NCBI GenBank assembly: GCA_016868035.1
Contig: VGID01000034.1
Location: 1 to 44,489 of the forward strand
DNA: 44,489 nucleotides
Direction of reading: 5' to 3'
DNA from: Betaproteobacteria bacterium
GTDB lineage: Bacteria; Pseudomonadota; Gammaproteobacteria; Burkholderiales; SG8-41
Positions within the stretch are counted from its first letter, which is position 1, and every line of letters starts with the position of its first letter. Made by a program: the position numbers and the translations under genes. Shown here piece after piece: positions 1 through 44,489 of this stretch. The notes beneath the pieces are model-generated. The model saw nothing but the letters and a program-made list of their open reading frames with translations, did no database searches and was not told where the DNA came from.

Positions 1-218
1 TGCAACGCCACATCCCATGGTCGATCGCCACCGTTCGCCATCGGCTCGCGCGCGCCATCGCGCGAGGACTCCCACACTGCCCGTGCTGCGGGAAACCGTA
101 TCGGCGGGTAGCACGTGATTAGGAACAGTACGACTATGCGTCCAGCCTTCAAGATACCGCCCCCGCATACCCGGCGATGCCGGTGCGGGTTCGCCTGGAT
201 TTCGCGGCTCATGCGGCA
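1..218. other. Intergenic edge, no gene seen
   Basis: No convincing gene is seen. The segment lies downstream of the first TPR-glycosyltransferase gene. It contains a perfect 8-bp stem (CTCGCGCG, six-base loop, CGCGCGAG) at 45-66. The stem has no T-tract, so it is at best a weak transcription-end structure. Confidence 0.4.
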
Positions 219-1892
219 TTATTTAAGATGCTGTGTGTATCGCAGCTCGTCGAGCTCGCGCGCGATGCGCCCGATCACGGCGTCCCAGCCCTTCCCGTGT
301 CCGCGCCGAAACAGCCTCGCCGAAGGGTACCACGGCATCGTTTCGCCGCGTGCGCCATAGCGCCACTCGGGGCTCGGCGACAGCAGCGCCCAGACCGGCC
401 GTCCCAGCGCGCCCGCCAGGTGCACAGTCGTGTTGGCGACGCTCACGACGAGATCGAGCGCGCAGATGAGCGCCGCCATCTCGTCGAGGTCCTCGCCCAC
501 ACCAGGGAAGGTATGCATGACGGGCGCATTTCCCGTCAGCGAGCGGGCCGCTGCGCCGTACTGCAGGTTGACGAAATCGAATCCCGGCCGCGACAACGGG
601 CCCAGCTCTTCCGGCGCCATCGAGCGCAGATGGGTGCGCGTTTTGGGCGTGCCGCCGCGCCAGGACAGCCCGATCCTGAGCCTGCCGTCCGCCGCGCCGA
701 GGCGCTCGCGCCATGCGCGCACTCGCGCGGGGTCGGCCCGGAGATAGCCGCGGGCTTGCGGAAACGCGGCGAGCTCGCTGCGGAAATGACGCGGCAGACC
801 GCCGATCGGGGTCTGGCAGTGGACCGGGGCGTGGCGCTCCAGCCAGTCCGCGGGGTCATCCTTTTTTCCGCCATGCACCGTCGCCCCGGGAAAGGAGCGG
901 CGAAACAGCGCTTCCAGCCGGTCGTTGCACTCGATCACGACGTGCCCGGCATTCGCGATCACATCGGGCACGCACGATGCGAACATGATTTCGTCCCCGA
1001 GCCCCTGCTCCGCGTGCACCAGTATCGTCCTGCCCTGCAGCGGCTCGCCGTTCCAGCGCGGCAGCCCGAAATCGCGCACGCCGCTGCCGGTTGCGATGAA
1101 GCGCTTCTCGTACTCGGCCCATCCGGCGCTGTAGTCTCCATTCAGGAGCAACGCGTGCGCGCGGTTGAGGACCGCGTCGCCGAAATCCGGGGAAAAGGAA
1201 CGCGCGTGATCGTAGGCCGCGATCGCATCCTCGAGCCTGCCCAAATCGCGGTACGCGTGGCCGAGCGCCGATGCGGTCTCTGCGCACGGTCTCTCCTCCA
1301 GCGCGCGGCGAAAGTGCTGCATCGCCTGCTCCGGATCGCCCACGGCCAGCAGAACGAGGCCCAGGTTGTGGCGCGCCTCCGTGAGCCCCGGATCGATCGC
1401 GAGCGCGCGCCGCCCGTGCGCGAGCGCCTGCGCGTACTCGCCCGTTTCGTGAAGGGCGAGGCAGAGGTTGCGGTGCGCGGCTGCGTCATCGGGGTGATGC
1501 TCGATGATCCGGCGGTAGTGCGCCGCGGCCTCGGCATGGCGGCCTTGACCCTTGTGCAGACGCGCGAGCCCGAAATGCGCCACCGCGAGGGCCGGATCGA
1601 AATGGATGGCGAGCTGGTAGCAGTCCGCGGCGTCTTCGAGCTCCCCGCGCTGCTCGTGTATCGCGCCGAGACGGCCATGGGCTTCGGCGAAATCGTGCCG
1701 CAGGGCAATCGCTTCGCGCAGGCGGCTTTCCGCCTCATCGAGCCGGCCGTGCTCGATCAGCGCGTCGGCCTCGCGGCACGCCGCATCGGCGCGCCCGGCG
1801 TCGCCGCTCGCCTCGACCGGAAGCGGGGCGGCGCGCTGCGTTTTCTTTCCGGCCCCGCCTCCGGTCAGCAGCTGGATCAGGCGCGTCAGCAT
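219..1892 (-). CDS. TPR-repeat glycosyltransferase, paralogue A
   Basis: 557-aa cytoplasmic protein. The N-terminal half (about residues 35-275) is a run of TPR units with typical A-x-x-x-L-G/N-L-G spacing. The C-terminal half (about 285-550) resembles the GT-B glycosyltransferase domain found in TPR-glycosyltransferase fusions. The motif EQGLGDEIMFASCVPD opens that domain. It is followed by GLSWRGGTPKTR, then ALDLVVSVANTTVHLAGALGRPVWALL and PEWRYG, which together look like a nucleotide-sugar binding C-lobe. Such fusions are often linked to flagellin or surface protein glycosylation; acceptor and sugar are unknown here. It follows paralogue B by 28 nt on the same strand and is probably the last gene of that operon. 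The family call is firm, the substrate is not. Confidence 0.85.
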   Translation of the reverse strand: MLTRLIQLLTGGGAGKKTQRAAPLPVEASGDAGRADAACREADALIEHGRLDEAESRLREAIALRHDFAEAHGRLGAIHEQRGELEDAADCYQLAIHFDPALAVAHFGLARLHKGQGRHAEAAAHYRRIIEHHPDDAAAHRNLCLALHETGEYAQALAHGRRALAIDPGLTEARHNLGLVLLAVGDPEQAMQHFRRALEERPCAETASALGHAYRDLGRLEDAIAAYDHARSFSPDFGDAVLNRAHALLLNGDYSAGWAEYEKRFIATGSGVRDFGLPRWNGEPLQGRTILVHAEQGLGDEIMFASCVPDVIANAGHVVIECNDRLEALFRRSFPGATVHGGKKDDPADWLERHAPVHCQTPIGGLPRHFRSELAAFPQARGYLRADPARVRAWRERLGAADGRLRIGLSWRGGTPKTRTHLRSMAPEELGPLSRPGFDFVNLQYGAAARSLTGNAPVMHTFPGVGEDLDEMAALICALDLVVSVANTTVHLAGALGRPVWALLSPSPEWRYGARGETMPWYPSARLFRRGHGKGWDAVIGRIARELDELRYTQHLK

Positions 1893-1920
1893 GGCACCGC
1901 GGGCGCTGGGCGATCCATGC

Positions 1921-3771
1921 TCATTCCGGCCGGCCTCGCTCTTGGAGCCTCCGGCAAGCCTCGCTGATCACACCCTGCCAGTCTCCCGGCCGCGTCTGGC
2001 GCAGCAGGCGCGCCGATGGATACCATGGCATTCGCTCACTCCGCCGCCGATAGCGCCATTCCGGGTTGCCGCTCACGAGCACCCAGACCGGCCGGCCGAG
2101 CGCGCCGGTCAGATGCACGAGGGTATTGTCCACGCTGACGACCAGATCGAGGGCGCAGACCAGCGCGGCGAGATCATCGACGGGTTCCGGGTAGTCCGGA
2201 ACCCATACCGTTGAACGAGTTTGAAGCACCGCGCGTTCGTTTTCGCTCAAGCCGCGTTGCAGAACAACGAACGTCGCCTGGCCGTAATCCAGAAGCGGGG
2301 CGGCTTGTTCCAGCGCGAGCGAGCGCAGGCTGCCCCGCGTCCTCAACTTGCCCCCGCGCCACGCCACCCCCACCTTCGGCAACGCGCCAAGCGCGTCCAG
2401 GCGCTCGCGCCAGCGCGCCGTCGCGCCCGGGTCGGCGACGAGGTAGCCGGCGTGCTGCGGGAAATCCGCTTCGGAACGGCGCAAGTACCGCGGCAGCGAG
2501 CCGACGGCCGACTGAAAATCGAGTTCGGGGCAGAGCGTGCGCCAATCGCGCTCGCGCGCACGCCCGCGCGCCTCGATGCGCGCGCGCGGAAACGAGCGCC
2601 GGTACAGCGCTTCGAGCCGGGTGTCGCACTCGACCACGCACGAGCCCGCCTGCGCGATCGCGTCAGGCAGGCACGACGCAAACATGATCTCGTCGCCCAG
2701 ACCCTGCTCGCCGTAGACCAGTATGGACCGTCCGCGCAGCGCGGACCCGTCCCAGTCGGGCAAGGTGAACTTCTGGTGCACGCCGCCCGCGTCGGGCCTC
2801 ACCTTGCGCAGCTCGTAGTCGTCCCAGCCGGCCGCGAAACGCCCCAGCGCGAGGTTCGCGATGCCCCGGTTCCAGCGCAACTCGACGAAATCAGGCCTGC
2901 GCGCGATCTGGACCTCATAGTGCGCGAGCGCCTCCTCGAACCGGCCCTGCTCCTGGATCGCGAGCCCCAGGTTGGCTTGAACCTCCACAAGATCGGGGCT
3001 GATTTCCGCCGCGCGCCGGAACAGCGCCTCCGACCGGACCGCATCACCGAGCTGCAAGAGGTGGATCAGGCCCAGGTTCGCGCAGGCTTCCGCGTAATCG
3101 GGGCTGAGCTCGAGCGCGCGCTCGTAGGCCGCGATCGCGCCCGCGGTATCCCCGGCCCGGTTGAGACTGCGGCCGAGCTCGAGGCAAGCCGGCGCGCATC
3201 GGGGCGCGTGCTCGAGCGTTTGTTTCAGCTGGGCCACGCTCTCCGCCAGGCGCCCCTGCTTCCTCAACGTCCTGCCGAGACCCAGCCCGGCTTCCACCGC
3301 GCCGCCGTCAAATGCCAGCGCGAGGGCGTAGCAGTCCGCGGCTTCCTCGTCCCTTCCGAGATCCTCGCAGCTCCGCCCCATGTTCAGGTGCTCCGCCATC
3401 AGATCGTGGGCGAGTTCCGCGGCGCGCCGGAACGATGCGAGGGCTTCTTCGTGCCGGGCGAGCGCGCGCAGCGCTTCGCCCATGGCATTGTGCACAGGTG
3501 CGAAATCCGGCCTGAGCTCGAGCGCGCGTGCGAGGCAGGCCAGCGCGGCGGCCGGAGCACCCTCCGCCAGCCGCAGCTCTCCCGCGAGCGCATGCGCTTC
3601 GGCATTATCGGGTTCGCGGGCCAGTGTCGCGGCGATCGCCTCCGCCGCCGAACCCTCGCGCGCCGCAAGCGCGCGGCGCATGTCCTCGAACCAGGGGCTC
3701 GTCTGCGCTCCCCGCGCCGCTGCGTTGTTTTCGCGTCCCTTCGCAGGCACGGGGCGGAAGAGTTCCTTCAA
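1921..3771 (-). CDS. TPR-repeat glycosyltransferase, paralogue B
   Basis: 616-aa paralogue of the flanking TPR-glycosyltransferases, with a longer TPR array (about residues 30-330). The C-terminal domain carries EQGLGDEIMFASCLPDAIAQ, GVAWRGGKLRTRGSLRS, ALDLVVSVDNTLVHLTGALG and NPEWRYRRRSERMPWYPSARL. These motifs recur at the same places in paralogues A and C, so the three arose by duplication. The differing TPR lengths suggest each recognises its own acceptor protein (inference). The gene sits 82 nt after the small glycosyltransferase and 28 nt before paralogue A. No signal peptide or membrane segment is seen, so action is cytoplasmic. Confidence 0.85.
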   Translation of the reverse strand: MKELFRPVPAKGRENNAAARGAQTSPWFEDMRRALAAREGSAAEAIAATLAREPDNAEAHALAGELRLAEGAPAAALACLARALELRPDFAPVHNAMGEALRALARHEEALASFRRAAELAHDLMAEHLNMGRSCEDLGRDEEAADCYALALAFDGGAVEAGLGLGRTLRKQGRLAESVAQLKQTLEHAPRCAPACLELGRSLNRAGDTAGAIAAYERALELSPDYAEACANLGLIHLLQLGDAVRSEALFRRAAEISPDLVEVQANLGLAIQEQGRFEEALAHYEVQIARRPDFVELRWNRGIANLALGRFAAGWDDYELRKVRPDAGGVHQKFTLPDWDGSALRGRSILVYGEQGLGDEIMFASCLPDAIAQAGSCVVECDTRLEALYRRSFPRARIEARGRARERDWRTLCPELDFQSAVGSLPRYLRRSEADFPQHAGYLVADPGATARWRERLDALGALPKVGVAWRGGKLRTRGSLRSLALEQAAPLLDYGQATFVVLQRGLSENERAVLQTRSTVWVPDYPEPVDDLAALVCALDLVVSVDNTLVHLTGALGRPVWVLVSGNPEWRYRRRSERMPWYPSARLLRQTRPGDWQGVISEACRRLQERGRPE

Positions 3772-3853
3772 GCCAGTTCACAGCGCTTTCAGCATGGGGC
3801 GGCATTCGGCGCCCGCCGCGCCTCACGGCTTCCGGGGGCAGGCAAGCAGCGCG

Positions 3854-4534
3854 CTACTTGCGGCGGCTGTCCACGCGCTGCATGGCCTTGAACTCGGCGC
3901 ACCAGTGTTCCGAATACTCGCAATCGGTGGATTCGTCGGAATACGGGCCTCCGAGCGTGTAATGTGCCAGCGCCGCATCCGGGCGCGGAGGATCGTACCC
4001 GACGAGGTGGTTCCAGCGGTCCGGCAATGCGCCGATGAGATCCTCGCTCTCGAGCCATTTGAACTGGTGCAGCTGAAGCCCGGTCGCGGTGTTCACATAC
4101 TCCGGGGTAAGCGCGCGGCACTTCGCGTTGTTGAACAGCATCACGCTCGACCAGTTCTTCTTCTCGTACTTGGTCTGCGGCTCGCCGAGGAACTTCGTCG
4201 CTTCCCGCGGTACGTGATCGTGCTTGACCACCATCACGGCATAACGGTCGTCGCGCAGCTTCCAGAGGCTCGCGATGTCGTCCAGGACAAGCATGTCGCA
4301 GTCCATGAAAATCGACCAGCCGGAGTAGCCCGAGAGGTAGGGTGTGAGGAAGCGCGAAAAGGCAAAATCCGAGCTCTGCAGCGGATGCCGTTCCCGCGTG
4401 AGCACGCCCTGCAACTGTGGCAGCATCAAGGGCGTGATCGCGACCAGCTGCGAAGCGCGCGCCTGTATGCTGTAGGACAGCACGCTGAACGCGATGGCCT
4501 CGCGCGGATCGTAGCCGATGAAAACATTGATCAT
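3854..4534 (-). CDS. Small GT-A-type glycosyltransferase
   Basis: 226-aa protein starting MINVFIGYDPREAIAFSVL, the usual opening of small GT-A nucleotide-sugar transferases related to family GT8. A D-x-D metal/nucleotide-sugar motif is visible as IFMDCDMLV (D78, D80), followed by an acidic/aromatic C-terminal part with HYTLGGPY that resembles the metal-binding His region of GT8 enzymes. There is no membrane segment. It lies between the methyltransferase and TPR-glycosyltransferase B on the same strand, consistent with a shared glycan. The sugar and acceptor cannot be told from the sequence. Confidence 0.7.
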   Translation of the reverse strand: MINVFIGYDPREAIAFSVLSYSIQARASQLVAITPLMLPQLQGVLTRERHPLQSSDFAFSRFLTPYLSGYSGWSIFMDCDMLVLDDIASLWKLRDDRYAVMVVKHDHVPREATKFLGEPQTKYEKKNWSSVMLFNNAKCRALTPEYVNTATGLQLHQFKWLESEDLIGALPDRWNHLVGYDPPRPDAALAHYTLGGPYSDESTDCEYSEHWCAEFKAMQRVDSRRK

Positions 4535-4733
4535 GCAAAACCACCTTGTGTGACGGCGCCACGCGCACGGCGCGCTGCGGCAGTAATCTTCCCATATTTT
4601 CCGGCGGTCGTCCCCGAGCCGGAGCGTGGAGCGCGCCCTCCGCTCGCGTGCGAGTGTGACGTATTGCTCAACGCTGCGGACGGCCGTGAGACGATTCGGA
4701 CTGCCTGCCCCGCGTGCCGCGCGCCGGGATTGC

Positions 4734-5384
4734 TCAGCTGCCCAGGCGCTGCTCGACGAGCTGCGGTCCTTCTGGCTTGTCGATGCGTGATTGCACCCAC
4801 ACTTCCCAGGTCAGTTCCGGGTGCCGGGAGGCCACCTGTGCGAACAGCTCGCTCCACCACTCGACCGGTTTGATCGTGCAATGCGCGTTCTCCCCGGTAG
4901 GCAGCCGCTTGCGGGCCGGATAGCAGGCCACGTTCGCGAACACGAAGCGCGTGGCGTATCCGAAGATCTCCCCGACGATCCAGGGGATGTCTTCTTCGGG
5001 GCAGTGCTCGAGCACGTCGGTGCAGATCACGCCGTCGAACTTGTCGCCGGGCAGCTTGCTGTAGGGCGCGTAGCACGGGTCGTAGCACACGACCTCGTCC
5101 ACGTCCCAGTAGTCCATCACGCTCGGCCACTGGCCGCTGGCGCCGTCCTTGATGGGCCGGGGCTCGTATTGCTTGCCCTTGCCGGCGCCGTAATCGAGGA
5201 TGGTGAGCGCCCCGGTCTTCACGATGAGCGCCTTGATACGGGGCGCCTGTGGTGCGAGGCTCGACCCGGGAAAGGTTTCCTCCGGCGGAATGCCGAGGAA
5301 CTTCTCGCCTTCCTCGTGCATCGTGCGGTAGAGGCCCTGCAGCTCGCGATAGCGCGGACTGGGATTTGCGCGGCTGTAGCTCAT
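4734..5384 (-). CDS. Class I SAM-dependent methyltransferase
   Basis: 216-aa protein. The Rossmann glycine motif is LTILDYGAGKGKQY (about residues 62-75), followed by an acidic strand (VVCYDPCYAPY) and the post-I motif FDGVICTDVLEHCPEEDIPW. This D-V-L-E-H signature is typical of class I methyltransferases acting on small molecules or sugars. The start is taken as the ATG that overlaps the stop of the upstream TPR-glycosyltransferase C in an ATGA junction (5381-5384), implying translational coupling. A longer upstream frame exists but would overlap that gene deeply. A likely role is methylating a sugar made or transferred by the neighbouring enzymes; this is inference from context. Confidence 0.75.
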   Translation of the reverse strand: MSYSRANPSPRYRELQGLYRTMHEEGEKFLGIPPEETFPGSSLAPQAPRIKALIVKTGALTILDYGAGKGKQYEPRPIKDGASGQWPSVMDYWDVDEVVCYDPCYAPYSKLPGDKFDGVICTDVLEHCPEEDIPWIVGEIFGYATRFVFANVACYPARKRLPTGENAHCTIKPVEWWSELFAQVASRHPELTWEVWVQSRIDKPEGPQLVEQRLGS

Positions 5385-7180
5385 GGAAGAATTGGCCCGT
5401 TGATCCGTGCGTCGGGCGATGGCGCGGCGCCTCTGCCGGCAAGTGCCGCCAGCTCGCCCGCGACTTCCGCGATCGTCGGGGACCATTCCCCGAACGAGGG
5501 CTGGCGGAAGAGGCGCACTGAAGGATACCAAGGCATGCGCGCCCCGGTAAACCCGTAGCGCCATTCCGGTGAGTACGGCGCCATGACCCACACCGGCCTG
5601 CCGAGCGCGCCGGCGAGATGCACGATGGCCGTCTGGATCGAAATCACGAGATCGAGCGCGCAGACGAGAGCGGCGGTCTGGTCATAGTCGTCGATCGCCT
5701 CCTGCCAGTGCGTGACGCGTACGCCGTGCTCCGCGTTGAGCCGCTCGAGCTCTGCACGTACATCCCCGTACTGCAAGCTCACGAAATGCGCCGGCGCCGC
5801 CCCGAATACCGGCAACCATCTCGCGAGCGGGATCGACCGCAGCGGGCTGCGGGTCTTGTGGGTTCCCCCCTGCCACGACACCCCGATCTTCAGCCCGGGG
5901 CCGAGCGCGAGCAGACGCTCGCGCCAGGATGCGATGCGTTGCGGATCGGCCTTTAGATAGCCCTGGTGCCGCGGGAATTCTGCAATCGAACGCCTCAGGT
6001 ACAGCGGCAGCGAGCCGCTGGGCGCCTCGCACTCGATCGGCTCGGCCTTGATCGAATCCGGAACCGACCGGTCCGCCGCCGCGGCACAGACGCGGGCGCG
6101 CGGAAAAGAGCGCCGGAACAGCGGCTCGAGCTTGGCGCTGCACTCGATCACGCAGCGCCCGGCCATGTCCACGATCTGGGGCAGGCACGACGCGAACATG
6201 ATTTCGTCGCCCAGGCCCTGCTCGCCGTAAACGAGTATCGTCCGGCCCGCGAGCGCCGAACCGTCCCATCGCGCGTACGGACCCGGCGGGCGCGGATTGT
6301 CCTCGCTCACCAGCCGCAACTCGTAGTCGGGCCAGCCGTTGGCGTAATCGCCGGTGAGCAGGCGCGCGAGCGCGCGGTGGAACCTCGCGAGCGGGAAATC
6401 CGGCTGCAGCTCGATCGCCCGGTCGTAGTGGGCCAGCGCCTCGGGGATGCGCCCCAGATCCTGGCAGACGATGCCGAGATTGTTGTAGAGCTCCGCATCC
6501 GCGTGGCCGAGCGCCCGCGCTTTTTCGTACCATTCCAGCGCGGCGCGCGGGCGGTGCATCTTCTGCTGGAGGAAGCCGAGCGCTGCGTGCAGGTCACCGG
6601 CGGAAGGAGCCTCGCGCAGCGCGCGCTCGAGCAGCACCATCCCCCGGTCATAAGTGCCGAGCTGTGCGTGGCACAGCGCCGCTTCCCTGGCGGCATCGGG
6701 ATGGCCGGGGCTGAGCGAACTCGCGCGCTCGAAATGCTCGACGGCCTCCTGCGGCCGCCCGGCCTCGCGCAAGGCAAGCGCGAGGCTGTAGTGGATTTCC
6801 GGAGCATCATCCTGGATGGCGAGCGCGCGACGGTAGCTTCGTGCCGCGGCCTCCGGGTCCCTGCGCAACCGGTGCACGTTGCCGAGCCCGAGATGCGCGT
6901 CCTGCAGTTGCGGCGCGAGACGGATGGCCTCCGTGAGATGAACCGAAGCGCGCTCGAGATTCCCTTGCTGCCCGTGCAGCGCGCCGAGCAGGCAGTGCGC
7001 GCCCGCGTGGCCCGGATCACGAGACAAAATTCCTTCGCACAGCGCGCGCGCCTGCGCATGATCTCCGCTGTGCTGCAGGGCCCGCGCACGCTCGAAGTCG
7101 GCTGCGGCGGCGCGGCTCGCTGCCGCGCCCCGCTTCGCGCGCGCGCTGCCGAGCACGCGTCTTATGAGCGACATCAGCAT
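5381..7180 (-). CDS. TPR-repeat glycosyltransferase, paralogue C
   Basis: 599-aa paralogue of the genes at 219-1892 and 1921-3771. TPR units span about residues 25-300. The glycosyltransferase domain follows, with EQGLGDEIMFASCLPQIVD, GVSWQGGTHKTRSPLRSIPL, ALDLVISIQTAIVHLAGALG and PEWRYGFTGARMPWYPSVRL. The start could be Met1 or Met3 (MLMSLIRRVLG). It is the first gene of the minus-strand glycan operon, and its stop overlaps the methyltransferase start by four bases. Its 5' end faces the FkbM promoter region, so 7181-7296 probably serves both directions. Confidence 0.85.
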   Translation of the reverse strand: MLMSLIRRVLGSARAKRGAAASRAAAADFERARALQHSGDHAQARALCEGILSRDPGHAGAHCLLGALHGQQGNLERASVHLTEAIRLAPQLQDAHLGLGNVHRLRRDPEAAARSYRRALAIQDDAPEIHYSLALALREAGRPQEAVEHFERASSLSPGHPDAAREAALCHAQLGTYDRGMVLLERALREAPSAGDLHAALGFLQQKMHRPRAALEWYEKARALGHADAELYNNLGIVCQDLGRIPEALAHYDRAIELQPDFPLARFHRALARLLTGDYANGWPDYELRLVSEDNPRPPGPYARWDGSALAGRTILVYGEQGLGDEIMFASCLPQIVDMAGRCVIECSAKLEPLFRRSFPRARVCAAAADRSVPDSIKAEPIECEAPSGSLPLYLRRSIAEFPRHQGYLKADPQRIASWRERLLALGPGLKIGVSWQGGTHKTRSPLRSIPLARWLPVFGAAPAHFVSLQYGDVRAELERLNAEHGVRVTHWQEAIDDYDQTAALVCALDLVISIQTAIVHLAGALGRPVWVMAPYSPEWRYGFTGARMPWYPSVRLFRQPSFGEWSPTIAEVAGELAALAGRGAAPSPDARINGPILP

Positions 7181-7218
7181 GTGTACCTGTCCGCTGGCGA
7201 CCGGGATCCTCGCTGCTA

Positions 7219-7247
7219 TTGACGCGGCGAGGGCCGGAAATGATAAT
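7219..7247 (+). promoter_or_regulatory. Sigma70-type promoter for the FkbM operon
   Basis: TTGACG (7219-7224) and GATAAT (7242-7247) are separated by exactly 17 bases, in an AT-rich pocket of an otherwise GC-rich region. Each hexamer has one mismatch to the sigma70 consensus. Transcription would start near 7254, giving a leader of about 40 nt before the ATG at 7297. Seen in sequence; not tested. Confidence 0.6.
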
Positions 7248-7296
7248 GTAACATTCTATTTTTCAAGGCAAATTGCCAACGGTTGCGGCGCACGCG

Positions 7297-8136
7297 ATGA
7301 GCATCTTCCGACTCTTGCTGTGGCCCCTGCGCGGGCGCCGCGCCGCCGCGGAGGCGGGCCCGCTTCCGCCTGCAGATCCCGCGTCGCAAGTCGAGGACAC
7401 GATCGAGCGGATTGTAACGGTGCGCGACGGCGCGACGGAAGTTGCATACTGCACACCGAACCGCTTCTCCCGGTGGCGGGTGGATACGCTGTTCGACAAG
7501 GAACCGGACACCATCGAATGGATCCGGAGCTTTGCGCCTGAAGACGTGCTGGTGGATATCGGCGCCAACGTCGGGATGTACTCGGTCTGGGCGGCCCGCA
7601 CTCGCGGCGCGCGCGTCTACGCGTTCGAACCCGAAGCGCAGAATTTCGCCCTGCTCAACAAGAACATCCTGGTCAACGGCCTCGGCGGAAAGGTCACCGC
7701 GTACTGTGTCGCGCTCTCAGACTCCGCCGATTTTTCGCTCCTGTACGTGAGCGGTTTCACGCAGGGCGGCTCCGGGCACACCTTCGGCGCGGATCTCGAC
7801 CACCATCTGCGCCCGCGCGTCTCACCATTCGCGCAGGGTTGCGTGTCCACCACGCTCGACGCTCTGGTCGCAAGCGGGGCGCTGCCGGTGCCGACCCACA
7901 TCAAGATCGACGTGGACGGACTCGAGCACAGGGTGCTGGCCGGTTGCTCCTCGACACTGCGCGACCCGCGCGTGAAGTCCGTATTGGTCGAGATCAATTC
8001 GGGCCTTGAGGAGCATCGCCGGATCGTCGGCGACCTGACGGCCCTGGGTTTCGCGTTCTCCGAGGAGCAGGTGCGAGGGGCGCGCAGAACCGCAGGCCCG
8101 GCAACAGGAGTGGGTAACTATGTTTTCCGGCGCTGA
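7297..8136 (+). CDS. FkbM-family methyltransferase
   Basis: 279-aa SAM-dependent methyltransferase of the FkbM type. Motif I is VLVDIGANVGMYSVWAA, followed by the acidic strand VYAFEPEAQNFALLNKNI (the usual FEP motif) and HIKIDVDGLEHRVLAG, the D-V-D-G-x-E signature of the family. FkbM enzymes O-methylate sugars or natural products. The ATG at 7297 (MSIFRLLLW) is preferred over an in-frame TTG at 7273. It is the first gene behind the promoter at 7219-7247 and overlaps the next gene by 17 nt. The likely target is a sugar on the glycan built by the divergent cluster (inference). Confidence 0.8.
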   Translation: MSIFRLLLWPLRGRRAAAEAGPLPPADPASQVEDTIERIVTVRDGATEVAYCTPNRFSRWRVDTLFDKEPDTIEWIRSFAPEDVLVDIGANVGMYSVWAARTRGARVYAFEPEAQNFALLNKNILVNGLGGKVTAYCVALSDSADFSLLYVSGFTQGGSGHTFGADLDHHLRPRVSPFAQGCVSTTLDALVASGALPVPTHIKIDVDGLEHRVLAGCSSTLRDPRVKSVLVEINSGLEEHRRIVGDLTALGFAFSEEQVRGARRTAGPATGVGNYVFRR

Positions 8137-8929
8137 AGAGCATGTCATCTACCAGGTCGCGAACGCGCCGATGCGACGCTACCCTTATCCGCACATCTAC
8201 GTCGAGTCCGTGTTCCCTCAGGACTTCTACTCGGCGCTCCGGAAAAACTGGCCCACCGCGGCGAACCTGGTGAGCCTCGAATCCACCGGGCGCGTTCCGA
8301 AGGGCGCCTATCCCGAGCGGTTCATCATGCCGCTGCGCCCGTCGGAAGTGGACAAGCTGCCCGGGGAAGCGCGCGAGTTCTGGACCGGATTTGCGCAGTG
8401 GTTCCTGATGGGACGCTTTCTGCGCGCGCTCGTGGAGAAGTTCGACGAGCACGTGCACGAGCGCTTCGGCAAGGACATCGCGAAAGTGCAGTTCACGTCC
8501 GAGTCGCTGGTCGTGCGCGACCACACCAATTACAACATCGGCCCCCATACCGATGCGCCGCACCGCCTGCTGTCCCTGCTCTTCTACTGCCCGGACGACG
8601 ACCGCCGCAAGCATCTCGGAACGACGATCTACGCGCCGCTCGACCCCGCCTTCACGTGCCCGGGCGGCCCGCACCATCCGCACAGCCTGTTCAGGAAGGT
8701 GGCGACGATGGAATACCGGCCGAACACGCTGTTCGCGTTCTTCAAGACGGACCACTCGTTCCACGGCGTGGAGCCGATCGGCGACAGCGGCGTGTTGCGC
8801 GACGTGCTGCTCTACGACATCCGCGTCGTGGACGCCCCCGGGCAGAACGAGGCGAGCGCGCCGCGGGAGGAACCGCGGCTCGGGATCGGCATGAAAATAC
8901 TCAAGCAGATATTCGGGGCGAAGAAATGA
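8120..8929 (+). CDS. 2-oxoglutarate/Fe(II) oxygenase-like protein
   Basis: 269-aa protein with a double-stranded beta-helix oxygenase pattern. An H-x-D pair lies in YNIGPHTDAPHR (H143, D145). A distal His lies in DHSFHGVEPIG (H215) and is followed by an Arg (R227) where the 2OG-binding Arg usually sits. These are the expected metal and cosubstrate ligands. Relatives occur next to FkbM methyltransferases and TPR proteins in glycan clusters. The 17-nt overlap with the FkbM gene suggests coupled translation. It probably hydroxylates a sugar or a surface protein; the substrate is unknown. Confidence 0.65.
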   Translation: MFSGAEEHVIYQVANAPMRRYPYPHIYVESVFPQDFYSALRKNWPTAANLVSLESTGRVPKGAYPERFIMPLRPSEVDKLPGEAREFWTGFAQWFLMGRFLRALVEKFDEHVHERFGKDIAKVQFTSESLVVRDHTNYNIGPHTDAPHRLLSLLFYCPDDDRRKHLGTTIYAPLDPAFTCPGGPHHPHSLFRKVATMEYRPNTLFAFFKTDHSFHGVEPIGDSGVLRDVLLYDIRVVDAPGQNEASAPREEPRLGIGMKILKQIFGAKK

Positions 8930-8963
8930 TACGCTTCGCACTGCACAATCAGGAGACCGGGTA

Positions 8964-9284
8964 ATGGGGCTGTTCGGATCGGTGTCGGGCAAGCAGGTTG
9001 ACGAGTTCGCCAAAACCCTCGCGCAAGAGGTCGCCAAGCGCTATCCGCCGACGATGGACCAGGGCAGCGGCGAGCGCAAGGTTTCCCAGAAGCGCCTGTC
9101 CTCGATACTCGAGGAGGCGTTCGAGAAGGCGGTCGCGTACAAGGCCGAGCACAAGCTCGGCGTCTACAAGAAGGCGCGGCTGTCCAACACCTTCCGCTGG
9201 GAACTGCAGGAGCTCGGCTACACCGAGAAGTTCGTGGAAGTGGCCACCGAGGGCCTGGTCGTCTACATCTCCCGCAAGCAGTAA
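8964..9284 (+). CDS. Small conserved-looking protein of unknown function
   Basis: 106-aa, charged, soluble protein starting MGLFGSVSGKQVDEFAKTLAQEV. An AGGAGA ribosome site (8951-8956) precedes the ATG at good spacing. It appears largely helical (AKTLAQEVAKRYPP, SILEEAFEKAVAYKAEHKLGVYKKARL) and ends in a strand-like ATEGLVVYISRKQ. No catalytic motif, signal peptide or membrane segment is visible and I do not recognise the family. It lies 34 nt after the oxygenase gene in the same direction, so it is probably cotranscribed, although its composition does not suggest an enzyme. It converges with the PP2C gene. Confidence 0.65.
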   Translation: MGLFGSVSGKQVDEFAKTLAQEVAKRYPPTMDQGSGERKVSQKRLSSILEEAFEKAVAYKAEHKLGVYKKARLSNTFRWELQELGYTEKFVEVATEGLVVYISRKQ

Positions 9285-9369
9285 CGGCTGCCGGCGGGGC
9301 CGGAACCGCCGCGCGAGGCTGCTTCAGCTGAGCAAGCACGGCGGTGCATTCCGGGCGCAGTGACCCGAA

Positions 9370-10161
9370 TCAGCGCCACCCGGCGCGTTCCGAAAACTCC
9401 CGGATCACGCGCACCAGAATCACCGAAACGTTGTCGCGCCCGCCATTGTCATTGGCCTGCTGGACGAGCTGCTGCGCCGCGAGCGGAAGGTTGGCCTGCA
9501 GCGAGGACAGCGTCAGCTGAACGTCCTCGTCGCTCACCATGTCGCTCAGGCCGTCGGAGCACAACAGATAGATGTCTCCCTTCTGCACCGGATACGAGTG
9601 CACCTCCGCATCCACTTCCGGGTCGATGCCCACGGCCCGCGTCACCAGGTTCTTGTTCTGCGAATAGCGGGCCATTTCCTTGGTAATCATGCCGCTATCG
9701 ATCTGTTCCTGCAACAAAGAGTGGTCGCGCGTGACCTGCTCGAGCTTCTCGCCTCGCATCCGGTACAGCCTCGAGTCCCCGATGTGGCCTACCGTCATCT
9801 GGTTGTCGTACCACAGCGACACCACCAGCGTGGTGCCCATGCCCGAGTAGCGCGGCTGGGTCTGGGCCGCCTGGTAGATCGCCGCATTGGCCCTGGCCGA
9901 TTGCTGGGCGATGAGCGCCTCCGCTGTCTTCGAATTCAAATCGCTCGCGGCATCCGATGCGAGCGCCTTCTTCATCTCGGCGGTGACCATCGCCACGGCG
10001 ATCCCGCTCGCCACCTCGCCCGCGCTGTAACCGCCCATGCCGTCCGCCAGCACCGCAAGACCGATTTCCGGCGCGGTCGCGATGCTGTCCTCGTTGTGCG
10101 AGCGCACCATGCCCGGATGGGTTATGGAAGCGATTTCGAGCGCGGAGTTGAGATTGGCCAT
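9370..10161 (-). CDS. PP2C-family Ser/Thr protein phosphatase
   Basis: 263-aa metal-dependent phosphatase. The ordered PP2C motifs are visible: RSHNEDS near residue 20, LADGMGGYSAGE near 38, GMGTTLV, VGHIGDSRLYRM, LCSDGLSDMVSD and GGRDNVSVILV. The Asp residues that bind Mn/Mg are all retained, so it should be active. No membrane segment is seen. It starts 9 nt after the kinase stop, and the two should act as an opposing phosphorylation pair. Substrates are not apparent in the window. Confidence 0.92.
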   Translation of the reverse strand: MANLNSALEIASITHPGMVRSHNEDSIATAPEIGLAVLADGMGGYSAGEVASGIAVAMVTAEMKKALASDAASDLNSKTAEALIAQQSARANAAIYQAAQTQPRYSGMGTTLVVSLWYDNQMTVGHIGDSRLYRMRGEKLEQVTRDHSLLQEQIDSGMITKEMARYSQNKNLVTRAVGIDPEVDAEVHSYPVQKGDIYLLCSDGLSDMVSDEDVQLTLSSLQANLPLAAQQLVQQANDNGGRDNVSVILVRVIREFSERAGWR

Positions 10162-10170
10162 CTCCCGCCC

Positions 10171-11115
10171 TCATGCGCTCGCCGCGGGCGCGCCCACGAG
10201 GGTGGGTCGGCCCGCAGGCGACAGGCTCTGCAGGCACAGGCGAAGCGCCTTCGCCATCTGCTCGCCGTCCTGGTAGCGGCTCTCGGGATCCTTGGCGAGC
10301 GCGCGGTTGACGATCGCAGCGACGCACGCCGGAAGGGCCGCGTTGCGGGTGCGCACGTCGGGATGGGGCTCGTTGGCGATCCGGAACATGAGCTGCGCCA
10401 TCGAATCCCCCTGAAAGGGAAGGCTGCCGCAACCGAGCTGATAGAGCGTGGTGCCGAGCGAAAACAGATCGGAGCGGCCGTCGACCTTCTTGCCGGAGAG
10501 CTGCTCGGGCGACATGTAGGACGGAGTGCCCAGCACCATTCCGGTCCTGGTCTTGGATAAATCGGTGATGCGTGCGATGCCGAAGTCCGTGACCTTCACG
10601 GAGTCGGCGTCCGGCTCCCACATGATGTTGGCCGGCTTGACGTCGCGATGGATCACGTTGTTCCGGTGCGCGTAGGCGAGCGCGTCGGCCACGCGGGCGA
10701 TGATGGACAGCGCCGTCGGCAGCGGCAGGAGCTCGCCGGGGTTGATGTACGACGTCAGGTCCTTGCCCTTCAGCAGCTCCATCGCGATGTAGGCGAGATC
10801 GTGGTCCTCGCCGGCGTCGTAGATGGTCACGATGTTGGGGTGGGCGAGGCGCCCCGCGGTCTCGGCCTCCCGGAAGAAGCGTTCCTTGATCTCCTTCAAC
10901 TCGCCGGGCGCGAATTCCCGCGAAAACGCGAGCGTCTTGATCGCTACCACGCGCCCGATCGTCGGATCGCGCCCGAGATAGACGACTCCCATGGCCCCCT
11001 TGCCCAGCTCCTTCTCGACCTGGTAGCGACCGAGCGTCGGCTTCGCGCCCGCCCCCAGGAACAACTTGCCCCGGGGATGACCATGGCTCTCGTTGAAGAT
11101 CATGGTATCCAGCAT
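10171..11115 (-). CDS. Hanks-type Ser/Thr protein kinase, probably truncated
   Basis: 314-aa cytoplasmic kinase. Visible motifs are the glycine loop LGKGAMGVVYLGRD, VAIK (K60), the helix-C Glu (E84), HRDVKPAN (156-162), DFG (177-179) and GTPSYMSPEQL, so the catalytic core is intact. Homologues in betaproteobacteria often carry an N-terminal CHASE2 sensor and a TPR-like linker. Here the open frame begins within the linker at ATG 11115, with a poor ribosome site (CTCGGGGGCC). Upstream codons in the same frame read IAQCEPSFRELRTR after one TAG at 11176-11178, so the annotated start may be secondary. Pairs with the PP2C phosphatase. Kinase family certain; truncation inferred. Confidence 0.85.
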   Translation of the reverse strand: MLDTMIFNESHGHPRGKLFLGAGAKPTLGRYQVEKELGKGAMGVVYLGRDPTIGRVVAIKTLAFSREFAPGELKEIKERFFREAETAGRLAHPNIVTIYDAGEDHDLAYIAMELLKGKDLTSYINPGELLPLPTALSIIARVADALAYAHRNNVIHRDVKPANIMWEPDADSVKVTDFGIARITDLSKTRTGMVLGTPSYMSPEQLSGKKVDGRSDLFSLGTTLYQLGCGSLPFQGDSMAQLMFRIANEPHPDVRTRNAALPACVAAIVNRALAKDPESRYQDGEQMAKALRLCLQSLSPAGRPTLVGAPAASA

Positions 11116-11175
11116 GGCCCCCGAGCGCGGAGCGCGCGTCCGCAGTTCGCGGAAGCTTGGCTCACACTGCGCGAT

Positions 11176-11387
11176 CTACCCGACCACGGCCTCGGCCTTG
11201 TTGAGCTTGCGCTCAAAGCCGAGCGCGATGGGCGTCCGATAGCGCGCACGTGGCGGCCCGAACGCCCGGATCGCAGCCCCTGCACGCCAAGCGCTGGATC
11301 AGATCCCCACCGGAGAAAACCAATCGCAGCAGCAGCAACGACGGCCCCGGGTAGCCAGTCGAAGCGCCCACCGTCGAGCTTTTTCAT
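11176..11387 (-). pseudogene. Remnant of the kinase N-terminal CHASE2/linker part
   Basis: Reading toward the kinase, three frames hold fragments of one protein. First, an AAAAGGG ribosome site and ATG at 11387 open MKKLDGGRFDWLPGAVVAAA, a short cytoplasmic start entering a membrane helix. A shift then gives LVFSGGDLIQRL and GVRAAT, resembling the start of CHASE2 domains in betaproteobacterial kinases. After a further shift and an evident large deletion, ALGFERKLNKAEAVVG runs in the kinase frame to a TAG (11176-11178) directly followed by IAQCEPSFREL and the kinase. The assignment rests on remembered family sequences and needs alignment. Confidence 0.6.
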
Positions 11388-11674
11388 CCCTTTTCCCGCT
11401 TTTTGTATTGTTTTCTAGTGGGTTAAAGCTGTTCACTCAATGATTCTACGATAGTTGCCCGAAAAGTATATGTTTTTTTGGGAAGTATGCGTAAAACTTC
11501 ACGCAAATACAGAGGATTGAGGGGTCTTGCGCCACACCCCGTGCGAAAACGGGCCTGGGGGCGCGCTGCGCGGGGCGGACCGGCGTCGGGAATAAGGGGT
11601 CGTGCTCCCTGCCACGCTGCGCTACGCGCACTCCGCGCGCAGCCCGCGGCAGGGTATCGGACAGCCTGCGGTTT
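11388..11674. other. Intergenic, AT-rich stretch and GC-rich hairpin
   Basis: About 290 bp without a gene. 11396-11480 is unusually AT-rich and may hold the promoter of the original, now broken, kinase gene. 11607-11654 can form a long imperfect hairpin (outer arms CCCTGCC and GGCAGGG) just downstream of the formyl-THF hydrolase-like gene on the minus strand. It lacks a T-tract. Confidence 0.4.
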
Positions 11675-12607
11675 CTAGTTGCCAAGTATGGTGCCCGCCG
11701 AAAGACCGGCCGAGCGCGCGAACTCGCCGCCGGAGAGTTTCTTGCCGTCAGCGCCGCGCGCTCGCAGCACTTCGATCGCACCGCCTTGCGCGGTCACCTT
11801 GAAGCTCGCATCCGTCACTTCCGAGACTTCGCCGATCTTGCCGGCGACGTCGGCGAAGCGGCGGAACGGGTGCTTGCGCGCGTCGAAGATCTGCAGCTTC
11901 TTGCCGTTCAACGTCGTCCACGCACCGGGCGCCGGGTTGCAGCCGCGCACGAGGTTGTAGATGAAATCGACGTGGTGAGCCCAGTGGATGCGCGCTTCGG
12001 CATCGCGGCACCATCCTTCGTAGCTCGCCTTCGCCTCGTCCTGCACGGTTTCCTTGTGCTTGCCCGCGGCCACGAGGTCGGCCGCTTCCAGCATCGCCGC
12101 CACGCCCAGCGGGGAGAGCTTGTTGAAGTAGACATCGCCCAGGGTTTCGTCCGGGCCGATATCGCACTCCTTCTGCAGCACGACCGGTCCCTCGTCGAGC
12201 CCTTCCGTGGGACGGAAGATGGTGAGCCCGGTCCGGGCATCGCCCCGGATGATCGGCCAGTTGATGGAGGACGGGCCGCGGTACTTGGGCAGCAGCGAGG
12301 GGTGGTACTGGATGGTGCCGAGCCGCGGCAGCTTGGTGAAGGTGTCCGGCGCGAACTGCAGCACGTAGGCCATGACGCCCAGGTCGGCCTTGAGCCCCTT
12401 CATCGCCTCGTGCGCTTCCGGGCTGCGCAGGGACGCGAACTGGAGCACCTTGAGCCCCCGCTCCTGCGCGACGGCTTTGAGCGGATCCGCCTTCGCGCCG
12501 GGTTTCTCGGGCGCGCAGAACACGCCCGCCACCTCGTCCTTGCGCGCGAGAAACGCCTCGAGCACCGCTTTACCGAAGTCCTGCTGTCCGATGATCGCTA
12601 TTTTCAT
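11675..12607 (-). CDS. 10-formyl-THF hydrolase-like / formyltransferase-fold enzyme
   Basis: 310-aa protein with the formyltransferase fold. MKIAIIGQQDFGKAVLEAFL, YHPSLLPKYRGPSSINWP and GLDEGPVVLQKECDIGP closely follow the N-terminal hydrolase domain of 10-formyltetrahydrofolate dehydrogenase. The catalytic pair would be H102 and D138. Here Y precedes that His, as in that hydrolase domain; Met-tRNA formyltransferase has the N-x-H pattern. The C-terminal 100 residues match the Fmt-type C-domain. There is no aldehyde dehydrogenase domain, so it would release formate from 10-formyl-THF or transfer a formyl group. It ends the oxc-frc operon, 83 nt after frc. The ATG at 12607 is chosen because homology starts there; an in-frame upstream extension looks non-conserved. 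Confidence 0.7.
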   Translation of the reverse strand: MKIAIIGQQDFGKAVLEAFLARKDEVAGVFCAPEKPGAKADPLKAVAQERGLKVLQFASLRSPEAHEAMKGLKADLGVMAYVLQFAPDTFTKLPRLGTIQYHPSLLPKYRGPSSINWPIIRGDARTGLTIFRPTEGLDEGPVVLQKECDIGPDETLGDVYFNKLSPLGVAAMLEAADLVAAGKHKETVQDEAKASYEGWCRDAEARIHWAHHVDFIYNLVRGCNPAPGAWTTLNGKKLQIFDARKHPFRRFADVAGKIGEVSEVTDASFKVTAQGGAIEVLRARGADGKKLSGGEFARSAGLSAGTILGN

Positions 12608-12632
12608 GAGCGTGATCCGTTCCTCGTTGCTC

Positions 12633-12667
12633 GTTTCTCGTCTCACCAGAAACGGGAAACGAGAAAC
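12633..12667. repeat. Inverted repeat between frc and the hydrolase-like gene
   Basis: GTTTCTCGT (12633-12641) and ACGAGAAAC (12659-12667) are perfect 9-bp complements around a 17-nt loop that itself contains GAAACGGGAAAC-like direct repeats. It sits in the 83-nt gap between two cotranscribed genes, so it may stabilise or attenuate the mRNA. No T-tract follows. Confidence 0.5.
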
Positions 12668-12690
12668 AAGTCACTGCTTTCCTGCGGCGG

Positions 12691-13962
12691 TTACGCCGCT
12701 TTTTTGGGCGGCGATGAAAACGCTCCTGCCGCCTTGAGCCGTGCGATCGTGTCGTCGTTGTAGCCGAGCACCTCGCGCAGGACCTCCTCCGTGTGCTCGC
12801 CGAGCGTCGGCGAGCGCTTGATCTCGGCTGGCGAGGCGGAGAGCTTGATCGGCATGCCGACGTTCCACCACTTGCCGCGCTGCGGGTGATCGAGCTCGAC
12901 CCACATGTCGCGGCCGCGTATGTGCTCGTCGTTGGCAAGATCCTCGGTGCTCATGATCGGCCCGCAAGGCACGTCGAGCGGGTTCAGGATTTCCATGAAC
13001 TCGCGTTTCGTGTACTTCTCGGCGAACTTGTTGATGAGCGTCCACATGAGCTGCTGGTTCTTGCGCCGATCGCCGATCTTGGCAAATCGCTCGTCCGTCG
13101 CCAGATCGGGGATGCCCACGTCCGGCCCGATGCGCCTCGCGAGCGCATCCCAGACCGCTTCCTGGACGACGATGTAGAGCCAGTCGTTCGCGCCATGCGG
13201 CTTGCAATGGATGGCGTTGCCGAGCTGCCCGCCGCCCGAGTCGTTGCCCGCGCGCGGCACTTCGCCCATCCCCTTGTATGTCGGCACCGAATACTCGGAC
13301 AGGTCCCCGCGCGTCAGTCGCTGGTGGTCGCGGAACTTGACGCGGCAGAGGTTCATCACGCCGTCCATCATCGCCACCTCGACGTACTGCCCCTGCCCGG
13401 TGCGATTCGCCTGATTGAGCGCCGCCAGCAGGCCGATCGCGAGGTGCAGCCCGGTGCCCGAGTCGCCGATCTGCGCCCCGGTGACAAACGGCGGGCCGTC
13501 AGGCACGCCGGTGGTGCTCATGGAGCCGCCCATCGCCTGCGCCACGTTCTCGTACGCCTTGAAATCAGCGTACGGGCCCGTGGAGCCGAAGCCCTTGATC
13601 GAGCCCATCACGATGCGCGGATTGATCTCGTGCACCTTCTCCCACGAGAAGCCGAGCCGGTCGAGCACGCCGGGGCCGAAGTTCTCCATGACGATCTGGC
13701 ACTTTTTGAGCAGGTCCACGAACACCTGCTTGCCCTCCGCCGTCTTCATGTTGACCGTGATCGAGCGCTTGTTGCAGTTCAACATGGTGAAGTAGAGGCT
13801 GTCGGCGTTCGGGACGTCGCGCAGCTGCCCGCGGGTCGCGTCGCCATGGGGTGGCTCGAACTTGATGACATCCGCCCCCAGCCACGCGAGCAGTTGCGAG
13901 CAGGTCGGCCCGGCCTGCACGTGGGTCATGTCGAGAATTCTCACGCCTTTCAATGCTTCCAT
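12691..13962 (-). CDS. frc: Formyl-CoA:oxalate CoA-transferase
   Basis: 423-aa class III CoA-transferase that exchanges CoA between formyl-CoA and oxalate. It tracks the Oxalobacter enzyme in length and motifs: GVRILDMTHVQAGPTCSQ, SLYFTMLNCNKRSI, VMENFGPGVLDRLGF, catalytic Asp in GAQIGDSGTG (D167), a glycine-rich loop SGGGQLG, and LNPLDVPCGPIMS. A CGAGGA ribosome site precedes the ATG. It lies 103 nt after oxalyl-CoA decarboxylase, which makes the formyl-CoA it uses. The pairing makes the oxalate assignment much firmer than for an isolated class III transferase. Cytoplasmic. Confidence 0.9.
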   Translation of the reverse strand: MEALKGVRILDMTHVQAGPTCSQLLAWLGADVIKFEPPHGDATRGQLRDVPNADSLYFTMLNCNKRSITVNMKTAEGKQVFVDLLKKCQIVMENFGPGVLDRLGFSWEKVHEINPRIVMGSIKGFGSTGPYADFKAYENVAQAMGGSMSTTGVPDGPPFVTGAQIGDSGTGLHLAIGLLAALNQANRTGQGQYVEVAMMDGVMNLCRVKFRDHQRLTRGDLSEYSVPTYKGMGEVPRAGNDSGGGQLGNAIHCKPHGANDWLYIVVQEAVWDALARRIGPDVGIPDLATDERFAKIGDRRKNQQLMWTLINKFAEKYTKREFMEILNPLDVPCGPIMSTEDLANDEHIRGRDMWVELDHPQRGKWWNVGMPIKLSASPAEIKRSPTLGEHTEEVLREVLGYNDDTIARLKAAGAFSSPPKKAA

Positions 13963-14065
13963 TGCGTCCTCGCTCGTTGTCGTTTCCGGTCGCGAGATGA
14001 GCGGCGTTAGTCCGCTCGCTCTCGCGACCGCTTGAGCCGCGCGCTTGTCGCGTCCCCTCCAAGCA

Positions 14066-15802
14066 CTATTTCTTTTTCGCGCTCGTCGGATTCAGACTCG
14101 TGATGCGACCGCTTTCGGTGCCGGCGGTTTCATCGATGACGGCATTGACGAGCGTGGGCTTGCGCGAGCGGACGGCTTCTTCCACGGCCTTGCGCAATTC
14201 CGCCGGGGTCGTGGCATGTACGCCCACGCCACCGAACGCCTCGATCAGCTTGTCGTAGCGCGCGCCCTTGACGAACACGGTGGGCGCCACATCGGGGCCG
14301 CCGGTCGGATTGACGTCGGTGCCACAGTAGACGCCGTTATTGTTGAAAACGACCACGCAGACCGGCAGGTTGTAGCGGCAGATGGTCTCGACTTCCATGC
14401 CGGAGAAACCGAAGGCGCTGTCGCCCTCGATCGCGATCACCGGCTGGCCGCTGACCACGGCAGCTGCAACGGCAAAGCCCATGCCGATGCCCATCACGCC
14501 CCAAGTGCCGACGTCCAGGCGCTTGCGCGGTTTTTGCATGTCGACGATGCTGCGGGTGAAGTCGAGCGCGTTGGCGCCTTCGTTGACCAGAATGGCGTCC
14601 GGATTGGCCTTGATGATGTCGCGCATCACGTTCAGCGCGCTGTGAAAGTTCATCGGCGTCGGATTCCTGGCCAGGGTCTCCGCCATCTTGGCGATGTTCT
14701 TGCTCTTGCGCTCGGCGACGGCGCCCAGCCAGTCCGCAGACGGCTGGGGCCAGTTGGCGCCCATGGCGCTGATACCGCCAAGCATCGCGGACACGCAGGA
14801 GCCGATGTCGCCGACCACCGGAGCGTCGATGCGGACGTTGCTGTCCGCCTCCTGCGGCGAGATGTCGATCTGGATGAACTTCTGGCCGCCCCAGGCCTTG
14901 TGGTCCTTGCCGCCCCAGGTCTTGCCCTTGCCGTGCGAGAGCAGCCAGTTGAGCCGTGCGCCGATCAGCATCACCACGTCCGCCTCGGGCAGCACATAGG
15001 AGCGGGCGGCCGCTGCGGACTGCTCGTGCGTATCGGGCAGCAGGCCCTTGGCCATGGACATCGGCAGGTAGGGGATGCCGGTCTTCTCGACCAGGGCGCG
15101 GATGTCGGCGTCGGCCTGTGCGTAGGCGGCGCCCTTGCCCAGCACGATGAGCGGGCGCTTGGCAGTCTTTAACATCGCAAGGGCGCGCTGCACGGCGTCC
15201 TGGGCCGGGATCTGGCGCGGCGCCGGATCGACCACCTTGATCAGCGATCTCTTGCCGGCTTCCGCGTCCATGGTCTGAGCGAAGAGCTTCGCCGGCAGGT
15301 CGAGGTAGACGCCGCCCGGGCGCCCGGAGACGGCGGCGCGGATGGAGCGCGCGATGCCCACACCGATGTCTTCTGCATGCAGCACGCGGAAGGCAGCCTT
15401 GGCGAGCGGCCTGGCGATGGCCAACTGGTCCATCTCCTCGTAGTCCCCCTGCTGCAGGTCGACGATTTCGCGCTCGCTGGAGCCGCTCACGAGGATCATC
15501 GGGAAGCAATTGGTGGTGGCGTTGGCCAGTGCGGTCAGGCCGTTCAGGAAGCCGGGGGCGGACACCGTCAGGCAGATGCCGGGCTTTTGCGTCATGAAGC
15601 CCGCGATGGCGGCGGCGTTGCCCGCGTTCTGCTCATGGCGGAACGAAATCACGCGCATGCCCGCGGCCTGTGCCCTGCGGGTAAGGTCGGTGATCGGGAT
15701 ACCGGGAAGGCCGAAGATCGTGTCGATGCCGTTCAACTTGAGGGCATCGATGACCAGGTCAAAGCCGTCGGTCACTGCTTGCGATTGTGCATCGGTTGTC
15801 AT
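14066..15802 (-). CDS. oxc: Oxalyl-CoA decarboxylase
   Basis: 578-aa ThDP-dependent enzyme converting oxalyl-CoA to formyl-CoA and CO2. It follows the Oxalobacter enzyme almost throughout: [27 protein letters not shown] with the catalytic Glu (E57), [72 protein letters not shown], and the ThDP/Mg motif [19 protein letters not shown] ending in FNNNG. A GAGGGA ribosome site precedes the ATG. It is first in an operon with frc and the formyl-THF hydrolase-like gene, behind a Crp/Fnr-type promoter at 15844-15886. Cytoplasmic; central step of oxalate catabolism. Confidence 0.95.
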
Positions 15803-15843
15803 GCTGAGATCCCTCGCGTTCTCGCCGTCAGTTACTCACACGT

Positions 15844-15886
15844 ATCATAGTGGGCAGTGTGCACATGTGCTATTGACCGCGATCAA
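15844..15886 (-). promoter_or_regulatory. Class II Crp/Fnr-type promoter of the oxc operon
   Basis: On the minus strand TTGATCGCGGTCAA (15886-15873) is one base from the FNR consensus TTGAT-N4-ATCAA. After exactly 23 bases comes TATGAT (15849-15844), a good -10 hexamer. This puts the box centre about 42 bases upstream of the predicted start near 15837, the classic position for activation by a Crp/Fnr protein. The spacer holds a 10-bp palindrome GCACATGTGC (15861-15870) where a -35 would lie. Predicted leader is about 35 nt to the oxc ATG. Confidence 0.65.
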
Positions 15887-16001
15887 GATTCGCATCGTTT
15901 CGGCGCGGGAATCAAGGCCTTTTCCGCCGCGCATTCTGTGGGTTAGGGCCGGAATTCGCTATACTCCTCGGCTGCGGTAGACACCCCCTGCGACCGCCGT
16001 C

Positions 16002-16610
16002 ATGCCCCTGCTCGCGCTCCATCCCGAAGCCAAGATCATACGCGTGCAGCTGCGGCAGAACGTGATCCTCAAGCATCTCACTTCCGCACAGTGGGCGGAG
16101 CTCCAGCCGCTGCTCGAAATCGTGGACTATCCGAAGGGAGAGGCGCTCGAACACCAGGGCGATCGGGCCATGGAACAGTATTTCGTCCTCGACGGCATCC
16201 TCAAGCGCGTGGTGTCGAACGCCCAGGGCAAGGAAATGATCCTGCGCTTCGCCGCCGAAAGCGACATCGACACCAGCTACGCGGCGTGGCGCCTGAAGAC
16301 GCCGATTCCGTACTCGATCCGCGCTGTCACCCGGGTGCGCGCCGCCAAGCTCTCGATGCAGCAATGGGTACAGTTCATTGCGCGCCACGCCGCCGTCAAG
16401 AGCGCGTTCGAGTTCGAGATCATGAAGCTCATGAGCGAAGTCATGGCCCACACCATCACCTTGCACCTGCTGGACGCCCCCGGCCGCGTGCGGCGCTTCA
16501 TGCGCAAGCACTCGGCGCTCGCCGGGCGCCTGCCCAAGAAAGAGCTCGCCTCCTACCTCAACCTCTCGCCCGAGACGCTCTCGCGCCTCAAGCGCCGCGG
16601 CAAGATCTAG
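16002..16610 (+). CDS. Crp/Fnr-family transcription regulator
   Basis: 202-aa regulator. The N-terminal cupin-like effector domain (about residues 15-125) includes VDYPKGEALEHQGDRAMEQYFVLDGILKR. A dimer helix follows, then a short winged-helix end, KELASYLNLSPETLSRLKRRGKI. The recognition helix has E191-x-x-S194-R195, the FNR-type pattern that reads TTGA half-sites. The protein contains no cysteine, so it cannot hold an FNR iron-sulfur cluster; the signal is unknown. It is transcribed away from oxc, sharing the intergenic region with the TTGA-N6-TCAA box, and ends 10 nt from tctA. A TATACT hexamer (15960-15965) may be its -10. Likely regulator of the oxalate genes (inference). Confidence 0.85.
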   Translation: MPLLALHPEAKIIRVQLRQNVILKHLTSAQWAELQPLLEIVDYPKGEALEHQGDRAMEQYFVLDGILKRVVSNAQGKEMILRFAAESDIDTSYAAWRLKTPIPYSIRAVTRVRAAKLSMQQWVQFIARHAAVKSAFEFEIMKLMSEVMAHTITLHLLDAPGRVRRFMRKHSALAGRLPKKELASYLNLSPETLSRLKRRGKI

Positions 16611-16620
16611 GCATCCAGGC

Positions 16621-18135
16621 TTAGGCCGCCGTTGCGCCGACGCGGCTGGCGCGCAGCGCCACGAGCCCGCGGGCAACGATGGGCCAGAACAGCGCAAACA
16701 GCGCGAGCCCCGTGATGCTGCCCACCAGCCAGTTGGAGAAGAAGATCCTGAGGTCGCCCTGCGCGAGCAGCATGGACTGGCGGAACGCGCTCTCGGCGGC
16801 GTCGCCCAGCACCAGAGCGAGCACGAGCGGCGCCAGCGGATAGTCCAATTTCTTGAACACGTAGCCGAACACGCCGAACATCAGCATGTACCAGATGTCG
16901 TACACGGCGTTGTTCACGGTGTAGGCGCCGATCGCGCACACGACGATGATGACCGGCGCGATGATGGAGAACGGCACGCGCAGGATCGCCGCGAAGACCG
17001 GCACGCAGGTCAAGCACAGGATCAGCGTCGCGATGTTGCCCAGGTACATGCTCGCGATCAGGCCCCACACGAACTCCGGCTTCTCGACGAACAGCAGCGG
17101 CCCCGGCTGCAGGCCCCAGACCAGCAGTCCGCCCAGCAGCACGGCCGCTGTGGGCGAGCCCGGGATGCCGAGCGCGAGCATCGGCAGCAGGGCCGAGGTG
17201 CCGGCGGAGTTGTTCGCCACCTCCGGCGCGAGCACGCCCTCGAGCTTGCCGGTGCCGAAGTCCGCGCCGTCCTTCGACATCCGCTTCGCCACACCGTAGG
17301 CCATGAATGAGGCCGGGGTCGCACCGCCCGGCGTGACCCCGAGCCAGCAGCCGATCACCATGCTGCGGATCGCCGTTCCCCAGAACCGGATCATCCGGCG
17401 CCAGGTGTCCCACACGACGGTCAGATTGAGGCGCGCGCTGCGGCCGCTGAACTCGAGCCCCTCCTCCATGCACAGCAGGATCTCGCCGATGCCGAAGAGC
17501 CCGATTACCGCGATGAGGAAGCTGAACCCGCGCAGCAGCTCGGAGAAGCCGAAGTTCAGCCGCAGCGTGCCGGTCACCATGTCCATGCCGACCGCCGCGA
17601 GACCGAAGCCCAGCATCATCGAGACCAGGATCTTGAACGGCTTTTCCTTGCCCATGCCGATGAAGCTGCAGAAAGTCAGGAAGTAGACCGAGAAGAACTC
17701 CGGCGGGCCGAACTTGAGGGCAAAGCGCGCCACGAGCGGGGCGAGAAAGGTGATCATGATCACAGCGCACAGCGCCCCGAAAAACGAGGAGGTGAACGAG
17801 GTCGTCAGCGCTTCCGCGGCGTGGCCGTTCTGCGCCATCGGATAGCCGTCGAACGTGGTGGCGACGGACCACGGCTCGCCCGGTATGTTGAACAGAATCG
17901 AGGTGATCGCGCCGCCGAACAGCGCGCCCCAGTAGATGCACGAGAGCATCACGATCGCCGAGGTCGGCGGCATCGCGAACGTGAGCGGCAGCAGGATCGC
18001 CACCCCGTTCGCCCCGCCCAGCCCCGGCAGCACCCCGACGATGATGCCGAGGAACACGCCCACGAACATCAGCACGATGTTGTAGGGCGTCAGCACGACC
18101 GAGAACCCGTAGAACAGCGAATTCAGTTCTTCCAC
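16621..18135 (-). CDS. tctA: Tripartite tricarboxylate transporter large membrane subunit TctA
   Basis: 504-aa polytopic inner-membrane protein, the usual TctA length, with about 11-12 hydrophobic segments. The family motif LGVLPGLGGANGVAILLPLTF occurs near residue 35, with GVTPGGATPASFMAYGVAKR and LALGIPGSPTAAVLLGGLLVWGLQPGPLLF further on. It forms the solute:cation symport channel with TctB, fed by the periplasmic receptor TctC. The order tctC-tctB-tctA on one strand is complete. The substrate class is carboxylates; closeness to the oxalate genes makes oxalate or a related di-acid possible but unproven. Confidence 0.92.
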   Translation of the reverse strand: MEELNSLFYGFSVVLTPYNIVLMFVGVFLGIIVGVLPGLGGANGVAILLPLTFAMPPTSAIVMLSCIYWGALFGGAITSILFNIPGEPWSVATTFDGYPMAQNGHAAEALTTSFTSSFFGALCAVIMITFLAPLVARFALKFGPPEFFSVYFLTFCSFIGMGKEKPFKILVSMMLGFGLAAVGMDMVTGTLRLNFGFSELLRGFSFLIAVIGLFGIGEILLCMEEGLEFSGRSARLNLTVVWDTWRRMIRFWGTAIRSMVIGCWLGVTPGGATPASFMAYGVAKRMSKDGADFGTGKLEGVLAPEVANNSAGTSALLPMLALGIPGSPTAAVLLGGLLVWGLQPGPLLFVEKPEFVWGLIASMYLGNIATLILCLTCVPVFAAILRVPFSIIAPVIIVVCAIGAYTVNNAVYDIWYMLMFGVFGYVFKKLDYPLAPLVLALVLGDAAESAFRQSMLLAQGDLRIFFSNWLVGSITGLALFALFWPIVARGLVALRASRVGATAA

Positions 18136-18189
18136 GTGGGCGGCATCCCCTTTAATCCGTTGTGCGGCCGGCGGCCGGATTGCGGGACA

Positions 18190-18705
18190 TCAGTAGCCAA
18201 GATACCTGAGGAAGTGATACGCGCCCTTGGGCAGCGGCACCTTGAACCAGACTTCGAACATCAGGAAAAAGAACACGCTCGTTCCCAGCCCCACTACGAT
18301 GCCCTTGTACCAGGCGTAGCGGCCGACCCAGATCATGAAGCCGGCGAGGTACACCGTGGTGGCGACGTAGATGCCGATCAGCGGGATCGCTCCGACGAAG
18401 AGCGCTGCCGGGACCAGCATCTTCATGACCTGCCGCAGCCGCGCCCACTCGACGAACACGACGAGCCGCTGGTGCCTCTCGACGATCGCCGTGGCGAGAT
18501 TCGCGAGGCTGGCGAAGCAGATGATCAGCCCGATGTAGAACGGGAAATAGCCCGGCTGCGGGCCGTCAAAGGCCCACCCCGCGCCCAGGCGCCGGCTGTC
18601 GAATACCATGATCGCCCCCAGCGCAAACGTGAACAGCGCGATAAAGATCTCGATCGCGCGCGTGGAAGGCCCGGACGTGCTGGACCGATTGGGGTCTTCA
18701 GCCAT
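18190..18705 (-). CDS. tctB: Tripartite tricarboxylate transporter small membrane subunit TctB
   Basis: 171-aa protein with four predicted membrane helices: AIEIFIALFTFALGAIMVF, YFPFYIGLIICFASLANLA, LVPAALFVGAIPLIGIYVATTVYLAGFMIW, and FFFLMFEVWF near the C-terminus. The layout and GPQPGYFPFYIGL match TctB. The ATG at 18705 (MAEDPNRSS) is preferred; a GTG 36 nt upstream is possible, and neither has a strong ribosome site. It sits 48 nt after tctC and 54 nt before tctA. Confidence 0.85.
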   Translation of the reverse strand: MAEDPNRSSTSGPSTRAIEIFIALFTFALGAIMVFDSRRLGAGWAFDGPQPGYFPFYIGLIICFASLANLATAIVERHQRLVVFVEWARLRQVMKMLVPAALFVGAIPLIGIYVATTVYLAGFMIWVGRYAWYKGIVVGLGTSVFFFLMFEVWFKVPLPKGAYHFLRYLGY

Positions 18706-18753
18706 TGGAAAAGAAGCCGGGGCGCAACCGCGCCCCGGCACGTGCCCTGGCGG

Positions 18754-19758
18754 TCAGGGCTTCGCCAGGAAGCCCGCTTCCTTCATCAAATTGCGGTGCA
18801 GGTCCTCGGCGCCCTGTACCCACTTGGCATACGCGGGCCCGGTCATGAAGGACTGGTTGAAGGCGCCCCGCTCCATGAATTCCTTCCATTCGGACGTCTC
18901 GCGCACCTTGCGGAAGAGCCCGACGTAGAAATCCACGGCTTCCTTGGGCACGCCGGCGGGCATGAAGATGCCGCGCAGCATGAGGTAGTCGGCCGGCACG
19001 CCCGCCTCCTTGCAGGTCGGGATGTCGTGCCACGACATCGTTTCCGTGACCTTGCCCTTGTACGGCATGCGCGAATCGTCGAACACGCACAGCGGGCGCA
19101 GTTGCCCGGCGCGCCATTGCGCGACCGCCTCGATCGGGTTGTTCACGGTGGAGTCCACGTGCTTGCCCACGAGCTGGGTCGCCACGTCGCCGCCGCCCTT
19201 GAACGGCACGTAGATGAACTTGGTGCCGGTCGCCTTCTCGATGCCCACGGTCAGGATCTGGTCTTCCTGCTTGGAACCGGTGCCGGCCATCTTGAACTTG
19301 TTGGGCCCGGCCTTTTTCACCGCGTCGAGGTAATCCTTGGCGCTCTTGTAGGGCGTGTCCGCATGCACCCACAGCACGAACTGGTCGAGCGCGAGCATCG
19401 CCACCGGCGTGAGATCCTTCCAGTTGAAGGGCACGCCGGTCGCAAGCGGCGTGGTGAAGAGGTTGGACAGCGTGATGATGATCTTGTGGGAGTCGGCCTT
19501 CGAACCCTTGACGTCGAGGAAGCCCTCGGCTCCCGCGCCGCCCGACTTGTTGACCACCACGAAGGGCTGCTTCATCAGATTGTGCTTGGCGACGATGCCC
19601 TGGATCAGGCGCGCCATCTGGTCGGCGCCCCCGCCGCTGCCTGCCGGCACCACGAACTCGACCGGCCGCGTCGGCTCCCACGCTGCCGCCGTGGGCGCGC
19701 CAACGAGCGCGGCCACAAACAGCATCGCGGTGACACTCAAAATACGATGGATGTGCAT
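18754..19758 (-). CDS. tctC: Bug/TctC-type periplasmic carboxylate receptor
   Basis: 334-aa periplasmic binding protein. The start MHIHRILSV has a GAGGAG site upstream and opens a signal peptide ending near GAPTAAAWEP. The mature protein has the Bug pattern: PVEFVVPAGSGGGADQMARLI, a ligand-loop region FVVVNKSGGAGAEGF, then YVPFKGGGDVATQLVGKHVDSTVNNP. Together with TctA and TctB it forms a complete secondary transporter. An isolated TTGAC-N4-GTC box 127 nt upstream hints at Crp/Fnr control. Ligand unknown. Confidence 0.9.
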   Translation of the reverse strand: MHIHRILSVTAMLFVAALVGAPTAAAWEPTRPVEFVVPAGSGGGADQMARLIQGIVAKHNLMKQPFVVVNKSGGAGAEGFLDVKGSKADSHKIIITLSNLFTTPLATGVPFNWKDLTPVAMLALDQFVLWVHADTPYKSAKDYLDAVKKAGPNKFKMAGTGSKQEDQILTVGIEKATGTKFIYVPFKGGGDVATQLVGKHVDSTVNNPIEAVAQWRAGQLRPLCVFDDSRMPYKGKVTETMSWHDIPTCKEAGVPADYLMLRGIFMPAGVPKEAVDFYVGLFRKVRETSEWKEFMERGAFNQSFMTGPAYAKWVQGAEDLHRNLMKEAGFLAKP

Positions 19759-20218
19759 GACATTCTCCTCATTTGTTTGAACCAGCAAAAAAGGACCCGC
19801 TCCCTGGTTCTACTTCTTATGTGGCACTTCCGTGCTTCTTTTTTGCGCTCGCGTGATTCATCCGTATTCTGACATGCAAATAAACCGACTGGGGTCAAGT
19901 TTTTTTTCATGGTGCGACGCACAAACACTCCCGTGCCACAAACGCGGTCCGGAAAGAACCCGCGCGCTACTATCGCGACTCCCTGATATATGGGACATCG
20001 AATTCAGGCGAAAGTGCGAGAGGAACCTCTCGAAAAATCGTCGAAGGCGAACGAACCCGCCGATGAGCGCGGACAAAATCAGAAAAACCACAGCGGAAAG
20101 AACGCGTTGACACTCTCGCGGTGCTACCGCAGATGACCTGCGGTTACTGGATCCTGGTTCCTGAGATTACCGCCAGTCGCAGCCGCAACGCATCACGCGC
20201 CTATATATGAAACAGGTT
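19759..20218. promoter_or_regulatory. Intergenic region upstream of tctC with dyad elements
   Basis: About 460 bp without a gene. 19885-19898, read on the minus strand, is TTGACCCCAGTCGG, an imperfect TTGAC-N4-GTCAA box. 20017-20032 is a 16-base dyad, CGAGAGG and CCTCTCG around AA, with too tight a centre for a hairpin, so more like an operator. 20126-20144 forms a perfect 7-bp hairpin (ACCGCAG, five-base loop, CTGCGGT) downstream of the antiporter gene. Confidence 0.4.
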
Positions 20219-21211
20219 CTAGCGTTGTCCCAGAACGAACACGAAATACAGGGCGGCGAGATACACAACGGGAATCGCCGGGGTCAGCCGCCGGCCCCAG
20301 GCCATGGCGGGAAGCTGGCAGCTCCGGACGATGAGGTAGCCCATGCCCATCAGCACGAAGGCCGCGGCGGCGGCCGCGAAGTGCGCGCCTTCCATCGCGC
20401 GCAGCAACGGCCCCTTGGTATGGAACAGGTCCGAAATGGAGAAGATGAAGACGTTGAACGCGCAGCTTCCGTACACGTTGCCGATGACGATACCGTAGGA
20501 CTTGCGGAATGCGGCGGCGACCGTGACCGATCCCTCTGGCAGCGTGGTGACGATGGCAACCAGCAGCACGCCGATGAAGCTCGCGCTGATCCCGCTCAAC
20601 TCCGCGATGGTGTCGGCGCTCGATGCGAGGTAGCGCCCCGCGATGATGACCACCAGCGCCGAGATGCCGAAGCCGATCCACGCGTTGCGCGCGCTGCCCG
20701 TCGGCTTCGGGATCTCGCCGGCGTGCATCTCCGCGCGCCCCGCCTTATAGACTGCGCGCATGCCGGCAAGGTAGAGGACGAAGAGCAGGATTCCCCCGAC
20801 CGAGCTCGGGCCGAGCTTGACGTCGCCCGTGGCGCCCATCACCGCGGCGAGCGCGACGAGCCCGAGGCCCAGCAGGATCAGGATCCGCGTGTCCCTGCCC
20901 TGGTTGCCGAAGACGTTGGCGACGCCGAACGCGAGCGCGACGAGCCCGATCACGAAAATGTTGATCATGTTCGCCCCGAAGACATTGCCCAGCGCGAGGT
21001 CGGCCGCGTCCTCCAGCCACACCGCCGAGATGTTGACGGTAAGCTCGGGCAGCGAGGTGGCGATGCTCACGAGGAGCGTCCCCACCCAGAGCGTTCCCCA
21101 CCCCGTCTTCTCGGCGAGCTCGTCGCCGAAGCGGGCAAGTCCCATGCCCGCGAAAATCACGAATACGGAGCAGGCAAGGAACACGAGAATGGCTGCAGTC
21201 AGATTGTCCAT
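20219..21211 (-). CDS. CaCA-family Ca2+/Na+ (cation) antiporter
   Basis: 330-aa inner-membrane protein with about 10 helices in two inverted halves. Both alpha-repeats are visible: GTLLVSIATSLPELTVNISAV followed by LGNVFGANMINIF, and GVLLVAIVTTLPEGSVTVAAAF followed by IGNVYGSCAFNVF. The paired P-E residues in T-S/T-L-P-E are the cation-binding core of YrbG/CaxA-like exchangers. It would export Ca2+ or another cation against Na+ or H+. Located between the oxalate/transport genes and the formate genes on the same strand, with 197 nt to the next gene, so possibly separately transcribed. Confidence 0.85.
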   Translation of the reverse strand: MDNLTAAILVFLACSVFVIFAGMGLARFGDELAEKTGWGTLWVGTLLVSIATSLPELTVNISAVWLEDAADLALGNVFGANMINIFVIGLVALAFGVANVFGNQGRDTRILILLGLGLVALAAVMGATGDVKLGPSSVGGILLFVLYLAGMRAVYKAGRAEMHAGEIPKPTGSARNAWIGFGISALVVIIAGRYLASSADTIAELSGISASFIGVLLVAIVTTLPEGSVTVAAAFRKSYGIVIGNVYGSCAFNVFIFSISDLFHTKGPLLRAMEGAHFAAAAAAFVLMGMGYLIVRSCQLPAMAWGRRLTPAIPVVYLAALYFVFVLGQR

Positions 21212-21408
21212 GAATGTAAGCCTTTACTGACAGGGTAACCGGAAGGCCGCGGGAGGCAAACCGGGCCGCCTCCCCTCTCGTTCACGGCCACGGTAGCGTG
21301 AGACGGAACACGGTCAGCATCAGCCCTTGCATGAAGATCCACGGCAGTTTCCCTCTTTCGCTGGCCACTTCCCTTGCGAGGCTGAATGCCGCCGGCGACC
21401 TAACGACG

Positions 21409-21837
21409 CTATTTCACCAGCAGGACGGGCATTTGCGCCAGATGGATTACCTTGGTGGCTACGGAACCCAGCACCAGATTCGACACCGAGCCCAACCCGC
21501 GGCTGCCCATGACGATCTGCTCGCAATCCTTGTCAACCGCGTATTGCACGATGACCTCGCCGGGATGGCCGACCCCGATGTGGGGCACAAAAGCGATCCC
21601 GGCCGCGTCCAACCGTTCGCGCGCGGTCTTGAGCGCCACCGTACCCTCGTCATGGTAATAAGCATTCAGGTCCTCGCGCTTGATGAACAGCTTGACGTTT
21701 ACGCCCACCAGCGGCACCTGCACGTTGAGCAGGTGCAGTTGGAGCGGTTCCTTGTAACGCCCCGCCTGTTTGATAACGTATTCCACCGCCCGATGGGCGT
21801 TGTCCGATCCGTCGATGGCGACCAGGAAATTGATCAT
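21409..21837 (-). CDS. Universal stress protein, UspA family
   Basis: 142-aa cytoplasmic UspA-fold protein starting MINFLVAIDGSDNAHRAVEYV. The ATP-binding pattern G-x2-G-x9-G-S is complete in GSRGLGSVSNLVLGSVATK. The ATG at 21837 is chosen because a GGAG site lies just upstream; a longer frame extends into terC. It starts 7 nt after terC and is probably the last gene of the suc-fdh-fhs-terC operon. Role in the operon unclear; such proteins accompany energy or redox stress regulons. Confidence 0.85.
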   Translation of the reverse strand: MINFLVAIDGSDNAHRAVEYVIKQAGRYKEPLQLHLLNVQVPLVGVNVKLFIKREDLNAYYHDEGTVALKTARERLDAAGIAFVPHIGVGHPGEVIVQYAVDKDCEQIVMGSRGLGSVSNLVLGSVATKVIHLAQMPVLLVK

Positions 21838-21844
21838 TGTTTCA

Positions 21845-22576
21845 TCACTCCTTCTCCCGAACTTGCGCGGCAAGATCTACAGGGGCAGGGGCTGGCGCCT
21901 CCGCCGGCGCCGCACGCGCCGCGATCATCTTCCCGACCGCCACGACCAGCGCCGCCCCGATGACCGGTCCCGCGTACAGGAGCCAGTTGGCGTTCGCGAC
22001 GACCCAGTCCTTGACCACCACATCGCGCACGGTCATGTCCCCGGCGATCCAGCCAAGCAGAGCTGCGCCGAGCACGATCACGATCGGGAACCGGTCCATG
22101 AGCGCCAGCACCAGCTTGCTGCCCCAGACGATGATCGGCACGCTGACCACCAGCCCGAAGATCACCAGCCCCAGGCTGTCCTTCGCCGCGGCGGCAATCG
22201 CGATGACATTGTCAAGGCTCATCACCGCGTCGGCCACGACGATGGTCTTGATCGCGCCGATCAGATGGGTGCTCGCATCGATCTTGTGGCCGCCGTCCTC
22301 CTGGGGCATCAGGAGCTTGACGCCGATCCAGATCAGAAGCAGGCCGCCCACGATCTTGAGATACGGCATTCTGAGCAGTTGCAGCGCGAAAAAGATCAAT
22401 ATCACGCGTAGCGCGATCGCGCCGAAAACGCCCCAGAAGATCGCCTTGTTGCGCTGCGTCGCGGGCAGCCGCCGCGAGGCGAGTGCGATGACCACGGCGT
22501 TGTCGCCTCCGAGCACGATGTCGATGGCGATGATCTGAAGAACCGCGACCCAGAATGCCGCCGAACCAAACTCCAT
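21845..22576 (-). CDS. TerC-family membrane protein (YjbE type)
   Basis: 243-aa membrane protein with seven predicted helices. Family motifs include IAIDIVLGGDNAVVIALASRRL near the start, GVKLLMPQED, and VVADAVMSLDNVIAIAAAAKDSLGLVIFGL; the paired D-N motifs are typical of TerC metal exporters. A GGGAGA ribosome site precedes the ATG. It follows fhs by 59 nt and overlaps no gene. Known relatives export Mn2+ or load metals onto exported proteins; specificity cannot be read here. Next to the CaCA antiporter, it gives the block two metal-handling membrane proteins. Confidence 0.8.
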   Translation of the reverse strand: MEFGSAAFWVAVLQIIAIDIVLGGDNAVVIALASRRLPATQRNKAIFWGVFGAIALRVILIFFALQLLRMPYLKIVGGLLLIWIGVKLLMPQEDGGHKIDASTHLIGAIKTIVVADAVMSLDNVIAIAAAAKDSLGLVIFGLVVSVPIIVWGSKLVLALMDRFPIVIVLGAALLGWIAGDMTVRDVVVKDWVVANANWLLYAGPVIGAALVVAVGKMIAARAAPAEAPAPAPVDLAAQVREKE

Positions 22577-22635
22577 GTTTTCTCCCCTGATTGCTGTCCG
22601 CCGTCGCGATCCGTCGTGGTGCGGCGCGCGGTCGC

Positions 22636-24312
22636 CTAAAACAGGCCGACCACCTTGCCCTCATCGGTGAGATCGATCTTCTCGGCCGAGGGCACCTTGG
22701 GCAGGCCCGGCATGGTGAGGATGTCGCCGCAGACCATGACGATGAATTCCGCCCCCGCGGCAAGCCGCACTTCGCGCACGTTGAGGACGTGCCCGGACGG
22801 GGCGCCGCGCAGCCGCGGATCGGTCGAGAACGAGTACTGGGTCTTCGCGACGCACACCGGGTAGCTCCCGTAGCCCTCTTCCTGCAGCTTCTTCACCTGG
22901 GCGCGCACCTTCGCGTCCGCCGTGACGTCGGACGCGCCGTAGATCCTCGTCGCGATCGCCTTGACCTTGTCCCATAGCGGCACGCTGTCCTCGTAGACGA
23001 ACTTGAAGCTGTTGGCGCCCTTCTCGACGATCCCGATCACGGCCTTCGCGACCTCCTCCGCTCCCTTGCCGCCCTCGGCCCAGTGGCGCGCAGTGATCAC
23101 GGGCACACCGCCCGGCGCCATCTTCTTCTTGAGCAGATCGATCTCGGCCTGCGTGTCGAAAGTGAAGTGGTTGATCGCAACCACGCACGGCAGGCCGTAG
23201 TGATCGCACACGTTCGCAACATGGCGCTCGAGGTTGGCGACCCCCTTCTCCAGCGCGGGCAGGTTCTCCTTGTTGAGCTCCTTCACGTCCACGCCGCCGT
23301 GGTACTTGAGCGCGCGGATGGTGGCGACGATCACGACCGCATCGGGCCTGAGCCCCGCCTTGCGGCACTTGATGTCCACGAACTTCTCCGCCCCCAGGTC
23401 GGCGCCGAAGCCCGCTTCGGTGACGACGTAGTCCACGAGCTTGAGCGCGGTGCGGGTCGCGATCACCGAGTTGCAGCCGTGCGCGATATTGGCGAACGGG
23501 CCGCCGTGGATGAATGCCGGGTTGTTCTCCAGCGTCTGCACCAGGTTGGGCTGGATCGCGTCCTTGAGGAGCACCGTCATCGCGCCGTGGACCTTCAGGT
23601 CCTTCGCCCGCACCGGCTTCTGCTCGCGCGTGTAACCGACGACGATGTTGCCCAGCCGCGTCTTGAGGTCCTTCAACGACGTGGCAAGGCAGAAAATCGC
23701 CATCACCTCGGAAGCGACCACGATGTCGAATCCGTCCTGGCGCGGATAGCCGTTGCCGGGCCCGCCGAGCGAGGCGGTGATCTCGCGCAGCGCGCGGTCG
23801 TTCATGTCCATCACGCGCTTCCAGGTGATGCGCCGCACGTCGATCCCGAGCTCGTTGCCGTGATGGATGTGGTTGTCGAGCGCCGCGGCGAGGAGATTGT
23901 TCGCGAGCGCGATGGCGTTGAAGTCGCCGGTGAAGTGCAGGTTGATATCCTCCATCGGCACCACCTGCGCGTAGCCGCCACCCGCCGCGCCTCCCTTCAT
24001 GCCGAACACCGGGCCGAGGCTCGGCTCGCGCAGGCAGATCATCGCCTTCTTGCCGATGCGGTTCAACGCATCGCCGAGCCCGACCGTGGTCGTCGTCTTG
24101 CCTTCGCCCGCCGGCGTCGGGCTGATCGCGGTGACGAGTATGAGCTTGCCGTCCTTCTTTCCCTTGAGGGTGTCCACGTATTCGAGCGAGACCTTCGCCT
24201 TGTGGTGCCCGTACGGCACGAGGTGGTCCTCCGGGATGCCGAGCTTCTCGGCGATCCTGGTGACGCGCAGCATCTTCGCCTGCTGCGCGATTTCGATGTC
24301 GGACAACGGCAT
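22636..24312 (-). CDS. fhs: Formate-tetrahydrofolate ligase
   Basis: 558-aa enzyme, exactly the family length, joining formate to tetrahydrofolate with ATP. Visible motifs: the P-loop-like [51 protein letters not shown] and [13 protein letters not shown]. The ATG at 24312 ([11 protein letters not shown]) is selected over an upstream in-frame codon because CAGGAG lies just before it. It provides the entry of formate into one-carbon metabolism, in competition with the formate dehydrogenase encoded immediately upstream in the same transcription direction. A 152-bp repeat element separates it from fdhA. Cytoplasmic. Confidence 0.96.
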
Positions 24313-24340
24313 GCTTTTCGTCTCCTGATTGCACAAATCA

Positions 24341-24492
24341 GCCGCCAAGACGCCAAGAGCGCCAGCGATTCCTCATCGTCCGGCGAGTTTGATCGGGCTT
24401 CGATCGGCGATCCCGGTCCGGGCTGCCGGAGGCGTTTTGGTTCTTGCCCCTTGTTCCCTTGTCTTTCTTGGCGTCCTTGGCGCCTTGGCGGC
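24341..24492. repeat. Intergenic element with CCGCCAAGACGCCA inverted ends, copy 1
   Basis: Left arm GCCGCCAAGACGCCAAGAG (from 24341) is the inverted complement, with few mismatches, of the right arm CTTGGCGCCTTGGCGGC (ending 24492). The arms frame about 110 bp of non-coding sequence between fdhA and fhs. A second element with the same ends lies at 42487-42718. No coding potential is seen inside. Its position inside an operon means it is transcribed and could fold as mRNA. Confidence 0.65.
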
Positions 24493-24498
24493 TATCTT

Positions 24499-27309
24499 CT
24501 ACACTCTTTGAAGTTCGGCGAGCGCCTTGCCCCCGCCGTAGCTCGAGCGCGGCGTCAACTCGCCGCCGCGCATCACCTTCACCGCGCAGTACTTGAATTC
24601 CGGTATCTTGCCGAACGGATCGAGCGCCGGATTGGTGAGCAGGTTCGCCGCCGCCTCGTAGAAGCAGAACGGGATGAACACCGCACCGCGCGGCGTTCCA
24701 TCGTCCGCGCGCGCGTAGAGCGAGATGATGCCGCGGCGCGACTCCACGGTGACGACATCGCCCGGCCTCGCGCCGATTCGATCCAGGTCGAGCGGGTGCA
24801 GCGAGGCCACCGGCTCGGGCTCGATCGCATCGAGCACCGCCGCGCGGCGCGTGATCGCGCCGGTGTGCCAGTGCTCGAGCTGGCGCCCCGTGATGAGCAC
24901 GAACGGAAACTCCTCGTCCGGGCGCTCGGCGGCCGGAACGATGTCGGCCGGCACGAACTTGCCGCGCCCCGTCGGCGTCGGGAATTTTTCGGTGAACACC
25001 ACCGGCTCTCCCGGATCGCCCTCCTTCTCGCACGGATACGTGACGCAGCTCTCCTCTTCGAGCCGCTTCCACGTGATGCCGGCGATCGAGGGCATCGCCT
25101 TTCGCATCTCGTCGAACACGTCGGCCGCGCCCCCGTAGCTCCAGTCGAGCCCCATGCGGCGCGCGATCTCCTGGATGATCCACAGATCGGGTTTCGCTTC
25201 GCCCGGCGCGGCGAGCGCCTGCCGTCCCAGCTGCACCATGCGGTCGGTGTTGGTCACCGTGCCGGTCTTCTCCGGCCACGCGGTCGCCGGCAGGATCACG
25301 TCGGCGTAGTAGCAGGTCTCCGTCAGGAAGATCTCCTGCACCACCAGGCAGTCGAGCTTGGCGAGCCCCTCGCGCGCGTGGTGCGCGTCGGGATCGGACA
25401 TCGCGGGGTTCTCGCCCATGATGTACATGCCGCGGATCCTGCCCTCGTGCACCGCGTCCATGATCTCGACCACCGTGAGCCCCGGCTTGGGATCGAGCGC
25501 GGTGCCCCAGAGCTTTTCGAAGCGCGCGCGCGCTTCGCCGTTGTCCACGCGCTGATAATCCGGGAACACCATCGGGATCAGCCCCGAGTCGGAAGCGCCC
25601 TGCACGTTGTTCTGCCCGCGCAGCGGATGCAGGCCCGTACCCGGGCGGCCGACCTGGCCCGTCATCAGGCACAGCGCGATCAGGCAGCGCGCGTTGTCGG
25701 TGCCGTGCACGTGCTGCGAGATCCCCATGCCCCACAGGATCATCGAAGCCTTCGACTTCGCGTAGAGCCGTGCCACTTCCCTGATCGTTTCCGCGGGGAT
25801 GCCGCAGATCGGCGCCATCGCCTCGGGGCTGTAGCCTTCGACGTTTTTCCGAAGCGCTTCGTAGCCGGTGGTGCGGCTCTTGACGAAGTCCTCGTTCACC
25901 ATCCCCTCGTGCACGATCGTATGCATCATGGCGTTCAGGAACGCCACATCGGTGTCGGGCTTGAACTGCAGGAAATAGGCCGCGTGGCGCGAGAGCTCGG
26001 AGCGCCGCGGATCGGCGTAGATGAGCTTGGCGCCCTTCTTCGCGGCGTTCTTGATCCAGGTTGCGGCCACCGGGTGGTTGGACACGGGGTTCGCGCCGAT
26101 GAGGAAGATCACTTCCGCGCGCGCGACGTCGTTTACCTGGTTCGACACCGCGCCCGATCCGATGCCTTCGAGCAGCGCCACGACCGAAGAGGCGTGGCAC
26201 AGCCGCGTGCAGTGATCCACGTTGTTCGAGCCGAAGCCCGTGCGCACCAGCTTCTGGAACAGATACGCTTCCTCGTTGGTGCCTTTCGCCGAGCCGAAAC
26301 CGGCGAGCGCGTGCTTGCCGCGCCCGTCGCGGATCTTCTTCAAGCCCCCGGCAGCGAGGTCGAGCGCTTCTTCCCAGCTCGCCTCGCGGAAGTGTTCCAG
26401 CGGGGTTGCCGGGTCCATCGTGAAGTCCGCATGCTTGGGCACGCCCTTTTTGCGGATCAGCGGCTTCGTGAGGCGTTGCTTGTGATGCACGTAATCGAAT
26501 CCGTAGCGTCCCTTCACGCAAAGACGCCCGTGGTTCGAGGGCCCGTCCGCGCCGTCGACGTAGAGGATCCTGTTGTCCTTCACGGCGTAATCGATCTGGC
26601 AGCCGACCCCGCAGTACGGGCACACCGAGCGCACTTTCTTGTCGGGCTTCACCATGCCCACGCCGCGCGCCGGCATGAGCGCCCCGGTCGGACACGCCTG
26701 CACGCACTCCCCGCACGCGACGCAGGTCGATTCGCCCATCGGATCGTCGAGGTCGAACACGATCTTGGAGTGCTCGCCCCGGAAAGCGTACCCGATCACG
26801 TCGTTCACCTGCTCTTCGCGGCAGGCGCGCACGCAACGCGTGCACTGGATGCAGGAATCGAGGTCGACCGCGATTCCGAAGTGCGTGAGATCGGGCTTGG
26901 GCTGGTGGCGCGGCGCGAAGCGCGGCTTGCCGACCTTGAGCTTTTTCGCCCAGAAGTCGAGCTCCGAGTCGGGTGTATGGCGCTCCTTCGGCATGTCGGA
27001 GAGCAGGAGCTCCAGCACCATCTTCTGCGAGGCAAGAGAGCGCTCGTTGTCGGTCGTCACCTCCATGCCCGGCGCCGGCTTCCTGCAGCACGCGGGCGCC
27101 AGCACCCGCTCGCCCTTGACCTCGACCATGCACGCACGGCAATTGCCGTCCGGACGCATCCCCTGCTTGTAGCAGAGGTGCGGGATCTCCACGCCGTAGC
27201 GCTTGGCGGTCTGGAGGATGGTCTCGGTGGAGCTGCCGACGACATTGCTGCCGTTCAGCTTGAATTCCACCGGCATCGCGGCCAGTTCTTCCTTCGTCAT
27301 CGCCGTCAT
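24499..27309 (-). CDS. fdhA: Formate dehydrogenase, molybdenum/tungsten catalytic subunit
   Basis: 936-aa cytoplasmic catalytic subunit. N-terminal NuoG-like [2Fe-2S] site: C46, C57, C60, C74/75. Two ferredoxin-type [4Fe-4S] sites: C153/156/159/163 and C196/199/202/206. One proximal [4Fe-4S]: C230/233/237/264. The metal-binding Cys lies in VDHCTRLCHASS (C371), so this is a Cys, not selenocysteine, enzyme. Molybdopterin-binding segments LIGANPVSNHP, GENPAMSDPD and the C-terminal domain near FVLITGRQLEHWHTG are present. The His-Cys3 cluster motif found after the [2Fe-2S] site in NuoG and FdsA is missing (residues 100-125). Partner FdhB lies upstream; no fdhD or delta-subunit gene is in the window. 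Confidence 0.93.
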   Translation of the reverse strand: MTAMTKEELAAMPVEFKLNGSNVVGSSTETILQTAKRYGVEIPHLCYKQGMRPDGNCRACMVEVKGERVLAPACCRKPAPGMEVTTDNERSLASQKMVLELLLSDMPKERHTPDSELDFWAKKLKVGKPRFAPRHQPKPDLTHFGIAVDLDSCIQCTRCVRACREEQVNDVIGYAFRGEHSKIVFDLDDPMGESTCVACGECVQACPTGALMPARGVGMVKPDKKVRSVCPYCGVGCQIDYAVKDNRILYVDGADGPSNHGRLCVKGRYGFDYVHHKQRLTKPLIRKKGVPKHADFTMDPATPLEHFREASWEEALDLAAGGLKKIRDGRGKHALAGFGSAKGTNEEAYLFQKLVRTGFGSNNVDHCTRLCHASSVVALLEGIGSGAVSNQVNDVARAEVIFLIGANPVSNHPVAATWIKNAAKKGAKLIYADPRRSELSRHAAYFLQFKPDTDVAFLNAMMHTIVHEGMVNEDFVKSRTTGYEALRKNVEGYSPEAMAPICGIPAETIREVARLYAKSKASMILWGMGISQHVHGTDNARCLIALCLMTGQVGRPGTGLHPLRGQNNVQGASDSGLIPMVFPDYQRVDNGEARARFEKLWGTALDPKPGLTVVEIMDAVHEGRIRGMYIMGENPAMSDPDAHHAREGLAKLDCLVVQEIFLTETCYYADVILPATAWPEKTGTVTNTDRMVQLGRQALAAPGEAKPDLWIIQEIARRMGLDWSYGGAADVFDEMRKAMPSIAGITWKRLEEESCVTYPCEKEGDPGEPVVFTEKFPTPTGRGKFVPADIVPAAERPDEEFPFVLITGRQLEHWHTGAITRRAAVLDAIEPEPVASLHPLDLDRIGARPGDVVTVESRRGIISLYARADDGTPRGAVFIPFCFYEAAANLLTNPALDPFGKIPEFKYCAVKVMRGGELTPRSSYGGGKALAELQRV

Positions 27310-27372
27310 GGGTCACCTTCGCTGAGGTAGGGGGTGAGCCGGCAGATCTCTGCCGTCTCTTCCGGCCCTCTC

Positions 27373-27456
27373 AATCCTCGATCCTCATTCCTCAATCCTC
27401 AATCCTCAATCCTCAATCCTCAATCCTCAATCCTCAATCCTCAATCCTCGATCCTC
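27373..27456. repeat. Heptanucleotide tandem repeat (AATCCTC)12
   Basis: Twelve back-to-back 7-mers, nine perfect AATCCTC and three one-base variants (GATCCTC twice, ATTCCTC once). The array fills most of the fdhB-fdhA gap and so lies in the fdhA mRNA leader. The unit is not a multiple of three, but the array is non-coding in the current frames. Confidence 0.9.
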
Positions 27457-27483
27457 ACCCGACTTCCTTCGGGAAGTACTTCA

Positions 27484-29115
27484 TCACACAGCGTATCGCG
27501 CCGCCTGTCCCAGGCCGCAGATCGAGGCATCCGCCATCGCCACCGAGAGCTCCTCGAGCAGCTTCTGGTCCCAGTGCGGCGCTCCCATCAGCGTCACGGC
27601 CTTGGCGGTGCCCACCCGGCACGGCGTGCACTGCCCACAGGATTCGTCCGCAAAGAACCGCATCAAGTTCCGCGCCGCCGCGGCCGCCCTGTCCCGGTCG
27701 GAGAGCACGATGATCGCCGCCGAGCCGATGAAGCAGCCGTGCTCGTTCAACGTGTCGAAGTCGAGCGGGATATCGCCCATGGAAGCGGGCAGGATGCCCC
27801 CCGAAGCCCCACCCGGGAGATACGCGTAGAACGCGTGCCCCGGCAGCATGCCCCCGCAGTATTCCTCGATCAGCTCCTTCACCGTGATGCCGGCCGGCGC
27901 GAGATGCACGCCCGGTTTCTTCACGCGCCCCGACACCGAGAACGAGCGCGGTCCCTTGCGCCCGTGGCGGCCCTGCGAAGCGAACCAGGCTCCGCCTTTT
28001 TCCAGGATCTCGCGCACCCAGTATAGCGTTTCCATGTTGTGCTCGAGCGTCGGATAGCCGAAGAGCCCGACTTGCGCGACGTACGGGGGCCGCAGCCGCG
28101 GCATGCCGCGCTTGCCCTCGATGGATTCGATCATCGCCGACTCCTCGCCGCAGATGTACGCGCCCGCTCCGCGCCGCAGGATGATCGGCGGCAGCGGACA
28201 CGGCGGATCCGCCTGCAGCGCCGCGAGCTCGCGCTCGAGGATCGCGCGGCACCCCGCGTACTCGTCGCGCAGATAGATATAGACCTCGGCGATCTGGACG
28301 GTCCATGCGGCGATGATCGCGCCCTCGAGGAAGCGGTGCGGGTCGCGCTCGAGGTAGTAGCGGTCCTTGAACGTGCCCGGCTCGCCCTCGTCGATGTTGA
28401 CCGCGAGCAGCCGCGGCGCCGGCTCACCGCGGACGATGCGCCACTTGCGTCCCGCCGGGAAGCCCGCGCCGCCCAGGCCGCGCAGCGCGGAGTCCTCCAT
28501 GGCCTTGATGATCGTTTCCGCGTCGCGTTTTCCCGCGAGGCATTCCGCGAGCAGGCGGTATCCGCCTTTCCTGCGGTATTCCGCATAGCCGGTGTATTTG
28601 CCCACCGGGCACCTGGTCTTGCCCGCCGCGACGAGCGGCCGCACCTTGGCGAGCGTCGCCTGCGCGACCGGATTCTGTCCCACGATGGCGACCGGCGCCT
28701 GCTCGCAGCGGCCCACGCACGGGGCGGGCTTCACGCGCACGTCCTTGCCGAGCGCGCGCTGGAGTTCTGCCATGAGCTCCTGCGCACCCGCAAGCTCGCA
28801 CGAGAGCGAATCGCATACGCGCACCGTCAACGCCGGCGGCCGCGCATCGCCCTCCTTCACCACGTCGAAATGGTGATAGAAGGTCGCAACCTCGTAGACT
28901 TCGGTCTGCGCGAGGCCCATCTCGGCCGCGAGCGCCACCGCGTGCGCTGCGGAAATATGCCCGTAGCGGTCCTGGATCCTGTGCAGATGCTCGATGAGCA
29001 GGTCACGCCGGCGCGGCGCGTTGCCGAGCAGCGCGCGCACCTCGGCGCGCGCCCGCGGTTCGACGACGCGGCCCTTGGGCTTGCCGCGCGCTGCGCGCTC
29101 ACGCTTGCTGGCCAC
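27484..29115 (-). CDS. fdhB: Formate dehydrogenase NuoE-NuoF fusion subunit, C-terminally frameshifted
   Basis: 543-aa diaphorase subunit. Residues 20-150 are NuoE-like with a [2Fe-2S] site (C101, C106, C133, C137). The remainder is NuoF-like: RGLGGAGFPAGRKW (NADH), NIDEGEPGTFKDR (FMN), YICGEESAMIESIEGKRG, and a [4Fe-4S] site SCGQCTPCR plus the last Cys in SICGLG. This passes electrons from FdhA to NAD+. The fusion resembles FDH1-type enzymes of methylotrophs. After SICGLGQAA the frame ends in RYAV. The expected tail (IRCVMKYFPKEVG) is readable one frame over at 27455-27495, indicating a small deletion or sequencing error. All cluster ligands are retained. GTG start with GGAGGAG upstream. Confidence 0.9.
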   Translation of the reverse strand: MASKRERAARGKPKGRVVEPRARAEVRALLGNAPRRRDLLIEHLHRIQDRYGHISAAHAVALAAEMGLAQTEVYEVATFYHHFDVVKEGDARPPALTVRVCDSLSCELAGAQELMAELQRALGKDVRVKPAPCVGRCEQAPVAIVGQNPVAQATLAKVRPLVAAGKTRCPVGKYTGYAEYRRKGGYRLLAECLAGKRDAETIIKAMEDSALRGLGGAGFPAGRKWRIVRGEPAPRLLAVNIDEGEPGTFKDRYYLERDPHRFLEGAIIAAWTVQIAEVYIYLRDEYAGCRAILERELAALQADPPCPLPPIILRRGAGAYICGEESAMIESIEGKRGMPRLRPPYVAQVGLFGYPTLEHNMETLYWVREILEKGGAWFASQGRHGRKGPRSFSVSGRVKKPGVHLAPAGITVKELIEEYCGGMLPGHAFYAYLPGGASGGILPASMGDIPLDFDTLNEHGCFIGSAAIIVLSDRDRAAAAARNLMRFFADESCGQCTPCRVGTAKAVTLMGAPHWDQKLLEELSVAMADASICGLGQAARYAV

Positions 29116-29196
29116 TATTTTGACTCTCCTCCTCCGTCGCGGGCGGGGCGCTGCCGCCCGCCCAGCGATTATCGTCCGACGAATCCCGCGCAGTTT

Positions 29197-31244
<2,048 letters not shown>

Positions 31245-31301
31245 GGCTGGAGGCGGGCTCGGCTTTCGTTGCGCGGGGCCAACTGCGGCGGAACGGGGCT
31301 C

Positions 31302-31344
31302 AATCTATTACAGGGGATTGTGGGCCGGCCTTGACCGAAGTCAA
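31302..31344 (-). promoter_or_regulatory. Crp/Fnr-type promoter upstream of sucC
   Basis: On the minus strand TTGACTTCGGTCAA (31344-31331) is a perfect TTGAC-N4-GTCAA dyad. Exactly 23 bases later comes TAGATT (31307-31302), a four-of-six match to a -10 hexamer. The spacing is identical to that of the oxc promoter. The transcript would start near 31295, about 50 nt before sucC. Confidence 0.55.
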
Positions 31345-31912
31345 TTTTCGGGTCTGCGTGCAGACCATTGCCCGGAAAACAGGGAAACGCCGCATCGCGG
31401 TGTGCGTCCCGCGATGCGCGGCCGTCACTGCATCGTCGCAGTATAACAAACCGTCCTACCGCAACCCGCCGGAGCGCATCGTGCTCACGTGCGACTCGTC
31501 CATGCAATTTCGGCGGCGGCGGCGCACCAGGCGTGCGCTCGCGTGCGCGCTACGACACTCACCGGCAGCGTGTTCGCGTCCGCGCGCGCGCGCGCTAGCT
31601 TACATTGGGCGGTAGAGGGCGATATTGTGCGCTGCCGCATCGCGGACTCTCGAGGCGAAACGTAGCTGCAAAGTTACCACTCACTACAGGAGGATCCCCA
31701 AAACACGCAACGGTTTACGGTGCGCTGACATTCCGCCAAGCAAGGAGTGGAGAGCATGCCATAGTTTGGCAGACCCGGCACGGCGACAACACGCCCTCGA
31801 CCCGGGCGAAATGCAAGCGCTTGCTACTGCGGTACAGCAGACGCCGGTTACGTGCAACGATCGGTGTAATTCCAGGAGTGCGCCAGGGATGGCCGGAAGG
31901 CGGCTTCGGCGT
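31345..31912. other. Intergenic, no gene seen
   Basis: About 570 bp between the sucC promoter and uspA with no convincing coding sequence on either strand. It contains a CG-alternating tract (GCGCGCGCGC near 31580). Open frames here are short or run antisense into neighbours. No terminator or RNA gene was recognised. Confidence 0.4.
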
Positions 31913-32353
31913 TCAGCGCACGACCAGCACGGGGATGCGCGTGTGGGTCAGCACCTTGCGCGTCTCGCTGCCGAGCAATACCGCCGCGAGCCCTTTGCGC
32001 CCGTGCGAGGTCATCACGATCAGATCGCATTTGCGCGCCTCGGCGATCTTCAGGATCGCGTCGTAGGGATGGTCGCTCGTCTCGCACGCGGTGTCGCACG
32101 GCACGGAAGCCTGCTCCGCCCTCTTGCGCACGAATGCGAGATAGTTTTCCGCGCGCTGCTTGGCTTCTTCCTCGATGCGCTCCTCGGTCACCGGATCGAA
32201 CGCGCCTTCGTAAGCGATCAACAGGTGATAGTCGGGAATCACGTGGATGCCGGTGATCTTGGCCTGGTGGATTTTCGCGAGATCCACCGCGATCTGCACC
32301 GCGCGCTGCGACAGCTCGGAGCCGTCAGTCGGTACCAGGATGTTCTTGAACAT
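31913..32353 (-). CDS. Universal stress protein, UspA family
   Basis: 146-aa cytoplasmic protein starting MFKNILVPTDGSELSQRAVQIAVDL. The nucleotide-binding loop is TSHGRKGLAAVLLGSETRKVL, the usual G-x2-G-x9-G-S with Thr in place of the first Gly. A GGAAGGA site precedes the ATG. It differs clearly from the UspA protein at 21409-21837, so the two are not recent duplicates. Monocistronic by position. Function beyond stress tolerance cannot be inferred. Confidence 0.88.
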   Translation of the reverse strand: MFKNILVPTDGSELSQRAVQIAVDLAKIHQAKITGIHVIPDYHLLIAYEGAFDPVTEERIEEEAKQRAENYLAFVRKRAEQASVPCDTACETSDHPYDAILKIAEARKCDLIVMTSHGRKGLAAVLLGSETRKVLTHTRIPVLVVR

Positions 32354-32556
32354 CGGTCCTTCCCCCCGGTGACGAGGCCCTCCTCCTCCCTCATTCGATT
32401 ATCCGGACCTCATGGGGAAGCTTGTCTTTCCGCGGGCCCGCTGTCAAGCGGCCGCGACGCGCGCGAAGCCGCCCGCCCGGCCCGACGAGGATCCGGGCAC
32501 ACACCCGATATAATCGGCTCGCTACAAGCCCTTACGGCGGCCCGAGGCGCGAACCA

Positions 32557-33597
32557 GTGCGACGCGTGATGACATTCGTCGGCGACGTGAATCTGATGAA
32601 CGTCGCGGATCCGGAAGCGCCCTTCGCGCGCGTGCGCGACGCGCTGCGCGCCACCGACGTCCTGTTCGGAAATCTCGAGTGCTGCCTCTACGAGCCGCCC
32701 GCCGCACGCGCGCTCTCCGGCGAGGGTTTTTATGCGCCGCCCGCAACCGGGCGCGCGCTCGTGCTGGCGGGGTTTCACGCGGTCGGCACCGCCAACAACG
32801 TGAATTACGGCTCCGAGGCGATCCTGCGTTCGCTGCAGGAACTCGACCGCATGGGCATCGCACACACCGGCAGCGGCGCCGACCATGCTGCCGCCAGCGC
32901 GCACGCCGTCGTCGAGCGCAGCGGCCAGCGCTACGGGTTCCTGCAGCGCACTTCGGTCTATTGGCCGACCAATCACGAGGCCGGCGAGCGCTCGCCCGGC
33001 GTCGCGGTGATCCGCGGCCACACCGCGTATCAGCTGCCCCTGCACAAGACGCGGCCCGAAATTCCGCCGGCGAACCGCCCCGGAGTGCCGCCGGTGATCG
33101 TCACCTGGGCCGATCCGGACTACCTCGCAGCATACCGGCGGGATCTCGCTGCGCTGCGCGCGCAGGCCGACATCGTGGTCGCCTCGCATCACTGGGGCCT
33201 CCACCAGGACGTGCTCGCGTACATGACCGAGATCGCGCATGCGTCGATCGACGCCGGCGCCGACGTCGTCGTCGGGCACGGCCCGCATTTCCCGCTGGCG
33301 GTGGAGTTCTACCGCGGCAAGCCCGTCTTCTACGGCCTAGGCAGCTTCTCGTTCCACACTGGGCACGGGGGCCGCCGGCACGGCGACTGGATCGGGCTGC
33401 TCGCGCGCGTGGCGCTGGAAGAGCGCTCGGTTGCCCGCGTCGCATTCGAGTTCGTGCGGCACAACGAGGCAAACGAAACCGTGCTGTGCGCGATGGACCG
33501 CGAGCAGACGGCGCTTGCCGACCTCGCCGCGCGCAGCGCCGCCTACGGTACCGCGATTGCGATCGAGGGCAACGAAGCGATCTGCACGCCGCGCTAG
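32557..33597 (+). CDS. CapA-like metallophosphatase-fold protein
   Basis: 346-aa protein of the CapA/PGA-synthesis family. Motifs: MTFVGDVNLMN at the start, DVLFGNLECCLYEPP (the N-L-E signature), VGTANNVNYGSEAI, ADIVVASHHWGLHQ, ADVVVGHGPHFPLAVEFY and VFYGLGSFSFH. Together they match the calcineurin-like fold in PF09587-type proteins. GTG 32557 is preferred, as GAGGCG lies upstream; ATG 32569 is possible. There is no obvious signal peptide, unlike CapA anchored for poly-gamma-glutamate synthesis, and no capBC genes are nearby, so a capsule role is doubtful. Its stop overlaps the convergent LysR gene stop. Confidence 0.75.
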   Translation: MRRVMTFVGDVNLMNVADPEAPFARVRDALRATDVLFGNLECCLYEPPAARALSGEGFYAPPATGRALVLAGFHAVGTANNVNYGSEAILRSLQELDRMGIAHTGSGADHAAASAHAVVERSGQRYGFLQRTSVYWPTNHEAGERSPGVAVIRGHTAYQLPLHKTRPEIPPANRPGVPPVIVTWADPDYLAAYRRDLAALRAQADIVVASHHWGLHQDVLAYMTEIAHASIDAGADVVVGHGPHFPLAVEFYRGKPVFYGLGSFSFHTGHGGRRHGDWIGLLARVALEERSVARVAFEFVRHNEANETVLCAMDREQTALADLAARSAAYGTAIAIEGNEAICTPR

Positions 33598-34532
33598 CGC
33601 CGCGGCGGCTTCGGGCGGAATCGGGTGAGCCGCGCGATCCGCCGGGCGCCTTCCGTGAGCAGGAACGCCTTGAACGCCGCGGCGACCGGGGGCAGGCGCT
33701 TGGTGCGCCGGTGCACCACGTGCCAGGCGCGCACTACGGGAAACCCCACGACGTCGAGCACCGCGAGCGTACCCGCCTGCAGCTCGAGTCCGATGGTGTG
33801 CGCCGGCAGGAACGAGATGCCCATCCCGGCGGTCACCGCCTGCTTGATGGTCTCGAAGCTGCGGATCTCCATCGCGATCACCGGCCTGAAGCGGCGCTCG
33901 AGCCAGGCCTCCTCCATCGAGATGCGGGTGTCGGAGCCGCGCTCGCGCACGATGAACTTCTCGGATTCGAGCGCCTCGAGCGCAACACGCCGCGTGCGCG
34001 CAAGCCGATGGCCCGGCGCGACGACAATGACGTGCGGTTGCGGGGCGAAGGCTTCGGCCACGGTGTCGGCCGCCTCCGGCGGCCGCAGCATGATGCCGAG
34101 GTCGGTCGCGTTCTCAGCGAGCTGGCGCAGGAGCTCCTCCCGGTTGTGCACGCTCAGCCCCACGCTCACTTCCTCGTGCCGCTCGCAAAACGCGGCGAGC
34201 AGGCGCGGAAAGAAGTAGTCGCCGGCGCTGATCACCGCGACGTTGAGCCTGCCGCCGCGAACGCCCTTCAGCGCGGCGAGCCCCTCTTCCGCTTCCCGGA
34301 ACTGGTTGATGATCCCGCGCGCGTGCGCGAGCACCTCCGCGCCCGCCGCGGTGAGAAAGATTTTCTTGCCGAGCTGCTCGTAGAGCGGCAGGCCGGCATG
34401 GCGCTCGAGCTGCTTCACCTGGATCGAGACCGCCGGCTGCGTGAGATGCAGTTCCTCCGCGGCGCGCGAGAACGAGAGATGGCGCGCCACCGCCTCGAAT
34501 ACCTTGAGCTGGCGCAGCGTCGCGTGCCTCAA
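33594..34532 (-). CDS. CbbR-type LysR transcription regulator
   Basis: 312-aa LysR regulator. Residues 1-60 hold the winged helix (FEAVARHLSFSRAAEELHLTQPAVSIQVKQLE). The effector domain from about 90 resembles CbbR: FIVRERGSDTRISMEE, FETIKQAVTAGMGISFLPAHTIGLEL, LDVVGFPVVRAWHVVHRRTKRL. The start appears to be TTG 34532 with GGAG seven bases upstream. No Calvin-cycle genes are in the window. CbbR relatives also control other one-carbon pathways (QscR of the serine cycle, for example). It diverges from the 97-aa gene across an AT-rich region with a likely operator. Confidence 0.85.
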   Translation of the reverse strand: MRHATLRQLKVFEAVARHLSFSRAAEELHLTQPAVSIQVKQLERHAGLPLYEQLGKKIFLTAAGAEVLAHARGIINQFREAEEGLAALKGVRGGRLNVAVISAGDYFFPRLLAAFCERHEEVSVGLSVHNREELLRQLAENATDLGIMLRPPEAADTVAEAFAPQPHVIVVAPGHRLARTRRVALEALESEKFIVRERGSDTRISMEEAWLERRFRPVIAMEIRSFETIKQAVTAGMGISFLPAHTIGLELQAGTLAVLDVVGFPVVRAWHVVHRRTKRLPPVAAAFKAFLLTEGARRIARLTRFRPKPPRR

Positions 34533-34550
34533 CGGCGGCTCCGATACATA

Positions 34551-34567
34551 AATGATATCTTATCATT
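34551..34567. promoter_or_regulatory. LysR-type operator dyad
   Basis: AATGATA and TATCATT form a perfect 7-bp dyad around TCT, in the AT-rich stretch (34545-34600) between the divergent LysR gene and the 97-aa gene. The region also contains TTA-N9-TAA spacing, as seen in CbbR-type sites. Location and symmetry suggest the regulator's own binding site. Confidence 0.5.
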
Positions 34568-34662
34568 AATATAATTAACTTTAACTATTCTTTATGATTG
34601 AACCCGCCTAGCATGGCTCCATCGCTGCCCGGCGGAAGCAGCCGGGCGCAAGGAGGCGAGCC

Positions 34663-34956
34663 ATGAGCACGATCGCAGCGGAAACGAGGGCGCCCGAAGC
34701 CGAGGACAGCGAGCGGCGCGCCTACAACGCGGCGTTCTGGCAGCTCGGGTTCAGCTGGCGGTGGGATGCGGAAACCTACCGCGAACTCGCCAAGATCCCG
34801 CACGAGAAGGAGCGCATCCGCGCCTACCTCGAGCGCCACCAGCCCCACCTGCTGAGAGCCTACAACGTCGAATTTCTGTGCGAGATGATCCGCGCGCGCA
34901 AGGCGGACCCGGCGGCGGCCAACGCCTTCAGCGTCAACAGCGCAACGCGCACCTGA
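34663..34956 (+). CDS. Small protein of unknown function, divergent from LysR
   Basis: 97-aa soluble protein. AAGGAGG (34650-34656) gives it one of the best ribosome sites in the window. The sequence is hydrophilic with a Trp-rich core (AAFWQLGFSWRWDAETYRELAKIP) followed by helical stretches (KERIRAYLERHQPHLLRAYN, VEFLCEMIRARK). There is no signal peptide, membrane segment or Cys-rich site, and I do not recognise the family. It shares its promoter region with the CbbR-type regulator, so it is probably that regulator's target. No gene follows on the same strand. Confidence 0.7.
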   Translation: MSTIAAETRAPEAEDSERRAYNAAFWQLGFSWRWDAETYRELAKIPHEKERIRAYLERHQPHLLRAYNVEFLCEMIRARKADPAAANAFSVNSATRT

Positions 34957-34976
34957 AGCGCGCGCCCAGCCGCGCT

Positions 34977-36128
34977 CTACGGCCCTTCGTCCCCCGGGTG
35001 GCGCAACGCGCGCAGCGGGTAGGGCTTGCCGGCCAGTTCCGCGAGCACGGACTCGCGGATGTCCACCCCGAGGCCCGGTGCGTCCGGTAGGTCGAGGTAG
35101 CCATTTTTCGGCTTCAACGCGTTCGGCGAGACCTTTTCGCCGAACGCAGCCAGGGGCAGAAAATACTCGGTGATGATGAAGTTCGGCATCGTGGCCGATG
35201 CGTGCACCGTGGCGGCGAGCGCCACCACCGTCGAGTTGTAGTTGTGCGGTGAGACGGCGACCAGGAACGGCTCGGCCATCGCCGCGATCTCCTTCAGTTC
35301 GAGGATGCCCCCGACGCACGCCACATCGGGGTTGAGAATGTCCGCGGCGCGACGCTCCAGCAGCGGCCGGAAGCCGGTCTTGGTATAGGTCGCCTCCCCG
35401 ATCACCACCGGCACGCCGATCGCGCGGCGGATCTCGGCGAGCTCGTCGGGGTACTCGGCGGCACAGGACTCCTCCATCCAGTAGAGCCGGTGCTCGGCGA
35501 GCCGCTGGTTGAGGCGGATCGCGTGCATCGGCGCGAGCCTGCGATGCTGGTCGATGAGCAGGTCCACGCCCGGACCGACCGCGTCGCGCACGGCCTTCAC
35601 CACCTTCACCGCGCGGTCCTCGTGCTCGTTCGGAATGTACGTGCGCCAGGGCGAAGGCAGCGGATCGAACTTGAGCGCGGACCAGCCTTGCGCCACCACT
35701 TTCTCGGCCGCGCGCGCGTAGTCGGCGGGTTCCTTCAGGCCGTAGCTCCAGCCGTTGGCGTACACGCGGACGCGTTCGCGGACCCGCCCGCCGAGCAGGT
35801 TGTAGACGGGCTGCCCGCAGGCCTTGCCGACGATATCCCACAGCGCCTGCTCGATGCCGCTCACCGCGCAGTAGAGCTCGAGCGAGCCGCGCCTCGCGGC
35901 GTAGTCGTCGAACGCGATCTGCGTGAAATGCCTGATGTCGAAGGGGCTGCGGCCGACCGCGTAGCGCGCGAGGCCCTCGATCTGGGCGGTGATCGCGGGA
36001 TCGCGGTCGTACTGCGAGTACGCCTCGCCCCAGCCGTGGATGCCCCCGTCCGTCTCCACCTTCACGAAGATCAGGTTCTTGCGCCAGCCGGGATGCAGCG
36101 TGTAGCTCTTGACCGCGGTAATCTTCAT
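34977..36128 (-). CDS. Enolase-superfamily sugar-acid dehydratase-like enzyme
   Basis: 383-aa mandelate racemase/galactonate dehydratase-type protein. The capping domain starts MKITAVKSYTLHPGW; the barrel holds K153 in ALKFDP, metal ligands D193 (LLIDQHRR), E219/E220 (YWMEES) and E245 (VIGEATY), with H195 two after the first ligand as in galactonate dehydratase, and the base H295 in VSPHNYN paired with D269. All catalytic positions are filled. It would dehydrate an acid sugar or cyclise a related acid; the substrate is not readable. It is divergent from the dienelactone hydrolase across 146 nt. No sugar-acid kinase, aldolase or transporter lies adjacent. Confidence 0.85.
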   Translation of the reverse strand: MKITAVKSYTLHPGWRKNLIFVKVETDGGIHGWGEAYSQYDRDPAITAQIEGLARYAVGRSPFDIRHFTQIAFDDYAARRGSLELYCAVSGIEQALWDIVGKACGQPVYNLLGGRVRERVRVYANGWSYGLKEPADYARAAEKVVAQGWSALKFDPLPSPWRTYIPNEHEDRAVKVVKAVRDAVGPGVDLLIDQHRRLAPMHAIRLNQRLAEHRLYWMEESCAAEYPDELAEIRRAIGVPVVIGEATYTKTGFRPLLERRAADILNPDVACVGGILELKEIAAMAEPFLVAVSPHNYNSTVVALAATVHASATMPNFIITEYFLPLAAFGEKVSPNALKPKNGYLDLPDAPGLGVDIRESVLAELAGKPYPLRALRHPGDEGP

Positions 36129-36274
36129 CGGGAAGCCGTGTTCGTTCCGGCAAGGCGGGAATGAGCCGGCAAATCTACGCCGCCGTGCTTTTGCGTGTCA
36201 AGCACGGTGCTATACTCGCCCGCGCGGCCGACAAGGCGCTTTCCAATATCTGAACTCGCACGGAGGGAGACACC

Positions 36275-37147
36275 ATGACCGATACCATTCTGCCCGGCGC
36301 GATTCCGCGAGGCGAGTTGAACCTGCGCGACATCGTCACCACGCTGCTCCCCCAGGGATATGCCCGTATCGTGCAGCCGATCGCATCGACCGTCATCACC
36401 ACCGACGACAAGGGCCTCACCGCCGGTGAAGTGAAGATCGCCACGCGCGACGGTCCGGTCCCGGCCTATCGCGCGATGCCCGAGAAGGGCGGGAAGGCGC
36501 CCGTCATGCTGGTGGTGCAGGAGATCTTCGGCGTGCACGAGCACATCAAGGACGTGTGCCGGCGGCTCGCCACGCTCGGCTATTTCGCGGTCTCGGTGGA
36601 TCTCTACCACCGGCAGGGCGACGTCTCGAAGATGACCGACAACCAGGAGATCTTCGCCAAGGTCGTCAATCACGTCCCCGACAGCCAGGTGATGTCGGAC
36701 CTCGACGCCGCGGTCGTGTACGCCGCGTCCACCGGGCGGGCCGACGCCGCGCGGCTCGGCATCACGGGCTTCTGCTGGGGCGGCCGCATCACCTGGGCCT
36801 ACTGCGTGCACAATCCCAAGGTCAGGGCCGGGGTCGCGTGGTACGGGCGTCTCGTCGCGCCGCAGAAAGCGCCGCTGCAGCCGGCCTACCCCGTCGAGCT
36901 CGCCCCGCACCTCAAGGTCCCCGTGCTCGGGCTCTACGGCGGCCAGGATGCGAGCATCCCGCTCGAGCACGTCGAGCAGATGCGCGGCGCGCTGAAGGGC
37001 GCGGGCAACACGACGAGCGACATCGTGGTCTACCCGGAAGCGCCGCACGCGTTCTACGCCGACTACCGCCCGAGCTACCGCAAGGACGCGGCCGAGGACG
37101 GCTGGAAGCGCATGCAGGAGTGGTTCAGGAAGCACGGCGTCGCCTGA
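36275..37147 (+). CDS. Dienelactone hydrolase family protein
   Basis: 290-aa alpha/beta hydrolase. The triad is C167 (TGFCWGGR), D225 (GGQDASI) and H258 ([11 protein letters not shown]), with the activating Glu E83 in VQEIFGVH, all as in carboxymethylenebutenolidase. It is about 50 residues longer than the classic enzyme at the N-terminus ([19 protein letters not shown]), as in many proteobacterial paralogues of unknown substrate. GAGGGAG precedes the ATG, and TATACT at 36211-36216 may be a -10. Chloroaromatic genes are absent, so a role in lactone or ester hydrolysis is only general. Confidence 0.88.
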
Positions 37148-37604
37148 GGGGACGAAGACCTGATTCGGGGACCTGGCGCATCGCGAGGTCTCGCAACGAT
37201 CCGTTCTTGCGCCGGGGAGCCATCGCCGCAGCTTGCTTTCCCATGATTGCGTTCGCGTCGCAACCGGAGGCGCCGACCGGCTTGCGCTACAACGCCTTGC
37301 CGATTCGTCGTTTCCCATGGGCATGGCATGAGCGACGGGAAGCCGGCGCTCACCGCGTACGTCCGAAGCGGCGGCAAGAATCATCGCGTCCACCTGTGGG
37401 CCGTCCCGGCCCGGCATCCGCCCGCTCGCTGAGCGCGCGGGCTTATGCGCCGCGCAACGTGGTGTCCTTTCTGGGCAGAGCTGGCGATCCCGTTAATCCA
37501 CCGATGCGCGCGGGGAGACCGGCGGATTCAGCTTGCTGTACTTCGTGCCGGGTGCCCTCACGCTGCCGGGCAGCCGGTCGGGATCGGACAAGATAACCGG
37601 CGGG
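37148..37604. other. Intergenic, no supported gene
   Basis: About 450 bp between the convergent dienelactone hydrolase and AraC genes. Only short frames occur, such as one opening MSDGKPALTAYVRSGG near 37328 that stops after about 35 codons, and none has a good ribosome site. It may hold degraded sequence; nothing is assigned. Confidence 0.35.
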
Positions 37605-38396
37605 CTAGCCGGGCTCAACAGAGAAGTACCGTCGCGGCGTGGTCCCGAAAGCTTGCCTGAACACGCTGGTAAACGCGCTTTGACTGGCATAGCCGGACTT
37701 GAATGCGACTTGCTTGACCGGGTGCCCGCTCGCGAGCTCAGTGAGGGCTGCGAGCAGGCGAGCCTGCTGGCGCCATCGGCTGAATGTCAATTGCGTCTCG
37801 CGAAGGAAGAGCCGCTCGGCGGTGCGCTTGCTCATGCCGGTCCGACGAGCGAGGCGATCGAGAACGTCCCGGCAGCGCGGGTCGCGCAAAATCACGCCGC
37901 ACAGTTCTGCCAGGCGCGGATGGTTGGGCATCGGCAAGTGCAGCGGCAGCGCTTTCGAGTCCCGGATCTCGTCGAGGATAAGCTGTATGACGCGGCCCTC
38001 CGCGCCCCTGCGATCGTAGGCAAGCGGCATTTCCGCCGCCCTCAGGATCAGCGCGCGCAGCAACTGGGACACGTTTACCACGCCGCACTGCTGCGACAAG
38101 TGGCGCGCGGCATTCCTGGACACGTACACCGTCCGCATCGATACCGCGCCGACCGCGCGGGTTTCGTGCTCCACGCCGGCAGGGACCCAGACCGCGCGCT
38201 GCGGCGGTATCACCCACGCCCCCTGTCGCGTCTTCACGACCAGCACCCCGGTTGACGCAAATACGAGCTGCGCGCGCTTGTGCCGGTGCCAGCCGGTCGT
38301 GTGCTGGTTCGGAATTTCCTTGGCCATGACCGCGGCCGGACGCGGCAGGTCCTGGTAGTCCTCGGGGTTTGTGCTGCGGGCGTCCACTTGGCGCAT
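37605..38396 (-). CDS. AraC-family transcription regulator
   Basis: 263-aa regulator with an N-terminal cupin-type sensing domain (HTTGWHRHKRAQLVFASTGVLVV, then VWVPAGVEHET) and a C-terminal AraC double helix-turn-helix (DVLDRLARRTGMSKRTAERLF, then LLAALTELASGHPVKQVAFKSGYASQSAFTSVFRQAFGTTPRRY). ATG 38396 (MRQVDARST) is chosen because the longer frame upstream reads into the divergent promoter and dioxygenase gene; its ribosome site is weak. It is divergent from the gentisate-dioxygenase-like gene and is its likely regulator. Confidence 0.85.
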   Translation of the reverse strand: MRQVDARSTNPEDYQDLPRPAAVMAKEIPNQHTTGWHRHKRAQLVFASTGVLVVKTRQGAWVIPPQRAVWVPAGVEHETRAVGAVSMRTVYVSRNAARHLSQQCGVVNVSQLLRALILRAAEMPLAYDRRGAEGRVIQLILDEIRDSKALPLHLPMPNHPRLAELCGVILRDPRCRDVLDRLARRTGMSKRTAERLFLRETQLTFSRWRQQARLLAALTELASGHPVKQVAFKSGYASQSAFTSVFRQAFGTTPRRYFSVEPG

Positions 38397-38514
38397 TTCA
38401 GACAAACTTTGGCATATTTGAGATATTTCGCCAAGCGCCCCGCAGTATACGATGGGCGCCAAGGGCAGGGGTATCGGCCATGACGGCAGATCAGGCCTTA
38501 TTGAGGAGAGAGTC

Positions 38515-39702
38515 GTGAGCGCGATCGAGCAGATGATCAAGCAGCTGGACGGATTGAAGGGGCGCCAGAAGGAGTACTCGGAGCATGTCCACAGGCTGAA
38601 CATGATCGAGGGTTGGTGGTGGGCTTCGACCGAATTCCAGCCGCGTCCCGACCAACCGACGCACCCGCAAAGCCCCGCCATCCCGTTCATCTGGAAATGG
38701 GCGGATGTGGGCCCGCTGGTGTATGAAATGGGCGATCCGGCGCTGGGCGTGGGGCTGGGGCAGGGAGCGAAGAAGGCGGAGCGCCGGGTGCTGGTGCTGC
38801 GGAACCCGGGGCTCGGGGGCCAGTACGCCGTCACGAATACGTTCTTTGGCGACCTCCAGCTCGTGAAGAAGGGCGAGATTGCGCCGAGCCATCGTCACAC
38901 CACGACGGCGGCGCGGTTCATTTTCGACGGAAAGGGCGGCTGGACGACGGTCGAGGGCGAGCGTGCCCAACTTGCGCCGGGCGATCTCGTCATCAACCAG
39001 CAGCTTGGCTGGCACGATCACGGCAACGACGGGCCGGATGACTTTGTGTTTTTCGATGTCCTGGACATTCCCCTGCTGACGTCGCTGGCAACGGCAACTT
39101 GGGACTTCGATTACGTGAAACTGACCGGCGACAAGGACAAGACCGCGCAGGATCTGGAGTTTCCCCTGAACCACTCCAACAACCTGTATCAGGCGGGCGG
39201 CATCGTACCCAAGTTCGTCGGGGGCTCGAGGCCGGACCACTCACCTATGCTCTCCTACCGGTGGGAGATCGTGCGGGACACGCTGCAGCGGCTGCGCAAG
39301 GAAGCGGGCAGCCCGTACGACGGGATTATCGTGGAATTCACCAACCCCGCGACCGGCGGACCGGTAGGCCCGACGATGTCCATTTGTGCGCAGCTGCTGC
39401 GCCCCGGGGAAAAGACGCTTGCCCATCGGCACAACACCAACACGATCTACATCGGCGCCGAAGGCAAGGGATATACGACGGTCGGGGACAAGCGCATCGA
39501 CTGGACGCAATGGGACATCTATGCCGTGCCGAGCTGGCACTGGCACGAGCACGGCAATGACAGCACGCAGGACGCCATCGTCTACTCGGTGAGCGACGGC
39601 CCGGTGATAGAAAAGCTGGGGCTCTACTGCGAGCACCGCAAGACACGGGACGGCAAGACCGAGTTTCTCGGCTGGAAGGCGAACCGCCTCGTTTCGAAAT
39701 AA
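38515..39702 (+). CDS. Gentisate 1,2-dioxygenase-like bicupin
   Basis: 395-aa bicupin ring-cleavage dioxygenase relative. The N-terminal cupin has SHRHTTTAARFIFDGKGGW and LGWHDHGND, the H-x-H...H iron site of gentisate and salicylate dioxygenases. The C-terminal cupin has AHRHNTNTIYIGAEGKGY and SWHWHEHGND, so metal-type ligands are kept in both halves, which is less usual. The GTG at 38515 has GAGGAGA upstream. The adjacent divergent AraC gene probably regulates it. No maleylpyruvate isomerase or fumarylpyruvate hydrolase follows, so the true substrate may not be gentisate. Confidence 0.75.
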   Translation: MSAIEQMIKQLDGLKGRQKEYSEHVHRLNMIEGWWWASTEFQPRPDQPTHPQSPAIPFIWKWADVGPLVYEMGDPALGVGLGQGAKKAERRVLVLRNPGLGGQYAVTNTFFGDLQLVKKGEIAPSHRHTTTAARFIFDGKGGWTTVEGERAQLAPGDLVINQQLGWHDHGNDGPDDFVFFDVLDIPLLTSLATATWDFDYVKLTGDKDKTAQDLEFPLNHSNNLYQAGGIVPKFVGGSRPDHSPMLSYRWEIVRDTLQRLRKEAGSPYDGIIVEFTNPATGGPVGPTMSICAQLLRPGEKTLAHRHNTNTIYIGAEGKGYTTVGDKRIDWTQWDIYAVPSWHWHEHGNDSTQDAIVYSVSDGPVIEKLGLYCEHRKTRDGKTEFLGWKANRLVSK

Positions 39703-39718
39703 GCGCGGCGCGGGCGTT

Positions 39719-39948
39719 GAGCCGCCCGTTTCTGCTGGAACGCGAAGTGGCTCACGCCCCCGTCCACCCGGATCATCGCCCGCGCCGTGGCGGAACCGCT
39801 CACCCGGTATCGCCGGCGGATTGCGGGCTTCGACGGCGTTCACCCGGTCCTGCACCGGCGCGTCAACCCCGGCGTCGCGGTGGGTCTCAACTTCGAGGGG
39901 CCGGCGGTAGCGGTCGTGAAGGACGCCGCCGCGTGTAGCTGCCGCAGC
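39719..39948 (+). pseudogene. Unrecognised gene fragment
   Basis: A frame reading TPPSTRIIARAVAEPL, then RRRIAGFDGVHPVL and GLNFEGPAVAVVKD, has ordinary protein character. It has no ribosome site, no proper start and breaks off within about 80 codons. I cannot name the family. It lies between the dioxygenase and the broken dehydrogenase tail, so the segment looks like eroded former genes. Confidence 0.3.
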
Positions 39949-40078
39949 TCGCGCGCGCAATCCGCGATCTCGCAAACCGTGCGCATTCGGGCATGCCGCG
40001 ACCGGACGAAATGACCGAGGGCACGTACGCGATCTCCGACGACACCTGCAATCGTCACCCTCTATCGCCACCCTTCCG

Positions 40079-40297
40079 ATGCGGCATTTCGAGCTGCTGC
40101 GCAAAAATAGCGATCTCGGCCTGAGCGCGGGTTGCAAATAGCGCGTGCCGATGCCGTTCACCTCGGTGAGGCGCGACGTGGCGCAAATGCTGATCGGCAA
40201 GGGCTATACTGACCCGGATTACTCCACGCCGCTGCTCCACGAGAGATCTGCGGGCGTCGATCTCAAGCCCGGGGACGCGGAAGTCGGCGACGGATGA
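40079..40297 (+). pseudogene. C-terminal remnant of a 3-hydroxyisobutyrate-dehydrogenase-family gene
   Basis: One frame reads HFELLRKNSDLGLSAGCK, a TAG, then RVPMPFTSVRRDVAQMLIGKG, YTDPDYSTPLL and GVDLKP before a TGA. The K-N/D-x-x-L...G-V-P-M-P-x...G-x-x-D-x-S pattern is that of the C-terminal domain of beta-hydroxyacid dehydrogenases. The in-frame stop and the missing NAD domain mark it as a pseudogene. Similarity was judged by eye. Confidence 0.5.
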
Positions 40298-40331
40298 TCA
40301 TCATGAATGTAGGCGACCAAAGGAGGGGGAT

Positions 40332-41294
40332 ATGAAGAGTATCGCCAGAGTTGTCGCAGTTCTCATTGCGGCGGCCGCGCTGCCGGCCCTCGCGCAGCAG
40401 TACCCAACCAAGCCGGTGCGCGCGATCATCGCCTTCCCGGCGGGAAGCGCCACCGACATCATCGGCCGCATTATCGTGCAAAAGGTCTCGGAGTACTGGG
40501 GCCAGCAGATCATCGCGGACAACCGCGGCGGGGCCGGCGGCTCGATTGCATCGGCGATCGCGGCCAGGGCGGCTCCGGACGGCTATACGCTGATCATCAA
40601 TTCGGGCGCCCATACGGTCAACCCTTCGAGCTACATCAAGCTACCCTACGATACGCTGAAGGATTTCATCGACATCACGCCGCTCGTGGGCATGCCCAAT
40701 GTCCTGATCGTGCACCCCTCCTCACCCCACAAGACGTTCGGCGATTTCCTGGGGTATGCCAAGTCGAATCCCGGAAAGATCAACTTCGCATTCGCCGGCA
40801 TCGGCAGCGGAACGCACTTGAATACCGAGAAGTTCAAGCTGGCCTCTAACATCGACGTGACGATGGTGTCGTACAAGGGCACGGCAGAAGCCATCATCGA
40901 CGTCATGGGCGGACGAGTCGACACTTACTTCACGCCGATGTCGGCGGCGTTGCCGTTCGTCAAGTCGGGCAAGGTGCGTGCACTGGCGGTGACCACCGCG
41001 AAGCGCTCCGCCCAGTTGCCGGACGTGCCGACGATGGCGGAGTCGGGAGTGCCCAAGTTCGAGTTTATCCTGTGGTTCGGGCTTTGGGGGCCGACCGGCA
41101 TACCCGCCCCGATCGTGAGCAAGGTTTACAAGGACTTCAACCGCGCGATGGCGGACCCCGGCATCCGGGAGAAGCTCATTAACTTGGGCAACGATACGTT
41201 GAACATGACGCATGCGGAATTCAGAAAGTTTGTACGGGACGAAATCGCCGTTACCCAGAAGATCTTCAAGGCGGCGGGCATCAAACCTCAATAG
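40332..41294 (+). CDS. Orphan Bug/TctC-type periplasmic receptor
   Basis: 320-aa periplasmic carboxylate-binding protein. A strong AAGGAGGGG site precedes ATG 40332. The signal peptide is MKSIARVVAVLIAAAALPALA with cleavage near ALAQQ. The mature part has the Bug pattern YPTKPVRAIIAFPAGSATDII, QIIADNRGGAGGSIA, AAPDGYTL, and VSYKGTAEAIIDVMGGRVD. No tctA or tctB lies beside it, as is common for the expanded Bug families of Burkholderiales. It presumably borrows a distant membrane pair, possibly TctAB at 16621-18705 (inference). Confidence 0.9.
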   Translation: MKSIARVVAVLIAAAALPALAQQYPTKPVRAIIAFPAGSATDIIGRIIVQKVSEYWGQQIIADNRGGAGGSIASAIAARAAPDGYTLIINSGAHTVNPSSYIKLPYDTLKDFIDITPLVGMPNVLIVHPSSPHKTFGDFLGYAKSNPGKINFAFAGIGSGTHLNTEKFKLASNIDVTMVSYKGTAEAIIDVMGGRVDTYFTPMSAALPFVKSGKVRALAVTTAKRSAQLPDVPTMAESGVPKFEFILWFGLWGPTGIPAPIVSKVYKDFNRAMADPGIREKLINLGNDTLNMTHAEFRKFVRDEIAVTQKIFKAAGIKPQ

Positions 41295-41330
41295 GCGAAC
41301 GGCGAGATGAGCGCGCCGCGCGACCGGCAC

Positions 41331-42470
41331 CTACTCACCGCTCCGCGCACCGAGGTGGAGAAGTGTTCCGATCGTATCGGACGCCTTCAGGCCGGTCCCG
41401 GTGAGCACCAGCACCGTCGTCTCGCCGGCCCGGATTGCCCCGCGCGCGACGAGCTGCGAGAGGCCCGCGGCCGCGGCGGCGGAGGTCGGCTCCACGTAGA
41501 CGCCCCTGCGCGCGAGCGCGCCGAGCGCCCGCACGATCTCCTCTTCGCTCACCGCGACGATCTCGCCCGCCGAGGCCCGCACCGCTCCCAGCACCTCGCG
41601 CACGCGCGTGGGCTTCGACGAGGCGATGCCCTCCGCGATGGTGGCGCTCACCGGGGTCGGCACGAGGTGGTCCGTCCCCGCCCGGTAGGCCGCGTGGTAC
41701 GGCGCGCAGTTCAGGGCCTGCACGCCGTAGAGCCGCGGCATGCGCCGAATCTCCCCGTTGCGCGCGAGCTCGCCGAAGCCGCGCTCGCAGCCGAGCACGT
41801 TCGCGCCGTAGCCGACGGGCACCACCACGTTGTCCGGGGCGCGGAAGCCGAGCTGCTCCCAGAGCTCGTAGGCGAGCGTCTTCACCCCCTCGACGAACAG
41901 CGGCTGCCAGTTGTGGCTCGCGTAGAAGATCTCGCGGCTCATTTCGAGCGCGGCGTCGGCCACGTCCTGGCGGGTTCCGCGTATCGTCACCACGTCCGCC
42001 CCGCAAGCCGCGATCTGGGCGATCTTGGGGTAGGACGCGGTTTCCGGAACCAGGATGCGGCAGCGCATGCCGGCCGCCGCGGCGTATGCCGAGAGCGAGG
42101 CGCCCGCGTTGCCCGAGGAATCCTCGAGCACGCGGGTGACGCCGCGGGCGCGCAGATACGACACCATGACCGTCATGCCGCGGTCCTTGAACGAGCCCGT
42201 CGGCATCATGAACTCGAGCTTGAGCTGCACCGGGACGCCGTCCCAGTCGCCCGGAACGAGCGGCGTCCAGCCCTCGCCCATCGTCACCGCGTCGGCGAGC
42301 GGCACGGACAGCGCCCGGGCGTAGCGCCACACCGAGTGGCGCCCGCCGTCGATGTCGCCCCGCTTCAGTCCCGGCCCCGGCGCGAGGTTGAGATAACCGC
42401 CGCTGTCCGAGCGCCAGCGCGGCTCGTCGAGCGCATAGGTTGCGCCGGTGGCAGGGTCAACGTATTGCAT
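41331..42470 (-). CDS. Threonine synthase-like PLP enzyme
   Basis: 379-aa fold-type II PLP enzyme. The PLP Lys is K95 in PTGSFKDRG; SSGNAGASLSAYAAAAGM binds the phosphate-side substrate, VPVGYGANVLG is the glycine/PLP loop, and VLTGTGLKAS ends the domain, all as in threonine synthase. The N-terminal part (MQYVDPATGATYALDEPRW) replaces the usual zinc-ribbon-like start and has no Cys pairs. It may make threonine from O-phosphohomoserine, but neighbouring threonine genes are absent, so a related beta-replacement or lyase role is possible. Same strand as the aminotransferase upstream, separated from it by a repeat element. Confidence 0.75.
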   Translation of the reverse strand: MQYVDPATGATYALDEPRWRSDSGGYLNLAPGPGLKRGDIDGGRHSVWRYARALSVPLADAVTMGEGWTPLVPGDWDGVPVQLKLEFMMPTGSFKDRGMTVMVSYLRARGVTRVLEDSSGNAGASLSAYAAAAGMRCRILVPETASYPKIAQIAACGADVVTIRGTRQDVADAALEMSREIFYASHNWQPLFVEGVKTLAYELWEQLGFRAPDNVVVPVGYGANVLGCERGFGELARNGEIRRMPRLYGVQALNCAPYHAAYRAGTDHLVPTPVSATIAEGIASSKPTRVREVLGAVRASAGEIVAVSEEEIVRALGALARRGVYVEPTSAAAAAGLSQLVARGAIRAGETTVLVLTGTGLKASDTIGTLLHLGARSGE

Positions 42471-42486
42471 GACTTTCGTTCATTCA

Positions 42487-42718
42487 ACCGCCAAGACGCC
42501 AGGGACAACGGAACGAGGCGACCGAATCGGCCGTTCCGTCAGCGCCAGGCAGCACGGAAATGAACGCGAACGTCCGGAGCCCCAGCACGAGCCGGGGGTC
42601 TCGACACCGTAGTTCCTCTCGTGCTTCCCGGACTGTGGCGTTGGTTCGGGCTTTCCTTCCCTTCTAGGCGCCATCGTGGCTCGATCCTTGTTTTCGATTT
42701 TCTTGGCGTCATGGCGGT
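42487..42718. repeat. Intergenic element with CCGCCAAGACGCCA inverted ends, copy 2
   Basis: Left arm ACCGCCAAGACGCCAGG (from 42487) and right arm CTTGGCGTCATGGCGGT (ending 42718) are near-perfect inverted complements, with the same end sequence as the element at 24341-24492. The interior differs in length and sequence and has no coding sign. Both copies also share a TTTCTTGGCGTC right junction. Confidence 0.65.
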
Positions 42719-42727
42719 GAATCTGCG

Positions 42728-43933
42728 CTAGCGTCCCCCGGCGGCCACGAAGCGCTTCGTGAGCTCGAGCACGCGCGCGACGTCGTCCATGTCGTTGTAG
42801 ACGTGGAACGAGAAGCGCAGCACCCCGCGCCGGATCGAGAGCTTCACCCCGCTACCGGCGAGGTGCGCGTAGAGCCGGTTGTAGCGCTCGTCGTCGGTCC
42901 CGTAATGGCTGCCCTTGCCCATCTCGCCGAGCGGCACGATATTCGCGAGGTGCGGGCCCGGCGCCCCCCCGGGAACCGGCAGACCCAGGTCGAGAAAGCC
43001 CTGCGCGAGCGCGCAGGCAAGCCGGGTTACGTGATCCTCGATGCGTCGCGTGCCGATCTCCAGGAGCTCGGCCATCGAGGCATCCACCGCGGCGGCGGCG
43101 GCGAAGTTGTAGTTGCCCAGATCGAAGCGCCGTGCTCCCGGCATCAGCCGGTAGTCGTCGCCGCCCATCGTCGCCTCGTGCGCATCGCCGAGGTCCACGC
43201 CGAAGCGCGCGAGGTAGGCGGGCGTGAGGCGCTCCGCCCACTCGCGCCGGCAATAGAGGAAGCCCATCCCGTAGAGGCCGAGCAGCCCCTTCTGCGTGGA
43301 CACCGCGAGCGCGTCGATCTGATCGCGGGCAACGTCCGTGTGCAGCACGCCTGCCGACTGCGCCGCGTCCACCAGCAGCATCACGCCGCGGTCGCGGCAT
43401 GCGCGCCCGAGCGCGCTCACATCGGTGCGGAATCCCGGCGCGAAGGTCACGGTCGAGACCGTGACGACGCGCGTGGCCCCGTCGATGCGCGCGGTGATGT
43501 CCTCGACCGGGATCGTCCCGCCGCGCGCGGGAACCGTGCGCACCTCCAGGCCGTAGCGGCGCATGTTGAGCCAGGGGTAGATGTTGTTGGGGTGCTCGAG
43601 CTCGGGGCAGAGGATCACGTTGTCGCCGCGCTTCCAGTGGAAGGCGGTGGCGATCATGTTGAGCCCCTCGGATACGTTCTTGGTGAAGGCGACCTCGTCG
43701 GGAGCCGCGTGGATGAGGCGCGCGAAGCGGCTGCGCGTGCGCTCGATGAGCGCGAAGAAGCGCTCCTTGTCCGCGCCGTCCATCATCCGGCCGTCCAGAT
43801 GCGCGTCGAGCGCGGCCCGCGCCGTGCGCGAGAGCACCCCGCGGCCGGCCACGTCGAGGTACGTCCAGCGCTCGAGCGCGGGGTAGTTGCCGCGCGCGGC
43901 GGCGATGGCGTCGGATGCGTGCGCCCGGTTCAT
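42728..43933 (-). CDS. Class V aminotransferase (cysteine desulfurase-like)
   Basis: 401-aa fold-type I PLP enzyme. The PLP Lys is K215 in AVSTQKGLLGL; the PLP-ring Asp lies in LLVDAAQSAGV, and AFTKNVSEGLNMIA and LEHPNNIYPWL form the phosphate and substrate loops. The cysteine-bearing catalytic loop of true desulfurases is not evident; GVLRFSFHVYND at the C-terminus matches the general family. It may be a desulfurase, a kynureninase-like lyase or an epimerase. It is separated from the threonine-synthase-like gene by the repeat element. Confidence 0.8.
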   Translation of the reverse strand: MNRAHASDAIAAARGNYPALERWTYLDVAGRGVLSRTARAALDAHLDGRMMDGADKERFFALIERTRSRFARLIHAAPDEVAFTKNVSEGLNMIATAFHWKRGDNVILCPELEHPNNIYPWLNMRRYGLEVRTVPARGGTIPVEDITARIDGATRVVTVSTVTFAPGFRTDVSALGRACRDRGVMLLVDAAQSAGVLHTDVARDQIDALAVSTQKGLLGLYGMGFLYCRREWAERLTPAYLARFGVDLGDAHEATMGGDDYRLMPGARRFDLGNYNFAAAAAVDASMAELLEIGTRRIEDHVTRLACALAQGFLDLGLPVPGGAPGPHLANIVPLGEMGKGSHYGTDDERYNRLYAHLAGSGVKLSIRRGVLRFSFHVYNDMDDVARVLELTKRFVAAGGR

Positions 43934-44163
43934 CCCGGTTCCTGCTCCCGGCTCCCGCAGTGCGCCGCAGGCGCCGCAACGCTCGTCGCCGACGCTGCGC
44001 CGGGATCGCTTCGGATGCGGGTGTGGCTCAAGTGGTCTCGTGCCGGAAGGGTCGGTGCGCGACCGGGCGGTCCCCGCAACACCGCATATCGGAGAACCGG
44101 TCGAAAGGTTGCGTACGGTGAGAATAACACGGCGCGCCGGCGCCGGAAACGCACATTACGCGC

Positions 44164-44192
44164 AAAAAAAAGGCAGGGCGTGCCCTGCCTTT
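44164..44192 (-). terminator. Rho-independent terminator
   Basis: On the minus strand a perfect 9-bp stem, AGGCAGGGC and GCCCTGCCT around a 2-nt core (effectively a slightly shorter stem with a tetraloop or larger), is followed directly by eight T residues. It lies about 55 nt after the stop of the Lys-rich gene and ends its transcript. It is the clearest terminator in the window. Confidence 0.85.
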
Positions 44193-44245
44193 CCTGTCCG
44201 CTCCATCGCCGGCGCGCAGCCGGCGGAGGGAAAAAGGGGCGCCGC

Positions 44246-44489
44246 TTACTTCGCGCCCTTGGGCTCGCCCGGACCCTTTGACGGACCCTTCGACGGACCC
44301 TTGCTCTTGCCTTTGCTCTTGCCCTTGCTCTTGCCCTTGGCCTTGGGCTTGCCGTCACCCTTGGGCGCGGCCTTCGCCTTGTCGGTCATGGGTTTGTCCG
44401 CCTTGCCCTTGTCGGGCTGCGCCGGCGTCGCGGGAGTCGCCGGGGTCGCGGGCGCGGCCTTGGCCGGGGCCGCCGGCTGGGCCGGGGTC
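44246..44489 (-). CDS. Lys/Pro/Ala-rich low-complexity protein, C-terminus only
   Basis: The 80 C-terminal residues of a gene that enters from the right edge. They start with Ala/Pro-rich repeats (PAAPAKAAPATPATPATPAQ), pass to a Lys/Asp stretch, and end in Lys-Gly-Ser repeats (GKSKGKSKGKSK, then GPSKGPSKGPG). The strongly basic, disordered tail suggests nucleic-acid or polyanion binding, as in histone-H1-like bacterial proteins, or a linker. The N-terminus is outside the window, so the family is undetermined. The reading frame is supported by the terminator just downstream and by codon-regular repeats. Confidence 0.6.
   Translation of the reverse strand, partial: TPAQPAAPAKAAPATPATPATPAQPDKGKADKPMTDKAKAAPKGDGKPKAKGKSKGKSKGKSKGPSKGPSKGPGEPKGAK

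Follow-up and report, generated by a model that had tools for sequence, protein, structure and literature searches.

The promoters of oxc, which encodes oxalyl-CoA decarboxylase, and of the sucCD-fdhBA-fhs gene set carry boxes of the same type, TTGAY-N4-RTCAA, in a 44,489-nt stretch of betaproteobacterial DNA (hereafter the window; contig C34 of the 3.9 Mb, 127-contig genome G000). Comparison across relatives makes it likely that both boxes act as operators in a single pathway-specific regulon, for the uptake of oxalate, the decarboxylation of oxalyl-CoA and the use of formate, and that they are read by a CRP/FNR protein encoded next to oxc. The box-bearing oxalate and formate genes most likely turn on together, as far as sequence can indicate. 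The sequence-only reading had placed the two promoters in one regulon, which is supported by the retention of the box before both operons in most genomes of the family, with diverged flanks, as well as by boxes at tctC, at those fhs genes that are not immediately behind fdhA and at part of the frc genes. That reading overlooked the probable regulator, whose gene is divergent from oxc.

The sucC box, TTGACTTCGGTCAA, lies on the minus strand at 31331-31344 and is separated by a 23-nt spacer (31330-31308) from the -10-like hexamer TAGATT (31302-31307, minus strand). The letters and coordinates first read for this promoter (31344-31302, minus strand) proved correct, and 86 nt lie between the box and the sucC ATG (31244). 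The oxc box, TTGATCGCGGTCAA (15873-15886, minus strand), is located between oxc and the regulator gene, 23 nt from TATGAT (15844-15849, minus strand) and 70 nt from the oxc ATG. The letters also bear out the identical 23-nt gap at the two promoters. As evidence for a common regulon, which is how it had been used, this equality is weak and was rejected: a gap of 21-23 nt is usual for this box class, so that the common spacing shows only that both resemble promoters of this class. TAGATT matches TATAAT at 4/6 positions. The best-scoring hexamer at gaps 18-27 of the sucC promoter is TGTAAT (gap 18, 5/6), which our definition of a -10-like hexamer (A second, T last) leaves out; TAGATT and TGTAAT are alternative candidates for the -10 element of sucC. 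The window contains four TTGA-N6-TCAA sites against 0.11 expected from shuffles, of which those at 10886 and 23663 are intragenic and do not have the inner Y...R pair. A degenerate box, TTGACCCCAGTCGG (19885-19898, minus strand), is found 126 nt upstream of tctC, with two mismatches to TTGACYGNGGTCAA and no clear -10; it is the only box at tctC in this genome.

The gene names oxc, frc, sucC, fdhA and fhs, as originally assigned, all pass curated cut-offs. On the minus strand, oxc (14066-15802) was above the cut-offs of the NCBIfam models PRK09259 and TIGR03254, and the formyl-CoA transferase gene frc (12691-13962) above that of TIGR03253. The adjoining gene at 11675-12607 (minus strand) encodes an Fmt-like formyltransferase that scores below the methionyl-tRNA formyltransferase (Fmt) cut-off and may act on some formyl compound of the pathway. 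A tripartite tricarboxylate-type transporter is encoded by tctC (18754-19758), tctB (18190-18705) and tctA (16621-18135), all on the minus strand and recognized by the Pfam profiles TctC, TctB and TctA, respectively. In the second gene set, also on the minus strand, succinate-CoA ligase is encoded by sucC (30078-31244, above the equivalog cut-off) and sucD (29197-30081, named from its CoA_binding and Ligase_CoA domains). They are accompanied by fdhB (27484-29115), whose naming was upheld as a NuoE-NuoF-like fusion matching the NuoE and NuoF models below their cut-offs, by fdhA for the formate dehydrogenase alpha subunit (24499-27309, above cut-off) and by fhs for formate-tetrahydrofolate ligase (22636-24312, above the PRK13505 cut-off of NCBIfam). 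The CRP/FNR-superfamily regulator, 202 aa long with a PETLSR motif and no Cys, is encoded divergently from oxc on the plus strand (16002-16610).

A genome-wide scan for TTGA-N6-TCAA followed by a -10 had been proposed as a check. The box was indeed enriched in G000, with 56 sites versus 11 for the reversed pattern, and the usual gap to the -10 was 21-23 nt; the scan did not single out the two promoters. The stricter TTGAY-N4-RTCAA form occurred 34 times (4 for its reversed pattern), that is, at 32 sites besides those of oxc and sucC. Among sites with gene calls, which came from a simple codon model and leave out the boxes on contigs C94 and C105, 27/30 of the YR sites were intergenic versus 1/20 of the non-YR sites. 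Over 46 site orientations, -10-like hexamers were found at gaps of 21, 22 and 23 nt in 7, 8 and 4 cases, and the remaining gaps between 10 and 40 account for 3 in all. The form TTGAC-N4-GTCAA by itself was modestly enriched (6 vs 3), so that the box class alone does not mark out an oxalate regulon.

Further boxes of this class, which in general has the same spacing, lie at ccoN (C66:3355), in the region that separates an fnr gene from hemN (C66:10832), and beside a gene that resembles nosR (C6:73261; 670 bits against a cut-off of 1000). These sites, together with the two FNR-type and two DNR-like proteins of G000, speak for the boxes being FNR or DNR sites that place the oxalate and formate genes in the general low-oxygen or denitrification regulon of this genome, as do published Fnr/Dnr sites of the form TTAAC-N4-GTCAA (accessible part of PMC5398030). 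We regard this as unlikely in view of the co-occurrence data given below and of the prevalence of C/G at positions 5/10 of the family boxes, set against 14 sites of the T/A form TTGAT-N4-ATCAA in G000. One FNR-type protein of G000 scored above the NCBIfam Fnr cut-off and has cysteines spaced C-x2-C-x5-C; the other was slightly below it and would have these cysteines at the same intervals provided that translation begins further upstream. On contig C66 (L045, L046 and L049) the two are encoded less than 10 kb apart, one adjoining hemN and the other about 2 kb from ccoN. Contig C6 holds 16 TTGAY-N4-RTCAA boxes, one of them intragenic, within about 40 kb (53-94 kb; L016-L018). They lie around a nosR-like gene and genes of electron-transfer type; the region also encodes a DNR-like regulator (87.4 kb), and this cluster is perhaps a denitrification-type island.

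Conservation was examined in the 300 nt upstream of orthologues from a family sample of 74 genomes. For oxc, 60 loci were taken; four (L123, L187, L188 and L189) had no oxc start, which left 56 readable loci, 53 of them with 300 nt, and some starts were extrapolated and do not fall on a start codon. The box was present in 51/53, being absent in G050 and G066, and none was found in the shorter upstream regions of G056, G069 and G070. For sucC, with 61 loci and 60 of full length, the box was present in 52/60; it was absent in G043, G047, G048, G049, G050, G052, G056 and G066, and also from the shorter G022 region. Shuffled sequences gave means of 0.27 (56 oxc loci) and 0.21 (61 sucC loci) with a maximum of 2, and the reversed pattern gave 0 and 1, respectively. 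Since the reversed control can underestimate the background, we place the weight on the dinucleotide shuffles, flank identity and neighbouring genes. The compact pattern TTGAYYGNGGTCAA was found in 70/74 genomes (203 strand hits vs 10 reversed). Because the genomes are related, all these counts, like the Fisher values below, overstate independence.

Mean pairwise identity inside the box was 0.90, and 0.78 (oxc) and 0.76 (sucC) over its six inner bases. Over the 20 nt preceding the box it fell to 0.36 and 0.33, and from the fourth spacer base onward to 0.37 and 0.40; the three nucleotides directly after the box gave 0.68 and 0.96. The majority box was TTGACCGGGGTCAA at oxc and TTGACTGCGGTCAA at sucC. 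Positions 5 and 10 were mostly C and G, respectively (43/51 and 45/51 for the oxc boxes, 50/52 and 52/52 for the sucC boxes); the family boxes share the outer TTGA...TCAA of the FNR box but not the full TTGAT-N4-ATCAA. That FNR form occurred 23 times, against 1 for the reversed-pattern control, in G066, a genome with no FNR-like hit at E 1e-15, which illustrates how this control can understate the background. A -10-like hexamer at gap 22 or 23 was counted 51 times over the 51 oxc sites (10 at other gaps from 10 to 33) and 41 times over the 52 sucC sites (2 at other gaps). Chance similarity of two promoters could be entertained on the grounds that the window offers two cases only and that 22/50 of the examined sites, among the 56 TTGA-N6-TCAA sites of the genome, are intragenic. 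Family genomes and more distant loci alike retain the box while its flanks have diverged; this has already refuted chance similarity, to which we give practically no weight.

The distribution of the box over genes was tallied in named contigs (L211-L290, the best 80 of 137), which overlap with the family genomes, so that the two sets are not independent. Genes with at least 40% identity over at least 85% of the length were counted, with 300 nt taken upstream from the start of the aligned part; sucC, sucD and fdhB have no row in this tally. Within these best 80 of 137 contigs, the box was found at all oxc starts (67/67), at 74/78 regulator starts, often in a region in common with oxc, at 41/55 tctC starts, 21/32 fhs starts and 27/66 frc starts. 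For fhs, the box was present in 9/9 cases where the gene is not directly behind fdhA and in 12/23 where it is, and the locus maps place the frc boxes where frc is divergent from the regulator. No box was detected at 308 starts of pp2c, pkn, fmt, tctA, tctB, fdhA, caca and terC in the same 80 contigs, and usp1 (1/25) and usp2 (1/14) together had 2/39.

The more diverged loci of this set, L268-L290 (regulator identity 66-75%, among the best 80 of 137), had the box at 20/20 loci with an oxc orthologue (83-91%), with a -10-like hexamer at about 21-24 nt as judged by eye. No oxc hit was obtained in L271 and L280, again within the best 80 of 137. In L268 (8144-9912), the regulator and box adjoin a gene with just 25% resemblance to oxc; frc and the remaining locus are kept, and the decarboxylase may have been replaced. 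The locus is also carried by metagenome contigs titled Bordetella parapertussis (L228, L229, L235, L237, L238, L247, L248, L250, L265, L278 and L284) and by one titled Chitinophaga pinensis (L269); these titles look wrong for a locus of uncultured betaproteobacteria.

The 202-aa regulator matches the cyclic-nucleotide-type domain PF00027 (1.8e-11). No NCBIfam model gave it a name above a cut-off, and genome searches with PF00325 and PF13545 did not include it among their matches, presumably owing to its short HTH. A fold model from 29 more varied homologues (pLDDT 88; an earlier one from 18 close homologues reached pLDDT 64) predicts a long helix (130-154) and C-terminal helices at 179-185 and 190-198, consistent with the CRP/FNR superfamily layout of effector domain, long dimer helix and C-terminal HTH. 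Foldseek searches with the model matched GlxR, CRP and FNR structures. The protein ends in LPKKELASYLNLSPETLSRLKRRGKI at residue 202, after the last helix (190-198), and has no beta-hairpin wing. The PETLSR motif was invariant among the 18 and 29 aligned homologues, including E191, S194 and R195, and contains the FNR-type recognition motif E-x2-S-R. This motif is common to both FNR-type and both DNR-like proteins of G000. The window protein contains no cysteine, and hence lacks the four cluster-ligating cysteines of FNR. The residues aligned to the cAMP-contact positions of CRP, which we take to be E72, R82 and S83, differ in the regulator.

In a sequence search of the PDB, the best match was 3dn7 (E 1e-11, 194 aa), followed by CRP and DNR (3dkw, E 4e-7). 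We take 3dn7 to be a wingless Crp/Fnr protein of Bacteroidota, where this kind is presumably common. It is similar in length to the regulator, and the alignment reaches the end of 3dn7 at the recognition helix. The regulator was searched for beyond the family in genome contigs (best 80 of 137) and in plasmids, and the 17 plasmid records that it matched include 14 from Bacteroidota genera, in agreement with that host label. Unlike the Bacteroidota wingless proteins, it forms a betaproteobacterial clade that is linked to oxc and has a predicted operator. With CRP it has the fold in common, supported by sequence and fold matches, and differs in the replaced cAMP contacts (at the positions assumed above) and in its recognition motif, PETLSR. 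With DNR it likewise shares the CRP/FNR fold, as well as the E-x2-S-R residues also present in the DNR-like proteins of G000, and it differs in that its gene is linked to oxc rather than to nitrogen-oxide genes and in that its C-terminal wing is missing.

The accessible part of PMC4505428 describes the FNR box TTGATNNNNATCAA, the class II FF-41.5 promoter with the box centred at -41.5, and Glu-209, Ser-212 and Arg-213 of Escherichia coli FNR as the main contacts to the FNR box, and that of PMC5398030 gives Fnr/Dnr sites at -41.5 and -39.5. With -10-like hexamers at gap 22-23, the oxc and sucC promoters show the spacing expected of class II promoters, in which a box centred near -41.5 would leave about 22 nt to the -10. 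To the extent that these sources describe them, FNR/ANR class II promoters are alike in box architecture, box-to--10 spacing and E-x2-S-R residues. In contrast to FNR, the proposed reader has no cysteine, hence no iron-sulfur cluster of the FNR kind. The regulon also differs from those of FNR/ANR in its mostly C...G inner box bases, in its oxalate and formate targets and in the independence of the box from FNR across genomes.

This independence bears on which protein reads the boxes. The regulator gene was detected in 59/74 genomes, twice as a partial gene. In 51/54 loci read, it has an oxc start within 345 nt, the two genes being divergent in some loci and codirectional in others, with one downstream of the other. 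No oxc was found in three genomes with the regulator (G031, G041 and G058), and in G069 and G070 the two genes are on different contigs. The oxc box was present in 51/51 cases with the regulator and 0/2 without (Fisher 7e-4, optimistic given relatedness), where the latter are two genomes, G050 and G066. Their loci (L299 and L300, respectively) keep oxc and miss both the regulator and the oxc box, and in G050 the neighbouring tct genes match in pieces only. Linkage was less strict for the sucC box, which was present in 46/49 cases with the regulator and 6/11 without (p 0.0035, again optimistic). The regulator is present and the sucC box absent in G047, G048 and G049.

FNR presence, counted as a hit with at least 40% identity, showed no association with either box over the 74 genomes: the oxc box was found in 37/38 cases with FNR and 14/15 without, and the sucC box in 40/46 and 12/14. 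FNR as the sole reader was therefore rejected, and we propose the regulator as the reader because the oxc box follows its gene and not FNR. Both boxes occur in ten genomes where no FNR hit reached 40% identity. One of them, G026, was taken as the case for the HTH check by eye and the DNR-like count among FNR-less genomes; it has two further PF00027 matches, neither with a CRP/FNR-type recognition helix by eye, so that no other CRP/FNR-type DNA binder was found there among PF00027 matches. Both the ten genomes and G026 argue against FNR or DNR as the reader.

Another possibility is that the boxes are real and shared and a different CRP/FNR-superfamily protein reads them, the oxc-adjacent gene being a passenger or modulator. 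Most of the 12 genomes searched have many PF00027 matches, and the sucC box persists in six genomes where no regulator gene was detected (G007, given as 98% complete, G008, G009, G037, G038 and G054). Five of these six have no close oxc and G054 has an oxc fragment, which points to a possible assembly gap; in G043, also without the regulator, the fhs box is kept. Given the joint loss of regulator and oxc box in G050 and G066, and the result for G026, we consider a different reader improbable, even more so than FNR or DNR. Several points nevertheless weigh against the oxc-adjacent regulator: its missing wing, the degenerate tctC box of G000, the four FNR-type and DNR-like proteins of G000 with the same recognition motif, and the genomes above in which the regulator gene does not go together with the sucC or fhs box or with oxc.

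Returning to the oxc-adjacent regulator as the reader, a homodimer would bind TTGAY-N4-RTCAA by means of a recognition helix with FNR-like E-x2-S-R residues. Judged from the position of the -10, the box would be centred some 41-43 nt ahead of the start site, and from there the protein would contact RNA polymerase as a class II activator rather than act as a repressor, and a weak -10 about 22-23 nt beyond the box would complete the promoter. Control would be exerted by a signal from the pathway. Frc and Oxc turn over oxalate through oxalyl-CoA and formyl-CoA. TctCBA may import oxalate, SucCD may supply succinyl-CoA as the first CoA donor, and the formate would feed the NAD-type dehydrogenase for oxidation or enter assimilation through Fhs. 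Cross-binding by FNR or DNR, where these are present, would add an oxygen or NO input. More tentatively, and with somewhat less than even confidence, we suggest that the regulator belongs to a hitherto undescribed clade of wingless CRP/FNR-fold activators whose former cyclic-nucleotide pocket senses an intermediate of oxalate catabolism (oxalate, oxalyl-CoA or formyl-CoA). Such activators would jointly switch on transport and decarboxylation, the supply of succinyl-CoA, and the oxidation or assimilation of formate.

When bacteria break down oxalate, the carbon of plant and fungal oxalate re-enters the carbon cycle. The gene set ties succinate-CoA ligase and formate use to this process, suggesting a source of the CoA donor and of reducing power, and a named protein with an operator and a target list makes the question directly testable. 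A literature search covering few subscription journals, and including the accessible part of PMC10192776, did not turn up any CRP/FNR-type regulator for oxc/frc genes of bacteria; as far as that search reaches, a CRP/FNR-superfamily regulon with this target pathway is unreported.

Downstream of oxc, frc and the formyltransferase gene, the window encodes a PP2C-type phosphatase and a PknB-like Ser/Thr kinase (9370-11115). Their linkage to the locus is kept in dozens of relatives, with at least 50 loci for the phosphatase and at least 45 for the kinase among the best 80 of 137 contigs. A second, distant sucC-like gene is present in G000 (C18:34031-35149), with 39% identity and a score slightly below the succinate-CoA ligase cut-off. 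Since 12/74 genomes show such a gene at E 1e-60, many genomes may have the window-type sucC as their sole copy, in which case the TCA-cycle enzyme itself may sit in the regulon.
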